From: Kocuria sp. cx-455
GTDB taxonomy: Bacteria; Actinomycetota; Actinomycetes; Actinomycetales; Micrococcaceae
Direction of reading: 5' to 3'
DNA: 64,000 nucleotides
Assembly: GCF_014698015.1 (NCBI RefSeq)
Contig: NZ_JACXBS010000001.1
Span: 558,001-622,000 of the forward strand
Below are positions 1 to 64,000 of this stretch, piece after piece. The notes beneath the pieces are model-generated. The model was not told where the DNA came from, searched no databases, and was given only the letters and a program-made list of their open reading frames with translations. Both the position numbers and the translations under genes were made by a program. Numbering within the stretch: position 1 is the stretch's first letter; each line of letters begins with the position of its first letter.

Positions 1-722
1 AGGGTGGTGAAGATTCGGGAGATCAATGGTGCTCGGCCCCGGCGGTATGCACCGTAGGCCACGGACACGCCCACCACCGCGTAAATGGCCCACGGGTTCA
101 GCGCCCAGTGGAAAGCCGACTGAACCAGCGAGTAGACAATCATTGAATCCCCGCCGGGCTCGGATACATCCTCGAATCCGGGAATCCCGCCTTCGAAATA
201 GGTCATCGGTTCGAAGGCGCCATAGAACATCAGGCCAATGCCCATACCCGCGGCGAACAGCATGGCCAGCCAGGAGAAGAAGGAGTACTCGGGCGCTTCG
301 TTGTCGCGGCCCAGTTTGATCCGGCCGGTGCGTGTGAAGCCGATGACCAGCATGAAGAGAACCGACGCGGTGGAAACCAAAATGAAGAACCAGCCGGTGT
401 TTGCGGTCACCCAGGCCAAGGCATTGGATGAGACGTTGGTCAGGGTCTCTGTGGAGAGGACGCCCCACAGGATGAAACCCACGATCAATGCGGCGGTCAC
501 CAGAAAGACGAGCTTGTCCAGGCGGAAGAGCAACTTGCGGTCTTCCACGCCCACGCCCGGCACCAGGGCGGGGTGGATTCCGTGGGGGTACGTCAGTTCG
601 TCAAAAATTCGGCGTGGCCTACTGCGGTTGTCCCGGTAAATGATTTCACCGTTGGGTGGTTCTGCAGTTCCTGAGGAACCGGAGGCGGGTTGCTGTTGTG
701 AAGGGTGTGGCGGCGTGCTCAA
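1..722 (-). CDS. BCCT family osmolyte transporter, N-terminal part (cut by window edge)
   Basis: This is the first ~240 residues of a betaine/carnitine/choline transporter that continues beyond the left edge. BCCT carriers import compatible solutes such as glycine betaine with sodium across the cytoplasmic membrane. A polar ~60-residue N-terminus is followed by TM segments and family sequence including EAPEYSFFSWLAMLFAAGMG and FHWALNPWAIYAVVG; the latter closely matches the second BCCT gene at 28529-30364. I chose the TTG at 722 because AGGAGG lies 6 bases upstream; an in-frame ATG at 740 has no ribosome binding site. The gene is divergent from dnaK across a region carrying two HAIR operators, so heat-shock control is possible. 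The exact substrate cannot be read from sequence. Confidence 0.9.
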   Translation of the reverse strand, partial: MSTPPHPSQQQPASGSSGTAEPPNGEIIYRDNRSRPRRIFDELTYPHGIHPALVPGVGVEDRKLLFRLDKLVFLVTAALIVGFILWGVLSTETLTNVSSNALAWVTANTGWFFILVSTASVLFMLVIGFTRTGRIKLGRDNEAPEYSFFSWLAMLFAAGMGIGLMFYGAFEPMTYFEGGIPGFEDVSEPGGDSMIVYSLVQSAFHWALNPWAIYAVVGVSVAYGAYRRGRAPLISRIFTT

Positions 723-919
723 GACGGTCCTCCTGGACATGGCGTCGAGTGAATGAATCGTGGAATCGGGAGGGGTGTTTCTCCTCGGTAGAAGCGGGGC
801 CCTGCGCTGACTGGCGCGCGGAGACGAGAGTCCCGCGCGCACAAACACACGATTGTATCGAGTTCTTGGGATTTAGTCAGACTGCCCAAAGGAGACCCTA
901 CTTATGTCAGCTCCATCAC

Positions 920-940
920 TTTGAGTGCTATGGACTCAAG
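920..940. promoter_or_regulatory. HAIR operator 1 (HspR binding site) of dnaK
   Basis: TTTGAGT-N7-ACTCAAG matches the HspR-associated inverted repeat consensus CTTGAGT-N7-ACTCAAG with one mismatch. It is flanked on the right by TTAA, as is the clpB site. Confidence 0.9.
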
Positions 941-971
941 TTAACTTGACTCCTGACGCTCATATGGCAAA

Positions 972-992
972 CTTGAGTCATAACAGCTCAAG
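972..992. promoter_or_regulatory. HAIR operator 2 (HspR binding site) of dnaK
   Basis: CTTGAGT-N7-GCTCAAG matches the HAIR consensus with one mismatch. It lies 52 bases after operator 1 and 78 bases before the dnaK start, as expected for cooperative HspR repression. Confidence 0.9.
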
Positions 993-997
993 TTTGA

Positions 998-2932
<1,935 letters not shown>

Positions 2933-2934
2933 AC

Positions 2935-3570
2935 GTGAGCGATTCCGAGAACACCAAGGGCCACGGCCAGTCCGTGCCGGAGGAGGACCCGGAGCAGCCC
3001 GCTCAGCACCCTTCCGGCGAGCAGCAGTCCCAGGGCGAGCCGGGGTTGACCGTGGATGACATCCTCGGCACCCCGCAGTCCGAGGGCGTCGAAGCTGCCG
3101 ATGCGGCGTCGTCGAATGCCGACGACGCCGCCCCGGCGGGCGACGCCGCCGCCCAGAAGCTCGCGGACGAGCGACTTGAGGATCTGCGCCGCCTGCAGGC
3201 GGAGTTCGTGAACTACAAGAACCGCACCGCCCGTGAGAAGGAGCAACTGCGCGACTTCGTCTCCGCGGACATGATCACCGCGTTGCTGCCGGTGATCGAC
3301 GACATCGACGCGGGACGCAAGGTCGGGGACATCACGGACGGACCGTTCGCGGCCATTGCCACCAAGTTCGAGGAGACGCTGACGCGTCAGGGTCTCCAGC
3401 GACTGGGCGAGGTCGGTGAAGTCTTCGACCCGACCATTCACGAGGCCGTGATGCAGCAGCCCACCGACCAGGTGGAGCCGGACCACGTGTCCCTGGTGCT
3501 GCGATCGGGTTTCAAGATCGGTGACCGGGTGGTCCGCGCGGCTCAGGTGGCCGTGGCGGCACAGCCGTAA
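2935..3570 (+). CDS. grpE: Nucleotide exchange factor GrpE
   Basis: GrpE releases ADP from DnaK. The first ~75 residues are acidic, low-complexity and typical of actinobacterial GrpE. The coiled-coil region starts near DERLEDLRRLQAEFVNYKNR, and the C-terminal beta wing carries FDPTIHEAVMQQ and the ending GFKIGDRVVRAAQVAVA. The GTG at 2935 lies 8 bases after GGAAAG; a GTG at 2929 overlaps the dnaK stop but has poor spacing. The gene is separated from dnaK by two bases, so the two are cotranscribed. A strong hairpin lies just downstream before dnaJ. Confidence 0.97.
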   Translation: MSDSENTKGHGQSVPEEDPEQPAQHPSGEQQSQGEPGLTVDDILGTPQSEGVEAADAASSNADDAAPAGDAAAQKLADERLEDLRRLQAEFVNYKNRTAREKEQLRDFVSADMITALLPVIDDIDAGRKVGDITDGPFAAIATKFEETLTRQGLQRLGEVGEVFDPTIHEAVMQQPTDQVEPDHVSLVLRSGFKIGDRVVRAAQVAVAAQP

Positions 3571-3582
3571 CACAGCACAAGG

Positions 3583-3618
3583 GTCAGGGCGGGTCTTCAT
3601 GACAAGACCCGCCCTGAC
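3583..3618 (+). terminator. 15-bp hairpin between grpE and dnaJ
   Basis: The arms 3583-3597 and 3604-3618 are perfectly complementary (15 bp, GTCAGGGCGGGTCTT) with a 6-base loop. No clear U tract follows (an A-rich stretch does). It may attenuate readthrough into dnaJ-hspR or protect the dnaK-grpE 3' end. Confidence 0.7.
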
Positions 3619-3657
3619 TCGCACAAAAACACATACTCTTAGTTGAAAGGAGGCGTC

Positions 3658-4689
3658 ATGGCCAGTCAGGACTGGATCGATAAGGATTTCTACAGTGTCC
3701 TGGGCGTCTCCAAGGACGCGTCCCAGGCAGATATCAAGAAGGCCTACCGCAAGCTGGCCCGCAAGTATCACCCGGACCAGAACCCAGGGGATGCCGCCGC
3801 GGAGAAAAAATTCAAGGACATCTCCGAGGCCAATTCGGTGCTGTCCGACCCCGAGGAACGCGAACAGTACGACGCGATCCGCGCCATGGGTTCCGGCGCT
3901 CGCTTCAGCGCGGGCGCTCCCGGTGGCGGTGGTGCCGCAGGTGACGCGAGCTTCGAGGACATCTTCAGCGGGATGTTCGGTGGCGGAGGCGGTCGACGCA
4001 CACGCCACTCCACGTCCGGTGGGGGCGGATTCGAGGACCTGTTCGCGCAGTTCGGAGGGCAAGGTGGCGGCACCCGGTTCAGCACGTCGGGCGGACCCGC
4101 CTACGGTGCGCCCGGTGGATACGGGGGTTATCAGGGCCCGCCCGCCAAGGGCGAGGACATCCACACCACCACCACCATCCCGTTGCGATCGGCCTACAAC
4201 GGGACCACCGTGAAGCTGCGCCGTGGCAACGGTCAAACCACCACGGTGCGGGTGCCCAAGGGCGTCAAGGACGAACAGCGACTCAAGGTGCCGGGCAAGG
4301 GTCACTCCGGACCGGGCGGAAACGGCGATCTGATCGTGACCATCCGGGTCAAGGATCACCCGTTCTTCAGCCGCGACGGGCAGAACGTGGCCGTCACCGT
4401 CCCGGTGACCTTGGACGAGGCCGCCCTGGGGGCCACCCTTGAGGTGCCCACCCTGGATGGGAATCACGTGAACGTGAAGATCCCGGCGGGCACGTCATCC
4501 GGACGTCGCTTTCGCGTCAAGAACAAGGGATTCACCTCGGGATCCACCACTGGAAACATGATCGTCACTGTCGACATCGCGCTTCCCGAGTCGTTGAATG
4601 ACGAGGCCAAAGAGGCGGCGGAGGCGTTCGCGCAGGCGACTGGGGATTTCGATCCGCGGGGCGATCTGAGCGCGAAGGCGGCGAAGTGA
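3658..4689 (+). CDS. dnaJ: DnaJ-type co-chaperone lacking the zinc-finger domain
   Basis: This Hsp40 stimulates DnaK ATPase and delivers substrates. The 343-residue product has a J domain ([13 protein letters not shown] to about residue 75, HPD motif in [10 protein letters not shown]), a Gly/Phe-rich linker with repeated GGGG/FEDLF stretches (to about 165), and two C-terminal beta domains ([15 protein letters not shown] onward). The four CxxCxGxG zinc repeats of classical DnaJ are absent, so this is a type II DnaJ. The ATG at 3658 follows GAAAGGAGG with ideal spacing. It sits between grpE and hspR in the heat-shock operon. A second, zinc-containing dnaJ is probably elsewhere in the genome, as in other actinobacteria. 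Confidence 0.96.
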
Positions 4690-4690
4690 C

Positions 4691-5125
4691 ATGGCCTTCG
4701 ATTTCACGCAGCCGGTGTTCGTGATCTCGGTAGCCGCCGAGCTCGCGGAGATGCACCCGCAGACCCTGCGCCAGTACGACCGTTTGGGCTTGGTGACACC
4801 GTCTCGGGCTTCGGGGAGGGCTCGCAGATACTCCCAGATGGATGTCGAGAAACTGCGCCAGATCCAGGCGTTGTCGCAGGAAGGCGTATCGCTGGAGGGC
4901 ATCAAGCGGATCATTCAGCTGGAGAACCAGGTGCGCGCGTTGCAATCCCGCGTCACGGAACTGTCCGAAGAACTGGAGAAGGAACGCGAAAAATCACGGA
5001 TCTTCGCGGCCGACCCTTCCGGGGACGTGGTCAGCATGACCAACGGGGGGCATCGTGCGCCTCGCAAGGTTTCCCAATCACTCATGCTGTACCGCCCGGT
5101 CAAGGTGCGCGGCCTGAGGAAGTGA
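4691..5125 (+). CDS. hspR: Heat-shock repressor HspR (MerR family)
   Basis: HspR binds HAIR repeats and represses dnaK and clpB; in Streptomyces it uses DnaK as a corepressor. The 144-residue product has the MerR winged helix with the signature MHPQTLRQYDRLGLVTPSR, then RYSQMDVEKLRQIQ, and a coiled-coil helix rich in Gln/Glu (LENQVRALQSRVTELSEELE). The C-terminus ends in a basic patch. It starts 1 base after the dnaJ stop, so it is cotranslated and feeds back on its own operon. HAIR operators in this window lie at 920-940, 972-992 and 25653-25673. Confidence 0.97.
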   Translation: MAFDFTQPVFVISVAAELAEMHPQTLRQYDRLGLVTPSRASGRARRYSQMDVEKLRQIQALSQEGVSLEGIKRIIQLENQVRALQSRVTELSEELEKEREKSRIFAADPSGDVVSMTNGGHRAPRKVSQSLMLYRPVKVRGLRK

Positions 5126-5215
5126 TCGAGCGGCGGCGTCGTGACGCGGCATGACCAACGCGCCGGTTTCGGTCATGGCGTCCACGGTGGCGGGATCTGC
5201 GGATCCGGGGCGCAC

Positions 5216-5271
5216 CTGAGGGGCCGTTAGAACCTTCTTCACCTCGCGAAAGGGTTCTAACGGCCCCTCAG
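5216..5271. terminator. 19-bp bidirectional terminator hairpin between hspR and trmB
   Basis: Perfect inverted repeat: arms 5216-5234 and 5253-5271 (CTGAGGGGCCGTTAGAACC and its complement), 18-base loop. It stands between convergent genes and can end both transcripts. Confidence 0.85.
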
Positions 5272-5292
5272 ATGTGGGACGGGGCTCCGCCG

Positions 5293-6102
5293 TCACCGAC
5301 GTCGGTACGTCAGGTCCCTCGGGATCCGCCCGGCCTCGGTGGCCTTGCGTTCGAAGCTCGTGAGGATGCGGCCGTCCCAGCGGGGAGCCCACCCTTGGTC
5401 GGGGTTCTCGTCGGTGGCGGCGGGACCGGGGTTCACATTCTCGAAGTCGGCGGACGCGCCGTCGAGGACGTCGCGCATGACCACCGCATATTCCTGCCAG
5501 TCGGTGGCCAGCCGCCACAGACCACCCCGTTCCAGCACGCGAGCGGCAAGTTCGGCAAAGCGCGGTGACACCAGTCGCCGCTTATGGTGGCGCGTCTTGT
5601 GCCAGGGATCCGGGAAGAACACCCACAGTTCATGCACCGAACCGGGTTCCAGCATGGACTCGAGCACCTCAGGAGCGTTGGCCTGGGCAACCCGAACGTT
5701 GGTCACACCCGCCTGGGACGCCTTCATCAGCAGGTCCGCGATGCCCGGTTTGTAAACCTCCACGGCCAAGTGGTCCAGCTCGGGGTGCGCGAGCGCATGA
5801 TTGACGACCGCCTCGCCCAGACCGGAACCGATCTCGACCACCAGCGGCGCCGTGCGACCGAACAGCGACCCGTGGTCCAGCCGGAAGGACGGATCCACGG
5901 AGGTGTCCGTCATGACGCGGGGAATGTCCAGGACCCACCGAGGGGCGTACTCATCCCACGCCTTTTGACGCTTGGGGGAGAGGCGATCTCCGCGGCGCAC
6001 GAACGAGTACGGCTGTTTGTGGAAGACCGGGCGCTCGCCGGATGCCTGCGAATCGGGGGTCTGGGACTCGGGGGTCTGGGAGGAATCATTGCTGGAGTTC
6101 AT
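5293..6102 (-). CDS. trmB: tRNA (guanine-N7-)-methyltransferase TrmB
   Basis: TrmB methylates N7 of G46 in tRNA using S-adenosylmethionine. The 269-residue product has a polar N-terminus with Ser/Gln/Thr repeats, the SAM site VVEIGSGLGEAVV, the motif AVEVYKPGIADLL, and the tRNA-binding/catalytic stretch LWVFFPDPWHKTRHHKRRLV, diagnostic for the family. The ATG at 6102 gives the family N-terminus; TAGGAT stands 8 bases upstream of it (6111-6116), so the mRNA may be leaderless. It is convergent with hspR. Confidence 0.96.
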   Translation of the reverse strand: MNSSNDSSQTPESQTPDSQASGERPVFHKQPYSFVRRGDRLSPKRQKAWDEYAPRWVLDIPRVMTDTSVDPSFRLDHGSLFGRTAPLVVEIGSGLGEAVVNHALAHPELDHLAVEVYKPGIADLLMKASQAGVTNVRVAQANAPEVLESMLEPGSVHELWVFFPDPWHKTRHHKRRLVSPRFAELAARVLERGGLWRLATDWQEYAVVMRDVLDGASADFENVNPGPAATDENPDQGWAPRWDGRILTSFERKATEAGRIPRDLTYRRR

Positions 6103-6260
6103 CGTTGAACATCCTAGGTCCCCGAGCGACACAGTGACTCACGAAGAACCCGGAAGGCCCTAGCATTGAGTGGCCCGCAGCAGCTTCAGCAGGTCCGGGA
6201 TCACGCCGGGCACCACTCGGACACACGGAGCGGGACACCACCCAGAGGAGCAGGACACCC

Positions 6261-7490
6261 ATGAGCCAGAATCCCGCTGAGTCCCACCCGTTCCGGAGCC
6301 GGTTGGGCCTGAGCCCGCGGCTGGATCGTGTGGTGTTGATCGGTGCGCTGGGCATCCTCTCCGCGGTCAGCCCCATGGCCACGGACGTGTACCTCGCGTC
6401 CATGCCGGATATCAGCGAGTACTTCGATTCCACGGCGTCGCTGGTCCAACTCACCCTCACCACGTACATGATCGGCATTGCGCTGGGGCAGTTCGTGCTG
6501 GGCCCGCTGTCCGATGTGCTCGGTCGCCACAAGCTCGTGGTTGCCGGCAATGCGCTGTTCGTCGTGGCGTCACTGGGTATCGTGTTTGCGCCCACCATTG
6601 AAGTGGTGCTGGCACTGCGTGCGGTTCAAGGGGTGGCCGGCGCCGCCGGAGTGGTGATCGCCCGCGCCATGGTCTCGGACATGACGACCGGTCGTATCGC
6701 AGCACAGCTCTACTCCATCCTGGCCCTGATCACCTCACTCGCACCCGTGGTCGCCCCGCTGCTGGGTGGGGTGATCGCCACGCTCGCTCACTGGCAAACC
6801 GTGTTCTGGGTGCTGACAGGTTTCGGGTTGGTGATGCTCGCGTGCTCGGTGTTCGTGATCCCCGAAACGCTTCCCAAGGCCATGCGCTCGCAGGGCGGCA
6901 TGGGCCGGATCGTGCGCAACGCGATCACGGTTGTGAAGGACCGCCGGTTCACCCTGTACGCCCTGACCTTCGCGTTCGGGTTCGGTTCCCTGTTCTCCTA
7001 CGTCTCGGCGTCATCCTTCGTGATCCAGAACGTGATGGGGTACAGCGCCCTCGCGTACTCGGTGATCTTCGCCGTCAATGCCGCCGGTGCCATCGTCACG
7101 GCCATGCTCAACACACGACTGGTCAAGACCCACGAACCCCGCGCACTCCTGCTCGTGGGGGTCATCGGTATGAGTGCTACGGCCTGCCTCAACATGATTC
7201 TGGTGTTGCTGGGTGTCGTGGGCATCCCCACACTGATCCTGTTGTTCCTCATGCAGTCCTGCATCGGGTTCATCTTCGGTAATGCGGTGGCCCTCGCTCA
7301 GGATCGCGCGCACGCCCACGGGCTGTCAGGCACGGGATCCGCGGTGGTGGGGATGTCCCAGTTCGTCCTGGGCGGTATCGTCTCGCCGCTGTCCGGCCTG
7401 GCCGGAGACCACTCCGCCGTCCCCATGGTCGTGACCATGGCCGGGTGCGCCCTCGTTGCGCTCGGTACGGTTCTGGCCGCCCGCAAATAA
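6261..7490 (+). CDS. Bcr/CflA-type MFS drug efflux transporter
   Basis: This is a proton-driven multidrug exporter of the major facilitator superfamily, 409 residues with about 12 TM segments. The sequence opens with the Bcr/CflA pattern ILSAVSPMATDVYLASMPDI, has motif A-like GPLSDVLGRHKLVV in the TM2-3 loop, and RAVQGVAGAAGVVIARAMV in TM4-5. The ATG at 6261 follows GAGGAG. It is a single gene between trmB (divergent) and a terminator hairpin. Substrates cannot be deduced. Confidence 0.93.
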   Translation: MSQNPAESHPFRSRLGLSPRLDRVVLIGALGILSAVSPMATDVYLASMPDISEYFDSTASLVQLTLTTYMIGIALGQFVLGPLSDVLGRHKLVVAGNALFVVASLGIVFAPTIEVVLALRAVQGVAGAAGVVIARAMVSDMTTGRIAAQLYSILALITSLAPVVAPLLGGVIATLAHWQTVFWVLTGFGLVMLACSVFVIPETLPKAMRSQGGMGRIVRNAITVVKDRRFTLYALTFAFGFGSLFSYVSASSFVIQNVMGYSALAYSVIFAVNAAGAIVTAMLNTRLVKTHEPRALLLVGVIGMSATACLNMILVLLGVVGIPTLILLFLMQSCIGFIFGNAVALAQDRAHAHGLSGTGSAVVGMSQFVLGGIVSPLSGLAGDHSAVPMVVTMAGCALVALGTVLAARK

Positions 7491-7509
7491 CGCGTTCAGG
7501 ACCACCAGG

Positions 7510-7545
7510 GCCGACGACGCTGCTCGCGCGAGCGGCGTCGTCGGC
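7510..7545 (+). terminator. Terminator hairpin after the Bcr/CflA gene
   Basis: Arms 7510-7527 and 7528-7545 (GCCGACGACGC...GCGTCGTCGGC) pair with a single T:G wobble. It starts 20 bases after the stop codon. Confidence 0.8.
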
Positions 7546-7709
7546 GTCCCGAGGCGCATTGGAGGCGAATGAGAAGGCCGACACAATCAGCAGGGGAACG
7601 CCCGATACCTGGTGATTGACCATGAATGTGATTCAATTCCACCCAACGAGATACAGCTCACAATGCAGTGGCGTATCACAGACCCCACCTCTCAACCCGA
7701 GGAATCTCT

Positions 7710-9155
7710 ATGATTGAGTCACTCACCGGCATTCTGGATACAGCGGGCACCTTCATCTGGGGCCCGTTCTTCCTGATTCCCCTTCTTTTGGGAACCGGTA
7801 TTTATCTGACCATCCGACTGGGTGGCCTCCAACTGTTCAAATTGATCCCCGCATTGCGACTGGCGCTGTTCGAACGTCAGGACAAAGACGCCCCCGGCGG
7901 AGACGTCTCCCAGTTCCAGGCACTGACCACCGCGCTCGCGGCCACCGTGGGCACCGGCAACATCGTGGGCGTGGCCACGGCCATCTCCATTGGCGGCCCG
8001 GGCGCTCTGTTCTGGATGTGGGTCACCGGCGTGGTGGGCATGGCGTCCAAGTACTCCGAAGCCTTCCTGGGCGTGCGATTCCGCACCCGTGACGCCGCCG
8101 GCGAGATCTCGGGCGGCCCGCAGTACTACCTGGTGCGCGGCATCCCCAACGGGTTCGGTACGTTCCTGTCGCTGTTCTTCGCAATTGCCGCAGTGCTGGC
8201 ATCCTTCGGTATCGGCAACATGACCCAGGGCAACTCCATCTCCGCGAACGTGGAGTCCTCCTTCGGTGTGCCCGTGTGGATCACCGGCCTGGTGCTGGCC
8301 ACTCTGACCCTGTTGGTCCTGGTCGGCGGCATCAAGTCCATTGGTAAGGTCACCGCGGGCCTGGTGCCCGTGATGATCATCTTCTACGTGCTGGGTGCGC
8401 TGTACATCCTGATCGCCAACGTGGAGGCCATCCCCGCAGCTTTCGCCTTGATCTTCGGTGACGCCTTCACCGGAACGTCCGCCGTGGGTGGCTTTGCCGG
8501 TTCTGCCATCATCCTGGCCGTCCAAATGGGTGTGGCCCGCGGCATCTTCTCCAACGAGTCCGGTATGGGTTCGGCCGCCATTGCCGCGGCCGCGGCCAAG
8601 ACCACTCACCCGGTCCGTCAGGGCTTGGTGTCCATGACTCAGACCTTCATCGACACGATCATTGTGGTGTCCTGCACCGGCCTTGTCATCGTGACCACCG
8701 GCGTGTGGGACCAGGGTGAGGACACCGCCGCCACCATGACCGGTGAGGCATTCGCCCACGGCTTGCCCGGAGTATGGGGCCACCTGATCGTGACAGTGGG
8801 CCTGGTGCTCTTCGCGTACTCGACCATCCTGGGCTGGGCCTACTACGGCGAACGATGCATGGAACGGCTCTTCGGTCGCCGGGCCGTGATGCCCTACCGG
8901 GTGTTCTTCTCCGTGGTCGTGTTCATTGGCGCAACCGTTCCGTTGGCCATCGTGTGGTCCTTCTCCGACGTGATGAACGGCCTGATGGCCCTGCCCAACT
9001 TGCTGGGTCTGCTGATCCTGTCCGGGTTGATCGCGCGCGAAACCAAGCACTACTTGCGCAACGACCCCAAGCTGCGGGCCACCAGAGATGACGTGGACGC
9101 TTTCATGAAGGACCGCGAGGGTGGAATCGACACGTACGAGCTCACCAACCGGTGA
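7710..9155 (+). CDS. Alanine/glycine:cation symporter (AGCS family), copy 1
   Basis: AGCS carriers import alanine or glycine with sodium or protons. The 481-residue product begins with a typical AGCS N-terminus (ILDTAGTFIWGPFFLIPLLL), contains the family signature FQALTTALAATVGTGNIVGV, the TM motif GGPGALFWMWVTG, and NESGMGSAAIAAAAA in the conserved SGMGSA region; it ends in a short charged tail. The ATG at 7710 follows GAGGA at good spacing; an upstream in-frame ATG at 7668 lacks an RBS. A paralogue lies at 11644-13191 and a CycA-like permease is between them, so this is a small-amino-acid uptake neighbourhood. No glycine riboswitch is visible upstream. Confidence 0.95.
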   Translation: MIESLTGILDTAGTFIWGPFFLIPLLLGTGIYLTIRLGGLQLFKLIPALRLALFERQDKDAPGGDVSQFQALTTALAATVGTGNIVGVATAISIGGPGALFWMWVTGVVGMASKYSEAFLGVRFRTRDAAGEISGGPQYYLVRGIPNGFGTFLSLFFAIAAVLASFGIGNMTQGNSISANVESSFGVPVWITGLVLATLTLLVLVGGIKSIGKVTAGLVPVMIIFYVLGALYILIANVEAIPAAFALIFGDAFTGTSAVGGFAGSAIILAVQMGVARGIFSNESGMGSAAIAAAAAKTTHPVRQGLVSMTQTFIDTIIVVSCTGLVIVTTGVWDQGEDTAATMTGEAFAHGLPGVWGHLIVTVGLVLFAYSTILGWAYYGERCMERLFGRRAVMPYRVFFSVVVFIGATVPLAIVWSFSDVMNGLMALPNLLGLLILSGLIARETKHYLRNDPKLRATRDDVDAFMKDREGGIDTYELTNR

Positions 9156-9201
9156 TCACGCGGAAGCGATTCGTTCGCCGAGCCGTGTGAAGTGAGTCAG
9201 T

Positions 9202-9238
9202 GCAACGACCCCTGGGCCACGAGCCCGGGGGTCGTTGC
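9202..9238 (+). terminator. Terminator hairpin after AGCS copy 1
   Basis: A 16-bp stem (arms 9202-9217 and 9223-9238, one T:G wobble) with a 5-base loop lies 47 bases after the stop. Confidence 0.8.
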
Positions 9239-9284
9239 CGTGGAGGCACTGCTGTGGCGGTGGTGAGGAGTACTGTCTGACGGT

Positions 9285-10742
9285 ATGACTCACCAGCGCG
9301 TCGCAGAATCCACGCATGACCGGCCCGGTCTCAGCCGGGGGCTCACCAATCGGCACATCCAGCTGATCGCGATCGGCGGTGCCATTGGCACCGGCCTGTT
9401 CATGGGATCCGGGCGCACCATTTCGCTGGCGGGACCCTCCGTGGTGTTCGTTTACATGGTCATCGGGTTTTTCCTGTTCTTCGTCATGCGGGCCATGGGT
9501 GAGCTGTTGCTGTCCAACCTGCATTACAAGACGTTCGCGGATTTCGCGGCGGATCTGGTGGGGCCGTGGGCCGGATTCTTCGTGGGCTGGTCCTACTGGT
9601 TCTGTTGGGTGGTCACCGCCGTGGCCGAATTGGTGGCGATCACGGCGTACGTGCAGTTCTGGTGGGCCGATGTCCCGTTGTGGCTTCCCACGGTGGCCGT
9701 GGTGGCGCTGATCTTCATCCTGAACGCGGTGAGCGTGAAGAATTTCGGCGAGATGGAGTTCTGGTTCGCCCTGATCAAAATTGCCGCCATCCTGTCGTTG
9801 ATCGCGGCGGGCGTGATCATGGTGGCCACACGGTTCACCTCCCCGGACGGTCACGTGGCGCAGGTGTCCAACCTGTGGAACAACGGCGGATGGTTCCCCA
9901 ACGGGGCCATGGGCGTGGTCGCTGGGTTCCAGATCGCGGTGTTCGCGTTCGTGGGTCTGGAGCTGGTGGGTACCACCGCCGCCGAGGCGCGCAATCCCCG
10001 TAAGACCCTGCCGCGCGCCATCAACTCGGTGCCGGTGCGGATTCTGATCTTCTACGTGGGTGCATTATTGGCCATCCTCATGGTGACCCCGTGGAGCTCG
10101 ATCGATCCCGGGCAGTCCCCGTTCGTGTCCATGTTCTCGCTCGTGGGTCTGGCCGGCGCGGCCTCCGTGGTCAACTTCGTGGTGTTGACCTCGGCGATGT
10201 CCTCCGCCAACGCCGGGGTGTTTTCCACGTCCCGCATGATGTTCGGTCTCTCCGCCGAGGGCAGTGCCCCGCGTTTCTTTCGTCACTTGAGCGCCGCTGG
10301 TGTGCCGGCCCGCGCCCTGGGCTTCACGGCACTCGTGCTCCTGCTGACCATCCCCGTGCTGTACGCGGGGGACTCGATCATTGCGGCCTTCACCCTGATC
10401 ACCACCGTGGCCGCGCAGTTGTTCATGTTCGTGTGGTCCATGATTCTGGTGTCCTACATCTGCTACCGCCGCAAACACCCCCAGCGCCATGCCGCCTCCG
10501 AGTACAAGATGCCCGGCGGCCTGGTTATGTGCGCGGCGGTGCTGGCGTTCTTCGTGTTCGTGGTGTGGACGCTCACCACCGAACCCGAAACGGCGGCCGG
10601 CCTGGTGTCCCTGCCCGTGTGGTTGGCCGGTCTGGGCATCGCGTGGGCGTTCGTGCGGCGCACGGCAACCCACCAACAAGCCTTCGAATGGTTCAAGGCC
10701 GAGATGGCGAAACCCGTGGACCATGCCGAGCTGGAAAGGTAA
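9285..10742 (+). CDS. cycA: D-serine/D-alanine/glycine transporter-like permease (APC family)
   Basis: This is a 12-TM amino acid:proton symporter of 485 residues. It has the APC opening GLTNRHIQLIAIGGAIGTGL and the stretch WSYWFCWVVTAVAELVAITA, which is close to the CycA subfamily; EARNPRKTLPRAIN is the conserved cytoplasmic loop. A GAGGAG lies 14 bases before the ATG, too far for an RBS, while TACTGT at 9271-9276 stands 8 bases upstream, so a leaderless mRNA is likely. It follows the alanine symporter gene across a terminator. Assignment to CycA rather than another aromatic/proline APC carrier rests on this similarity only. Confidence 0.85.
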   Translation: MTHQRVAESTHDRPGLSRGLTNRHIQLIAIGGAIGTGLFMGSGRTISLAGPSVVFVYMVIGFFLFFVMRAMGELLLSNLHYKTFADFAADLVGPWAGFFVGWSYWFCWVVTAVAELVAITAYVQFWWADVPLWLPTVAVVALIFILNAVSVKNFGEMEFWFALIKIAAILSLIAAGVIMVATRFTSPDGHVAQVSNLWNNGGWFPNGAMGVVAGFQIAVFAFVGLELVGTTAAEARNPRKTLPRAINSVPVRILIFYVGALLAILMVTPWSSIDPGQSPFVSMFSLVGLAGAASVVNFVVLTSAMSSANAGVFSTSRMMFGLSAEGSAPRFFRHLSAAGVPARALGFTALVLLLTIPVLYAGDSIIAAFTLITTVAAQLFMFVWSMILVSYICYRRKHPQRHAASEYKMPGGLVMCAAVLAFFVFVVWTLTTEPETAAGLVSLPVWLAGLGIAWAFVRRTATHQQAFEWFKAEMAKPVDHAELER

Positions 10743-10794
10743 TACTCCGAGCGTGCTGCGCTTTACGGCGCCCACCAGTGCCTAAGCTGGGGAC

Positions 10795-11655
10795 ATGACT
10801 CGACTTCCCGCGCCCCTGACACTTTCCTGCCCGGCCGGTTCGGGTGCGGTCCGCACGTACGGCGCTCATGTGATGTCCTGGGCGCCCACCGGGTTCGACC
10901 CGGTGCTGTGGGTGTCGTCCCGGGCCAAGGACAGCGTGGGGGAGGCCATTCGCGGCGGCGTGCCGATCTGCTTCCCGTGGTTCGGCCCCGGCCGCTCCGG
11001 AGACCTGAAACCCGCCCACGGTTTCGCGCGCATCACCGAGTGGAAGCTCGCGGACAGGACGTCTGACAACGACGGCGCGGCCGCCACCGCGCGCTTCATC
11101 CTCACCCACGAGGACATCAACCCTCAGCTGCGAAGCGTGTTCCCGCACCCGTTCCGGGCCGCCTACACCGTGGCTGCCGGTGCCGAGCTGAGCATGTCGT
11201 TGACCGTGACGAACACCGGTCCCACCGCGTTCGAGTTCGAGGAAGCACTGCACACCTACCTGTCGGTGGGGGACTCCCGGCGCATCAGCATCGAGGGCTT
11301 GGACGGCGCCCGGTACTTCGACAAGGTCACTCAGCAGCAACAGGAACAGGCCGGTCCCATTGCCATCACGGATGAGACGGACCGTGTCTACTACTCCGAT
11401 GGCACCGTGCAGGTGAAGGACCCCGCCATGGGGCGCACCCTCACGGTGGCCAAGGAGGGCTCGGACAATACCGTGGTGTGGAACCCGTGGACCGAGAAGT
11501 CCAAGGCGATGGGCGATTTCGCGGATGACGAGTGGCAGTCCATGGTGTGTGTTGAAACAGCCAACGTGCTCGACAACGCCGTCCGCCTGGACGCCGGCGA
11601 ATCCCACACCATGACCCAGATTCTGTCGGTGAGCCTCAATTCGCTACTTCGGTGA
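10795..11655 (+). CDS. D-hexose-6-phosphate mutarotase / aldose-1-epimerase-like protein
   Basis: The YeaD-type family interconverts anomers of hexose 6-phosphates. The 286-residue product has family markers GGVPICFPWFGP near residue 60, AHGFARITEW near 77, and EEALHTYLSVGD near 155; the beta-sandwich fold is suggested by the pattern of short beta segments. TAAGCT at 10783-10788 is 6 bases before the ATG and there is no RBS, suggesting a leaderless mRNA. Its last 12 bases overlap the end of the convergent AGCS gene. Confidence 0.9.
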   Translation: MTRLPAPLTLSCPAGSGAVRTYGAHVMSWAPTGFDPVLWVSSRAKDSVGEAIRGGVPICFPWFGPGRSGDLKPAHGFARITEWKLADRTSDNDGAAATARFILTHEDINPQLRSVFPHPFRAAYTVAAGAELSMSLTVTNTGPTAFEFEEALHTYLSVGDSRRISIEGLDGARYFDKVTQQQQEQAGPIAITDETDRVYYSDGTVQVKDPAMGRTLTVAKEGSDNTVVWNPWTEKSKAMGDFADDEWQSMVCVETANVLDNAVRLDAGESHTMTQILSVSLNSLLR

Positions 11656-13191
11656 CGTCGCGCCGTCCGGGTGGTTCGGCGAATTCAAGGGATCAACGGC
11701 TTTGATCACCGGCTTGGACCCGGTTTCACTGAGCGCAGGTCGGCTCGAATCGAAATTCACCGTGTGATCGATCTGCGCGTCCAGCGCGCCCTGGTGATCT
11801 CCCATGAACTGGTCGATCTCCTCCGTTGTGGCGGTGAACTTGGGATCGTGCTTGAGGTAAAGCCTGGTTTCGCGCACCACCAGTCCGGACAGCAGAACCA
11901 GTCCGATCAGGTTGGGGATGGCCATGAGCCCGTTCATGATGTCCGAGAAGGACCACACCAGCGTCAACGGTGCCAGCGCACCCAGGCCGGCAGCAAGGGA
12001 GAACAGCACACGATAGACGGCCGCCGCCCTGTAGCCGGCCAGCCGTTCCATGTTGCGCTCGCCGTAGTAGGCCCAACCCAACACGGTCGAGTACCCCAGC
12101 AGCACGAGACAAATGGTCACCACGATCCCGCCCCAATCCCCGGGCAGACCGGTGGAGAATGCGATGGAGGTCATTGTGCCGGGATCACCTTGGTCCCACA
12201 CACCGGTGGTGAGGATGACGAAACCGGTGATCGAGATGACCACCAGGGTGTCCACGAAGGTCTGGGTCATGGACACCAGGCCCTGGCGCACCGGGTGGTT
12301 GGTCTGAGCCACGGAGGCCGCAATGGAGGCGGTGCCCATGCCCGACTCATTGGAAAACAGCGAACGGGCGGCGCCCATTTGAATGGCCATCATGATGGTG
12401 GAACCCACAAAGCCGCCGGTGGCGCCCGTGGGGGTGAACGCGCCGGTGAAGATCAACCGAATGGCCTCGGGGATGCCCTGGAAATTGACGCCGATGATGT
12501 ACAGACCCGACAAAATGTACAGAACGATCATCAGGGGCACCATCAACGTAGTGACCTTGGCAATGGATTGGATGCCGCCCAGCAACGCCAGACCGGTGGC
12601 CACGGCCAGCACCACGGCGGTGAGCAGGGGCGGCACGGAGAAGGTGTGTTCCAGGTTGCTCGCAATGGCGTTGCCCTGCGTCATGTTGCCGATACCGAAG
12701 GTGGCCACCACGCAGCACACCGCGAACATCAGGGACAAGAAACGCCCGAACTTGTTGGGTATGCCGCGCACCAGGTAGACCTGCGGTCCGCCGGTGAGTT
12801 GGCCGGACGAATCACGCGTGCGGAACCGGACGCCCAGGAAGCACTCCGCGTATTTGGAGGCCATTCCGAACAGGGCGGTGATCCACATCCAGAACAATGC
12901 GCCCGGACCGCCGATGAAGATGGCAGCTGCCACACCCACGATATTGCCGGTGCCCACGGTCGCGGCCAGCGCGGTGGACATGGCCGCGAAAGACGAAATC
13001 TCGCCCTTCTCACCGTTCTGCTTGGAACGACGCCCGAAGCCCAGGCTCATCGCCATCCCGAAGAAGCGGAATTGGATGCCGCGTAACCGCACGGTCATGA
13101 AAATGCCGACTCCCAAAAGGAGTGGGATGAGCAGCCATGGCCCCCAAATCACATCGCGGATGGCGTCGAATACTGATTGCAGCGTGTCCAT
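11644..13191 (-). CDS. Alanine/glycine:cation symporter (AGCS family), copy 2
   Basis: This 515-residue paralogue of the AGCS gene at 7710-9155 shares FAAMSTALAATVGTGNIVGV, GGPGALFWMWITALFGMASK and NESGMGTASIAASVA. It has a longer C-terminal polar tail (about 50 residues after the last TM). The ATG at 13191 begins MDTLQSVFDAIRD and matches the family start; the open frame extends upstream to 13455 in non-conserved Arg-rich sequence that I reject. Its 3' end overlaps the end of the mutarotase gene by 12 bases, a tail-to-tail overlap. It probably imports alanine or glycine with sodium. Confidence 0.94.
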   Translation of the reverse strand: MDTLQSVFDAIRDVIWGPWLLIPLLLGVGIFMTVRLRGIQFRFFGMAMSLGFGRRSKQNGEKGEISSFAAMSTALAATVGTGNIVGVAAAIFIGGPGALFWMWITALFGMASKYAECFLGVRFRTRDSSGQLTGGPQVYLVRGIPNKFGRFLSLMFAVCCVVATFGIGNMTQGNAIASNLEHTFSVPPLLTAVVLAVATGLALLGGIQSIAKVTTLMVPLMIVLYILSGLYIIGVNFQGIPEAIRLIFTGAFTPTGATGGFVGSTIMMAIQMGAARSLFSNESGMGTASIAASVAQTNHPVRQGLVSMTQTFVDTLVVISITGFVILTTGVWDQGDPGTMTSIAFSTGLPGDWGGIVVTICLVLLGYSTVLGWAYYGERNMERLAGYRAAAVYRVLFSLAAGLGALAPLTLVWSFSDIMNGLMAIPNLIGLVLLSGLVVRETRLYLKHDPKFTATTEEIDQFMGDHQGALDAQIDHTVNFDSSRPALSETGSKPVIKAVDPLNSPNHPDGATSPK

Positions 13192-13309
13192 GGGGAGCCG
13201 TGGCTTTCCTTGAGGGGGGTCTACGAATTGATCGTTAACGTACCAGCGAGTGACGCACCCCCAACCGCTCATTCGGCGGCGAGTCCACGTCCGGAGAGGC
13301 CTTAAACGG

Positions 13310-13344
13310 CGACGACGTCGCAGCGGCTCGCTGCGACGTCGTCG
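13310..13344 (-). terminator. 16-bp terminator hairpin after the DoxX gene
   Basis: Perfect inverted repeat: arms 13310-13325 and 13329-13344 (CGACGACGTCGCAGCG and complement) with a 3-base loop, located 23 bases beyond the DoxX stop. Confidence 0.85.
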
Positions 13345-13366
13345 AAATTCCCGCTCGGGGAAAAAA

Positions 13367-13762
13367 TTACTTCTGGACCACCAGGGCTGCACCAATGGCC
13401 GCCATGAAGGCGTCCTTGGACAGGGACAGGCCGGACTCGGACGGGCGGACGCCATCTTCCTGGGTCATGTCCGGGTTGCGAAAGTACATGGAGAGAAGGC
13501 CTGCGGAGAAAACCAACAGGCCGGCACCGGCCAGGCGCTTGGAGACGAAAGGCGTGACCAGCAATGCGCCAATGGCCAGCTCGGAACCGGCAATGAACTT
13601 ACCGAAGGTCTCCGAATCCCAATCGGCGAACTGGGGAACGCCCGTGGCAGCGAATTGCTTGAGGCCTTCTGCGGACTCGGCGTCCAGGCTGAGCTTGCCG
13701 TAACCGGACTGCAGGAGGAACGCACCGGGTACGGCGCGGAGGATGGCGTTGGAAATGCGCAC
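13367..13762 (-). CDS. DoxX family membrane protein
   Basis: This 131-residue membrane protein has the DoxX pattern: N-terminal ILRAVPGAFLLQSGYGKL, a middle segment FGKFIAGSELAIGALLV, and a third hydrophobic stretch LAGAGLLVFSAGLLSMY. The family is of poorly defined redox/membrane function. I chose GTG at 13762 because GAAAGG precedes it by 8 bases; the ATG at 13789 would add MIFRRKGID with no clear RBS. It is divergent from the DJ-1/PfpI gene, so the two may share control, but no operator was recognised. Confidence 0.8.
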   Translation of the reverse strand: MRISNAILRAVPGAFLLQSGYGKLSLDAESAEGLKQFAATGVPQFADWDSETFGKFIAGSELAIGALLVTPFVSKRLAGAGLLVFSAGLLSMYFRNPDMTQEDGVRPSESGLSLSKDAFMAAIGAALVVQK

Positions 13763-13971
13763 GTCAATGCCCTTTCGTCGAAAAATCACGGGCGATGAAC
13801 ACGACCCGCTACAACTGTCGATTTCAGGCTAGCAGCGCAGGTACATGATCTGTCAACATTTGCTGAGACAAGGTGCCTTCAGCGAACGCGGCTGGCTGCC
13901 CAACGGCCGCCCCGCCTAGGGTGAACTCGTTCACACGCGCACTTGCTGCGCGTCGGCCGAAAGGAGCACGC

Positions 13972-14748
13972 ATGGACATTGCCACCATGAAAAAAGTTCT
14001 GTTGGTACTCACCAGCCATGACACCCTGGGCGACACCGGAGAGGCCACCGGTTACTTCGTGGGCGAGGCAGCGCACCCCTGGAAGGTGTTCCGCGACGCC
14101 GGCTACTTCGTGGACTTCGCGTCCATCGGGGGTGGTCAGCCACCGCAGGACGGAATGGATCAGGAAGATCCCATTCAGGTCGAATTCACCACCGACGAAA
14201 CCGTCAAGGCATCCCTGTACAACACCCCCAAGATTGCTGTGGTGGATCCTTCCCAGTACCACGCGGTGCTGCTGGTGGGTGGCCACGGAACCATGTGGGA
14301 CTTCACGGGCAACAAGGATCTGCAACAGCTGATCGCCTCCGTGTACGACAGCGGCGGTGTGGTGGGCGCGGTCTGCCACGGCCCCTCCGGCCTGGTGGAC
14401 GTGGAACTGGGCAACGGCATCGGCCTGCTGTCCGGTCGCAAGGTGGCAGCGTTCACCAATGCCGAGGAGGAGGAAGTGGGAAAGGCGAACGTGGTTCCCT
14501 ACCTCCTTCAGGACAAGCTCGAAGAGCAGGGCGCCACGGTCAAGGTTGCCGATAAATGGGAGGACAACGTGCAGGTGGACGACCACCTGGTCACGGGTCA
14601 GAACCCGCAGTCCGCGGCCAGCGTGGCCAAGGAAATGACCAAGCTGCTCACCGAAGTGGTGCTGGAGGAGAAGGCCGAAGAAGAGAAGGCCTCCGAGCAA
14701 CTGCGCGCCGAGAAGGACGCGGAGAAGGCAGCTGAGGAAGAGGACTGA
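13972..14748 (+). CDS. DJ-1/PfpI family class I glutamine amidotransferase-like protein
   Basis: The 258-residue protein belongs to the Hsp31/YhbO-like DJ-1 superfamily, whose members act as glyoxalases, deglycases or chaperones. Visible motifs are the N-terminal strand KKVLLVLTSHD, the acid-containing region EATGYFVGEAAHPW, and the nucleophile elbow GAVCHGPSGLVDV near residue 134 with the catalytic Cys. The last ~40 residues are a charged helix (ELVEEKAEEEKASEQLR-like) not part of the core fold. The ATG at 13972 follows AAAGGAG with good spacing. It is followed 97 bases later by an SDR gene and may be cotranscribed with it. The precise reaction cannot be stated. Confidence 0.9.
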   Translation: MDIATMKKVLLVLTSHDTLGDTGEATGYFVGEAAHPWKVFRDAGYFVDFASIGGGQPPQDGMDQEDPIQVEFTTDETVKASLYNTPKIAVVDPSQYHAVLLVGGHGTMWDFTGNKDLQQLIASVYDSGGVVGAVCHGPSGLVDVELGNGIGLLSGRKVAAFTNAEEEEVGKANVVPYLLQDKLEEQGATVKVADKWEDNVQVDDHLVTGQNPQSAASVAKEMTKLLTEVVLEEKAEEEKASEQLRAEKDAEKAAEEED

Positions 14749-14845
14749 CTCCTCAGCTATCAGCAACACAGGGGCATCCCTGGCATTTGTGCGCGAAAAC
14801 ACTAAGACTTGAAGGGAGAAAGTGACCCCAGCAGAAGGAGTGGAC

Positions 14846-15598
14846 ATGTCTGAGTTCAACGGACGCGTGGCATTGGTGACCGGAGCGGCGTCGGGAATCG
14901 GCGAGGCGATTGCCAAGGACCTGGCCAAGCGCGGTGCCAAGGTAGTGGTGACGGACATCGACTCCACCGGTATCGACAATGTGGTCCAGGCCATCATGGC
15001 CGACGGCGGTAACGCGGCGGGTATTCGCCAGGATGTCGCCAAGCGCGAGGATGCGCAGGCCGCCGTTGACTTTGCCGTGCAGACCTACGGCGGCCTGCAC
15101 TATGCCGTGAACAACGCCGGCGTGGGCGGTCAGGTGGAAGCGCTGGGCGAGACCGACATGGATGCCTGGGACCGCACTGTTGCCATCGACCTCAACGGCG
15201 TTGCCTACGGTATGGCCGCCCAGCTACCGGTTATCGAGCAGCACGGGGGCGGGGCGATCGTGAACATCGGTTCGATCCACTCGACCGTGGCCACCGGCGT
15301 GGGCAACAGTGCGTACACCGCCGCGAAGCACGGTGTGATGGGTCTGACCAAGCAGACCGCCGTGGACTACGGCCAGCGCGGCGTGCGCATCAACGCGGTG
15401 GGTCCGGCGTACATCGAGACCCCGCTGCTCGCGAATCTCCCGGCCGGTGCCAAAGAGGCCCTGGTCAACGCCCATCCCATGGGTCGCCTGGGCACCTCCG
15501 AAGAGGTCGCGCAGCTGACCACGTTCCTGCTCTCGGAGGGCGCATCCTTCATGACCGGTGGCTACTACCTGGTGGACGGTGGCTACACCGCCATTTGA
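14846..15598 (+). CDS. Short-chain dehydrogenase/reductase (classical SDR)
   Basis: This 250-residue NAD(P)-dependent oxidoreductase has the cofactor motif TGAASGIGEA near residue 13, NNAGVGG near residue 90, the catalytic Ser in GSIHS, and YTAAKHG (YxxxK) near residue 155. An acidic residue after the second strand (VTDID) suggests NAD preference. The C-terminus YLVDGGYTAI is typical. The ATG at 14846 follows AAGGAG. The substrate is unknown. Confidence 0.92.
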   Translation: MSEFNGRVALVTGAASGIGEAIAKDLAKRGAKVVVTDIDSTGIDNVVQAIMADGGNAAGIRQDVAKREDAQAAVDFAVQTYGGLHYAVNNAGVGGQVEALGETDMDAWDRTVAIDLNGVAYGMAAQLPVIEQHGGGAIVNIGSIHSTVATGVGNSAYTAAKHGVMGLTKQTAVDYGQRGVRINAVGPAYIETPLLANLPAGAKEALVNAHPMGRLGTSEEVAQLTTFLLSEGASFMTGGYYLVDGGYTAI

Positions 15599-15620
15599 TG
15601 GGCCACTTCTTGTATCCGTG

Positions 15621-15650
15621 CGGCTCGGGGCCCGACAGGGTCCCGGGCCG
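15621..15650 (+). terminator. Terminator hairpin after the SDR gene
   Basis: A 13-bp GC-rich stem (arms 15621-15633 and 15638-15650, two G:U pairs) with loop GACA is followed by a T-rich stretch (GGTTTTCC). Confidence 0.8.
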
Positions 15651-15720
15651 CTGGCGGTTTTCCGTTCGGGGTTGAGGGCACCTGTGGCATGCGTCCTAAC
15701 CGGTCAGTGAGTGACGCGTG

Positions 15721-15854
15721 TACACTGACTAAGTTCCCTCGTGCATTTCACGAGGTTGGCGCGCCGGTCCAAGGCGCGCAGTTCGCGCCCCGTTTATGGC
15801 TTATGGCGCGTGCGCGCGGAATCGTTTCGCGTGGACCAACCTGAAAGACTTTCC
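15721..15854 (+). promoter_or_regulatory. Promoter and structured 5' leader of the DEAD-box helicase
   Basis: TACACT at 15721-15726 is a good -10 candidate, which would give a leader of about 120 bases. Two hairpins lie in it: CCTCGTG/CACGAGG (15737-15743 and 15749-15755) and GCGCGCC/GGCGCGC (15759-15765 and 15773-15779). Long structured leaders on RNA-helicase mRNAs often serve cold or autogenous control; that role is inferred here. Confidence 0.5.
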
Positions 15855-17483
15855 TTGTCGACTAATTTTGTACACCTCGGCGTGCCCGAGGTCCTTTCGG
15901 CTGACCTTGCCCGCACGGGCATCACCGAAGCCTTCCCCATTCAAGAAAAAACCCTCCCCGATTCGCTGGCCGGCCGTGACGTCCTAGGTCGTGGCCGTAC
16001 CGGGTCCGGTAAGACCGTGGCCTTCGCGTTGCCGCTCGTGGCTCGACTGGCCGGCATGGTGGAGGGCGCCGCTCGCGCACCTCGCCGCGCCAACCGTCCC
16101 ACCGGGTTGGTGCTGGCTCCCACACGTGAGCTGGCCACCCAGATCGACCGCACCGTGGCCCCGCTGGCCAAAGCTGCCGGCCTGAGCACCACCGTGATTT
16201 TCGGTGGTGTGTCCCAGAAGCGCCAGGAGCAGGAACTCGCCAAGGGCGTGGACATCGTGGTGGCCTGCCCCGGCCGCCTGGACGACCTGCTCAAGCAAGG
16301 CGTCCTGACCCTGGACGAGATCCGCGTGACGGTCCTCGACGAGGCCGATCACATGGCCGACATGGGCTTCCTGCCCGTGGTCACCCGCATCCTGTCCCGC
16401 ACCCCCAAGGGGAGCCAGCGGTTGCTGTTCTCGGCGACCTTGGACAACGGCGTGGACACCCTGGTGAAGAAGTTCCTGAGCAACCCCGTGTTGCACTCGG
16501 CGGACGTGGCCCAGGCTGCGGTGACCACCATGGATCACCACGTGCTGGTTGTGGACAATGACGACAAGCAGGCACTGATCGAGACTCTGGCATCGGGCAC
16601 CGGCCGCCGCATGATGTTCACGCGCACCAAGTACCGCGCCAAGAAAATGGCCAAGAAGCTCAACCAGTCGGGTATCCCCGCGGTCGACCTGCAGGGCAAT
16701 CTGTCGCAGAACGCTCGTGACCGTAATCTGTCCGCGTTCTCCGACGGTGAGGTGCGCGTGCTCGTGGCCACCGACGTGGCCGCCCGCGGCGTTCACGTTG
16801 ACGACGTGGAGCTGGTCGTTCATATCGACCCGCCCGCCGAGCACAAGTCCTACCTGCACCGCTCCGGCCGCACGGCTCGCGCCGGTGCCTCCGGTTCTGT
16901 GATCACCATTTCCACGACCGAAGAGCGCGGCGACGTGGACAAGCTCATGCACAAGGCCGGCGTGCGCGCTCGCGTTGACGCCGTGTCTCCGGGGTCCGAG
17001 ATCGTCGCGGACCTGGTGGGCGAGCGAGCCGAGCGCGTCGCACCCCAGCCCGCGGCCCAAACCGGCAACGGTGGTGGCCAGGGCGGTCGTGGTTCCAAGC
17101 CGCGCTCCGGGGGCCGCAATCACAACGCTCGCTCGGGCGGTCGCAACGGCGGCCGTTCCGTTGGCGCTCGCTCCCGCACCGATCGGGACGGTTCAGCTCG
17201 CGACGGCGCTGCCCGCACCGAGAACAAGCGTCCCGGCGGTACACGCTCTGGCGGTGCGCGCAGTAACGTGTCGCGCTCGGATGCCAGCGGTTCCGGTAAC
17301 CGCCGCGTGGGCGGTAAGCCGCAGGGCGCCGGTTCGACATCGGGTGCTCGCGGTGACAAGGCCCGCGGGGGGAGCGGCACATCCACTCAGCGTTCGCACC
17401 CGACCGGTCAGACTCCGGACCGTGCGACCGCTGCGGCCCAGCGACGTCGCCGGGCGAATCGCCAGGGTCAGGGCGCTCGCTAG
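15855..17483 (+). CDS. DEAD/DEAH-box ATP-dependent RNA helicase
   Basis: The 542-residue helicase has the Q motif (PIQEKTLP), Walker A GRGRTGSGKT, motif Ia PTRELA, motif II DEAD, motif III SAT, motif V VATDVAARGVHV and motif VI HRSGRTARAG. After about residue 390 comes a ~150-residue Arg/Gly/Ser-rich tail (GGRNGGR, RSGGARS), typical of actinobacterial RhlE-like helicases and likely RNA-binding. I favour the TTG at 15855 after GAAAG (7-base spacing) since the protein then begins LSTNFVHLGVP; an in-frame GTG at 15831 is possible. It probably acts in rRNA maturation or mRNA decay. Confidence 0.93.
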   Translation: MSTNFVHLGVPEVLSADLARTGITEAFPIQEKTLPDSLAGRDVLGRGRTGSGKTVAFALPLVARLAGMVEGAARAPRRANRPTGLVLAPTRELATQIDRTVAPLAKAAGLSTTVIFGGVSQKRQEQELAKGVDIVVACPGRLDDLLKQGVLTLDEIRVTVLDEADHMADMGFLPVVTRILSRTPKGSQRLLFSATLDNGVDTLVKKFLSNPVLHSADVAQAAVTTMDHHVLVVDNDDKQALIETLASGTGRRMMFTRTKYRAKKMAKKLNQSGIPAVDLQGNLSQNARDRNLSAFSDGEVRVLVATDVAARGVHVDDVELVVHIDPPAEHKSYLHRSGRTARAGASGSVITISTTEERGDVDKLMHKAGVRARVDAVSPGSEIVADLVGERAERVAPQPAAQTGNGGGQGGRGSKPRSGGRNHNARSGGRNGGRSVGARSRTDRDGSARDGAARTENKRPGGTRSGGARSNVSRSDASGSGNRRVGGKPQGAGSTSGARGDKARGGSGTSTQRSHPTGQTPDRATAAAQRRRRANRQGQGAR

Positions 17484-17500
17484 CCCCGAGTACTGACAAA

Positions 17501-17539
17501 GCAGGGCGGCCGGTTTCGGATTGAAACCGGCCGCCCTGC
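17501..17539. terminator. 17-bp bidirectional terminator hairpin
   Basis: Perfect inverted repeat: arms 17501-17517 and 17523-17539 (GCAGGGCGGCCGGTTTC and complement), 5-base loop. It lies between the convergent helicase and LysR genes. Confidence 0.85.
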
Positions 17540-17575
17540 ACTGTTGTGCGCGCCCTTCGCAGTGCGCGAATCGCG

Positions 17576-18514
17576 CTACTGAGCCGGACGAGGTTTTGAA
17601 TTTTTCGAACCGGTCCGCGCGATCTCGAGGAAATCTCGCGCAGCAATCGATAGGGCTGCGGAATCCGTCCACAATGCTCTAAGAGTGCGGTCAAGATCGC
17701 GCCCACTAATCGGCACCTCTATCAAGAGTCCACTGCGTAGATAGCTCTGAACAGCAAGCCGGCTCAGAACGGCTGGACCGATGCCTTCGATGACAGCTTG
17801 GCAAATTGCGGAGTTGCTATTTAGTTCCAGCAGGGGAGGCGGTCGGTGGTTCCCCACGAGTCGGTCGAGAAAGGCGCGGGTACCGGAACCCTCCTCGCGT
17901 TCCACCAAGGGCGTGACGGCTAGTGACTGAACATCCAATGGCCTGTCTGGCCTCGCCCAAGGGTGCGCTTCATTAACCACAGCGACAAGTTGATCTGTCC
18001 ATACGGCCGTGGCTGACAGAGGCGGTGGAACGTCCGGGGTCTCGACAAACCCGAGGGTGACTGCTCCGCTGCTCACTTCTTCGATGACTTGAGCGGAGTT
18101 CATGACCCGCAACTTGGTCGTCACCTGCGAGTGCCGTGCGCGAAAAAGGCCAATCCACGCTGGAAGTAGATGCTCTGCGATGGTCATGCTGGTTCCAATG
18201 GTCAGTTCCTCATCCCCCCTATGGGAAAGTGCCTCGGCTCCAGCGCCGAACCTATCCACTGCGTCCAAGATTTCTCGGGCCCACTCCACGGTAAGGACGC
18301 CCTCTTGGGTCAGGGTTGAGCCCCGAGTTGATCGACGCAGGAGAGCGTAACCGAGGCGTCGCTCCATCGTCCTGATGGACCTGGAGGCATTGGATTGAGC
18401 TACATTCGCGGCTCGAGCAGACGCGCTCAGACTGCCGTGATCCGCCACGCCCACCACGAGCCTCAACATGGACAAGTTCAACCAGTTATCGAGACTCGCC
18501 GCTAGGTATGACAT
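17576..18514 (-). CDS. LysR family transcriptional regulator
   Basis: The 312-residue protein has the N-terminal winged helix (LSMLRLVVGVADHGSLSASA, then AQSNASRSIRTMERRLGY) and a C-terminal periplasmic-binding-like effector domain with TIGTSMTIAEHLLPAW. I chose the ATG at 18514 (MSYLAASLDN); upstream residues to 18616 are not conserved. It is divergent from a YeiH-type exporter gene with only 45 bases between starts, the usual layout of CysB-like YeiE/YeiH pairs, so it probably controls that gene and itself. Base composition here is visibly less GC-rich than in flanking genes. Confidence 0.9.
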   Translation of the reverse strand: MSYLAASLDNWLNLSMLRLVVGVADHGSLSASARAANVAQSNASRSIRTMERRLGYALLRRSTRGSTLTQEGVLTVEWAREILDAVDRFGAGAEALSHRGDEELTIGTSMTIAEHLLPAWIGLFRARHSQVTTKLRVMNSAQVIEEVSSGAVTLGFVETPDVPPPLSATAVWTDQLVAVVNEAHPWARPDRPLDVQSLAVTPLVEREEGSGTRAFLDRLVGNHRPPPLLELNSNSAICQAVIEGIGPAVLSRLAVQSYLRSGLLIEVPISGRDLDRTLRALWTDSAALSIAARDFLEIARTGSKNSKPRPAQ

Positions 18515-18559
18515 ATCACCATCATATGGCAGCCTTGGTGGATCGGAGGCTACTGCGCG

Positions 18560-19666
18560 GTGCCAAATGTTGTCATGGTCGATGGTATGGGTACTACAGA
18601 TCGCAACACGCTTCACACCGATAACGTCGAGGTTCCAGTACCGGCAGCCGACGCTGAGCCCACGGGCATCCGAAAGGCAATGCGACGTGCGGCGGCGGAC
18701 GTTCCCGGGGTCGTGGTGTGCTTGCTCGGTGCCGGGGTCGCATGGTTGGCATCCCAGGTGCTCACGGGTGTGAGTGCGTTACTGATCGCCATAGTGTTCG
18801 GCGCTTTGTGGCGCAACCTTGTCACCGTCCCCTCGGTCCTCGCGCCGGGGGTCGGGTTCGCGTCCAAACGACTCCTGCGCGCCGGTATTGTGCTTCTCGG
18901 GCTGGAGCTTTCACTGTCTGCGGTGCTGGATCTGGGCGGTGGTGTACTGCTAGTCGTTGTGTTATCGGTAGCCGTAACCTTCTTCGTCACGGTGTGGGTG
19001 GGCAAACTCATGGGAGTTGGCCTCGCCCAGAGAATCCTCATTGCGACCGGTTCCTCGATTTGCGGCGCCGCTGCGGTGGCTGCCGCTGAAGGGGCAATCA
19101 AGGCCAAGAGCGATGAAGTTGCCACGGCTGTTTCACTGGTCGTTCTGTACGGGACCCTCATGATCCCTCTGGTCCCCTTCTTCGGCGGCCTATTCGGACT
19201 GCCGGATGAGTCGATAGGAATGTGGATCGGAGCCGTTACCCATGAAGTGGCTCAAGTAGTGGCTGCTGGCGGGGCTGTCGGTAGCGGTGCCTTGGCCGTG
19301 GCAGTCACGGTCAAATTATCGAGGGTTATCACGCTGGCTCCCATTATCGCGGGAATCTCGCTTTACATGAGACGTCAAGGTTCCGAGCCCGGAGATCAGA
19401 AGCCCCCGCTTGTGCCTCTCTTCGTAGTTGGCTTCATCGTCTCCGTGTTGGTCCGAACGGCGGGAATTCTCCCCGAAAGTCTCTTGGCGGGTTTGCACAT
19501 CGTGCAAACGCTTCTGCTAGCCGCAGCCATGTTCGCATTGGGGCTGGGTGTGCACATACCCAGCTTGATCCGGGTCGGGGTCAAGCCTCTGCTCCTTGGG
19601 CTGATATCCACAATCGTCATATCGATCGTCGCCCTCATAGGAACACTCGCGTTCGGGGCGTTTTAA
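18560..19666 (+). CDS. YeiH/UPF0324 family putative sulfate exporter
   Basis: This 368-residue integral membrane protein has about 10 TM segments and the family motifs LRAGIVLLGLELSL, ATGSSICGAAAVAA and AVTHEVAQVVAAG. The family name putative sulfate exporter is a weak functional label; relatives sit beside LysR genes responding to sulfur sources. The GTG at 18560 follows GGAGG (10 bases); internal ATGs at 18575 and 18587 lack an RBS. It is divergent from its probable LysR regulator. Confidence 0.9.
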   Translation: MPNVVMVDGMGTTDRNTLHTDNVEVPVPAADAEPTGIRKAMRRAAADVPGVVVCLLGAGVAWLASQVLTGVSALLIAIVFGALWRNLVTVPSVLAPGVGFASKRLLRAGIVLLGLELSLSAVLDLGGGVLLVVVLSVAVTFFVTVWVGKLMGVGLAQRILIATGSSICGAAAVAAAEGAIKAKSDEVATAVSLVVLYGTLMIPLVPFFGGLFGLPDESIGMWIGAVTHEVAQVVAAGGAVGSGALAVAVTVKLSRVITLAPIIAGISLYMRRQGSEPGDQKPPLVPLFVVGFIVSVLVRTAGILPESLLAGLHIVQTLLLAAAMFALGLGVHIPSLIRVGVKPLLLGLISTIVISIVALIGTLAFGAF

Positions 19667-19734
19667 GAACGGCTAGAACCCAAGGCTGGCCGCCCTGACG
19701 TGTGCATCCGGTACCTGGGTTGAACGCCGGTGCG

Positions 19735-20403
19735 TTACGGCTTGAGCGTACGCAGCAAGTCCAGGGTGAGTTCCGAGTGGTTGGGTACGTGGACCACGCC
19801 GGCCTGGGGCAGAATTTCCTGCTCGCCGGGAACCGCGACGGTGATGATGCCGGCGGCCACACCGGCCTGCGCCCCGGACGGGGAATCCTCGATGACCACG
19901 CAGTCCTCCGGCCTCACACCCAGGCGCTTGGCCGCTTCCAAGTAGGCGTCCGGGTCCGGCTTGGGCTTCACACCCGCTGCGACCTCTTGATCACCGATGA
20001 TCACCTGAAAAAGGTTGTCCGGCGCAATGGAGGCGGTGTACTTTGCCACGTCCGTGGTGGCATTGGTGACGATGGCCGCGGGGATACCCGCTTCCGCGAG
20101 ATCCTGCAGCAGCGGCTCGACGCCGGCGATGAAGCCGGGCGGGTTCTCCCCAAGGATTGTTTCGAGCACGGTGTAGAACTCCTGGAACACCTGATCCTGG
20201 TCACCGGGCACACCGAGTTCGCTGAGTCGTTCAACCGTTTTGGCGATGGGCTGACCCAACGTTGCATCCGTATCTGTTTGGGTCCATTCCCCGCCGTGGG
20301 TTGCCGCCAGCTGCTCCTTACCCTGCGCCCACAAGGGTTCGGTGTCCACCAGCGTTCCGTCGTGGTCAAAAAGTACTGCGCGAGGGAATGAAGTATCGGT
20401 CAT
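19735..20403 (-). CDS. HAD superfamily hydrolase (phosphoglycolate phosphatase-like)
   Basis: This 222-residue phosphatase has motif I DHDGTLVDTEP, a helical cap of about 65 residues, motif II VTNATTD, motif III Lys in KPKPDPDAYL, and motif IV VIEDSPSGAQAG. It is close to beta-phosphoglucomutase/2-deoxyglucose-6-phosphatase-like members; substrate unknown. The ATG at 20403 is preceded at 6 bases by TACAGT (20410-20415) with no RBS, a leaderless arrangement. Confidence 0.93.
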   Translation of the reverse strand: MTDTSFPRAVLFDHDGTLVDTEPLWAQGKEQLAATHGGEWTQTDTDATLGQPIAKTVERLSELGVPGDQDQVFQEFYTVLETILGENPPGFIAGVEPLLQDLAEAGIPAAIVTNATTDVAKYTASIAPDNLFQVIIGDQEVAAGVKPKPDPDAYLEAAKRLGVRPEDCVVIEDSPSGAQAGVAAGIITVAVPGEQEILPQAGVVHVPNHSELTLDLLRTLKP

Positions 20404-20505
20404 GTTGTCACTGTACTGGCCGAAGCATTCAGCGCCATGACGGCGAGCATCAGGGGACTGAGCCGCATGGCCCTGGTTCGGTTGTGGCGCACTTACGATG
20501 AAGGC

Positions 20506-21114
20506 ATGAGCTCTCATGAGACGCATCCCCGCGCATTGCACCGATCCGGTTCCGCATGGCGGCGCGTACTGCCCAGGATGATGCCCACGGTGGCCATGGT
20601 ATTGGTGATCTGGGTCGTCTTCGGGCGCATCGTCGTGGACGCGTTAGGGTCGCTCGTCTGGGTGTACGCCTTTGCCCTGGGCCTTCCCCTGATGGCGCTG
20701 CACACGGTAGCCGCGGGGCTGTTCGGCAGGGACGCGAAGTTCTACCCATCGGAGTCGGTAAGTCTTCGGGGGAGTCTCACGGCGGCCGGTTCGTGGATCG
20801 CCACGGCGTTGTTCGGGTTCTTCCTTCCGGACTCCACGCCGGACGGCACCGTATCCGTGTTCACCGCACTGACCGGCCCGGACATGATGGGGATTTCCTA
20901 CGGCTTCGCCAATACCTTGGGCGTGATATCCGTGGCCATGGCGGTAGCCCTGGTGCTGCTGGCGCTCACCGACCTCCGTAACACCCGGCGGGCGCTGCGC
21001 GGCGAACCGCTCAGCGAGGACGACATACTTGATCGCATGGAGGCCCAGCGTGCCCACGGTGAGCCGGGGCACCAAGGTGGCGCAGCGGCGTCGTCGGAAT
21101 CCAGGCGTTCGTGA
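20506..21114 (+). CDS. Conserved membrane protein of unknown function
   Basis: I do not recognise this 202-residue protein. It has about four TM segments (VAMVLVIWVVFGRIVVDAL, VWVYAFALGLPLMALHTVA, SWIATALFGFFLP, and VISVAMAVALVLLALTDL) and a hydrophilic C-terminus rich in Glu/Gly/Ser. TACGAT at 20494-20499 stands 6 bases before the ATG and no RBS is seen, so the mRNA is probably leaderless. Its stop overlaps the start of the GNAT gene (GTGA), so the two are cotranslated. Confidence 0.8.
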   Translation: MSSHETHPRALHRSGSAWRRVLPRMMPTVAMVLVIWVVFGRIVVDALGSLVWVYAFALGLPLMALHTVAAGLFGRDAKFYPSESVSLRGSLTAAGSWIATALFGFFLPDSTPDGTVSVFTALTGPDMMGISYGFANTLGVISVAMAVALVLLALTDLRNTRRALRGEPLSEDDILDRMEAQRAHGEPGHQGGAAASSESRRS

Positions 21115-21671
21115 CGCGGCCGCTGACGTCGCCTCGGCTCGTATTGCGGCCCTATTCCCTGGCGGACGCGGCCTTCGTCCAGGACATGTATGCGCGCCCG
21201 GAGGTGCAGCGTTACATAGGTGACGGAACCCAGCGAGTGCGAACATTGGACGAGGCGCGGGCCAAGATTATTGCGTGGAACGAGCGCTATCTGGCCGAGC
21301 CGACGCAGGGGTTGTGGGCGGTGTGCCGCAAGGACGGCACCGTGACCGGGTCCCTGCTGCTCAAACCGATCCCTGACAGTAAAACTGCGGTCGAACGGGA
21401 CATCGAGATCGGGTGGCATGTCCATCCCGACCACTGGGGTCACGGCTACGCCACCGAAGCAGCCCGGGCGGTCCTGGAACACGCCTTCGCATCCGGCCTC
21501 GAGCGCGTGGTGGCCGTGACCCACCCGGCCAATACGGCATCGCAGGCGGTGTGCCTGCGTCTGGGCATGACACATTTGGGTTTGAGTGATGCCTATTACG
21601 ACGCCGCGTGCGAGCTCTTCGACAGCACCGCACCGGCCGCGGGAGAGGAGCAGGGTGGCGAGCAATCCTGA
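21111..21671 (+). CDS. GNAT family N-acetyltransferase (RimJ/RimL-like)
   Basis: This 186-residue acetyltransferase has the RimJ-type opening TSPRLVLRPYSLADA and the acetyl-CoA binding stretch GWHVHPDHWGHGYATEAARA (motif A, R/Q-x-x-G-x-G/A), followed by NTASQAVCLRLGM. It could acetylate a protein N-terminus or a small molecule. GTG at 21111 overlaps the upstream stop by 4 bases; its own stop is overlapped by the Tag-like gene. The three genes 20506-22254 form a translationally coupled operon. Confidence 0.92.
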   Translation: MTRPLTSPRLVLRPYSLADAAFVQDMYARPEVQRYIGDGTQRVRTLDEARAKIIAWNERYLAEPTQGLWAVCRKDGTVTGSLLLKPIPDSKTAVERDIEIGWHVHPDHWGHGYATEAARAVLEHAFASGLERVVAVTHPANTASQAVCLRLGMTHLGLSDAYYDAACELFDSTAPAAGEEQGGEQS

Positions 21672-22254
21672 TCTGGTCATCGGCGAGGACGGGCTGGCGC
21701 GGCCCGTGTGGGCCGCCAAGGATCCGCTGCTGCGTCAGTACTACGACACCGAATGGGGCCTGCCCGTGCGCGACGAGGCCGGGATGTTCGAACGCGTGGC
21801 GCTTGAGGCCTTCCAGGCCGGACTGTCGTGGCGCACGGTGTTGGCCAAGCGGTCGGCTTTCCGGGAGGTGTTCGAGGATTTTGAACCGGACCGGGTGGCG
21901 GCCTTCGGCGAAGCCGACGTGGCCAGGCTGATGCAAGATCCACGCATCATCCGGAACCGGCAGAAGATCGCAGCCACCATCAACAACGCACAGGCCACGG
22001 TGGCTCTGCGCGAAGACGGGGGACTAGTTGAGCTGGTGTGGTCCTTCACACCCGAGCACACCCCGGAACCGGTGACGTTCGCCGAGGTGCCCACCGTCTC
22101 CAACGAATCCAAGGCCCTGTCCAGGGAGCTGAAGAGACGCGGGTTCACGTTCGTGGGTCCCACCACGATGTTCGCCCTGATGGAAGCGATCGGGATGGTG
22201 GACACCCACTTGGTGGGCAGTCATCGGCGCGGGACGTCCGGGGTCTGGACCTGA
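21655..22254 (+). CDS. tag: DNA-3-methyladenine glycosylase I-like protein without the zinc ligands
   Basis: Tag removes 3-methyladenine from alkylated DNA. The 199-residue product matches the family in YYDTEWGLPVRDEAGMFE, ALEAFQAGLSWRTVLAKR (Glu 51 is equivalent to the catalytic Glu) and RRGFTFVGPTTMFALMEAIG. However, the zinc-snap residues of E. coli Tag are changed: the N-terminal Cys (R-C-x-W) is RPVW here, the His of YHDTEW is Tyr, and the C-terminal HxxxC is HLVGS. The protein has no cysteine at all. GTG at 21655 follows GAGGAG and overlaps the GNAT gene by 17 bases. It probably keeps the HhH glycosylase fold, but metal-free. Confidence 0.9.
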   Translation: MASNPDLVIGEDGLARPVWAAKDPLLRQYYDTEWGLPVRDEAGMFERVALEAFQAGLSWRTVLAKRSAFREVFEDFEPDRVAAFGEADVARLMQDPRIIRNRQKIAATINNAQATVALREDGGLVELVWSFTPEHTPEPVTFAEVPTVSNESKALSRELKRRGFTFVGPTTMFALMEAIGMVDTHLVGSHRRGTSGVWT

Positions 22255-22299
22255 CGCGCAAGGACCCGTTCATCCCGGCCCGATACGGCGGTGGGGTTC

Positions 22300-22533
22300 T
22301 TACTGTCCTCGGCGGCGCAGATATGTCTGGCCGTTGGCGTCCTTGACCATTTCGAAGTCGTTCTGGAGGTTGTCGTACCAGTCCTTGGCCTCGTCGCTCA
22401 TCTCCGTGTTGCCGCGCAAGTTCATGGAACTGCGGTTCGCGGGCCCCACAAAGCGCATCACGAAATTGTCGAAGCGGCGGAATCTGCTCGGTTTGCGCGG
22501 AGCTGGCTCCTCGGACGGGGAATCGCTGGTCAC
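22300..22533 (-). CDS. Small conserved hypothetical protein
   Basis: This 77-residue protein is not one I recognise. It is charged and soluble: a Pro/Ser/Glu-rich N-terminus, a basic stretch KPSRFRRFDNFVMRF, and a C-terminal half SDEAKDWYDNLQNDFEMVKD. The GTG at 22533 is preceded by GAAGGGA. It ends 45 bases from the Tag-like gene (convergent). Coding status rests on the RBS and a non-random composition. Confidence 0.6.
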   Translation of the reverse strand: MTSDSPSEEPAPRKPSRFRRFDNFVMRFVGPANRSSMNLRGNTEMSDEAKDWYDNLQNDFEMVKDANGQTYLRRRGQ

Positions 22534-22614
22534 GGTGGGTCCCTTCGGAAACGGCGGGCAACGTGCTGCGCGCACGCGGCGCCCGTGAACATGTCTCACA
22601 GAAAGCTTAGTGCA

Positions 22615-22666
22615 CTGACTGGTCACCGGTGGGCGAGGGGAGGGCCCCCGACCGGTGACCAGTCAG
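22615..22666 (-). terminator. 16-bp terminator hairpin after the DUF3618 operon
   Basis: Arms 22615-22630 and 22651-22666 (CTGACTGGTCACCGGT and complement) enclose a 20-base loop containing a further GGGC/GCCC pairing. Confidence 0.8.
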
Positions 22667-22698
22667 GGGCCCTCAGTAGTACGCACAACAGTCGGACA

Positions 22699-23310
22699 TC
22701 ACGCTTGCTGGGTGTTGTCCTTGACGTTCCTGGCGGAATCCTGAGCCGAATCCTTGAGCTGGTTAGCTTCTTGCTGGCCCTGGGACTTGACCTTCTCGGC
22801 ACCGGACTGCGCGGTGGCCTTGACGGACTGGGCGGCTTCCTGGGCCGGTTCCTTCAAGTCCTGGGCAATGTCCTTCGCGGCTTCCTTGGTGGAATCCACG
22901 GCGCTCTGAACCTGCGGCTGAACGCGGTCCGCGGCCTCGGCCACGAGTTCCTGCTCCTTCTGACTCGATGGCAGCAAGGAACCGACCAGCCAGCCGGCAC
23001 CCAGGGCGATCAAGCCCGCAGCCAGCGGATTGCCGCGGGTCTTTTCCTTGGCAGCGGCCGGCGCATTGCTGACGGCGTTACCTGCCTGATCCATGCGGTA
23101 GGAGGCCTCGTCGCGCAGATCGCGGGCGTCGTCCTTGGAGCCCATGATGGATTCGCGCACGTCCTGGATCTTGTGACGGGCCTTGGCCTTCTGGCGATCC
23201 ACGACGTTCTCCGGGGTCACCTTTTCGGTGACGGCGTCCACGTCGGCGCTCAAGCGAGCGCGGGTGGCTTCGATCTCGGCGCGGATTTCTTCGGGGTTCT
23301 GCTGGCTCAT
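22699..23310 (-). CDS. DUF3618 domain-containing membrane-associated protein
   Basis: This 203-residue protein begins with the DUF3618 helix (PEEIRAEIEATRARLSADVD), then a charged coiled coil, one TM segment (NPLAAGLIALGAGWLVGSLL, about residues 93-112), and a long Gln/Lys/Ala-rich amphipathic tail with repeats such as AAQSVKATAQSG. It is the last gene of a three-gene operon with ATGA overlaps. Genes of this kind sit beside holin-X-like genes across Actinomycetota; function is not established, and envelope stabilisation is only a guess. Confidence 0.85.
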   Translation of the reverse strand: MSQQNPEEIRAEIEATRARLSADVDAVTEKVTPENVVDRQKAKARHKIQDVRESIMGSKDDARDLRDEASYRMDQAGNAVSNAPAAAKEKTRGNPLAAGLIALGAGWLVGSLLPSSQKEQELVAEAADRVQPQVQSAVDSTKEAAKDIAQDLKEPAQEAAQSVKATAQSGAEKVKSQGQQEANQLKDSAQDSARNVKDNTQQA

Positions 23311-23777
23311 CGGGTCTCCTTCGAGGGATTCACGGTATCCGGGATTTCGCTGACGGTTTCGCGGGTTCTCGGCAGGGGATTACTGGTGGCTTGCGCCATC
23401 TTCCGCTTGCTCTTATCGAGGCTCTTCTTGCCCACCGCGGCGAGGATCGCAGCAATGATGGCCCAAATGACCGCGACGATCACTGCGGACCAGCCAAGGC
23501 CCACCACATTACCCAGACCCCACATGAGGGCGAGGGACAGGAACAGGAGAACGAAGTGACCGGCTACGCCGGCGCCGCCCAGCATTCCCGCGCCCTTGCC
23601 GGCGTCTTTGGCCGAGTCCGTGGCTTTCTGAACGGCCTGAGTCGTCTCTGCTTTGGCGAGAGCGATCTCCTGCTGAATCAGGGTGGTGAGGTTGGTGCTC
23701 AGCGACTTGAACATTTCGCCGAGGGACTCGTTCTCCGCGCGTCGCTCGGGTTCGGTAGGTGGAATGGGGTGACTCAT
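23307..23777 (-). CDS. Phage-holin family (holin-X-like) membrane protein
   Basis: This 156-residue protein has an N-terminal amphipathic part (LSTNLTTLIQQEIALAKAE), then two TM segments (GHFVLLFLSLALMWGLGNVV and SAVIVAVIWAIIAAILAAVG) and a basic C-terminus. It fits the actinobacterial holin-X/DUF1469 family; despite the name it is a chromosomal housekeeping gene here, with no phage genes nearby. Overlaps of 4 bases on both sides show tight operon coupling. Confidence 0.85.
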   Translation of the reverse strand: MSHPIPPTEPERRAENESLGEMFKSLSTNLTTLIQQEIALAKAETTQAVQKATDSAKDAGKGAGMLGGAGVAGHFVLLFLSLALMWGLGNVVGLGWSAVIVAVIWAIIAAILAAVGKKSLDKSKRKMAQATSNPLPRTRETVSEIPDTVNPSKETR

Positions 23778-24484
23778 CGACGCTCGCCATCCTGTCCGGG
23801 GTAGACGGAACCGGGGACCTGGTCGGTGTAGGTGCGAGGCGCAGGGGCTTCGGCATCGGCGCGGTATGCGTAGGTCTCGTCGGCCGCAGGGGTGCCGTAG
23901 ACACGGGGCTGTCCGCCAGAGGTCTCGTTGCTGCTGCCGATCTCGTCGCTGTCCTTGGCGCTGCGGGTTGCGCGCCCGGCGAGCAAGCCGATACCGGCAG
24001 CAATGGCCAGGAACGTGCCGGGGCGGCGGGCTGCAAATCGACGGACGTCGCCGAGCAGATCCTCAGCGTTCTTGTTCTCCAAGGAGGCGGCAACCGAATC
24101 AACTGTGCCGGAGACACTGCCGAGCAGACCGGAGACGTAGTCGGTTTCGGGCTTCTCACCCTGCGAAATGGCGTGGACCTCGTCGCTGACGGAGCGCACG
24201 GTGGAGGCGAGTCGTTCCTGCTGCGGACCAACGTAACTCTGCAGATCGTCCCTGAGCTGGCCCAGGAGGTCTTTGGCCTGGTGTGCGGCTTCGTCCTTGG
24301 CGGCGACAGCCTGATCCTTGGCGGTCTCCTTCACTCGACGGCCTGATCCGGCCGCCTCGTTCTTGAGCTGCTGACCCTCGGCCTTGCCGGTCTCCGCGGC
24401 GATGTCCTTCTTGGACGGCGCTTCGGTGGAACCCTGGGCATCGGCCTGGTGGCCGCCCGGACGCTGGTTGTTCTTGTTGCTCAT
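23774..24484 (-). CDS. Hypothetical Lys/Ala/Glu-rich membrane-anchored protein, first gene of the holin-X/DUF3618 operon
   Basis: The 236-residue product has a long charged helical N-terminal half (KDQAVAAKDEAAHQAKDLLG), a short TM stretch RPGTFLAIAAGIGLLAGRAT near residue 165, and a Ser/Tyr/Pro-rich C-terminal tail. I chose ATG 24484 because AAAGGTG precedes it; an ATG at 24499 overlaps that RBS. It resembles other DUF3618-neighbour proteins but I do not recognise a named family. No enzyme motif is seen. Confidence 0.75.
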   Translation of the reverse strand: MSNKNNQRPGGHQADAQGSTEAPSKKDIAAETGKAEGQQLKNEAAGSGRRVKETAKDQAVAAKDEAAHQAKDLLGQLRDDLQSYVGPQQERLASTVRSVSDEVHAISQGEKPETDYVSGLLGSVSGTVDSVAASLENKNAEDLLGDVRRFAARRPGTFLAIAAGIGLLAGRATRSAKDSDEIGSSNETSGGQPRVYGTPAADETYAYRADAEAPAPRTYTDQVPGSVYPGQDGERR

Positions 24485-24576
24485 AGTGGCACCTTTCATA
24501 CAACACGTGGTCGACGTGATAAGCCTACAGATCTTTGGTCAACAAGTAAGGGTGCATATCATTTTCCAGCACAGGG

Positions 24577-25572
24577 CTATGGGTGATGGCCACCGTCTCG
24601 GGGATCACCGGTTTCACGGTCGGGACCGGCCAGGAAGTGCTCGCCAGCCCGCGCCCCGCGATTGAATAGGTCAAGTTTTTGCGCCCGGGAGATATCGAAA
24701 TCGGTGCTGCGATAGCCGGTTGTGTCCACGAAGACGGTCCGGGCCGTTACCTCCGGGTCGTTGATGTGAATGCTGTCCCGAGCGTTGACCAAGGTCGCCA
24801 TCACCGACACCGCGTACTGGAGGATGTTGTGGTTGGGCCGCCACCCGGTGCTGGCGGTCTCCTGCGCGGAGAGCTTGACGCCGATGGTGGGCCAGCGCGG
24901 GGGCAGGAGGTCCGTGCGGTCGAAAATGCTCACCGGGAACCGGGACAGCAGGCCGCCGTCCACGCCCAGCACCGAGCGGTGGCCGACCACGAGGGGGTCC
25001 GCAGGCAGCCGGCGAGGCCGGAAGAAGAACGGGATCGCGGCCGAGGCATAGAGCGCATCGGCAACGGGTTGGTCATCCGGGTCCACGCCCAGCCGCTCCC
25101 GGTAGTCCCACGGCAAGCGCAGGACACGGCCGCGGGAGATGTCGGAGACCACGACCACGAGCTTGTAGCGCTGGTCCGGGGTCAGCGAACTGCCGGGGTC
25201 CTCCTGACGCAGGTCGGCCCACGTCCGCACTCCGAGGTCCGCGAGCAGATCGGTGAGGAACGCATGCAGTGCCCTGCCTCGGTACATGCCCTGGTGCAGC
25301 AGCAGCCCCTCGACACGGCCCAGTGCGGGGACGTATCGGAACAGCGGGGTGACGTCCTCGAACTCGGTGAAGTCCTGGCCGAGCATCGTCTGCTCCATGA
25401 ACTCGACCGAGGCACCCGCCGCGGTCAGCGCTCCGACGATCGCACCCGCCGAGGTCCCGGCAACGCGCTGGAACGTGTAGTTCCCGGGATCTTCGGTGAG
25501 CGCGCTGATCGCCCCGATCAGGCCGGGCAGCTTGGCGCCTCCGCCCTCGAGCACCAGATCCGCGAGCGCCAT
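24577..25572 (-). CDS. Patatin-like phospholipase family protein
   Basis: This 331-residue lipolytic acyl hydrolase has the oxyanion motif GGGAKLPG near residue 10, the nucleophile GTSAG near residue 40, and the catalytic-dyad motif DGG in LGVDGGLLSRFPV near residue 205. No signal peptide is present, so it acts in the cytoplasm or at the inner membrane face. It lies upstream of, and on the same strand as, the holin-X operon, and is divergent from clpB; the HAIR site lies between them. Confidence 0.92.
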   Translation of the reverse strand: MALADLVLEGGGAKLPGLIGAISALTEDPGNYTFQRVAGTSAGAIVGALTAAGASVEFMEQTMLGQDFTEFEDVTPLFRYVPALGRVEGLLLHQGMYRGRALHAFLTDLLADLGVRTWADLRQEDPGSSLTPDQRYKLVVVVSDISRGRVLRLPWDYRERLGVDPDDQPVADALYASAAIPFFFRPRRLPADPLVVGHRSVLGVDGGLLSRFPVSIFDRTDLLPPRWPTIGVKLSAQETASTGWRPNHNILQYAVSVMATLVNARDSIHINDPEVTARTVFVDTTGYRSTDFDISRAQKLDLFNRGARAGEHFLAGPDRETGDPRDGGHHP

Positions 25573-25652
25573 GGTTCCTCCGTCCGTGAGCCGGGATGAC
25601 AGTCAGTATGCTACGGGGCGACTTGGAGGGGAATAAACCCTTACACGCCAGG

Positions 25653-25673
25653 GTTGAGTAGAGTAGACTCAAG
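25653..25673. promoter_or_regulatory. HAIR operator (HspR binding site) of clpB
   Basis: GTTGAGT-N7-ACTCAAG matches the HAIR consensus with one mismatch and shares the right flank TTAA with the dnaK operator 1. It is 84 bases before the clpB start. Confidence 0.9.
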
Positions 25674-25756
25674 TTAAATGAAGGGTTCGGGCGCATGCAT
25701 GCGGTCCATGGTTTCTAACCCAAAGAAACATCACCTAAACAAGACAAGGAGATGCT

Positions 25757-28423
25757 GTGGACACCAAATTCACTACCAAGTCTCAAGAGGCACTGGCCGC
25801 AGCGGCCACAAATGCCTCAACTGCGGGTAATCCGCAGATCGAACCGGCACACCTGCTCAAGGCGCTGATGGATCAGCGCGAGGGTGTGGCCGTGGCCGTG
25901 CTCAACGCCGCCGGCGCCAATGTGGACGCCGTCTCGGTGAAGGCAAGCACCATCATCAGCCAGCTACCCAGCGCATCGGGGTCGAATACCGCGCAGGCCC
26001 AGCTCAATCGGGCGGGGCTCCAGGCGCTGCAGGCTGCCGAGAACTACGCTCGTGAGCTGGGGGACGATTACGTTTCCACCGAGCACCTGCTGTTCGGTAT
26101 TGCCTCCGGTCACGACAAAGCGGCCAGCGTGCTGGCGGACGCCGGGGCCGGACCGGAAGAGCTGCGCCGGATCATCCCCTCGGTTCGCGGTGACCGCCGC
26201 GTGACCAGCCCTGACCCGGAAGGTACGTTCCAATCGCTGGAGAAGTTCGGTACGGACCTTACCGCCATTGCCCGTGAGGGCACGCTGGATCCGGTGATCG
26301 GTCGTGATTCCGAGATTCGCCGCGTGGTGCAGGTGCTGTCGCGCCGGACCAAGAACAACCCTGTCCTGATCGGTGAGCCCGGCGTGGGTAAGACCGCCGT
26401 GGTCGAGGGACTGGCTCAGCGGATGGTCGCCGGTGACGTGCCGGAGTCCCTGCGCGGTAAGACGCTGATCTCCCTGGACCTCGGTTCGATGGTTGCCGGA
26501 GCCAAGTACCGCGGTGAATTCGAGGAACGGCTCAAGGCCGTACTCGATGAGATCAAACAGTCCGAGGGTCAGATCGTGACCTTCATCGACGAGATCCATA
26601 CCGTGGTGGGCGCCGGAGCTTCCGAGGGTTCCATGGACGCGGGCAACATGCTCAAGCCCATGTTGGCGCGCGGTGAGTTGCGTTTGATCGGGGCCACCAC
26701 CCTGGACGAGTACCGCGAGAACATCGAGAAGGATGCCGCGTTGGAACGTCGCTTCCAGCAGGTCTACGTGGGCGAGCCGTCCGTGGAGGACACCGTGGCC
26801 ATCCTGCGTGGGCTCAAGGAACGTTATGAGGCCCACCACAAGGTGCAGATCGCGGACTCCGCCCTGGTCGCCGCGGCCACGCTGTCCAACAGATACATCC
26901 CCAGCCGACAGCTGCCGGACAAGGCCATTGACCTGGTGGACGAGGCCGCTTCGCGGTTGCGCATGGAGATCGACTCCGCTCCGGAAGAGATTGACCAGCT
27001 GCGCCGTCAGGTGGATCGCTTGACCATGGAGGAACTGGCCCTGGAGGGCGAGACGGACCCGGCGTCCGTCGAACGCCTTGCCGCGCTGCGCCAGGACATG
27101 GCGGACAAGAAGGCCGAACTGGATGCGCTCAATGCGCGCTGGGAGGCCGAGAAGGCGGGCCTGAACCGCGTGGGCGACCTCAAGGCCAAGATCGACGATC
27201 TGCGCTCACAGGCCGAGCGCGCCCAGCGCAACGGTGACCTGGGTGAGGCTTCGCGGCTGCTCTACGGTGAGATCCCGGGCCTGCAGAAGGACCTCGATGC
27301 CGCGCAGGCTCAGGAGGAGGCCGGTGAGCACCGCGAGGACACCATGGTCTCGGAGGAGGTCTCAGCGGATGACATCGCCGAGGTGATTTCCGCGTGGACG
27401 GGCATTCCCGCGGGCAAGATGCTGCAGGGCGAGTCGGAGAAGCTTCTCCACATGGAGGAACTGCTCGGCAAGCGTCTGATCGGTCAGAAGCCCGCGGTCA
27501 CTGCGGTAGCGGATGCCGTGCGTCGTTCACGTGCCGGGATCTCGGATCCGGATCGCCCCATTGGTTCGTTCCTGTTCCTGGGGCCCACGGGAGTCGGTAA
27601 GACGGAGCTGGCCAAGTCCCTGGCGGATTTCCAGTTCGACGACGAACGTGCCCTGGTCCGGATCGACATGTCCGAATACTCGGAGAAGCACTCCGTCTCA
27701 CGCCTGGTCGGTGCCCCTCCGGGGTACGTGGGCTATGACGAGGGCGGCCAGCTGACCGAGGCCGTGCGGCGTCGTCCGTATTCGGTGGTTCTGCTGGACG
27801 AGGTGGAAAAGGCCCACCCCGAGGTCTTCGACATCCTCCTGCAGGTCCTCGACGACGGGCGGCTGACCGATGGCCAGGGCCGCACCGTGGACTTCCGCAA
27901 CGTGATCCTGATCCTGACCTCGAACATGGGTAGCCAGTTCCTGGTGGACCAGAACCTGGATCTCGACGCCAAGAAGGAAGCGGTCATGAACGTGGTCAAT
28001 GCCTCGTTCAAACCCGAGTTCCTGAACCGCTTGGACGACATCATCATGTTCGATCCGCTGTCGGTGGAGGATCTGGCCAAGATCGTGGACATCCAGGTTG
28101 CGCAGCTGGCCAAGCGGCTCGAACAGCGCCGCCTGGCTCTGGACGTCACCCCCGCGGCCAGCGAGTGGCTGGGCCTGGCCGGTTACGACCCGGCCTACGG
28201 CGCCCGCCCGCTGCGTCGGCTGGTCCAGCGCGAGATCGGTGATCGCCTGGCCCGCGGCCTGCTCGCCGGCAACATCACCGACGGGGACACCGTCCGGGTG
28301 GACGTCAATCCGGACGTCGCCGCGGACGGTCTCACGGTCACGTCCTCGCACGACGACGCCGCGGGCTCGCCGCCCGGCGGTCATGACGACGACATCGTGG
28401 ACGCGGAGATCGTCGACGACTGA
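25757..28423 (+). CDS. clpB: Disaggregase ClpB (Hsp100)
   Basis: ClpB is a hexameric AAA+ machine that resolves protein aggregates with DnaK. The 888-residue product has the Clp N domain, Walker A GEPGVGKT (near 205) and GPTGVGKT (near 605), a middle coiled-coil domain with many Glu/Lys/Arg (about 400-540), pore motif KYRGEFEER, and the C-terminal D2 domain. It ends with [12 protein letters not shown], nearly the same as the DnaK tail in this window. GTG at 25757 follows AAGGAG. A HAIR operator upstream and a strong hairpin downstream make it a single HspR-controlled transcription unit. Confidence 0.98.
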
Positions 28424-28472
28424 TCCGCCAGGGTGAGGCTGCGGCATCGGCCCGGCCGGCCCGATACAACTT

Positions 28473-28512
28473 GGCGCCGGTGGCTGCCCTGACCGGGGCA
28501 GCCACCGGCGCC
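28473..28512. terminator. 17-bp terminator hairpin after clpB
   Basis: Perfect inverted repeat: arms 28473-28489 and 28496-28512 (GGCGCCGGTGGCTGCCC and complement) with a 6-base loop. It separates the convergent clpB and BCCT genes. Confidence 0.85.
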
Positions 28513-28528
28513 ATGCTGGGTGGGGACC

Positions 28529-30364
28529 TTACCGGGAATCGTCGTCCTCCACGTACCGATCTTCGCGGTAGTCGTAGTCCACGGGTTGATCGTCCTCGTC
28601 GGTGCGCTGGTACCAGGCGCTCATGCGCTCCGAGGTGGAGTCCACGTCGTGACCGGCGGCGGTCGGGCCCTTCTCGCGGCGGATCTCGATGGCGAAATCG
28701 TCGCCGTGCTGGTCCATTCCCTGGCGCACCGCGTTATCCAGTGCCTTGCGGGCGTAGCGATGGCGCAGGCTCATGGGGTCGGTGCTCAGATCCCGCAGGA
28801 ACGCGGGGATCAGGGCCAACAGGATGACCGCGAACGGCAATGCCGCCACGGTTACCAGGTCCTGAAGCCCCTGCAACGCGTCCGAACCCCCGACCAGGAG
28901 CATGATCGAGGAAACACCGGCCAACGCCAGGCCCCAGAAAATGGTGATCCTCCTGTCCGGGTGGGGTTTGCCCTGCTGGGACATGGAGGCCATGACCAGG
29001 GTCGCGGAGTCCGCGGAAGTGATGAAAAAAACGGCCAGCAGAATGATGATCACGATGGGCGTGATCTGGCTGAGGGGCAGCGCGTCCAGCATCAGGAAGA
29101 GCATCGCCTCGGGAGAGGCGGCGCTGGCGATGTCCGCGCCGGAGCGCTGCAGCCAAATGGCCGTGCCGCCAAAGATGGAGAACGCGAGCACGCAGATCAG
29201 GGTGGGCGCCAACAGCACCACGCTCACGTACTGGCGTAGGGTGCGGCCGCGCGAGATGCGAGCCACGAAGGTGCCGACGAAGGGTGCCCAGGAAACCCAC
29301 CAGGCCCAGTAGAACAGGGTCCAGCTGCGCATGAATTCCTCGGCCTCCGGGCCCCAAGAGGCGGACATCGAGATCATCTGGAACATCTCACCGAAGTACG
29401 TGCCCACCACGGAGGGAATAAAGTTCAACAGGAATACGGTGGGGCCGGCAACGAACAGGAAGAACGCCACGATGGCGGCCAGGACCATGTTGAAGTTGGA
29501 GAGTCGACGGATGCCCTTGGCCACTCCGGAGACGGCCGAAATCAAGAACACGCAGGTCAGAATCGCGATGATGGCGATCAACAGGCCATTGCCCACGTCG
29601 CTCATTCCGGTGATGATCTGCAGACCGCTGCCGATCTGCAGGGTTCCCAGGCCCAGGGACGCCGAGGTTGCGAACAGGATGCCGATGATGGCAAACGTGT
29701 CGATCAGTCGGCCACCCACGGTCAGATGTGCCCGCTGGCCGAAAATAGCGGACATCAACAACGGGCGACCGCGGCGGTAAGCGGCGTACCCCACGGCGGC
29801 ACCCACCAGGGCGTAAATGGCCCACGCCTGCAAACCCCAATGGAAGATGGTTTGAGCCATGGCAGAGTGCATGGCATGGTACGTCTCCGCTTCCGCGCGG
29901 CCCGGCGGGGGAGTCATGTAATAGGTGATCGGTTCATAAACACCGAAGAAGATCAAACCCACGCCCATCCCGGCGGCGAACAGCATCGCGATCCAGGACC
30001 CCATGGAGTAGGCGGGCGCTTCACCGTCCTTGCCCAGGGGAATTTTGCCGTACCGGGAGAAACCCACGTAGAGCAGGAACAACAGCACCACGGCGGCCAG
30101 CAACGTGAAGATCCAACCGCCGTACGTGACGACACCGGTCAGTGCGCTCGACGCGACCCGGGTCAAGGTTTCGGTGGACACCGCACCCCACACCACGAAA
30201 CCGATGATCAGCGCCCCGGCCACACCGAATGTGATCTTGTCGGTGCGGTAGCGGACGCGCTGCTCCTCCACGGAAACACCCGGAACCAAACCCGGGTGAG
30301 TGTCGTGGGGATAGCGTGCGGTGGCGTCGTCGGACCCGGCAACCGGGCGGGACGAGGATCTCAT
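28529..30364 (-). CDS. BCCT family glycine betaine/choline-type transporter
   Basis: This 611-residue carrier imports compatible solutes with sodium. It has 12 TM segments, the family stretch SWIAMLFAAGMGVGLIFFGV, the signature WTLFYWAWWVSWAPFVGTF with the aromatic substrate-box Trp residues, and ITSADSATLVMASMS in TM8-10. The cytoplasmic C-terminal tail is long and acidic (about 90 residues), where osmosensing is located in BetP. ATG at 30364 begins MRSSSRPVAG. A second BCCT gene is truncated at the window start, so the organism has at least two. Confidence 0.95.
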   Translation of the reverse strand: MRSSSRPVAGSDDATARYPHDTHPGLVPGVSVEEQRVRYRTDKITFGVAGALIIGFVVWGAVSTETLTRVASSALTGVVTYGGWIFTLLAAVVLLFLLYVGFSRYGKIPLGKDGEAPAYSMGSWIAMLFAAGMGVGLIFFGVYEPITYYMTPPPGRAEAETYHAMHSAMAQTIFHWGLQAWAIYALVGAAVGYAAYRRGRPLLMSAIFGQRAHLTVGGRLIDTFAIIGILFATSASLGLGTLQIGSGLQIITGMSDVGNGLLIAIIAILTCVFLISAVSGVAKGIRRLSNFNMVLAAIVAFFLFVAGPTVFLLNFIPSVVGTYFGEMFQMISMSASWGPEAEEFMRSWTLFYWAWWVSWAPFVGTFVARISRGRTLRQYVSVVLLAPTLICVLAFSIFGGTAIWLQRSGADIASAASPEAMLFLMLDALPLSQITPIVIIILLAVFFITSADSATLVMASMSQQGKPHPDRRITIFWGLALAGVSSIMLLVGGSDALQGLQDLVTVAALPFAVILLALIPAFLRDLSTDPMSLRHRYARKALDNAVRQGMDQHGDDFAIEIRREKGPTAAGHDVDSTSERMSAWYQRTDEDDQPVDYDYREDRYVEDDDSR

Positions 30365-30713
30365 GACGGAACCTGCGTTCTGAACTGAAGATGGCGGCGT
30401 CGGCCGCCCGGACCGTAACACCTTAGCGGGCAGCCGCCCGCGGTTGGGCCCGCGAGGGTCGCCCGAGAGACACGTGAGTTCGCCAACACCGTGGATTCGG
30501 TGCCCAGAGTGGTGGATTTGCCGTGCGTTTGCAACGAGCGAGACCGTGTAAAGAGATTCTTGTCATGTGATGAAGCGCTCGTCAGCAAGGGCGGGTAAAA
30601 GCATGTAACCTGGACCTACGAAAAACTGACAAGATACTCCGGGGCCGTACTGTGTGCGCAGTGCGTTGATACGGTGCCGCCCATCGGACACGAGACGCAG
30701 AGGGGGTCACGCC
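30365..30713. other. Intergenic stretch between BCCT and DUF3073 genes
   Basis: These 349 bases show no credible gene. A small 6-bp hairpin GCGGGC/GCCCGC lies at 30426-30441. GATACT at 30633-30638 is a weak -10 candidate for the DUF3073 gene. Nothing else is recognised. Confidence 0.5.
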
Positions 30714-30914
30714 ATGGGGCGCGGCCGTCAAAAGGCGAAGGCGACACGGCAGGCGCGGGAGATGAAGTACTTCAGCCCGCAAACCGACTACTCGGCGCTG
30801 CAGCGCGAGCTGCGGTCCAGCAAACCGTCCTCCCGAGCCGTAGACCACGAGGATCGTCACGAGGAAGAAGATGATTACTCGGCCTACGCGGAGAAATACT
30901 CCGACTACGACTGA
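30714..30914 (+). CDS. DUF3073 domain-containing small protein
   Basis: This 66-residue charged protein begins MGRGRQKAKATRQAREMKYF and ends in an acidic Tyr-rich tail (DDYSAYAEKYSDYD), the hallmark of DUF3073. It is conserved across Actinomycetota and of unknown function; a basic N-terminus and acidic C-terminus suggest nucleic acid or ribosome contact, which is inference. ATG at 30714 follows GAGGGGG. It is convergent with purM, an arrangement I recall from other actinobacteria. Confidence 0.95.
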   Translation: MGRGRQKAKATRQAREMKYFSPQTDYSALQRELRSSKPSSRAVDHEDRHEEEDDYSAYAEKYSDYD

Positions 30915-31019
30915 CCTGGTTCACGCGGAAACCCACTGAGGCCCGCGTCACCGCCAGCACAACGCATGCGTCACGCGAACGTGGAGCACCATGTTTCGGG
31001 TCCGAGCACGTTGTCCTTG

Positions 31020-31064
31020 ACAAGCAACCGCCCCACACCATAAGTGGTTGGGGCGGTTGCTTGT
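31020..31064. terminator. Bidirectional terminator between DUF3073 and purM
   Basis: Arms 31020-31035 and 31049-31064 (ACAAGCAACCGCCCCA and complement) are perfect, with inner ACCA/TGGT pairing after one bulged base. It ends both convergent transcripts. Confidence 0.9.
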
Positions 31065-31099
31065 GCGCACTTCCTGTTGATACGTAGGACCGGGAACGA

Positions 31100-32263
31100 T
31101 CAGTTGGCGTAGGTGCCCGTCATGAGCACGCCGCCGCCGTCCACGCCCTTGGCTCCTTGCACCCAGTCCGGCCCTGCGTGCTTGGCGCCGGCGTCCACGG
31201 GGCCTACTTCGCCCATGAGCCAGGAATTCACGCCACGCTTGTTGAGGTGCTCCACGGCGGCATCCGCCACCGAGGGATCCACAATGGCAACCATGCCCAC
31301 GCCCACATTGAGGGTGCGCTCCAGATCCGGCAGGGGAACATTGCCCAGCTGACCAACCAATTGGAAAACGGCCGGCAGCTGCCACGTGGAACGGTCCACG
31401 GTGGCTTGCAACCCCGAGGGAAGCACGCGGGCCAAATTGGCGGCCAAGCCTCCGCCGGTCACGTGCGAGAACCCCCGGACGCCGTGGCCCGTCTGCCCGT
31501 CCTCGCCGTTGACGGGGAAGGCCCGGGCCAGGTCCAGGACATCGGCGGTGTAGACGCGCGTGGGCTCGAGCAGTTCCTCGCCCAGGGTGCGACCGAGTTC
31601 GGAGACCTGACGTTCCAGCTGCCAGCCGGCCACATTGATCACCCGGCGCACCAGGGAGTACCCGTTGGAGTGGATGCCGGAGGAAGCCATGCCGATGATC
31701 ACGTCACCGGCCCGCACACGGTCCGGTCCGAGTAACTCATCCGCCTCGACCACGCCGGTGGCCGCTCCGGCCACGTCGTACTCGTCCGGAGCCAGCAGGC
31801 CCGGGTGCTCGGCGGTCTCGCCACCGACCAAGGCGGTCCCGGCGGCGTCGCACGCGGCCGCAATGCCACGCACGATGTCAGCGATACGCTCGGGAACCAC
31901 CTTGCCCGTGGCGATGTAATCGGTCATGAACAGCGGTTTGGCGCCCACCACCACGATGTCGTCCACGACCATGCCCACCAGGTCCCAGCCAATGGTGTCG
32001 TGGATGTCCAGGCTCTGGGCAATGGCCACCTTGGTGCCCACGCCGTCCGTGGAGGTCGCCAGGTACGGTTTGCGGTACGTGGTGAGTTCCGAGACGTCAT
32101 AGAGCCCGGCGAATCCACCCACGCCACCGATCACGTTGGACGAGTGAGTGGCCTTGACCGCAGACTTCATGAGTTCCACGGCGCGGTCACCGGCTTCAAC
32201 GTCCACTCCGGCGCTCGCGTAGGTCACGGACTGGGCACCGGCGCCCTCGTGGATGTTGCTCAT
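31100..32263 (-). CDS. purM: Phosphoribosylformylglycinamidine cyclo-ligase PurM (AIR synthetase)
   Basis: PurM makes aminoimidazole ribonucleotide from FGAM with ATP (purine step 5). The 387-residue product has VTYASAGVDVEAGDRAVE at the start, the ATP-binding TDGVGTKV, GGETAEHPG, and GFSHVTGGGLAANLARVLP. ATG at 32263 overlaps the purF stop by 4 bases (ATGA) and follows CAGGAGA. Length is a little above the usual 340-360. It is cotranslated with purF. Confidence 0.97.
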   Translation of the reverse strand: MSNIHEGAGAQSVTYASAGVDVEAGDRAVELMKSAVKATHSSNVIGGVGGFAGLYDVSELTTYRKPYLATSTDGVGTKVAIAQSLDIHDTIGWDLVGMVVDDIVVVGAKPLFMTDYIATGKVVPERIADIVRGIAAACDAAGTALVGGETAEHPGLLAPDEYDVAGAATGVVEADELLGPDRVRAGDVIIGMASSGIHSNGYSLVRRVINVAGWQLERQVSELGRTLGEELLEPTRVYTADVLDLARAFPVNGEDGQTGHGVRGFSHVTGGGLAANLARVLPSGLQATVDRSTWQLPAVFQLVGQLGNVPLPDLERTLNVGVGMVAIVDPSVADAAVEHLNKRGVNSWLMGEVGPVDAGAKHAGPDWVQGAKGVDGGGVLMTGTYAN

Positions 32264-33807
32264 GCGCTGTTCTCCTGGGTGGCAGGGATCTGGGGTACGG
32301 TCTGGTTCGGCTCGCGCAGCTTCGCCGGCGGTGCCGTGCTGCCCGGAGCTTCGAGAACGGCCTTGCCGAGCCTGTCGGCCTCGGGCAGGGGAGTGGGGTA
32401 CATGCCGGAGAAGCATGCCGTACACAGGATCTCCCGGGGCTGCTTGGTGGCTTCGACCATGCCGTCATGGGAGATGTACCCCAGCGAATCGGCACCCAGG
32501 GATGCCCGGATGTCCTCCACGGCAAGCCCGTTGGCGATCAGTTCCGCGCGAGAGGCAAAGTCAATGCCGTAGAAGCACGGCCATTTGATGGGCGGTGAGG
32601 AGATCCGGATGTGGATTTCCGCAGCCCCGGCCTCGCGCAGCATCCGCACCAGTGCGCGCTGCGTGTTGCCGCGCACGATCGAGTCGTCCACCACGATCAG
32701 CCTCTTACCGGCCACGATCGAGCGCAGCGGGTTCAGTTTGAGCCGGATGCCCAGCTGGCGGATGGTGTCCGAGGGCTGGATGAACGTGCGGCCCACGTAG
32801 GAGTTCTTGACCAGCCCGTGACCGAACGGGATGCCGGAGGCTTCCGCGTAGCCAATAGCGGCCGGGGTCCCGGATTCGGGGGTGGGCATGACCAGGTCCG
32901 CGTCGACCGCGTGTTCGCGGGCCAGCTGGCGGCCCATTTCCACGCGGGATTCGTAGACCGAGCGCCCGTTGATGGTGGTGTCCGGGCGGGCCAGGTACAC
33001 GTACTCGAAGACGCAACCGGCGCGCTTGGCCTCCGCGAAGCGGCGGGTTCGCAGGCCGTTCTCGTCCACGGCAATGAATTCACCGGGTTCGATTTCACGC
33101 ACCAGCGATGCGCCCACGATGTCCAGGGCAGCCGTTTCGGACGCGACCACCCAGCCGCGCTCCAAACGACCCAGCACCAGTGGGCGGATGCCCTGGGGGT
33201 CGCGAGCAGCGTACAGCGTGGTTTCGTCCATGAAGGACAAGCAGAAGGAGCCGGTGAGTTTGGGCAGCAGGTGCATGGCGGCGTCCTCGAGGGACCCGTG
33301 AGGGTGCTCCGCCAGCAGCGCCGTGATCAGGGCGGTGTCCGTGGTGTTGCCCTGGGCCATTTCACCGCGGGACGGGAAACCCGACTTGTCGATGAGCTGG
33401 TCGTGCAGTTCGGCGGAATTGGTCAGGTTGCCGTTGTGGGCCAGCGCCACCGTTCCGTGCGGGGTGGCACCCAGGGTGGGCTGCGCGTTGGCCCAGTGGG
33501 ACCCACCCGTGGTGGAGTAGCGACAGTGGCCCACGGCCACGTGCCCCTGGAGCGTGTTCAACGTGGTCTCGTCAAAGACCTGGGACACCAGCCCCATGTC
33601 CTTGTAGACCGAGATCCGGTCGCCATCGGACGTGGCAATGCCAGCGGACTCCTGCCCGCGGTGCTGCAACGCGTACAGCCCGTAGTACGTAAGTTTGGCT
33701 ACGTCCTCGCCGGGGGCCCACACGCCGAAAACGCCGCACGCGTCCTGGGGGCCTTTTTCACCGGGCAAGAGGTCATGAGTGAGTTTTCCATCGGATCGAA
33801 CCACCAC
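32260..33807 (-). CDS. purF: Amidophosphoribosyltransferase PurF
   Basis: PurF catalyses the first committed purine step, PRPP plus glutamine to phosphoribosylamine. The 515-residue product carries the N-terminal Ntn nucleophile Cys in GPQDACGVFGV (Cys 24, exposed after propeptide removal) and the PRPP loop LIVVDDSIVRGNT. Cysteines in GCVFEY, WPCFYG and LCTACFSG correspond to the four 4Fe-4S ligands of the B. subtilis-type enzyme. GTG at 33807 or the next codon at 33804 is the start; no RBS is evident. purF-purM form an operon. Confidence 0.97.
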   Translation of the reverse strand: MVVRSDGKLTHDLLPGEKGPQDACGVFGVWAPGEDVAKLTYYGLYALQHRGQESAGIATSDGDRISVYKDMGLVSQVFDETTLNTLQGHVAVGHCRYSTTGGSHWANAQPTLGATPHGTVALAHNGNLTNSAELHDQLIDKSGFPSRGEMAQGNTTDTALITALLAEHPHGSLEDAAMHLLPKLTGSFCLSFMDETTLYAARDPQGIRPLVLGRLERGWVVASETAALDIVGASLVREIEPGEFIAVDENGLRTRRFAEAKRAGCVFEYVYLARPDTTINGRSVYESRVEMGRQLAREHAVDADLVMPTPESGTPAAIGYAEASGIPFGHGLVKNSYVGRTFIQPSDTIRQLGIRLKLNPLRSIVAGKRLIVVDDSIVRGNTQRALVRMLREAGAAEIHIRISSPPIKWPCFYGIDFASRAELIANGLAVEDIRASLGADSLGYISHDGMVEATKQPREILCTACFSGMYPTPLPEADRLGKAVLEAPGSTAPPAKLREPNQTVPQIPATQENSA

Positions 33808-33816
33808 AATAGTGTC

Positions 33817-34158
33817 TCACGATCCGGGGCGGTCACGACTTTCGCGCACGTCATCTATCTGCGCGGTGACATTGCGGCGGCGTTTGACCGAAAGGCGGTC
33901 GATGATCAATGACACCACCGAGCCCGCGGCCGCGCCGATCAGAAGGCCGATGACCAGGAAGAATCCCACGATCGCGCCGCGCGTGTAGTACTGGGACTCC
34001 GGGCCCAGGAGCCCGAACAGAAAGCCCGCGACCGCGCCCAGAATCATCCCCGTGATGAGGAAGGCGAGCAGATTGGGGGCCCGGCGGATGGTCATCCGTT
34101 CCTTGCGCGAAGGCTCGGGGGAAGCAGACTCGGGGGTGTTGTTGGGCACGGAACTCAT
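33817..34158 (-). CDS. Small membrane protein of unknown function
   Basis: This 113-residue protein has a polar Pro/Ser N-terminus (about 25 residues), two TM segments (NLLAFLITGMILGAVAGFLF and GAIVGFFLVIGLLIGAAAGS) with GxxxG-like spacing, and a basic C-terminal tail. TAGCCT at 34166-34171 is 7 bases before the ATG, so the mRNA is probably leaderless. It is 9 bases upstream of purF and likely cotranscribed with purF-purM. No function is known to me. Confidence 0.8.
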   Translation of the reverse strand: MSSVPNNTPESASPEPSRKERMTIRRAPNLLAFLITGMILGAVAGFLFGLLGPESQYYTRGAIVGFFLVIGLLIGAAAGSVVSLIIDRLSVKRRRNVTAQIDDVRESRDRPGS

Positions 34159-34236
34159 GGGTGCCAGGCTATCGCGGGTTCACCGGCCCGCGGTATTCGC
34201 GGGCCGGTGAGCGCCGGGGATCTGCTGGCACTCACC

Positions 34237-34602
34237 TCAGTCGAACAGCGGCAGCCAGTCGGAGAGGTCGGTTCTGGTTCCCGACGCCGCCACCGCGCCG
34301 TCCGCCACGGCGCTCGCCCAATCGAGTTGGCCGGTGGCGAGGCGCAGCCACGTGAGGGCATCGGTTTCCACCACGTTCGGGGGTGTGCCGCGGGTGTGGC
34401 GGGGTCCGGCCATGCACTGGGTCACGCCGAAGGGGGGTACCCGCACTTCAACGGAGTTTCCTTCGGCGCGGGTGGCCAGTTCTTCCAAGCAGTAGCGCAC
34501 GGCCAAGGCCGTGGTCTTGCGCGGTGACGCATCGGGGTCCTGGCGCCACCGGGCCAGGGCCAGGGTGCCGTCCGCGGGATTGACCTTGCGACGCACGCTC
34601 AC
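34237..34602 (-). CDS. Sterol-carrier-like (SCP-2 type) small protein
   Basis: This 121-residue protein matches the actinobacterial sterol-carrier family in NSVEVRVPPFGVTQCMAGPRHTRGTPPNVVE and DALTWLRLATGQLDW. SCP-2 folds bind lipids in a hydrophobic tunnel; the ligand here is unknown. The GTG at 34602 follows GGAGG; upstream sequence in this frame to 34869 is a shadow of the asparaginase gene. It lies 61 bases downstream of the asparaginase gene and close to purF; I recall a similar neighbour of purF in other actinobacteria. Confidence 0.88.
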   Translation of the reverse strand: MSVRRKVNPADGTLALARWRQDPDASPRKTTALAVRYCLEELATRAEGNSVEVRVPPFGVTQCMAGPRHTRGTPPNVVETDALTWLRLATGQLDWASAVADGAVAASGTRTDLSDWLPLFD

Positions 34603-34663
34603 GGTGCGATGCCTCCAGAAGTAGTAGCGATTCGTTGGCTGGGGATCCGTCGAGCGGAGCCGG

Positions 34664-35665
34664 TCAGCCGAGCAGGTCCAGCACGGGACGCGCGAGCTTA
34701 ATGGCACCCACGGGTTTCCCGGCCCCGGTAATGGGGCGCAGCACCTTGTCCAGGACGCGAGCGGCGTCCCCGGTGGAAATGGCACCCACCTGAGCGAGGA
34801 GTGTGAGGCCCACCAGCGCGTTGGCGCGGGACGAGCCGTCGAGCATCTTGATGGCCACGGACCAACCACCCCGCGTTCCCAGGCCCAGCACGCCTTCCGC
34901 GCCGAGCTTGGTGATCACGTCCAGCTCCTCCATGATCACGGTGTTCGAGCGGCCGGGACCCTGGACGTACTCGGGATAGTCGAGCATGGAGGTCGCCACC
35001 GTAGCGGCGCGGGCGTCCGCCTGAATGTTGCGTGCCGCGCGACCCAGCGTGGAGTACATGCGGGCCAGCCCGGTCAGGGTGAGCGCCGTGAGCGGTGCCC
35101 CGCAGCCGTCGATGCCCACGTGCTGGGCCCGTTCGCCGGAAAAATTCTCGATGGTCTCGATCACGAGCTGCTGCAGCGGATGCTGCGGATCCAGGTAGCT
35201 GTCCAGGGGCCACTCGTTGACCACGCAGGCCCACAGGAACGCCGCGTGCTTGCCGGAGCAGTTCATGCACATGCGGTTCTTGCCGCGCTCGGTGCGGATC
35301 AACCAGGCACGGGTGTCCTCGTCCTGCGGCCAGTCCTGGGGGCACTGCAGTGCGTCCGGGGTCAGCTCTGCTGCTTTAAGGATGGAGCTGACCGCATCCA
35401 GGTGATCGAAGGTGCCCGTGTGGGAGGCGGCGGCGATGGCCACCTGATCTCCACGCAGCGGGGCGCCGGCCTTCATGGACGCAATGGCCTGGAACGGTTT
35501 GAGCGTGGAACGGGGGAAGATCAGTTCGTCCGGGGCGCCCAAGGACAGGGCCACGGAACCGTCCGGGGCTAGGACCACGGCCGAGCCGCGATGCCGGGAC
35601 TCCACGAACCCGCTGCGCTCGACCTCTGCGAGATCAACGGCCTGTTCAGAACTGAAAGTGTGCAT
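34664..35665 (-). CDS. Asparaginase (Rhizobium etli-type, asparaginase II family)
   Basis: The 333-residue protein belongs to the thermolabile R. etli-type asparaginase II family: RSTLKPFQAIA near residue 52, NCSGKHAAFLWAC near 134 with the catalytic-site Ser/Lys, and GIDGCGAPLTALTLTGLARM near 184. It hydrolyses L-asparagine to aspartate and ammonia in the cytoplasm. It is divergent from purD with 71 bases between starts. CATACT at 35673-35678 stands 7 bases before the ATG and may be a leaderless -10. Confidence 0.92.
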   Translation of the reverse strand: MHTFSSEQAVDLAEVERSGFVESRHRGSAVVLAPDGSVALSLGAPDELIFPRSTLKPFQAIASMKAGAPLRGDQVAIAAASHTGTFDHLDAVSSILKAAELTPDALQCPQDWPQDEDTRAWLIRTERGKNRMCMNCSGKHAAFLWACVVNEWPLDSYLDPQHPLQQLVIETIENFSGERAQHVGIDGCGAPLTALTLTGLARMYSTLGRAARNIQADARAATVATSMLDYPEYVQGPGRSNTVIMEELDVITKLGAEGVLGLGTRGGWSVAIKMLDGSSRANALVGLTLLAQVGAISTGDAARVLDKVLRPITGAGKPVGAIKLARPVLDLLG

Positions 35666-35736
35666 GCACCCCAGTATGTCAGCGTGATCACGGGAAACGT
35701 TGGAGTAGGTGCACCCCGTGCCGATACGCTGAGCAC

Positions 35737-37032
35737 GTGAAGGTTTTGGTGGTGGGCCCAGGCGGCCGAGAACACGCGATAATCAAGTCCCTGCTGAGAG
35801 ATCCCAAGGTCAGCGAAGTTCACTCCGCACCCGGTAACGCCGGGATCGCCCGGGACGTTCCCGTCCACGCCGTGAACGCCCAGGACCCCCGAGCGGTCAC
35901 CGAGCTGGCTCGTGAACTGCGCGCGGATCTCGTGGTGGTGGGCCCGGAGGCCCCGTTGGTCGCGGGCGTGGGCGATGCCCTGCGCGGAGCCGGGTTCGCG
36001 GTGTTCGGGCCCTCCAAGGACGCCGCGCGCATCGAGGGCTCCAAGGCGTTCGCCAAGGAGATCATGGCCGCCGCCCACGTCCCCACGGCACGCGCCGTGG
36101 CCACCTCCGACATGGCAGAGGTCCGCGAGGCGCTCGCGGAGTTCGGCGCGCCGCACGTGGTCAAGGACGACGGCCTGGCCGCGGGCAAGGGCGTGGTGGT
36201 CACCAGCGACACCGACCGCGCGGAGGCCCACGCTCGTGAGTGCATCGAGGCTGGCGGCGCCGTGGTGATCGAGGAGTTCCTGGACGGCCCCGAGGTCTCC
36301 TTGTTCGTCATCACGGACGGCGAGCGCGTGGTTCCGTTGCTCCCCGCGCAGGACTTCAAACGCGTACGCGACAACGATCAGGGCCCCAACACGGGCGGCA
36401 TGGGGGCGTACACGCCCCTGGATTGGCTGCCCGAGGGGTTCACGGACGAGGTCGTGGAGCGTGTGGCCCGCCCCGTGGTGGCTGAATTACGACGCCGCGG
36501 CACACCTTTCGTGGGTGTGCTCTACTGCGGCCTCGCGGTCACCCGGCGCGGCATACAGGTCATTGAATTCAACGCGCGTTTCGGAGACCCCGAGACCCAG
36601 TCCGTGCTGACCATGCTCGAGTCCCCGCTGGGCGAGCTCATGCTCGACGCCGCCGCGGGCCGCCTCTCCGAGGACCGTGCCCTGCAGTGGAAGCCCGGTG
36701 CGTCGGTGACCGTGGTGCTCGCGGCGCAGAACTACCCCGGAGCTCCGCGCAGGGGTGATCCCATCAGTGGTCTGGACCGGATCGACTCCGTGGCCGAGAC
36801 CCACGTGATCCACGCGGGCACCGCCGCCGACACCGCGGGTGACATTGTCTCCGCGGGTGGCCGCGTGCTGGCCGTGGTGTCCCACGGTGCAGATCTCCAA
36901 GAAGCTCGTGAGCGTGGTTATCGTGGAATGGAATTGATCTCCCTCCCCGGTGGGCATTACCGCGGTGACATTGCGCTCGCTGCCGCCGAGGGGCGCGTCA
37001 CCCTCCCGACCACAGCTGAGGAACAAGCATGA
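35737..37032 (+). CDS. purD: Phosphoribosylamine-glycine ligase PurD
   Basis: PurD joins glycine to phosphoribosylamine using ATP (purine step 2). The 431-residue ATP-grasp protein has the N-terminal GPGGREHAI, VVGPEAPLVAG, HVVKDDGLAAGKGVVV, and the catalytic region NARFGDPETQ. GTG at 35737 is preceded at 6 bases by TACGCT (35725-35730) without an RBS, a leaderless arrangement. It overlaps purC by 4 bases (ATGA). Confidence 0.98.
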   Translation: MKVLVVGPGGREHAIIKSLLRDPKVSEVHSAPGNAGIARDVPVHAVNAQDPRAVTELARELRADLVVVGPEAPLVAGVGDALRGAGFAVFGPSKDAARIEGSKAFAKEIMAAAHVPTARAVATSDMAEVREALAEFGAPHVVKDDGLAAGKGVVVTSDTDRAEAHARECIEAGGAVVIEEFLDGPEVSLFVITDGERVVPLLPAQDFKRVRDNDQGPNTGGMGAYTPLDWLPEGFTDEVVERVARPVVAELRRRGTPFVGVLYCGLAVTRRGIQVIEFNARFGDPETQSVLTMLESPLGELMLDAAAGRLSEDRALQWKPGASVTVVLAAQNYPGAPRRGDPISGLDRIDSVAETHVIHAGTAADTAGDIVSAGGRVLAVVSHGADLQEARERGYRGMELISLPGGHYRGDIALAAAEGRVTLPTTAEEQA

Positions 37033-38000
37033 GTGAGCATTCCGTACCGCCCGAGATTCCCGGCTGGAAGCACGCCTATACGGGTAAGGTCCGCGAACTG
37101 TATGTACCGGACGAATCCCGCCTGCGGGCCACCGGGGTTGCCATCCACGACAACGCCGAGTACCGCGCCGGATCCGTCTTGGTGCTCGCGAGTGACCGGA
37201 TCTCCGCGTTCGATCAGGTGCTGCCCACCGAGATCCCGGACAAGGGCATTATCTTGAATCAGTTGTCCCTGTGGTGGTTCGAGCAGCTCACGGGCATCCC
37301 CAATCACATTCTCACGACCGACGTTCACGAATCGGTGCGCGGCCGTGCGGTGATCTGCAAAAACCTGTCCATGTTCCCGGTCGAGAACATCGTGCGCGGT
37401 TATCTCACCGGCTCGGGCCTCAAGGATTACAAGGCAACGGGATCGATCTGCGGCGTGGAGTTACCCGAGGGGCTGAGGGACGGAGATCGGCTGGAGAGCC
37501 CCATGTTCACCCCGACCGGTAAGGCCGAGCTGGGTGAACACGATGAGCCCATCACCTTCCGGGAAATGTCCGATGTGGTGGGTAACGCAGTGGCGGACCG
37601 CTTACGTGAGCTGTCGCTGACCATTTATTCGGAGGCCGAGGAGATTGCACGCGAGCGCGGCATCATCGTGGCCGACACCAAGATGGAGTTCGGGCTGGAC
37701 TCCTACCGAGGTGCCATTACACTGGGTGACGAGGTTCTGACCCCGGACTCCTCCCGCTTCTGGGATGCGGAGACCTACAGACCGGGTCAAGCGCAGCCCT
37801 CGTTCGACAAACAGTACGTCCGTGACTGGTTGCGTTCCGAGGAGTCCGGGTGGGACGGTAACGGCCCCGTTCCGGAACTTCCCGAACACGTGGTCGAGAA
37901 GACACGCGCGCGGTACGTGGAAGCCTACGAGCGGCTCACCGGGCGGGTGTTCGAGCCCAAGGGCCCGTTCTTCGAGGTCGCGGGTCCCGCGGAGTACTGA
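37029..38000 (+). CDS. purC: SAICAR synthetase PurC
   Basis: PurC couples aspartate to CAIR with ATP. The 323-residue product has GKVRELY near residue 19, SDRISAFDQVLP near 55, FPVENIVRGYLTGSGLKDY near 117, ADTKMEFGL near 218, and GDEVLTPDSSRFW near 237. It is translationally coupled to purD. The window thus carries purine steps 1, 2, 5 and SAICAR synthesis, with the other steps elsewhere. Confidence 0.98.
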   Translation: MSEHSVPPEIPGWKHAYTGKVRELYVPDESRLRATGVAIHDNAEYRAGSVLVLASDRISAFDQVLPTEIPDKGIILNQLSLWWFEQLTGIPNHILTTDVHESVRGRAVICKNLSMFPVENIVRGYLTGSGLKDYKATGSICGVELPEGLRDGDRLESPMFTPTGKAELGEHDEPITFREMSDVVGNAVADRLRELSLTIYSEAEEIARERGIIVADTKMEFGLDSYRGAITLGDEVLTPDSSRFWDAETYRPGQAQPSFDKQYVRDWLRSEESGWDGNGPVPELPEHVVEKTRARYVEAYERLTGRVFEPKGPFFEVAGPAEY

Positions 38001-38025
38001 GGCCGGGGCTTTCCACACGGGGTGT

Positions 38026-38388
38026 TCACTGCCTTGGGTCCGAGAAGAATTCCGGGGGGTCGTCCCAGCGTGCGGTTTGCATCGCCACCTGTACGAGGTG
38101 GCCGTCAGAGTTCTTGAGCGGGGTTCCTTCCGCCAGGTAGTGCTCGCGTGCCGCGATCTGGAGGTGATCCGGCAGGGAACCGTCCGCGCGCACGATCCGC
38201 CACCAGGCGACGTCGTCACCGGCGAGACCGCGCGAGAGGATGCGAGCGGCCAACCGCGGGGAACTCAGCCCGGCGAGTTCGGCGAGATCGCCGTAGGACA
38301 ACACCCTCCCGGGTGGCATCGCGAGCACCACACGGCGGACGGCTCGTGCGGCGTGATCACCGGAGAGGGGCGCCGCTGGCTCACGCAT
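38026..38388 (-). CDS. Alkyltransferase-like protein (ATL, MGMT fold without acceptor cysteine)
   Basis: ATL proteins bind O6-alkylguanine in DNA and flag it for nucleotide excision repair. The 120-residue protein has the MGMT DNA-binding part: VLAMPPGRVLSYGDLAELAG and AARILSRGL. The PCHR active-site motif of MGMT is replaced by AWWRIVRADG, so no alkyl transfer is possible. ATG at 38388 overlaps the histidine kinase stop by 8 bases, so it is translated after the kinase in one operon, an unexpected partner for a repair protein. Confidence 0.9.
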   Translation of the reverse strand: MREPAAPLSGDHAARAVRRVVLAMPPGRVLSYGDLAELAGLSSPRLAARILSRGLAGDDVAWWRIVRADGSLPDHLQIAAREHYLAEGTPLKNSDGHLVQVAMQTARWDDPPEFFSDPRQ

Positions 38389-39580
38389 TGGCGAACGGGA
38401 TCCGCACGTCCAAGACCCAGCGACCGTTGTCCGGCCCATAGGTGACATCACCGTTGAGCAGCGCCACGCGCTCCTGGATGCCGTGCAGCCCGTAGCCGGA
38501 CGTGAGGGGATACTCGTCAGGACCGACCTCGTATGAGTGCTGGAGCTGGTTCTCCGTACGGATGAGCATCACGTTGGTATCCAGGGCGAGGAACAACAGG
38601 CAGTCCGAACCGGCGGGCGCGTACTTGATGATGTTGGTAGTAGCTTCCTGCAGAATACGCGCTGCGGTGCCGCGCACGGTGGTGGGCAGCTTGTCGAAAC
38701 CGTCATGGGCGTTCACGGTGACCCTGAAGCCGGCTGCGCTGAGACTCGCACTGAGGGAAGCCATCAAGTTCTTCAAGGAGCCGGTGGTCAGACCGGATGA
38801 GCTGTCGTTCCTGGTCACAGCCCCCGGAGACTCGCGCAAAATGTGCAGCAGGGTGCGCAGTTCTTGGAGGCCGGACCGGGCAGCGTTCTCCATGGTGGAG
38901 ATGGTCTCGTGCAGTACTGCGGGATCCTCCTGCCGGTGGGAACCCGCAGCCTGCATGGTCACGAGAGTGAGTTCGTGAGCCACCACGTCATGGAGGTCAC
39001 GGGCGAGTTCCAGGCGTTCCTGTTCACGCAGCTGCTGGTGTGCGGCCTCCACACTTCTCAAGCGAGCCTTGTTCTCCCGATGCTGGATGACCAAAAACCG
39101 TAGGGCTACGCCGATCATCACCCCGACCACCAACGGTGTTCCCATGATCCACAGGGCGTCCGTGGTGCTTTCCACCACGACGGCCGTGATGGTCCAGGCT
39201 GCGAGGGCCAAACTGTAGACCATGGTCAACAGGCGTGGCAACATGCTCACGGTGGCCACCGTGACAATCACCGCGCAAATAAGGGTGGAGGCGTAGTTGT
39301 GGGTAAGCAGCGCCAGAACCAGAGGAACTGGCATCAATGCACTTGCAACGCCCGGTCGCCATGCAATCAGAGCCAACGACACGTAGCCGAGTGTCATCTG
39401 AACGGCCACGAGAATCATCGTGGATGCAGCATATGTCGCCGGGTCTAGTGCTCGGAGATCGTCAAAAAGTCCAATTGCAGCGAAGAGAACCAATGTGACG
39501 CGAAGCCAGACAGGCAGTGGACTGGTGCGGCTGAAGCCCTCCCGCACGGAGGTAGATCCGGTCGGTGTGGCGATTACCAC
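38381..39580 (-). CDS. NarL-type sensor histidine kinase with six TM segments
   Basis: The 399-residue kinase has about six TM segments in the first ~165 residues with very short loops, and no extracytoplasmic sensor domain. A coiled coil leads to the HisKA_3 motif RDLHDVVAHELTL (His 197) and an HATPase domain with an N box (ILQEATTNIIKYA) and a G box (GYGLHGIQERV). GTG at 39580 overlaps the stop of the short peptide gene by 7 bases, so translation is coupled; the open frame upstream is antisense or in-frame shadow. The cognate regulator is divergent at 39806. Sensing within the membrane, perhaps of the upstream peptide, is inferred. Confidence 0.92.
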   Translation of the reverse strand: MVIATPTGSTSVREGFSRTSPLPVWLRVTLVLFAAIGLFDDLRALDPATYAASTMILVAVQMTLGYVSLALIAWRPGVASALMPVPLVLALLTHNYASTLICAVIVTVATVSMLPRLLTMVYSLALAAWTITAVVVESTTDALWIMGTPLVVGVMIGVALRFLVIQHRENKARLRSVEAAHQQLREQERLELARDLHDVVAHELTLVTMQAAGSHRQEDPAVLHETISTMENAARSGLQELRTLLHILRESPGAVTRNDSSSGLTTGSLKNLMASLSASLSAAGFRVTVNAHDGFDKLPTTVRGTAARILQEATTNIIKYAPAGSDCLLFLALDTNVMLIRTENQLQHSYEVGPDEYPLTSGYGLHGIQERVALLNGDVTYGPDNGRWVLDVRIPFANA

Positions 39581-39783
39581 CCGCCGCAGAGCTGGGGGAT
39601 GTAACGGCAAAGGGCGCTGCCCGGGCCCTTTTCGGCGGGACCCTGCTGAGCGGTCAACGCGGGGCCTCCCACGGTGAACAACAGGGAGCAAGCAATCAGA
39701 GTCGCTGCGAGAGCCTGCTTGAAACTCTTTGCGGCTCCGGTTTGGTCAGTATGGCGGGGGGAAATGGTGTGAGGTGAGTTCAT
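39574..39783 (-). CDS. Short secreted-peptide precursor overlapping the kinase gene
   Basis: I do not recognise this 69-residue ORF. It has a basic n-region (KSFK at 19-22), a hydrophobic core (ALAATLIACSLLFTVGG), probable signal peptidase sites near PA or LTA (residues 42-45), and a mature part of about 24-27 residues ending CRYIPQLCGGW with Cys 59 and Cys 66. LIAC at 29-32 also fits a lipobox, but the core before it is short. TAAACT (39790-39795) stands 6 bases before the ATG with no RBS, i.e. leaderless. The stop TAA overlaps the kinase GTG (GTGGTAA). Coding support is the signal-peptide architecture, promoter placement and overlap, not homology. Confidence 0.65.
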   Translation of the reverse strand: MNSPHTISPRHTDQTGAAKSFKQALAATLIACSLLFTVGGPALTAQQGPAEKGPGSALCRYIPQLCGGW

Positions 39784-39789
39784 GGGATC

Positions 39790-39799
39790 AGTTTATGAT
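39790..39799. promoter_or_regulatory. Overlapping divergent -10 elements of peptide-kinase and response-regulator genes
   Basis: On the minus strand TAAACT covers 39790-39795, 6 bases before the peptide ATG at 39783. On the plus strand TATGAT covers 39794-39799, 6 bases before the response-regulator ATG at 39806. The two elements share two bases, so the two polymerases should compete. Confidence 0.65.
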
Positions 39800-39805
39800 C
39801 AGAAT

Positions 39806-40546
39806 ATGGATTCGTGCACCCTTATGTTGGTCGATGACCACCCGCTCATGCGCGATGCACTGCGAAATCTATTTGATGCCGAGCCAGGATTCCAGGTCTT
39901 GGGTGAAGCGTCCGAGGGAGCCGAAGCCGTTCAAATGTGCTTGGAGCTGGATCCCGATGTAGTGCTCATGGACATCCGGATGCCCGGAATGGACGGGATC
40001 GAGGCCACCGCGCAAATCGTCCACCAGGCGCCCCGCAGCAAAGTTCTCGCACTCACCACTTTTTCTACGCTCGAGTATGTCGTGCCAGCACTTCGGGCGG
40101 GGGCCTCCGGATATTTGGTTAAAGATGCTCGCCATGAAGAAATAGTTTCTGCAGTGTTGCAGGTACGAGAAGATGAAATGACGCTGTCGCAGTCCGTGGC
40201 GAATTCGTTGGCGAACAATGTGCTGGGTGATGTGCCGGTCCCCTCGGTACGTAGAAGTTGGAATGAACCGACCAATACCCCTCCGGTGGAGTCATACGGC
40301 GCGGCGAGTCGGCAGTCCTACGTCCCGGAGCTGACGGCCCGCGAACTGGACACCCTGCGGTGGATCGCCAAGGGACTCAACAACAACGAGATCGCGGAGA
40401 AGATGAAAGTCTCCCACGGAAGCGTCAAGGCGTACGTGTCGCAACTGTGCGACAAACTCGGCGCTCGGGACCGGGTCCAGGTGTTGATCGCGGGTATCCA
40501 AAGCGGCTTGGTGAAGCCGGAACTGACCGAAGATCTCACCCGGTGA
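39806..40546 (+). CDS. NarL/FixJ family response regulator
   Basis: The 246-residue regulator has a receiver domain with acidic pocket DD (10-11), phosphoacceptor Asp 56 in VVLMDIRMPGMDG, and the Lys in YLVKDA; a ~45-residue linker; and a LuxR-type helix-turn-helix (ELTARELDTLRWIAKGLNNN). I chose ATG 39806 (MDSCTLMLVDDH) since TATGAT stands 6 bases upstream; the ATG at 39782 overlaps the peptide gene start and has no signal. It pairs with the divergent kinase at 38381-39580. Codon use in the receiver half is more AT-rich than in neighbours. Confidence 0.93.
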   Translation: MDSCTLMLVDDHPLMRDALRNLFDAEPGFQVLGEASEGAEAVQMCLELDPDVVLMDIRMPGMDGIEATAQIVHQAPRSKVLALTTFSTLEYVVPALRAGASGYLVKDARHEEIVSAVLQVREDEMTLSQSVANSLANNVLGDVPVPSVRRSWNEPTNTPPVESYGAASRQSYVPELTARELDTLRWIAKGLNNNEIAEKMKVSHGSVKAYVSQLCDKLGARDRVQVLIAGIQSGLVKPELTEDLTR

Positions 40547-40891
40547 ATTGGTTCACAGGCTTTTCACAGGTCGGGGGCCTCAACTCTGGCCATTTGGCCA
40601 TGTTCACCCGGCGGTGCGGTGCGGCACAGTAGTACATGAACGCGACGAAAGAAGTGTTCACCGGCTCAGGTTCTTGGGTGAGGCAGCAAGTGTACGGTGC
40701 CGCCAATATATGCCTGGGTCACGCTGAACTCGCGGCGGGGGTCTTGTTTGGCCCTCCCCGGTTAGAGCTCCGGAAGACTTGGATCACCTTGCGTGATGCT
40801 CCGAGACTCCCGTCGCGTCAGCACCGTAGAAGTAAGATGCGGCCCCTCTCGACTAGGAGGGGCCGCATTTCTGCTGCCGCACGTTGTGAGG
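40547..40891. other. Stretch without a gene between response regulator and FadR-type gene
   Basis: These 345 bases show no credible ORF apart from a plus-strand frame from 40636 that runs through a terminator hairpin. The hairpin at 40837-40868 is about 290 bases after the regulator stop, so a long 3' UTR or a small RNA ending there is possible. Confidence 0.5.
40837..40868. terminator. 12-bp terminator hairpin
   Basis: Perfect arms 40837-40848 and 40857-40868 (ATGCGGCCCCTC and complement), 8-base loop, followed on the plus strand by TTCTG. It lies between convergent transcription units. Confidence 0.85.
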
Positions 40892-41623
40892 CTACCGCGA
40901 TGGATTCTGGGTGCGCGGCACCAAGCTGTAGAACCAGTTGATGTGATCGCGCAACAATCGGGTTGCTCGCTTGCCGTCGCGCTCGGTGACGGCCGCGAGA
41001 ATGCCACGGTGCTGGGTCTGCAACGAGGAACGGATACTTGCCCAGTCCTCCAAGGTAGCCACGGTTTCTTGAACGTAGCCAATGGTGGCGTCACGCAGCG
41101 ACACCATGACGGTCTCCAGCACCACGTTACCCGCCAGGGAGGTCAGGAGCAGGTGGAACTGGGCGTCCAGGGCGTGGAACTCATCGTTGGGCATGGCGGG
41201 GTCGTCCATGCGGTCCAGCATGTCGTGGGCCTGGGTCAGAATGGCGTCCCGGTCCGTGTGATCATCGTTGTCACCCGACGCCGCATCCCACGCCGCTTGG
41301 GTTTCCAACATGAGACGTGTGGTGACAACGTCCTTGACCGGTAGCGCCTGGGTGGCAATGTGCATGCGGAGGGCCCAGCCGAGGGCGGCGGAAGGTTCGG
41401 AAATCACCGTGGCGCCGGCGTGGGAACCGGAGCCGGTGCCCGAACGCACCAGCCCCATGGCGTCGAGGATGCGGATGGCCTCACGTACCGACGCGCGAGA
41501 AATGGAGAAGTGCTCCGCCAACGCTCGTTCCGCAGGGAGTTTGTCACCCACGCGAATCTTCCCATCGCGCAACTGCTCCTCGAGCCAGTTCAACACCACC
41601 GTGTAAGCGGGGGTGGAAACCAT
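40892..41623 (-). CDS. FadR/GntR-type regulator, probable lactate-responsive LldR
   Basis: The 243-residue regulator has the GntR winged helix (GKIRVGDKLPAERALAEHFS, SRASVREAIRILDAMGLV) and an all-helical FCD ligand domain in which metal-binding residues (DAQFH, H in RGILAAV region) are visible. ATG at 41623 follows AGGAGG. It lies directly downstream of lldP, separated by a terminator. The palindromes TGGTnnGACCA upstream of lldP, lutA and the D-lactate dehydrogenase fit the known LldR/FadR operator form, so I infer it represses lactate uptake and oxidation. No such site is seen upstream of this gene itself. Confidence 0.88.
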   Translation of the reverse strand: MVSTPAYTVVLNWLEEQLRDGKIRVGDKLPAERALAEHFSISRASVREAIRILDAMGLVRSGTGSGSHAGATVISEPSAALGWALRMHIATQALPVKDVVTTRLMLETQAAWDAASGDNDDHTDRDAILTQAHDMLDRMDDPAMPNDEFHALDAQFHLLLTSLAGNVVLETVMVSLRDATIGYVQETVATLEDWASIRSSLQTQHRGILAAVTERDGKRATRLLRDHINWFYSLVPRTQNPSR

Positions 41624-41650
41624 GTGGTCCTCCTGCGGGTTGTTGAAAGA

Positions 41651-41691
41651 AAACCGCCCGTCACCCGTGATGCACGAGTGGCGGGCGGTTT
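41651..41691 (-). terminator. Rho-independent terminator of lldP
   Basis: On the minus strand the 14-bp stem (arms 41678-41691 and 41651-41664, one G:U) is followed by TTTTCTTTC. This is a classic terminator between lldP and the regulator gene. Confidence 0.9.
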
Positions 41692-41705
41692 GTGCATCGT
41701 CAAGT

Positions 41706-43376
41706 CTATGCCGCGGGAAGCATCCAGGCGAGCACGTTGGACTGCAGAAACACCAGGCAGCACAGCGCGAGCAGCAAGCCAATGGACCATGGAATCACCG
41801 AACGGAAAATCTTGGACTCCTGACCTTGCATGCTCACCGCGGTTGCGGCAATAGCCAGGGACTGCGGTGAAATCATCTTGCCCACCACGCCACCGGACGT
41901 GTTGGCCGCGGTCATCAAGTAGGGGTCCAGACCGGATTCCAAGGCCGCGGTCTTCTGCAGGTTGGCGAACAGCGCGTTGGCGGAGGTGTCCGAACCGGTC
42001 ACGGCGGTGCCCACCCAGCCCAGCACCGGAGAGAAGAACGCGAACGCCGCACCCAGGCCGGCCACGAACGTTCCAATGGAAATGGTTTGGCCGGAGAAGT
42101 TCATGACGTAGGCGAGGGAGAGTACGGAGGCAATGGTCAGAGCGGAGAAACGCATCTTCCATGCACTGCGGCCGATCTCGGCGAGTGCGTTGCCCACGGT
42201 GAGCTTGAAGCGGCCGTGGTGATTGAACACCGAGTAGATGATGGCGACCAGCAAGCCGGAGATCAGTAAGAGCGTGCCCGGGCTGGACAGCCACTGGAAG
42301 TTGTACACGGAACCGGAAATGGGTTCACCGGCGGAGTTCAACAGGTGACCGTGGAGACCCGGCCAGGGGATCTTGATATCGGTGGCCGCGAGGGACTTGG
42401 GGACATTGACGCCCCAGGTCCACAACTTGGCGACACCGAAGACCACGACCACCAGGATGTAGGGCAGCACTGCCATCCAGGCGCGCACCGGGGTCAGGCC
42501 GTCCACGCTCTGGGGGCGGTCGATGCCCAGATCCGCACGAACCTCCTCGGCGCCCTTGGGTTTCCAGAAACGCATGAGGATCACGGCCGCGGCAAGGCCC
42601 GCGAGGGATGCCACCACGTCCGTGAGTTCGTAGGAGAAGTGCGTGGCGCACCACCACTGGGCAATGGCAAAGGCGCCGCCCACGGCCAGCGCAGCGGGCC
42701 AGGCCTGCTTGAGGCCACGCACCCCGTCGACAATCATCAGCAGGAAGAACGGAACCACGAACGCGAAGAATGGTGCCTGGTGGCCGACCACGGCGCCAAT
42801 GTGTGCCGGGTCCAGGCCCGTGAGCACGCCGGCGGTGGTGATGGGGATGGCGATCGCGCCGAAGGCAACGGGTGCGGTGTTGGCGATCAGCACCACGGTG
42901 GCCGTCTTGAGCGGCTTGAGGCCCAACGCCAAAATCATGGTTGCGGTAATGGCCACGGGCGCGCCGAAACCGGCGAGCGCCTCCAGCAGACCGCCAAAGC
43001 AGAACGCGATCAGCATGGCCTGGATACGCAGGTCACCGCCGCCAATGGTGTCGAAGATGGTCCGTAGGTCCTCGAAGCGCCCGGACAGCACCGTGACCTG
43101 GTAGAACCACAGTGCCATGACCACGATCCACACGATGGGGAACAGGCCGTACACGGCACCCTGCGTGGCGCTCAGTGCGGCGAGCTGGGCCGGCATGTTG
43201 AAGCCGAAGATCGCCACGAGGAGCGCGGCGCCCAGCGCGGTCAGGCCGGCCACGTGCGCGCTGGTCTTGAAGGCCAGCAGCATCACGAAGAAGGTGAGCA
43301 GAGGGATGCAGCCCACCAGGGCTGAAAGTCCGACACTGCCACCCACGGCGTCGGTCATGGCGGTAAATGTGGTCAC
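41706..43376 (-). CDS. lldP: L-lactate permease LldP (LctP family)
   Basis: This lactate:proton symporter of 556 residues has about 12-14 TM segments and the family stretches FCFGGLLEALAGFGAPVAIT, NTAPVAFGAIAIPI and GTAVTGSDTSANALFANLQ. Family members take up L-lactate, D-lactate and glycolate. GTG at 43376 follows AGGAG; ATG at 43358 is an alternative. Two operators lie 36-60 bases upstream, and the divergent lutABC operon completes the pathway. Confidence 0.97.
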   Translation of the reverse strand: MTTFTAMTDAVGGSVGLSALVGCIPLLTFFVMLLAFKTSAHVAGLTALGAALLVAIFGFNMPAQLAALSATQGAVYGLFPIVWIVVMALWFYQVTVLSGRFEDLRTIFDTIGGGDLRIQAMLIAFCFGGLLEALAGFGAPVAITATMILALGLKPLKTATVVLIANTAPVAFGAIAIPITTAGVLTGLDPAHIGAVVGHQAPFFAFVVPFFLLMIVDGVRGLKQAWPAALAVGGAFAIAQWWCATHFSYELTDVVASLAGLAAAVILMRFWKPKGAEEVRADLGIDRPQSVDGLTPVRAWMAVLPYILVVVVFGVAKLWTWGVNVPKSLAATDIKIPWPGLHGHLLNSAGEPISGSVYNFQWLSSPGTLLLISGLLVAIIYSVFNHHGRFKLTVGNALAEIGRSAWKMRFSALTIASVLSLAYVMNFSGQTISIGTFVAGLGAAFAFFSPVLGWVGTAVTGSDTSANALFANLQKTAALESGLDPYLMTAANTSGGVVGKMISPQSLAIAATAVSMQGQESKIFRSVIPWSIGLLLALCCLVFLQSNVLAWMLPAA

Positions 43377-43411
43377 GCTGTCTCCTGCGGGCTCCGGCGG
43401 GTCCGGTCGTA

Positions 43412-43422
43412 TGGTCGGACCA
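43412..43422. promoter_or_regulatory. Lactate operator 1 (TGGTCGGACCA)
   Basis: An 11-base palindrome of the FadR-type TGGTnnGACCA form, 36 bases upstream of lldP. It matches operators 43426-43436, 43541-43551 and 58367-58377. Confidence 0.8.
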
Positions 43423-43425
43423 CTA

Positions 43426-43436
43426 TGGTCAGACCA
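43426..43436. promoter_or_regulatory. Lactate operator 2 (TGGTCAGACCA)
   Basis: Second copy, starting 14 bases after operator 1. Tandem sites spaced this way suggest cooperative repressor binding at lldP. Confidence 0.8.
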
Positions 43437-43515
43437 CGAAGCATACATGATGCGCGTCACACTGCACAGTCACTTGGGGAGCGTCTCCGGTGGGTTGCCA
43501 CGATAAGCCTGCTTG

Positions 43516-43531
43516 TGTGATCGCGTTCACT
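43516..43531. promoter_or_regulatory. CRP/GlxR-like site in the lldP-lutA intergenic region
   Basis: TGTGA-N6-TCACT matches the TGTGA-N6-TCACA consensus with one mismatch. Its regulator could be the CRP-family protein at 63346-64000, but one site by eye is weak evidence. Confidence 0.5.
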
Positions 43532-43540
43532 CACCTAGCA

Positions 43541-43551
43541 TGGTCAGACCA
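43541..43551. promoter_or_regulatory. Lactate operator 3 (TGGTCAGACCA) upstream of lutA
   Basis: Identical to operator 2 and located 31 bases before the lutA start, next to TAGCAT (43536-43541), a likely -10 element that it overlaps. Confidence 0.8.
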
Positions 43552-43582
43552 CAGGAGCCGGAGTTGATCGGAGATCAATGTT

Positions 43583-44416
43583 GTGAGAATCGCACTGTTC
43601 GCCACGTGCATCGTGGACGCTATGTATCCCAAGGTTGCGCTGGCCACCGTGCGCGTTCTGGAGCGGCTCGGCCACGAGGTGGTGTTCCCGCAGGGGCAGG
43701 GTTGTTGCTCGCAAATGCACGTCAACAGCGGCTACTTCGAGGACGCCATGCCCGTGATCCGCAATCATGTCAAGGCTTTCACCGAGGTCGAGTACGACGT
43801 GGCCGTGGCGCCGTCCGGCTCGTGCGTCGCGTCGCTGGGCCACCAGCAGCCGATGGTCGCGCGAAAGTGCGGGGACGACGTGCTGGCCGAACAGGCCGCG
43901 GATGTCGCCGCCACCACGTATGAACTCTCCGAACTGCTGATCGATGTGCTGGGCGTGACCGATGCCGCCGAGCAGCTCGGCTCCTGGTTCCCGGAAACCG
44001 TGACCTATCACCCCTCGTGCCACGGCATGCGCCTGCTGAACCTGGGGGACCGACAGAAGGACCTGGTGAAGTCCGTGGGCGGTATCGACTATCGCGAGCT
44101 GCCGGACGCGGAGGAATGCTGCGGTTTCGGCGGCACCTTCTCCTTCAAGAACCCGGACGTCTCCGGTGCCATGGCCGAGGCCAAGCTGCGCAACATCGAA
44201 GCCTCGGGTGCTTCTCTGTGCACCGGCGGTGACTCGTCCTGCCTGATGCACCTGAGTGGTGCCGCGTCCAAGTGGAAAGCCCCGGTGCGCACCGTGCACC
44301 TCGTGGAGATCCTGGCCTCCACCAAGGAGAACCCACTCGTGGTGGAGGGCCCCGTGGAACTGTCCATACCCGCGCAGGGTGCGCGGGCGGCGTCGCACGC
44401 TGGAGGTAACCGATGA
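43583..44416 (+). CDS. lutA: L-lactate utilization protein LutA (CCG domain)
   Basis: LutA is part of the LutABC L-lactate oxidase complex (lactate to pyruvate). The 277-residue product has the two CCG-type half-motifs QGCCSQMH near residue 41 and EECCGFGGTF near residue 190, plus HPSCHGMRLLNLGDRQ. GTG at 43583 begins MRIALFATCIVDAM and follows GGAG. It overlaps lutB by 4 bases. Three TGGTnnGACCA operators lie in the divergent region shared with lldP. Confidence 0.97.
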   Translation: MRIALFATCIVDAMYPKVALATVRVLERLGHEVVFPQGQGCCSQMHVNSGYFEDAMPVIRNHVKAFTEVEYDVAVAPSGSCVASLGHQQPMVARKCGDDVLAEQAADVAATTYELSELLIDVLGVTDAAEQLGSWFPETVTYHPSCHGMRLLNLGDRQKDLVKSVGGIDYRELPDAEECCGFGGTFSFKNPDVSGAMAEAKLRNIEASGASLCTGGDSSCLMHLSGAASKWKAPVRTVHLVEILASTKENPLVVEGPVELSIPAQGARAASHAGGNR

Positions 44417-46239
44417 GTATCACCGATCTGGGCATGCCCGCGGTGCGACCCGTGCACGGGCAGGGCAATCTGCACGCGCAGGTCGCATTCCCCAAGGCGG
44501 CCAAGGAAGAACTCAAGAACGATCAGATGCGCGCCAACATCCGGCACGCAACCCACACCATTCGCGGCAAACGGGCCAGCGTGGTGGGCGAGGTTCCGGA
44601 CTGGCAGCAACTGCGCGATTCCGGATCGGCCATCAAGGAACGCGTGATGGCCAACCTGCCCGAGCTCCTCGAGGCATTCGAACAGAACGTGATGGCCCGC
44701 GGCGGCGTGGTGCACTGGGCGCGTGACGCGGACGAGGCCAACCGGATCGTGACCGAGCTCGTGCGGGAAACCGGCACCACGGATGTCATCAAGGTCAAGT
44801 CCATGGCCACTCAGGAAATCGGCCTGGACGCTCATCTCGAGGAACACGGCATCACCGCCACCGAAACGGACCTGGCGGAGCTCATCGTGCAGCTGGGCCG
44901 CGACAAGCCCTCGCACATCCTGGTCCCGGCGATCCACAAGAACCGCGAGGAGATCCGCGAGATCTTCCGCCGCGAAATGCCCGGAGCCACGGACGAGCTC
45001 ACGAGCGAACCGCGCGTTCTAGCGGAGGCTGCCCGGCAGCATCTGCGAGAGAAGTTCCTGACCACGCGCGTGGCGATCTCCGGTGCGAACTTCGGCATTG
45101 CCGAGACGGGCACGCTGTCCGTGGTCGAGTCCGAGGGCAACGGGCGCATGTGCCTGACCCTGCCGGACACCTTGATCACGGTGATGGGTATCGAGAAGCT
45201 GTTGCCGGCCTACGAGGACCTCGAAGTCTTCTTCCAGTTGCTGCCGCGCTCCTCGACCGGCGAGCGGATGAACCCCTACACCTCGCTGTGGACCGGGGCG
45301 ACACCGGGTGACGGGCCGCAGAATTTCCACGTGGTCCTGTTGGACAATGGTCGCTCCGCGGTGCTGTCCGACCCGGACGGCCGTTCGGCGCTGCATTGCA
45401 TCCGCTGCTCCGCGTGCCTCAACGTGTGCCCGGTGTACGAGCATGCCGGCGGTCACGCCTACGGCTCCACCTACCCGGGGCCCATTGGCGCGATCCTCTC
45501 GCCGCAGCTCACCGGCATCACGTCCGAGAAGAACGCCTCCCTGCCGTACGCCTCCTCCCTGTGCGGCGCGTGCTACCAGGTGTGTCCGGTCAAGATCAAC
45601 ATTCCGGACATCCTGGTGCACCTGCGCGACGAGGATATTCGCACCCAGCACGGTCAACGCACCCAGGACGACGCCGCTGCGGCTCCCGTGTCGCACGACC
45701 CCGCAACGGAGTCTGCGGACGACTGGCGGTCGGAGAAGGTGCTGACCGGTGATGCGGATTCCGACCGCACCGATCCGGGCTCGCGGACACCGCGCGCCGC
45801 CACCCGCGGAGCCGCGAGTGACGTAGTTGCATCCGTGCGATCCGCCGGGCGCAAGATCGCCCAGTCCGCGCCGGCCCGGAAGATCCCCACGCAAATGGAC
45901 GCCATGATGAAGGGCGCCTCGTTCGTGATGTCCTCGGGTAAGCGGATGTCACTTGCGGAAAAGGGCCTGCCGCTGGGTCGTGTGGTTGCGGGTCGTGATC
46001 ATGCAATCGGTTGGCTGCCCGGTGTGGTGGGTGGTTGGACCGACCAGCGTGACGTTCCAGAACCGCCCAAGCAGTCCTTCCGCAACTGGTGGAAGAAGCA
46101 CGAAGGTGAGACCGAGCAGCGGCTGGCCCAGGACGGCGTGGTCGCTTCCGACCCCAGCGACGGTTCTGCGGACGGGCCCGCGGCCGAGCCGCCCCAGTCC
46201 AGCAACGGCAACAACGATCAGGACGGAGCGCAGCGATGA
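44413..46239 (+). CDS. lutB: L-lactate utilization iron-sulfur protein LutB, with long C-terminal tail
   Basis: LutB is the iron-sulfur subunit. The 608-residue product has an N-terminal LUD-type domain (ATQEIGLDAHLEEHG; ISGANFGIAETGTL) and two 4Fe-4S clusters: CIRCSACLNVCPVYEH and CGACYQVCPVKIN. After about residue 415 a linker rich in Asp/Thr leads to a DUF3390-like segment and an acidic disordered tail. B. subtilis LutB has 476 residues, so this form is about 130 longer. ATGA coupling joins it to lutA, and its stop overlaps lutC. Confidence 0.96.
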   Translation: MSITDLGMPAVRPVHGQGNLHAQVAFPKAAKEELKNDQMRANIRHATHTIRGKRASVVGEVPDWQQLRDSGSAIKERVMANLPELLEAFEQNVMARGGVVHWARDADEANRIVTELVRETGTTDVIKVKSMATQEIGLDAHLEEHGITATETDLAELIVQLGRDKPSHILVPAIHKNREEIREIFRREMPGATDELTSEPRVLAEAARQHLREKFLTTRVAISGANFGIAETGTLSVVESEGNGRMCLTLPDTLITVMGIEKLLPAYEDLEVFFQLLPRSSTGERMNPYTSLWTGATPGDGPQNFHVVLLDNGRSAVLSDPDGRSALHCIRCSACLNVCPVYEHAGGHAYGSTYPGPIGAILSPQLTGITSEKNASLPYASSLCGACYQVCPVKINIPDILVHLRDEDIRTQHGQRTQDDAAAAPVSHDPATESADDWRSEKVLTGDADSDRTDPGSRTPRAATRGAASDVVASVRSAGRKIAQSAPARKIPTQMDAMMKGASFVMSSGKRMSLAEKGLPLGRVVAGRDHAIGWLPGVVGGWTDQRDVPEPPKQSFRNWWKKHEGETEQRLAQDGVVASDPSDGSADGPAAEPPQSSNGNNDQDGAQR

Positions 46240-46880
46240 ACGCGGACGCCAAAACCGAGATCTTGGCCCGCATCCGCGGCGCACTGACCGACCAGCCGGT
46301 TGTGCCGGAGACGCCGCGCGCCTACCGGAAGACGTCGGAGCTGTCCCGCGAGGAGATCGTGGAGATGCTCGAGGACCGGCTGCTCGATTACAAGGCGAAT
46401 GTATTTCGTGAAACGGCGGAGTCCGTGGCCGAGCGCATCGCAACCCAACTGGGCGCATCGGCTCGCTACGTGATTCCGGAGGGATTCGATACGGCGTTCC
46501 TACCGGAGGACACGGCCGCCCGCCGTGTGATCATGGATCCCAATGATGCCCGTAAGGCGTCGGCTCTGAGTGTGCGGGAACTGAACCAGGTGGATGCGGT
46601 GGTGACATCCTCCACGGTGTCCTGCGCGCAGACGGGGACGATCTTCCTGTCCGGTCGCCCGGATGAGGGCCGCCGCGCCATCACGCTGGTTCCGGATCAC
46701 CACATTTGCATTGTGCCGTTGGACTCGATCGTGGAACTGGTCCCGGAAGCCATGGCGCGGGTGGAACCGACCGCACCCACCACCATGATTTCCGGCCCGT
46801 CCGCCACATCGGACATCGAGTTGGAACGAGTGGAGGGCGTCCACGGTCCCCGCACCCTGGACGTGATCCTGCTGGGTTGA
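46236..46880 (+). CDS. lutC: L-lactate utilization protein LutC (LUD domain)
   Basis: This 214-residue LUD protein has KTEILARIRGAL at the start, ALSVRELNQVDAVVTSS, AQTGTIFLSGRPDEGRR and PTTMISGPSATSDIELERV EGVHGP toward the end. It is the last gene of lutABC and overlaps lutB by 4 bases. In B. subtilis lutABC together allow growth on L-lactate; the exact role of LutC is not known. Confidence 0.96.
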   Translation: MNADAKTEILARIRGALTDQPVVPETPRAYRKTSELSREEIVEMLEDRLLDYKANVFRETAESVAERIATQLGASARYVIPEGFDTAFLPEDTAARRVIMDPNDARKASALSVRELNQVDAVVTSSTVSCAQTGTIFLSGRPDEGRRAITLVPDHHICIVPLDSIVELVPEAMARVEPTAPTTMISGPSATSDIELERVEGVHGPRTLDVILLG

Positions 46881-46922
46881 TCCGCAGGGCCGCCCGCGAC
46901 GGATCGGGCGGCCGTGCGGATC
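46879..46922. terminator. Terminator hairpin of lutABC overlapping the next stop codon
   Basis: 18-base arms 46879-46896 and 46905-46922 pair with one mismatch. The hairpin begins inside the lutC stop and ends in the stop of the convergent SDR gene. Confidence 0.75.
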
Positions 46923-47721
46923 ACCAGGAGGAGTCGCCGCGGGTCAGTGCGTCGTAGCCGGAATCCACGAACAACACCTGACCGGTGATCTTGCCGGCTG
47001 CGGTGGAGGTCAGGAAGCAGATGGCGGCGGCGATGTCCTCGGCGCGGGCCGGACCGTTCAGGGGAGAGGGCATGCCCTGCTCCATTTGCTGGCGGCCCTC
47101 TTCGGTGGCGAAGAGCTGCTCGGTCATGGGCGTGATGACCACACCGGGAGCTACGGCGTTGAGCGAGATCCCCGCACCGGCGAACCGTTCGGTGGTGGCA
47201 TTGCGGCGGATCCAGCGGGTCACGGCCTGCTTGGAGGAGGAATAGTTGAGATAACCGGCCATTCCGCCCGCGGCCACCAGCTGCTCGCCGATCGCTGCGG
47301 CGGTTGCACGGTCACCGTTGAGCATCGCCTCGAGGAGGTCGTCATGGGCTGGGTGCAACGACGCCGCGCTGGCGGTGATGCATACCCGCGGCGCATCGGA
47401 CTGGTTGAGCAGGGGGAGCAGGCCCTCTACCGTTCCCACCGCGCCGAAGAAGTTGACGGCCACGTCCAGGGGAGCCTGCAACGAGGTTCCGGCATTGGCG
47501 ATCACGCCGTCCACCACGGAGGTCAGTTGCGAGATCTCTTCCACCATCCCGGCGATGCCCTCCTCGGTGGAGAGGTCCGCGACCACTTCCGTATTCTTGA
47601 GATCAACGCCGATGACCCGGTGGCCTTCTTCGATGAGCTGAGCGGCAGAGGCCTGACCGATGCCGGATCCGGCTCCGGTGACCACATAGACGCGAGGGGC
47701 AGCAACTTCAGTGTTGGGCAC
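46921..47721 (-). CDS. Short-chain dehydrogenase/reductase (hydroxysteroid-dehydrogenase-like)
   Basis: This 266-residue SDR has TGAGSGIGQASA near residue 16, Asp in GVDLKN (NAD preference), ANAG near 75, Ser in ITASAAS, and YSSSKQAV (YxxxK) near 160. The shortened region before NAG and the insertion after ASLHPAHDD resemble 3-alpha-hydroxysteroid-type SDRs. GTG at 47721 follows GAGGAGA. The substrate is unknown. Repeats upstream (47852-47900) may be regulatory. Confidence 0.9.
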   Translation of the reverse strand: MPNTEVAAPRVYVVTGAGSGIGQASAAQLIEEGHRVIGVDLKNTEVVADLSTEEGIAGMVEEISQLTSVVDGVIANAGTSLQAPLDVAVNFFGAVGTVEGLLPLLNQSDAPRVCITASAASLHPAHDDLLEAMLNGDRATAAAIGEQLVAAGGMAGYLNYSSSKQAVTRWIRRNATTERFAGAGISLNAVAPGVVITPMTEQLFATEEGRQQMEQGMPSPLNGPARAEDIAAAICFLTSTAAGKITGQVLFVDSGYDALTRGDSSW

Positions 47722-47851
47722 GATCTCTCCTCAGTGACACGGCCGGCCCCAGTGACTCGACCGTAAGTTTCATGGTGACACGTGTGACTGTTAAGGCCCC
47801 GAGAAGCTCGCCATATCGTCGATCTGGGCAGAACCCCTCCCACCCTGAAGT

Positions 47852-47900
47852 CAGGTGTGAGGTAACTGCAGCGGCGCAATCTGGTGTGAGGTCAGTGCAG
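47852..47900. repeat. Pair of imperfect direct repeats upstream of the SDR gene
   Basis: CAGGTGTGAGGTAACTGCAG (47852-47871) and TGGTGTGAGGTCAGTGCAG (47882-47900) share GTGTGAGGT and TGCAG, 30 bases apart. They lie about 130-180 bases upstream of the SDR start. Confidence 0.5.
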
Positions 47901-47931
47901 AATTCTTGCCCTCATCCCGCATTTGCCTCCC

Positions 47932-47949
47932 CTGACGCTGCCGGCAGCG

Positions 47950-47953
<4 letters not shown>
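47932..47953 (-). terminator. Palindrome at the end of the thiamine operon
   Basis: A perfect 22-base palindrome CTGACGCTGCC/GGCAGCGTCAG includes the stop codon of the moeB-like gene. No U tract follows. Confidence 0.6.
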
Positions 47954-50406
<2,453 letters not shown>

Positions 50407-50417
50407 GGCGTCACCTG

Positions 50418-51668
50418 CTACATCTCGGGGTGCGCGGGAGAATGCCGCGCGGGGTCTGTCGAGGTCAAGAAGTCGTGGTCGCGTTCGTGGCTGACGACCG
50501 GGTCCAACTCGCCGGTGGCCAGTTCGGCGGCGAGCCGTGAAGCCACGGGCGTGAGTAGGATGCCGTGCCGGAAGTGGCCGGTGCTGATGATCAGCCCGTT
50601 CACGGAACACAGCCCCACGTAGGGCAGATCGTCCGGGGTTCCGGGGCGGGCGCGGGCAATCATTTCCAGGACATCGCAGTCGTCCACGGCGGGCATAATT
50701 GCTCGCGCGTCCCGCAATAATTGATGCACGCCGCCAGCCAGCACCGAGTCGCGGCCGTCCTCACGGCTCGTTGCGCCCAGCACCAGCGTGCGGTCCGCGC
50801 GGGGCACCAGATAGACGGGCCGCCCGCCGACCCGCCCGCGCACCGTTCGCGCGATCAGGTTCTCCTCGCCCGGCAACAGCAACGAATCGGGTACCCGGAG
50901 CCTGAGAACATCGCCGTACACGGGGCGCAGTCGCAAATTCAAGTCAGGCGGCAGCTGTCCGGTGTCACCGGCGTTCAGACCGGTCGCCAGGACCACCGCG
51001 TCGCCCTCGACCGTCTCGCCACCGTCCAGGAACACTCCGCTCACCCGGGGTTCGGGTCCGCGAGTCGAGAGAACCCGGTCCACCCTCGCGTGGAACCAGC
51101 GCACGGGGCCGGGATCGGTGGCACCGTTCAGTGTGTCGATGACGGGCGCATCGAGCGCGTGCATCAGCGAGGCCGCGAGTAACCGGGGATCCACCTGGTG
51201 ATCCGTGGGAATCCTGATGGCAGCGGCGAGATGCGGTGCGAGAGCGGGTTCGAGTTTTCGGGCCTCGCGGGCGGTGATGTTGTCCACCTGCATGCCGGCG
51301 GCCCGCTGATGATTCGTAAGATCCTGGAGGCTCTGCGCGTCCGCGGAATCCGCCCCGACCACCAGGGTCTCCTCCGTGCAGTAACCGCTGGGTAGTCCCG
51401 ATGCCGCGGAGACACGCTCGATGAACGCCGGATACTCCACGGCCGAGGCGGCCATGAGCGGGTAGAGACCCTCTTGCCCGTACTGTGTTTCGGCAATGGG
51501 AGCCAACATGCCGGCGGCTGCGTAGGTGGCTCCCGAGGCAGGTTCGGGATCGGCGAGCGTCACGGCAACCCCGCGGCGTCGTAATTCGAAAGCGGTTGCC
51601 AGGCCGATCAGGCCGGCGCCCGCGACCACTGCGTGCCGTGGCGCACCGTGGTGACAAACGGGTGGCAT
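50418..51668 (-). CDS. thiO: Glycine oxidase ThiO
   Basis: ThiO oxidises glycine to dehydroglycine with FAD for thiazole formation. The 416-residue product has the dinucleotide-binding motif VVAGAGLIGLATAFELRRRG near residue 14, GATYAAAGMLAP near 50, and the C-terminal FAD motif GLIISTGHFRHGILLTPV. I favour ATG 51668; a GTG at 51677 is also in frame. The Shine-Dalgarno-like GGAGGGAG (51682-51689) is part of the TPP riboswitch, so translation should fall when TPP is bound. First gene of thiO-thiS-thiG-moeB. Confidence 0.93.
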   Translation of the reverse strand: MPPVCHHGAPRHAVVAGAGLIGLATAFELRRRGVAVTLADPEPASGATYAAAGMLAPIAETQYGQEGLYPLMAASAVEYPAFIERVSAASGLPSGYCTEETLVVGADSADAQSLQDLTNHQRAAGMQVDNITAREARKLEPALAPHLAAAIRIPTDHQVDPRLLAASLMHALDAPVIDTLNGATDPGPVRWFHARVDRVLSTRGPEPRVSGVFLDGGETVEGDAVVLATGLNAGDTGQLPPDLNLRLRPVYGDVLRLRVPDSLLLPGEENLIARTVRGRVGGRPVYLVPRADRTLVLGATSREDGRDSVLAGGVHQLLRDARAIMPAVDDCDVLEMIARARPGTPDDLPYVGLCSVNGLIISTGHFRHGILLTPVASRLAAELATGELDPVVSHERDHDFLTSTDPARHSPAHPEM

Positions 51669-51679
51669 AAGTACCACTT

Positions 51680-51783
51680 CACTCCCTCCGGCGGCATGAT
51701 CCGCATCAGGTTTCCGGTCGGCGGCTCACGCCCTCTCAGCCCGCTGCGGTGGTTGCCGAGACAACAAGTGCGGACTCCCGTGG
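51680..51783 (-). promoter_or_regulatory. TPP riboswitch (THI element) controlling the thiOSG operon
   Basis: On the minus strand the conserved blocks appear in order: CACGGGAGTCC, GGGCTGAGAGGG, CCGACCGGAAACCTGATG, GCGGATCATGCCGCC, and GGAGGGAGTG. These fit the actinobacterial TPP aptamer. The 3' closing strand contains the thiO ribosome binding site, pointing to translational control. Confidence 0.95.
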
Positions 51784-51844
51784 AACTACCGGCCGTGCGA
51801 CCGATACCTGCCAGTGTAGCCGTGACCCGTGGCACCATGGCCAC

Positions 51845-52501
51845 ATGAGTGAGGAGCAGAATCTGGGAACCCGCAGGCGTGACGCGTTCGCGAAGGCCAA
51901 GCTGTACGTGTGCGTCACCGCGCGGCAAGACCGCGGCGACCTGCGGGAATTCCTGCATGCCGCGTACGAGGGCGGCGTGGACATCATCCAACTGCGTGAC
52001 AAGACCCTCGAGGCCGCGGCCGAGATCCGGGCCATCGAGGTGCTCGCGGACGTTGCTCGGGACCACGGCAAGCTCTTCGCGGTCAACGACCGGGCGGACG
52101 TCGCCCTGCTCACCGGCGCGGACGTTTTTCACGTGGGACAGGGCGACCTCACCACCCCGCAGGCGCGCCGGCTGCTGGGTGATGACGTGATCATCGGCCG
52201 TTCGTGCCTGTCCCGCGAACAGGTGGACGGCGCCATCGCGGATGAAGGGCTCGATTATTTCTGCACCGGGCCCGTGTGGGAGACGCCCACCAAACCCGGC
52301 CGAGCGGCCGTGGGCCTGGAACTGCCCACGTACGCGGCGGAGCACGCGGGCGACAAGGCGTTCTTCGCCATCGGCGGGATTGACGCGCAGCGGTTGCCGT
52401 CCGTGCTCGAGAGTGGTGCGTCTCGGATCGTGGTGGTTCGGGCGGTCACGGACGCCGCCGATCCCGAAGCTGCCGCCCGAGAGCTCCGGGCATTCTTGTA
52501 A
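51845..52501 (+). CDS. thiE: Thiamine phosphate synthase ThiE
   Basis: ThiE joins HMP-diphosphate to thiazole phosphate to make thiamine phosphate. The 218-residue TIM barrel has [18 protein letters not shown] near 40, [20 protein letters not shown] near 76, VIIGRSC near 117, [16 protein letters not shown] near 138, and [11 protein letters not shown] near 175. ATG at 51845 begins MSEEQNLG; upstream in-frame sequence overlaps the riboswitch antisense. It is divergent from thiO. CACCAT 6 bases upstream is a weak leaderless -10. No TPP element faces this gene. Confidence 0.96.
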
Positions 52502-52921
52502 TTACGTGGTTCTGGTCGAGCATTGCCCCGGATGCTGCTCGCACCACGGAGTCACACCGGGGAACTTTCCGCGGTGGTCGGCAACCCACTGGTAGACACG
52601 ATCCTGAAGCATTCGCGCCGGCGGGACGCGATACAGCCGGCCGAAGATGCGTGTGCCGAGGGCGGTGTCCAGGGTGGCGGCCACGGCGGCCGCGCCGGCT
52701 GTTTTCGTCTGGCCAGCCACGGCCCAAACTGCCGCGTGCGCTTGTGATTCGGTGAGACCGAAACGTTCCAGCACGTCCGGTTGTTGGTACGCGTGGGTGG
52801 TGATGCGGCCGTGCCGGTCGAGGATGCGTACCCACCCCACGGCGCGGGTGCAGAAGCCGCAGCGGCCATCGAAGATCAGGTCCAGTTCGCCCTTGCCGGG
52901 TCCGCTGTGCCGGTCGCTCAC
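52502..52921 (-). CDS. DCC (DUF393) family thiol-disulfide oxidoreductase-like protein
   Basis: The 139-residue protein has the family DxxCxxC motif in IFDGRCGFCTRAVGWVRILD near residue 18 and a C-terminal CEQHPGQC. It is a small thioredoxin-like fold of unclear function. GTG at 52921 overlaps the PhzF stop by 4 bases. Its TAA abuts the thiE TAA directly (convergent, zero spacing). The longer in-frame ORF to 53299 is shadow of the PhzF gene. Confidence 0.9.
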   Translation of the reverse strand: MSDRHSGPGKGELDLIFDGRCGFCTRAVGWVRILDRHGRITTHAYQQPDVLERFGLTESQAHAAVWAVAGQTKTAGAAAVAATLDTALGTRIFGRLYRVPPARMLQDRVYQWVADHRGKFPGVTPWCEQHPGQCSTRTT

Positions 52922-53772
52922 AGCAGCGCCGATCCGCTGATGCACGTGGTGCAGTGCCCGCCCACCCACACGGTGTCCTGGGCGTCCGAGGTCGCGGTCA
53001 CACGCCCGCGGCGTCCCATGGCCGTGCCCTGTTGAGCGACGTACGACGACGGCGCACGGCCGGTTCTCATGAGCCACTGCGCCAGACTCGCGTTGAGACT
53101 CCCCGTGACGGGATCCTCGTACCCGCCGGTGCCGGTCACGAAGGCGCGGACTTCGAACTGTTGCGGGCTGCCCTCCGGATAGGGGCCCACCACGCCGATC
53201 TTGTAATTTCCCAGTGCCGGGTAATCCGGTTCGATGGCCAGGACGTCGGCGGCGGAGGGGAGCAGAACGGCTGCCCAGCCCGGTCCGTTGTCGACCCACT
53301 GATGAGCCACAATTTCCTCGTCATCCAGGCCCAGCCCGGCCGTGACTTGTTCGAGCATGGCCGGGTCGAAGCTCCCCGTCCGCGAGGTGGGCGGCGCGGC
53401 GAAGGTCAGCGCGCCGTCGTCGGTGGCTCGAATCTCGACCAGTCCGGCGGCGCATTCCTGCACGATGACATTGCCGGAGCGGGCGGCGTTTCCCGCCTGG
53501 AGCCAGGCGTGCGCCGAGCCGAGCGTGGGGTGACCCGCGAAGGGGAGTTCGCCGCCGGGGGTCCAGATCCGCATCCGGTAGTCGGCGTCCGGCGAGGTGG
53601 GTGGCAGGACGAACGTGGTTTCGGACAGATTGGTCCACCGCGCGAACCGGGCCATGTCCCAGTCGCTGAGATCCGTGCTGTCGAGCACCACCGCGACCGG
53701 ATTGCCCATGTGGGGCTCGCGGGAGAAGACATCGACCTGGGCGAACGGACGCCGGCGTTGCTGATCAGTCAT
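52918..53772 (-). CDS. PhzF family isomerase
   Basis: The PhzF fold is an epimerase-like duplicated barrel. The 284-residue product has FAQVDVFSREPHMGNPVAVV at the start, the catalytic Glu in NLSETTFVLPP near residue 50, and TPGGELPFAGHPTLGSAHAW. Known members include PhzF and YddE; no phenazine genes are nearby, so the substrate is unknown. It is the first gene of a pair with the DCC gene. Confidence 0.92.
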   Translation of the reverse strand: MTDQQRRRPFAQVDVFSREPHMGNPVAVVLDSTDLSDWDMARFARWTNLSETTFVLPPTSPDADYRMRIWTPGGELPFAGHPTLGSAHAWLQAGNAARSGNVIVQECAAGLVEIRATDDGALTFAAPPTSRTGSFDPAMLEQVTAGLGLDDEEIVAHQWVDNGPGWAAVLLPSAADVLAIEPDYPALGNYKIGVVGPYPEGSPQQFEVRAFVTGTGGYEDPVTGSLNASLAQWLMRTGRAPSSYVAQQGTAMGRRGRVTATSDAQDTVWVGGHCTTCISGSALL

Positions 53773-53909
53773 GGGTTGATTCCATCACATGCCGATCCGG
53801 GACTTCGCCAGCCGTCGCAGCGGATGCGTCCCGGGCGGCCAGTTGGGGAACCTGCTCTTTGTCGCGGCAGTCCCGCGGGATGCGCACGGAGGCCTCCGGA
53901 CATGAAAAA

Positions 53910-53944
53910 TCCCCTTGCCGTCACGGACAGTGAGGACAAGGGGA
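53910..53944 (-). terminator. Rho-independent terminator of tRNA-Pro
   Basis: On the minus strand TCCCCTTG pairs with CAAGGGGA (arms 53937-53944 and 53910-53917), with inner TCAC/GTGA, followed by TTTTTC. It lies 5 bases after the tRNA 3' end. Confidence 0.92.
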
Positions 53945-53948
53945 CATT

Positions 53949-54025
53949 TGGTCGGGATGACAGGATTTGAACCTGCGACCTCGTCGTCCCGAACGACGCG
54001 CGCTACCAAGCTGCGCCACATCCCG
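53949..54025 (-). tRNA. tRNA-Pro (anticodon CGG)
   Basis: The 74-base body folds as a cloverleaf: acceptor CGGGATG/CATCCCG, D arm GCGC/GCGC, anticodon stem CGTCG/CGACG with loop TTCGGGA (anticodon CGG), and T arm GCAGG-TTCAAAT-CCTGT. Discriminator A at 53952. CCA (53951-53949) is encoded in the DNA. It reads proline codon CCG. Confidence 0.97.
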
Positions 54026-54167
54026 ATGTTGGCAGGCGTACCCGCAAACAACTGCTCCAGCATAGCGGGACTCAAGTGTGATTGTGAAATCCACGTTTGG
54101 CCACGGTGGGCGACCCGTGGACGACTCACTATCTCCAGTGTCGAGCATCACAGGTAAGGTCTCCTCT

Positions 54168-55436
54168 ATGACTACGCGGCCCGCCATCGGTGACAAGAAC
54201 TCCGCGTCCCGAGGCGGCGCCATGACCTCTCGCACTTGGATCCGCGTGGGACTCGCAATGTTCGCGGTGGGGTTCGGCACCAACCTGTTCGCGCCCATGC
54301 TCAAGGTGTACCGCGATCAGGACGGCATCTCCGAAGCCTCCGTGACGGCGATGTTCGGTATTTACGCTGTCGGTCTGGTGCCCGCGCTGCTGATTTTCGG
54401 TCCCGTCTCCGACCACTACGGCCGCCGGGCAGTGGTGCGGTCGGCGCTGATTCTGGTCGCTGTGGCCTCGGGCATTCTCGCGGCCGGTAGTGAGGCCACC
54501 GAATGGGTGCTGTACGTGGGCCGCTGGATCATGGGCTTCGGGGTGGGCATGGCCATGTCCTCGGGGTCCGCGTGGATCAAGCAGCTGTCCGTGGACCGCC
54601 CAGCGGCCGGCCCGCGACGTGCCACGATCGTGCTGTCCGCGGGCTTCGGTGGAGGACCCCTGATCGCTGCGCAATTCGCCCAGTTCGTGCCCGCCCCCCA
54701 GGTCACCCCGTATCTGCTGCACGTTGCCCTGGTCCTCGTGACCGTCCCGCTGGTGTGGGGTGTCCCCGAAACGCAGTTCCCCGGTGAGGGGCGCATCAAG
54801 CGGCCACCTTTGGTGCCGCGGATCGCACTCACCGGCCGCTTCTTCTGGGCGGTCGCCGCGTGGGCACCGTGGGTCTTCGGCACGGCCACGGTCGCGTTCA
54901 CGAGCATCCCGGGTTTCGTCACGGACAACGTCGCGTATCCGGTCGCCTACCTGGGCCTGATCTCCGGCGTGGGCATGTTTTCGGGTGTCTTCATCCAGCC
55001 GGTCGCCGCGCGACTCGCCTCGCACGGCTGGTTGCCGTTGTCGGTCGTGGGCCTGGGCACAGCGAGCGTGGGTCTGCTGACCGGTGGCATCGCCGTCGAG
55101 CTGGACAGCGCACTCCTGGTGGTTCCCGCCGCCATCATTCTGGGTTGCAGCTACGGCATCATGATGGTTTCCGGTTTGCGGGAGGTGGAGATCATCGCCG
55201 AACCACACGAATTGGGCGCGCTCATCGGCGTCTTCTACACCCTGACCTACACGGGTTTCGCGGTGCCGTTCGTTCTCGCGGTGCTGGGCCCGTTCGTGGG
55301 CGAGATCCTCGGGATCGGCCCGGTCAGGGGCTTCATCGCGTGCTTGGCTGTCGGCGTGGTCGTATGCCTTGTCTCGGCCGTTCCCGTGGCACGGGCCGCC
55401 TCCCGAGCCGTGCCGCACCCGCGCCGTGAGATCTGA
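54168..55436 (+). CDS. MFS transporter of unknown substrate
   Basis: This 422-residue major facilitator protein has about 12 TM segments with motif A-like GPVSDHYGRRAVVRSALILV and VGRWIMGFGVGMAMSSGSAW in TM4. Short acidic and basic ends flank the core. TAAGGT at 54155-54160 stands 7 bases before the ATG with no RBS, a leaderless layout. The MFS fold is certain; the substrate is not predictable. Confidence 0.9.
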   Translation: MTTRPAIGDKNSASRGGAMTSRTWIRVGLAMFAVGFGTNLFAPMLKVYRDQDGISEASVTAMFGIYAVGLVPALLIFGPVSDHYGRRAVVRSALILVAVASGILAAGSEATEWVLYVGRWIMGFGVGMAMSSGSAWIKQLSVDRPAAGPRRATIVLSAGFGGGPLIAAQFAQFVPAPQVTPYLLHVALVLVTVPLVWGVPETQFPGEGRIKRPPLVPRIALTGRFFWAVAAWAPWVFGTATVAFTSIPGFVTDNVAYPVAYLGLISGVGMFSGVFIQPVAARLASHGWLPLSVVGLGTASVGLLTGGIAVELDSALLVVPAAIILGCSYGIMMVSGLREVEIIAEPHELGALIGVFYTLTYTGFAVPFVLAVLGPFVGEILGIGPVRGFIACLAVGVVVCLVSAVPVARAASRAVPHPRREI

Positions 55437-55467
55437 CCACGCCGCTGCGAACCGCCCCGGCCTTCCG

Positions 55468-58329
55468 TCACCTGCTTGCGCGCTCCAGTACCTGCAACAC
55501 GTGCTCGTAGGGCTTGCCGGTGGCTTCGGTCATGCCCTGTTCGCACGTGCGGTTGAGGGAGACATAGGCGTCGTAGTGGGTGGCGTTCACCTCGGCGGCT
55601 TCCGGAGCCGTGGCCGCAGCCGTCAGTTCCGGGTGCAGCATGCCGCGGTCACCGGCGTACCCGCAGCAACCCCAGGCAAAGGGCACGGTCGCCTGCTCCG
55701 CTGCGGCGTTGGCCAAGCGCATCAAGTGGTCGTTGATGCCCAACTGCACGGAGGAACAGGTGGGGTGCACGGCCACCGAACGCACCCGCTCGGAGACGGT
55801 CAACCGATCCAACACGTGGTCCGAGACGAACTCCACGGCGTCCACAAAGCGCAACGGCGCGTACTTCTCGGTCTCCCGAGCCAACTGCTGCATGGTTTCC
55901 AACCCCTCGGTGCACGATGACGCATCGCACACCACTGGCAGCCGGCCGTGATCGGAAGCCTCCCACAGCGTCTCCAACGTGCGGTGGGACATGGTCTTGT
56001 AGCCGGTGGGTAGGCCCTTGGACTTCCACGGAGTGCCGCAACACGTGGCCGTGATGCCCTGGGGAATGCTCACGCCCACTCCGGCCCGCCGGCACAGCTT
56101 GAGGAAAGCCTCCGAGACGGAGGGGCCGGCACCCTCGACCGTTCCGAACATGGTCCCGATGCACGCGGGGAAGAACACGGCACGGGCTTGTTCGGCGGAA
56201 ACATTCGCGGGCGACGTCGTCAAGAAATCCCGTGAACGGCCACCCGCCGGGAGCTGGGGCTTGTACTGCGGAACGTTGTCCGCGCCCAGAGCCGCCCGCG
56301 CCACCGCGGTCGCGCTGACCGGCAGCACCGCGGGCAGCCGTTTGGCCACGGACAACGCAAAGGCGGCACCGGGAGCCGTCACGGACCAGGACCGCGCCAG
56401 ACCCGCCCAGACGGCATCCGCGACCCTGGAATGATTTTCCGCGCGCAACCGACGCACCAGGTCGCCCGTGTTGATGTGCACGGGGCAGGCGGTCACGCAC
56501 ATGCCGTCCACGGCGCACGTGTCCAGGCCGGCGTAGTCGTACTCGCGGGACAACCGTGCGGCCAGCGCCTGGTTTCCGGCGTGCTCCGCTTCCGCGATCT
56601 CGCGGCGCCCCGCAATCCGCTGCCGCGGAGTCAGTGTGAGGTTCTGCGAGGGGCACACGGGCTCGCAATAACCGCACTCCACACAACGGTCGACCTCATC
56701 CTCCACGGTGGGCGCCGTCTTGAGGTCGCGTAAATACGCGGTGGGATCATCGGTGAGGATCACGCCCGGATTGAAGCGATACTGCGGGTCGATCAGGCGT
56801 TTGAGCTCGACCATCACCTCGTAGAGTTCATCACCGTACTGCCGCCGCACGAACGGCGCCATGATGCGCCCCGTTCCGTGCTCGGCCTTCAGTGCGCCAC
56901 CGCGATCGAGAACCAGATCCACCATGTCCTCGGTGAACTGTTCATAGCGTTTCAGTTGTTTAGGGTCGGTGAACTGCTCGTTGAGCATGAAGTGCACGTT
57001 GCCGTCCTTGGCGTGCCCGAAGATCACGGAATCCTCGTAGCCGTGCGCGTCGAACAGTGCGGTCAGTTCCTCGCACGTCTCACCCAGCTGCGGCACCGGC
57101 ACCACGATGTCCTCGAGCAGCGCGTTGGAACCGGTCGGTCGATTGCCCGCCACGGTCGTGTACAGGCCCTTGCGCACGGTCCACAGGCTCGCGCGTTCCT
57201 TGGGGTCAGTGGTCAGTTGCGCGGGGGTTTCGAGCCCCAGGTCCGCGAACAACGACGACGCCGCGCTGGCCTGGTGCCGCACCTCGGCTTGCGAATCCGC
57301 CTGGTACTCGACCAGCAAAGCGGCCTGCTGATCCACGGCAATGTCCATGATCACCGGGGGAGCCTGGCCGGTGCGCTGGGAAACCTTCAGCGAGGTGGCG
57401 TCCAGCAACTCGACCGTGGCGGAGTGGGCGTCCACCAATTGCGGAACGGAGCTGGTGGCCGCTACCACCGTGGGGAACACGAGCAGGCCGGTGGCCACGA
57501 AGCGATGAATGGGTACGGTGCGGAACACCGCCTCGGCCACGAAACCCAGCGTGCCCTCCGAACCGATCATGAGGTGCTCGAGGATCCGCACGGGTTCTTC
57601 GAAGTCGACGAACGCGTTGAGCCCGTACCCCATGGTGTTCTTCATGGCGAACAATCGCTCAATGGTGCGCACCGACTCGGGGTTCGCCACAACGCGTTGC
57701 CGCAACCGGAGCAGCCCCTCGTGGAGCTCGGGCTCGGCGGCGCGCAACCGGGCGTCCGCGTGCGCATCGGCGGTGTTGACCACCGTTCCGGAGGGCAGCA
57801 CCACGGTCATGGATTCAAGGGTGCGGTAGGTGTTGAACTCGGTGCCGCACGCCATACCCGAGGAGTTGTTGGCCACCACGCCACCCACGGTGCATGCGGC
57901 CTCACTGGCCGGATCCGGGCCCAGCTTGTACCCGTGGGGCGCCAGGCGGGCGTTGACCTGACGGATGGTGACCCCGGGCTGAACGCGGACCCTGGCGCCG
58001 CCGTCCAGTACTTCGACATCGCGGAAGTGACGGCGGGTGTCCACCAGAACCTGATCGGTGACGGCCTGCCCGGACAGTGACGTACCGCCCGAGCGCAATG
58101 TCAGTTCCACTCCGTGACGGGCCGCAGCGGCAAAGACATGACCCACATGCGCAGCATCTCGAGGGCGCACCACGGCTTGGGGTTGCAGCAAGTAGTGGGA
58201 TGCGTCGTGGGCCAGAACCCGTCGTTCCAGCTCACTCTCGGCAACCGATCCTGCGCCGCACGTCTCGCGTACCTGCGCCACGAATTGCTCGGTGGCAGTG
58301 CTGGACTGTTCCTGGATGGGTGCGCTCAT
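55468..58329 (-). CDS. FAD- and Fe-S-containing D-lactate dehydrogenase (Dld-II-like)
   Basis: This 953-residue flavoprotein fuses an FAD-binding PCMH domain (SGGTSLSGQAV near 82; GGVVANNSSGMACG near 150), an FAD-linked oxidase C-terminal domain (AEHGTGRIMAPFVRRQYG), two 4Fe-4S motifs (CVECGYCEPVCPS near 541; CAVDGMCVTACPVH) and a CCG domain with CCGTPWKS and GCCGYAGDRG. This is the Dld-II/glycolate-type architecture, so D-lactate to pyruvate is the likely reaction; glycolate or another 2-hydroxyacid is possible. A TGGTAAGACCA operator lies 38 bases upstream, linking it to the lactate regulon. Confidence 0.9.
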   Translation of the reverse strand: MSAPIQEQSSTATEQFVAQVRETCGAGSVAESELERRVLAHDASHYLLQPQAVVRPRDAAHVGHVFAAAARHGVELTLRSGGTSLSGQAVTDQVLVDTRRHFRDVEVLDGGARVRVQPGVTIRQVNARLAPHGYKLGPDPASEAACTVGGVVANNSSGMACGTEFNTYRTLESMTVVLPSGTVVNTADAHADARLRAAEPELHEGLLRLRQRVVANPESVRTIERLFAMKNTMGYGLNAFVDFEEPVRILEHLMIGSEGTLGFVAEAVFRTVPIHRFVATGLLVFPTVVAATSSVPQLVDAHSATVELLDATSLKVSQRTGQAPPVIMDIAVDQQAALLVEYQADSQAEVRHQASAASSLFADLGLETPAQLTTDPKERASLWTVRKGLYTTVAGNRPTGSNALLEDIVVPVPQLGETCEELTALFDAHGYEDSVIFGHAKDGNVHFMLNEQFTDPKQLKRYEQFTEDMVDLVLDRGGALKAEHGTGRIMAPFVRRQYGDELYEVMVELKRLIDPQYRFNPGVILTDDPTAYLRDLKTAPTVEDEVDRCVECGYCEPVCPSQNLTLTPRQRIAGRREIAEAEHAGNQALAARLSREYDYAGLDTCAVDGMCVTACPVHINTGDLVRRLRAENHSRVADAVWAGLARSWSVTAPGAAFALSVAKRLPAVLPVSATAVARAALGADNVPQYKPQLPAGGRSRDFLTTSPANVSAEQARAVFFPACIGTMFGTVEGAGPSVSEAFLKLCRRAGVGVSIPQGITATCCGTPWKSKGLPTGYKTMSHRTLETLWEASDHGRLPVVCDASSCTEGLETMQQLARETEKYAPLRFVDAVEFVSDHVLDRLTVSERVRSVAVHPTCSSVQLGINDHLMRLANAAAEQATVPFAWGCCGYAGDRGMLHPELTAAATAPEAAEVNATHYDAYVSLNRTCEQGMTEATGKPYEHVLQVLERASR

Positions 58330-58366
58330 GCGATGCTCCTGCGGGGTGTGAGGGTGCTAACACCCA

Positions 58367-58377
58367 TGGTAAGACCA
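58367..58377. promoter_or_regulatory. Lactate operator 4 (TGGTAAGACCA) upstream of D-lactate dehydrogenase
   Basis: This is the same 11-base form as the three operators at 43.4-43.6 kb, with only the central C to A change against sites 2 and 3. A 14-base palindrome GGGTGCTAACACCC lies next to it at 58352-58365. Confidence 0.72.
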
Positions 58378-58405
58378 GAGGCCGACAAGCGCGCGGAAGA
58401 GCTGC

Positions 58406-59320
58406 TCAGTCCGTGAGCGTGATCAGAACCGCTTGGGGCGGGCAGAACAATCGCACGGGGGCGAAACGCGATTCGCCCAGCCCCTGGGAAATGTTCACCG
58501 GAACACCGCGGTGATCGATCAGACCCTTGCAGATGGCGGGATCCAGATCGCAGTTGCTCACCAGGGCGCGGCCACCGGGAAGACAGACCTGGCCACCGTG
58601 GGTGTGACCCGCGAAAATGAGATCCGCGCCGTCTTCGACGAATCGGTCCAGGGTTCGCAGATACGGGGCGTGCGCCACGCCGATGCGGAGGGTGGCGACG
58701 TCGTCATCGGAACGTGTCTCCGGGAAACCGGGGTGACGATCATAAGCGAGGTGCGGATCGTCCACGCCTGAGAAATCGAGCACGGTGTCCCGCACGCGCA
58801 GGCGATCGTGGCGATTGATCAAGCCTGTCCACCCGGCGGCGTCGAATGCGCGGTGCATGTCCTCGGTGGGTAACCGCGTGGTGTCCGCCGGATCTTCGCT
58901 GGCCGTGGTCCGCCACAGGTACCGGAGAGGATTCTTGGGCTGGGGTGCGAAGTAACAGTTGGAGCCCGGCACGTACACACCCGGGAACTCGAACAACGGC
59001 TCCAAGATCTCCAGCAGATACGGCAGTGCTCGCAGGTGCGAGAGATTGTCCCCGGTGTCGATCACCAGGTCCGGCCGCAGCGCCGCCAGTGACCGGACGA
59101 AACGCTTCTTGGTCTCTTGGCCGGGGACCGTGTGCAGGTCCGAAATGTGCAGGATGCGCAGCGGCCTGGAACCGGCGGGCAAAATCTGCACCGTCTCCTG
59201 CCGCAATTGGAACCGACGCCGCTCCCCGAACACCGCCCACGCGGCGGTGCTCGCGCCCGCAGCTGCTATCCCCGCGGCCACCACCGCGGCTGCGTGGGCA
59301 CCGTTACTCATGGAACTCAC
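58406..59320 (-). CDS. Metallophosphoesterase, membrane-anchored
   Basis: This 304-residue calcineurin-like phosphoesterase has an N-terminal hydrophobic anchor (AAAVVAAGIAAAGASTAAWAV), metal motifs HISDLHT, TGDNLSH, the GSNCY replacement for the usual GNH, and GHTHGGQ. The YkuE-like family is often found beside PBPs. GTG at 59320 overlaps the PBP stop (GTGA), ATG 59311 is an alternative. It is cotranslated with the penicillin-binding protein and may act in cell-wall or lipid phosphate metabolism. Confidence 0.92.
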   Translation of the reverse strand: MSSMSNGAHAAAVVAAGIAAAGASTAAWAVFGERRRFQLRQETVQILPAGSRPLRILHISDLHTVPGQETKKRFVRSLAALRPDLVIDTGDNLSHLRALPYLLEILEPLFEFPGVYVPGSNCYFAPQPKNPLRYLWRTTASEDPADTTRLPTEDMHRAFDAAGWTGLINRHDRLRVRDTVLDFSGVDDPHLAYDRHPGFPETRSDDDVATLRIGVAHAPYLRTLDRFVEDGADLIFAGHTHGGQVCLPGGRALVSNCDLDPAICKGLIDHRGVPVNISQGLGESRFAPVRLFCPPQAVLITLTD

Positions 59321-61458
59321 TTATTGGTGGAGAGCACACGGGACGGCGGATCCGAGAACTCGGACGTGTCGTAATCCCGGGCCACATCGTTCATGAAGTT
59401 CTGCCACTGTTCACCGGCGTACGTGGAACCATCGACCCAGTCGGTGCCGCTACCTCCCGTTCGGCCGCCGATCGACAGACCGTTCAACGACCGCGAGCCG
59501 AGCTCGTAGTTACCGACCCAGGACGCCGTGGACAGGCCCTTGGTGTAACCCATCATCCACGTCTGGGTGGAGTTGTCGGTGGTGCCGGTCTTGGCCGCGG
59601 AAGCCCCGGGCAGACCGATGTCACGCTGATAGCCGGAACCTCGGGTCAGGACTTGCTCCAGCGTGTAGTTCACGCCCTGGGCAACTTCTTCCTTGATGGC
59701 ACGTTCACACTTGTCCGCGGGAATATCGTAGGTTTTCCCGGTGAAGTCCTCGACCTTGGTCATGGAACGAACCTCGCACAGCACGCCGTCGTTGGCGAAG
59801 GCCGAGAACGCACGGGCCATGGTCATGGGTGCGATGTCCACGGAGCCACCCAGCAAGGAGGACAAGATGGTGGTATCCACCGGCTCACCGGTCTTACCGT
59901 CGTGGATGCCCAAGTCCTCGGACATTTCTCCGATGTCGCACAGGTCCAGATCCGAGGCCATCGCGTACAACGCAGAGTTGATCGAGTTGTACAGGCCGTA
60001 GTCCACCTGCATTTGACGCTCATAGCCGCGCGTCGCGTTCTGGAACGAGAGGCCGTTTCCGTCATCACCGGGCTCGTACTTCACTCCGCCGGGCAGGCAG
60101 GAAGCCCGCCACTTGTAGTCGGCAGGGTAATTCGTGCGACGTGCATCAATGGTCGCCTTCACACCCTTGCCGGCGTTGATCCACTGGGCCAGCGTGATCG
60201 GCTTGTAGGTGGAGCCCACCTGGAAACCACCCGCACCACCCATGGTGGTGTCCACATTGAAGTTGTAGGTGGTGTTTGAAGCGCCCTCCTCACCGGAGTA
60301 GAACGTGTTTTGGGCCATGGCGGCGATGTGCCCGTTCTTGGGCTCCAGGGACACCAGAGCGGTGGAGACGTTGTCGGGGTTGTTGTCGCGCGGCTGGGTC
60401 CTGTTGACTTCGCGCTCCGCGGCACGCTGGGCGTTCATGTCCAGCGTGGTGTGAATGGTCAAACCGCCGCGCTGCAGGGTGGCCAGGCGCTCGTCGGGGG
60501 TTGCACCGAAGGCCTCGGACTGCATGACCTCGTTCTGTACGTAGTCACAGAAGTAGGGCGCGGTCGCGGCAGCGGAACAACCGGAATTGCTGGTGTGGAT
60601 GTCCAGATCCAGGGGAGCCGCGGCAGCTTGATCATGTTCCTGCTGCGTGATGGCACCGGTCTGCACCATGGTGTCCAACACCAGGTTGCGGCGCTGCTCG
60701 GAAGCTTCCGGATTGACCTGCGGGTTGTAGTAGTTGGGGGACTGCACCATGCCGGCCAAAGTGGCGGACTGCTGGATGTTCAGCTGCGAAGCGGGGATCC
60801 CCCAGAAGTACTGGGCGGCGGCTTCTACGCCGTAGTTCTGCCCACCGAACAACACGATATTTAGGTAGCCCTCCAGGATCTCGTCCTTGGACATTTCCTG
60901 TTCCATGGACAGGGCGAGCTTGATCTCCTTGATCTTGTCCACCACGCCCTTGTCCGCTCCAATGGTGCTGGCCTGTTCGCCGGCGCGCACCTGTTGGTCG
61001 ATCAGCAGGTTGTTCACGTACTGCTGGGTGATGGTGGAGGCGCCTTGGCGGGCGCTGGGGCGCAAGATGTTGTTTCCCATGGCGCGAACGATGCCGCCGG
61101 TGTCCACGCCGCCGTGTTCGTAGAAGTCACGGTCCTCAATGGCCAGGATGGCGTGTTGCATGTCCTCGGACATGTCCTCCAGCGCAACCGGTTCTCGGTT
61201 CTGCGCGAAGAACGTGGCGAGCTTGGTTCCGTCGCGAGCCACCACCGTGGAGGAACGGGACAGCGGCCCCATCTCCATCTCGTCGGGGAGGGACTTGAAC
61301 CAGCCAATGGATGCGTTGGCTGCCATGCCGGCTGCTGCTGCGGGGGGTACGAGTAGCCCTGCCGCCACGATGCCTGCGACGACTGCGGCGGCGAAGAAAG
61401 CCACAACATTGCCGAAGACCGAGGCGGGCTCGGAGTCCGAGTTCTTGCGTGATGCCAT
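59317..61458 (-). CDS. Class A penicillin-binding protein (transglycosylase/transpeptidase)
   Basis: This 713-residue bifunctional peptidoglycan synthase has an N-terminal TM anchor (about 20-45), a GT51 domain with catalytic Glu 108 in IEDRDFYEHGGVD, ASTITQQYVNN and KIKEIKLALSME, and a transpeptidase domain with Ser 416 in GSTYKPI (SxxK), SIN (SxN) and KTGTTDN (KTG). No PASTA domain is present; the C-terminus is short. TACACT at 61465-61470 is 6 bases before the ATG, so it is leaderless. It is coupled to the phosphoesterase gene. Confidence 0.95.
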   Translation of the reverse strand: MASRKNSDSEPASVFGNVVAFFAAAVVAGIVAAGLLVPPAAAAGMAANASIGWFKSLPDEMEMGPLSRSSTVVARDGTKLATFFAQNREPVALEDMSEDMQHAILAIEDRDFYEHGGVDTGGIVRAMGNNILRPSARQGASTITQQYVNNLLIDQQVRAGEQASTIGADKGVVDKIKEIKLALSMEQEMSKDEILEGYLNIVLFGGQNYGVEAAAQYFWGIPASQLNIQQSATLAGMVQSPNYYNPQVNPEASEQRRNLVLDTMVQTGAITQQEHDQAAAAPLDLDIHTSNSGCSAAATAPYFCDYVQNEVMQSEAFGATPDERLATLQRGGLTIHTTLDMNAQRAAEREVNRTQPRDNNPDNVSTALVSLEPKNGHIAAMAQNTFYSGEEGASNTTYNFNVDTTMGGAGGFQVGSTYKPITLAQWINAGKGVKATIDARRTNYPADYKWRASCLPGGVKYEPGDDGNGLSFQNATRGYERQMQVDYGLYNSINSALYAMASDLDLCDIGEMSEDLGIHDGKTGEPVDTTILSSLLGGSVDIAPMTMARAFSAFANDGVLCEVRSMTKVEDFTGKTYDIPADKCERAIKEEVAQGVNYTLEQVLTRGSGYQRDIGLPGASAAKTGTTDNSTQTWMMGYTKGLSTASWVGNYELGSRSLNGLSIGGRTGGSGTDWVDGSTYAGEQWQNFMNDVARDYDTSEFSDPPSRVLSTNK

Positions 61459-61574
61459 TGCGCCAGTGTACAAGCCGGGGCTGGAAGCGAGGGTGCTCCG
61501 GAGAGCACAGTCACAGGGGGTGATCAGGAACCGGTGAAGGGACACAACCCGGGGCTGGCACTATGGTGGTGACC

Positions 61575-61769
61575 ATGACCACTTGGGAGTACGCAACCGT
61601 TCCGCTCATGATTCACGCTACTAAGCAGATCCTCGACAACTGGGGTGACGACGGCTGGGAGCTGGTGACCGTCCTGCCGGGCACCCAGGCCGCGGATGTG
61701 CCGGCCGCCAATGTCAATGCACCGGTCCAGACCAACCCCATTGCTTATTTCAAGCGACCCAAGAACTGA
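61575..61769 (+). CDS. DUF4177 small protein
   Basis: This 64-residue protein begins MTTWEYATVPLMIHATKQIL and contains GDDGWELVTVLPG, the DUF4177 signature (WEY...GWELV). Function unknown. TATGGT at 61562-61567 stands 7 bases before ATG 61575, which argues for leaderless start there rather than ATG 61563. It is divergent from the PBP gene and precedes ridA-like and Nudix genes on the same strand. Confidence 0.88.
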   Translation: MTTWEYATVPLMIHATKQILDNWGDDGWELVTVLPGTQAADVPAANVNAPVQTNPIAYFKRPKN

Positions 61770-61794
61770 TCGATCCGCGCCGAAAGGGCCCGTC

Positions 61795-62280
61795 ATGACA
61801 ACGAGCAGTTCCATTGATGACCGTATTGCAGAGCTGGGTCTCACCCTGCCCGAGGTCGCCGCGCCCGTCGCGGCGTACGCCCCGGCAGCGGTCTCCGGCA
61901 AGTACGTCTTCACGGCCGGCCAGTTGCCGTTCATCGACGGCGCTCTGCCCGCCGCCGGGGTGGTCAGTGAGACCGAGGGCGAGAATCACGTGAGCCCGGC
62001 ACGCGCCCAGGAATTGGCCGCGCGGTGCGCGCTGAACGCGGTGGCCGCCGTGAAGGCGCAGATCGAAGACCTGGACCGCGTGGTCCGGGTGGTGAAGGTG
62101 ACCGGTTTTGTGGCCTCCGCCCCCGATTTCTACGGCCAGCCCGGAGTGATCGACGGCGCGTCGACCCTCCTGGGGGACATCTTCGGTGAGGCAGGTCGAC
62201 ACGCTCGTTCGGCAGTGGGCGTGAGCGTACTGCCGTTGAACTCGCCCGTGGAGGTCGAACTGATTGTCGAGTTCAGCTGA
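61795..62280 (+). CDS. RidA family protein (YjgF-like)
   Basis: RidA proteins deaminate reactive enamine/imine intermediates. The 161-residue product has YAPAAVSGKYVFTAGQLPF near 25, NAVAAVKAQIEDLDRVVRVV, and the end GRHARSAVGVSVLPLNSPVE. Its arginine (GRHARS) matches the ligand-binding Arg. ATG at 61795 follows AAAGGG. It overlaps the Nudix gene by 17 bases. Confidence 0.9.
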   Translation: MTTSSSIDDRIAELGLTLPEVAAPVAAYAPAAVSGKYVFTAGQLPFIDGALPAAGVVSETEGENHVSPARAQELAARCALNAVAAVKAQIEDLDRVVRVVKVTGFVASAPDFYGQPGVIDGASTLLGDIFGEAGRHARSAVGVSVLPLNSPVEVELIVEFS

Positions 62281-63178
62281 CCTAGCTGCCCGCGGATCCT
62301 CCGAACGGCTGTTTCACGTTCCGCTGGCTCACCGGAAGGCCGCGTTGGCCTGGCTGGACCGGGGTGTGGGAATCCACGGCTCGGCTCCCAGACACGCGGC
62401 CTCCGTAGTGGTGGTGCGTGACGGTGAGAACGGCGTGGAGGCCCTCATGATCCACCGCCCGGAGCGGCCTTCCTTGGGGCAACTGTCCTTCCCGGGCGGC
62501 CTCCTGGAACCCAGCGACGACGAGCCATTGGTGTGGTCCGGGCCCGGTCCCACCGAGTGGGCCAAGCGGCTCGGCTCCGAGGACATCGGCTTGTCACGCC
62601 GCTCGGTTGTGGCCGCGGCGCGCCGTGCCTTTGTGGAAACGGGGTTGCTCTTCGCGGGTTCCGAGGGGGACGTCGTGGCGGAGAACGTGGACGGGGCGGA
62701 CTGGATGCTGGCTCGTGAGCAGCTCTGCGCCCTGGACATCTCTTTCGCGGAGGTGCTCGCCAACAGGTTGTTCGTTTTCCGATCAGAGCTGTTGAAACCC
62801 CTCGCCCGGTGGATGACTTCCGATTTCGTGCACCAGAGGGTGGACTTGAGGTACTTTGCCGCGGTGCTCCCCGTGGGCCAGCGCTGCGCACCCCTGCAGC
62901 CCCGCGGTCAGGGTCCCTGGCTGGGGTGGGTGGATGCGGCGACCCTGCTGGAGAATCCCGGCGAATCACCGGTGTCAGCGCTCTTTGCGGGGGATGATGA
63001 CTTACACCAGGAGTTCGACCTGGGTGAGGTGGCGAACCCGGGGGTCCAGGCGATCCTGGAGATGATCGCGCAGGCGGGTTCCGCGATCGCGTTCCTCAGC
63101 GCCCGCCGGGACATGACCGTTCGGACCCCCACTCTCGAGGTGCGTGACGGAGACCCGGTCCTGGTGCTCAGGACCTGA
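62264..63178 (+). CDS. Nudix hydrolase (NUDT19/CoA-diphosphatase-like)
   Basis: This 304-residue Nudix protein has RHAASVVVVRDG, QLSFPGGLLEPSDDEP (start of the box) and, after a ~30-residue insertion, AAARRAFVETGLLF, which carries the RxxxExxG end. This split Nudix box is seen in NUDT7/19-like members. The TTG at 62264 overlaps the RidA stop by 17 bases; no better start is visible, so the N-terminus is uncertain. Substrate is unknown. Confidence 0.82.
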   Translation: MSSSADLAARGSSERLFHVPLAHRKAALAWLDRGVGIHGSAPRHAASVVVVRDGENGVEALMIHRPERPSLGQLSFPGGLLEPSDDEPLVWSGPGPTEWAKRLGSEDIGLSRRSVVAAARRAFVETGLLFAGSEGDVVAENVDGADWMLAREQLCALDISFAEVLANRLFVFRSELLKPLARWMTSDFVHQRVDLRYFAAVLPVGQRCAPLQPRGQGPWLGWVDAATLLENPGESPVSALFAGDDDLHQEFDLGEVANPGVQAILEMIAQAGSAIAFLSARRDMTVRTPTLEVRDGDPVLVLRT

Positions 63179-63274
63179 TCACCGATGCTCATATGCTGCC
63201 CCGTAGGGGCGGACAGCACCGACTCAACGACCACGGTCCGCCTCACCTTTTGGGAAGGCTGCATCCGAAACGCC

Positions 63275-63296
63275 GCGGCACCCGAGTGGGTGCCGC
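63275..63296. terminator. Terminator hairpin between Nudix and crp genes
   Basis: GCGGCACCC (63275-63283) pairs with GGGTGCCGC (63288-63296), loop GAGT, with CGC/GCG pairing outside one mismatch. It separates convergent genes. Confidence 0.8.
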
Positions 63297-63345
63297 AGCG
63301 TCGTCGGTGAGGCAGCGCGTCAGAGGCGACCGCGATGCTGACGTC

Positions 63346-64000
63346 TTAGCGTGAACGCTGCTTGAGGCGCTGCAGGTCCAGGATGACCACGGCGCGAGCT
63401 TCCAGGCGGATCCAGCCGCGCTGCACGAATTCCGCAAGGGCCTTGTTCACGGTTTCGCGGGAGGCGCCCACGAGCTGGGCCAGCTCTTCCTGGGTGAGCT
63501 CGTGAGCCACCAGGATGCCGTCCGTGGCGGGGCGGCCGAAGCGGTCCGCGAGGTCCAGCAGGGCCTTGGCCACGCGGCCGGGGACATCGGAGAAGACCAG
63601 GTCGGCCAGGTTCTCGTTGGTGCGACGCAAGCGGCGGGCCAGAGCCTGCAGCAACTGGGCGGAAACCTCGGGTGAGCGGGTGATGACCTTGCGCAGGTTC
63701 TCATGCTTGAGACCGGCCAGGCGAGTTTCGGACACCGCGGTGGCGGAGGTCGACCGGGGGCTCGGATCGAACAGGGCCATCTCGCCGAAGATCTCACCGG
63801 GTCCCATGATGGCCACCAAGTTCTCACGGCCGTCGCTGGCGGTGCGACCCAGCTTGATCTTGCCGGAGACGATGAAGTACAGCTGATCCCCGGGATCGCC
63901 TTCGTAGAAAAGGGCGGAGCCGCGGGAGAGGTCAACCTCGGTGATCTCCTCGGTCAGCGCGGCAAAAGCCTCATCGTCCAGCGAAGCAAACAGTGGGGCG
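63346..64000 (-). CDS. crp: CRP/GlxR family cAMP-responsive regulator (N-terminus cut by window edge)
   Basis: This is the C-terminal ~217 residues of a CRP-family regulator; the first ~10 residues lie past the window. It has the cyclic-nucleotide domain (DPGDQLYFIVSGKIKLGR; GRENLVAIMGPGEIFGEMAL), hinge region RRLRRTNENLADLVFSDVPG, and the helix-turn-helix QLVGASRETVNKALAEFV near the end. It matches the M. tuberculosis Rv3676/Corynebacterium GlxR group, which regulate carbon use, respiration and resuscitation genes. It may act on the site at 43516-43531. Confidence 0.95.
   Translation of the reverse strand, partial: APLFASLDDEAFAALTEEITEVDLSRGSALFYEGDPGDQLYFIVSGKIKLGRTASDGRENLVAIMGPGEIFGEMALFDPSPRSTSATAVSETRLAGLKHENLRKVITRSPEVSAQLLQALARRLRRTNENLADLVFSDVPGRVAKALLDLADRFGRPATDGILVAHELTQEELAQLVGASRETVNKALAEFVQRGWIRLEARAVVILDLQRLKQRSR

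Follow-up and report, generated by a model that had tools for sequence, protein, structure and literature searches.

In Kocuria sp. cx-455 and several relatives, genes for small, probably secreted peptides with a terminal cysteine pair adjoin the genes of one group of membrane histidine kinases, and the sequences of these peptide–kinase pairs suggest a bacterial family of peptide signals not described before. The case described first lies in a 64,000-nucleotide stretch of the Kocuria sp. cx-455 genome (the window), where a peptide gene, a kinase gene and a divergent regulator gene form a compact unit. We consider it probable that this three-gene unit encodes a Sec-exported, disulfide-looped pheromone that is read by the membrane domain of the adjacent kinase, with phosphorylation of the regulator as the result. 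Its features, in window coordinates, are:

38381..39580, minus strand: HisKA_3 histidine kinase, GTG start, about six transmembrane (TM) segments
39574..39783, minus strand: peptide precursor ORF, 69 aa, supported by dN/dS and by conservation before the orthologous kinase
39649..39783, minus strand: putative signal sequence, residues 1–45, from a hydropathy filter and AxA-like ends in relatives
39577..39648, minus strand: putative mature peptide QQGPAEKGPGSALCRYIPQLCGGW, 24 aa
39586..39609, minus strand: Cys59–Cys66 loop (C-x6-C), putative disulfide; both Cys in 22/22 aligned family members
39786..39800, no strand assigned: GATCA-N5-TGATC inverted repeat between both start codons, possible operator
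39790..39795, minus strand: TAAACT, -10-like element of the peptide–kinase unit, 6 nt from the ATG, in 12/12 group-I loci
39794..39799, plus strand: TATGAT, -10-like element of the regulator gene, 6 nt from the ATG at 39806
39806..40546, plus strand: NarL/LuxR-type response regulator, Response_reg plus GerE (Pfam), divergent

The peptide ORF runs on the minus strand from an ATG at 39783-39781 to a stop at 39576-39574 (69 codons). A sequence-only reading of the window had described 69 residues with a basic n-region, a hydrophobic core and a CRYIPQLCGGW end carrying Cys59 and Cys66, and translation bears this out: the basic residues R10, K19 and K22 precede the hydrophobic core, and after it come a run of small residues (GGPALTA) and the tail QQGPAEKGPGSALCRYIPQLCGGW, with putative cleavage after ALTA45 placed by eye from the sequence. 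The ORF is a real gene that is constrained at the protein level. Among the four closest species, changes fall mostly at third codon positions and dN/dS is 0.11–0.23 in 6/6 pairs; together with the conservation described below, these ratios rule out a spurious ORF. When the 64-kb window was passed through a crude filter for a signal peptide plus a terminal Cys pair, five ORFs were retained, and this one alone was signal-peptide-like. The window peptide matched nothing in Pfam or NCBIfam up to E = 1. For the 22 family peptides, the same two collections gave only sub-cut-off matches at E ≤ 0.1, the best being BRANT_His_rich (E = 2.6e-4, 22 bits vs a cut-off of 44) over residues 1–37 of the G249 peptide.

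The stop codon of this gene overlaps the kinase GTG (at 39580) by 7 nt (39574-39580), as the same reading had it. The kinase has 399 aa and a clear HisKA_3 match (Pfam, E = 1.3e-14); its HATPase_c match, at 13.8 bits, is under the Pfam cut-off of 26.4. With a 19-residue Kyte-Doolittle window, six hydrophobic segments fall within residues 21–160, ahead of the H-box at 192–198, in line with the six TM segments originally proposed, although this number is approximate because the same method gives 2–9 in the 20 orthologues. By hydropathy the protein is thus polytopic, with about six TM segments and no extracytoplasmic domain. The regulator is divergent, as had been noted, starting on the plus strand at ATG 39806 and carrying Response_reg and GerE (E = 1.1e-15). 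At the other end of the kinase gene, the longest reading of an MGMT-family DNA_binding_1 gene (window 38029-38451, minus strand) shares about 70 nt with the kinase gene; the true start of this neighbor probably lies later. The ten window neighbors include, by Pfam, purine genes, the MGMT-like gene, GntR/FCD, a lactate permease and LUD lactate-use genes. Being housekeeping genes, they give no clue to a regulon. Pfam finds no maturation enzyme for the peptide among the ten; a protease, a prenyl transferase, a Lan enzyme and an exporter are all absent.

A kinase search of 27 Kocuria genomes found the orthologous kinase in 19 at E ≤ 1e-40 and did not find it at that threshold in the other 8. In all 19, a signal-peptide-like ORF ending in C-x6-C lies directly upstream. 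The idea that a C-x6-C-GGW ending would be conserved beside this kinase therefore holds for the cysteine spacing (19/19), whereas GGW, with W69, is confined to the four closest species; tails elsewhere end in NPR, GGH, CR or C. The endings of group I include CRYIPQLCGGW, CRFFPIYCNPR, CHYWPVLCPNR and CGYLPLLCKGGH, and those of group II CGWWPAICR, CGWFPFLCR, CKWWPVFC and CYYVPFWC. The 7-nt overlap with the kinase is likewise found in the four closest species; in the others the ORF ends before the kinase gene. Matches to the strict filter are concentrated where expected, with 18 in the 7.8 kb-strand upstream of the Kocuria orthologues vs 4 in 148.9 kb-strand elsewhere in the same loci. One locus (L035) was missed by the filter because its contig starts there, and the ORF itself is present. 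The chromosomal setting is also constant: in the Kocuria loci with long flanks, the unit adjoins the same GntR gene in 9/9 and has purD nearby in 8/9. At least one peptide–kinase unit is found in 20 of the 27 Kocuria genomes, including G017.

The region between the divergent genes is short. Only 22 bp separate the start codons of the peptide and regulator genes, and within them two -10-like hexamers share 2 bp. One of these, TAAACT, lies 6 nt ahead of the peptide ATG, in agreement with the leaderless-type -10 that had been suggested there, and -10-type elements are found in 12/12 group-I Kocuria loci with a spacing of 6–7 nt kept on both sides (TAAACT carries one A-to-G change in L044). In L037 the distance to the in-frame ATG, 6 nt, was taken by eye from the sequence. 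Hexamers 6 nt from each ATG fit leaderless transcripts. No sigma-70 -35/-10 pair was found, so an activator may be needed for transcription. The half of the inverted repeat nearer the peptide is not conserved across all group-I loci. The promoter 14-mer TGATCATAAACTGA has one exact copy in the genome and nine two-mismatch places, vs one for the reversed control; these nine could mark targets or could reflect GATC-rich words. Upstream of the group-II peptide ORFs (L046–L052, L092) lie conserved direct repeats TTCGACAAAAGT, CTGGACAAAGGT and GTTGGCAAA, candidate regulator sites whose spacings in L047 are about 22 and 33 bp.

The window unit is not the only one of its kind in its own genome. Kocuria sp. 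cx-455 has eight HisKA_3 kinases, and one besides the window kinase has an upstream signal-peptide ORF; near a further kinase (L083), a 52-aa ORF ending CSERRRRCY is unconvincing. The second unit, outside the window near 330 kb of contig C1, consists of a peptide gene (L087:1644-1907) whose product ends DDFLCKLFRSC, a kinase gene (1997-3298) and, again, a divergent regulator gene. The six nearest Kocuria matches of its kinase, the kinase itself included, all have a Cys-pair ORF (6/6). Paralogues of this sort end CKLFRSC, CKLLRSC, CSFLLLRWC, CGFLFLRWC, CSFLFLRWC and CGGWYFWC. Outside Kocuria, units were found in the same family (G189, G249, G307, G070), in other families of the order (G457, G651 with two units, G1065, G452, G543, G611) and in another order (G908). 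In one genus of the same family (L089, L091), peptide, kinase and regulator genes follow one another in that order and in one direction.

With a kinase profile, 297 genomes of the order yielded 12 places outside the own genome (E ≤ 1e-50). At six of these, a Cys-pair ORF with a signal-peptide-like start lies upstream (L099, L100, L102, L103, L104, L109); one has a short Cys-pair ORF with no signal peptide (L105), and five have no Cys-pair ORF upstream (L097, L098, L101, L106, L107). At two of these five, L106 and L107, a conserved Cys-less 15-aa ORF, MGIFY[IV]FGKMIGIFR, precedes the kinase; it may represent a linear form of the signal. Follow-up kinase searches found matches in 2/47 and 3/101 genomes, and 5/5 of these kinases have a Cys-pair ORF. 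A second kinase profile, run against 345 genomes of the class, gave 29 non-own loci. The ORF is convincing at one of them, L112, which belongs to another order (CSYYPDWC); L113 and L118 have short Cys ORFs, one locus repeats L106, and the remaining 25 have no ORF by the strict filter. Since 5/25 unrelated-kinase loci also show Cys-rich ORFs once the signal-peptide requirement is dropped, the short-ORF class (L105, L113, L118) is weak evidence. A peptide profile matched 179 of 395 family genomes at E ≤ 0.05, chiefly through signal-peptide-like stretches, and outside Kocuria these matches are mostly noise.

As a control, we searched 17 Micrococcales genomes for HisKA_3 and, among the matches listed, took 80 loci from 14 genomes (open frames of up to 500 aa, leaving out the own genome and one contig-end case). 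The H-box was where expected in 74/80 of these, and the strict filter gave one doubtful ORF among the 80 (L239), unlike the family. A kinase tree was then built from 66 loci, of which L084 was left out and five fragments below 200 aa were dropped, leaving 60 rows: 30 labelled as peptide-linked, including the three short-ORF loci, and 30 without. All 30 peptide-linked kinases and five without a Cys-pair ORF (the five order-level places named above) are separated from the remaining 25 by a branch with support 97/95. The peptide label needs 5 changes on this tree vs 20.4 in shuffles (0/500 as low). As several branches (L089, L113, L118) are long and the loci were chosen with profiles derived from peptide-linked kinases, the grouping is suggestive rather than independent.

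Across the 22 aligned family peptides, both cysteines are always present, with varying spacing, and they are kept while peptide identity falls to 20–37%. The general family feature is a terminal Cys pair 5–9 residues apart, enclosing a mostly hydrophobic or aromatic loop, in a variable tail. The n-regions of L099 and L154 have no K or R. That the cysteines are, apart from the initial Met, the only residues common to all 22, and that no modification enzyme lies nearby, would also be expected if the peptide, secreted or tethered, were a thiol-disulfide switch through which the kinase monitors extracytoplasmic oxidation rather than density. We regard such a redox reporter as unlikely, as it needs neither loops that vary between groups, nor tails of differing length, nor divergence in step with the kinase membrane domain.

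One unit outside Kocuria has a suggestive neighborhood. In G651 (L170:6314-15299), a regulator gene and a peptide–kinase unit stand directly before two class II (LanM-type) lanthipeptide synthetase genes; among the relatives with scanned neighbors, LanM genes are found beside the unit in G651 only. The arrangement fits density control of a bacteriocin, with the lanthipeptide cluster as a possible target. It would also be welcome to the view that the peptide itself acts as a small bacteriocin, which the kinase–regulator pair senses in order to amplify production or immunity, and small amphipathic or aromatic Cys-loop peptides are not out of character for such a role. However, the ten window neighbors include no immunity, transport or modification gene, and the position of the unit is constant across Kocuria, unlike that of typical mobile bacteriocin loci. 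We therefore give an autoinduced antimicrobial little chance.

The co-divergence of peptide and kinase was analyzed in 20 orthologues, 19 from Kocuria and one from G189. Mean identities among them are 0.38 (membrane part of the kinase), 0.60 (its catalytic part) and 0.72 (regulator). In partial Mantel tests, the peptide core follows the membrane part given the catalytic part (r = 0.45, 0/5000 permutations) and not the catalytic part given the membrane part (r = -0.05). The correlation is found in group II plus G189 (r = 0.72, 5/5000) and in 15 dereplicated members (r = 0.35, 4/5000) and fails to reach significance when group I is taken by itself (r = 0.16, 474/5000); it thus leans on group II and on the split between groups I and II, in a peptide core of only 14–18 residues. 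The peptide and kinase genes appear to evolve together. The conserved ORF in relatives, the coding constraint and the conserved -10-type elements all went the way that the sequence-only reading required. For its proposal that the kinase senses the mature peptide, possibly disulfide-cyclised, as a density or stress cue, support concerns the sensing and is indirect, coming from the co-divergence with the membrane domain and from the existence of a peptide-associated kinase group.

This is the pattern that a ligand and its receptor would leave, and a tethered partner would give the same. Small membrane proteins modulate some kinases directly. WalH and WalI, for example, are small membrane proteins that act on the kinase WalK (PMC8534201). 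An uncleaved peptide acting as an accessory subunit of the kinase would account for an ORF that always adjoins the kinase gene, with translational overlap in the window, as well as for the co-divergence, and in a few members Cys32 lies in a lipobox-like LIAC. Against such a membrane-retained subunit, most members have small residues resembling a cleavage site before the variable tail, and the lipobox is not conserved, with group II lacking Cys32. We consider it improbable, and a lipoprotein anchored through LIAC32 was rejected since that Cys is not conserved among family members. A leader ORF that merely sets kinase translation, or a chance ORF, is scarcely credible: the 7-nt overlap in the four closest species would suit it, but not the low dN/dS, the Cys pair retained at such low identity, or the absence of overlap in other species.

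Under the pheromone reading, which we prefer, the 69-aa precursor would leave the cell through Sec, and signal peptidase would release from it a peptide of some 15–24 residues, in which the two cysteines would close an 8-residue loop through a disulfide. The adjacent kinase, having no extracytoplasmic domain, would bind this peptide through its membrane domain and phosphorylate the NarL-type regulator encoded on the other strand. Probable targets of this regulator are the divergent promoter that the peptide and regulator genes share, giving feedback, and other genes; the unit would then serve in population sensing. Sequence-distinct units, with other loops and other membrane domains, would act as parallel channels, of which at most two per Kocuria genome were seen. 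We are more hesitant about the widest version of this idea, an undescribed signaling language across the Micrococcales in which enzyme-free, disulfide-cyclised, Sec-exported pheromones and dedicated HisKA_3 kinases form private channels by co-diversification of loop and membrane domain (several per genus, two here), with at least one wired to a lanthipeptide cluster; this is an attractive possibility that we would not yet bet on. A three-gene unit with a synthesizable, unmodified-looking peptide of 15–24 residues would make peptide communication in this group open to direct testing, and it would offer small orthogonal sensor parts. The 20 orthologues plus the paralogues would be a natural panel for mapping how a membrane kinase recognizes a peptide, and a likely ligand would be named for kinases otherwise annotated only as generic sensors.

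Several known systems invite comparison. In staphylococcal Agr, AgrB processes AgrD and closes it into a thiolactone ring; AgrC is not known to belong to the HisKA_3 kinases, and AgrA carries a LytTR domain. The Kocuria unit differs in its signal-peptide-like precursor, its two cysteines, its HisKA_3 kinase and its GerE regulator. What it shares with Agr (AgrBDCA) and Fsr is the location of a small peptide gene next to that of a six-TM kinase that has no extracytoplasmic domain, a type of kinase that in AgrC binds a cyclic peptide (PMC8534201). AgrB (PF04647) was found in 0/27 Kocuria genomes at E ≤ 0.001, in a search whose 14 control genomes gave one sub-cut-off hit and thus no strong positive control. 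In ComQXPA of Bacillus, the pheromone gene adjoins that of an HPK7-type (HisKA_3-type) ComP, and ComA is of the NarL/LuxR type; the Kocuria unit likewise has a HisKA_3 kinase and a NarL/LuxR regulator. ComX, however, is not known to carry a signal peptide and is isoprenylated on Trp by ComQ, whereas the terminal Trp of the Kocuria peptide is restricted to the four closest species and no ComQ-like prenyl transferase is found by Pfam among the ten window neighbors. The ComC/ComD and BlpC/BlpH systems pair an unmodified short peptide with a polytopic HPK10 kinase, a GG leader and an ABC exporter; unlike these double-glycine pheromones, the Kocuria peptide does not conserve GG39-40 and has no exporter among its ten neighbors. 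A Lan synthetase, expected beside a lanthipeptide precursor, is likewise absent from those ten.

In the passages of a 2016 review of actinobacterial quorum sensing that we cite, Kocuria appears only for LuxR_C-like/REC proteins; experimental support for quorum sensing is said to exist for few actinobacterial genera, and no peptide–kinase pair is named for Kocuria (PMC4748050). A link to competence in Micrococcus luteus was considered and set aside, the cited part of that work containing no comparable peptide–kinase pair (PMC8467076). The original impression that no such family had been described stands as far as Pfam, NCBIfam and open-access full texts reach (most subscription papers and all bioRxiv preprints lie outside them): they yielded no family and no prior description of the unit. 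Given this and the AgrB result, we place the unit among peptide-linked two-component systems, as a member of that kind that lies outside both Agr and ComQXPA.
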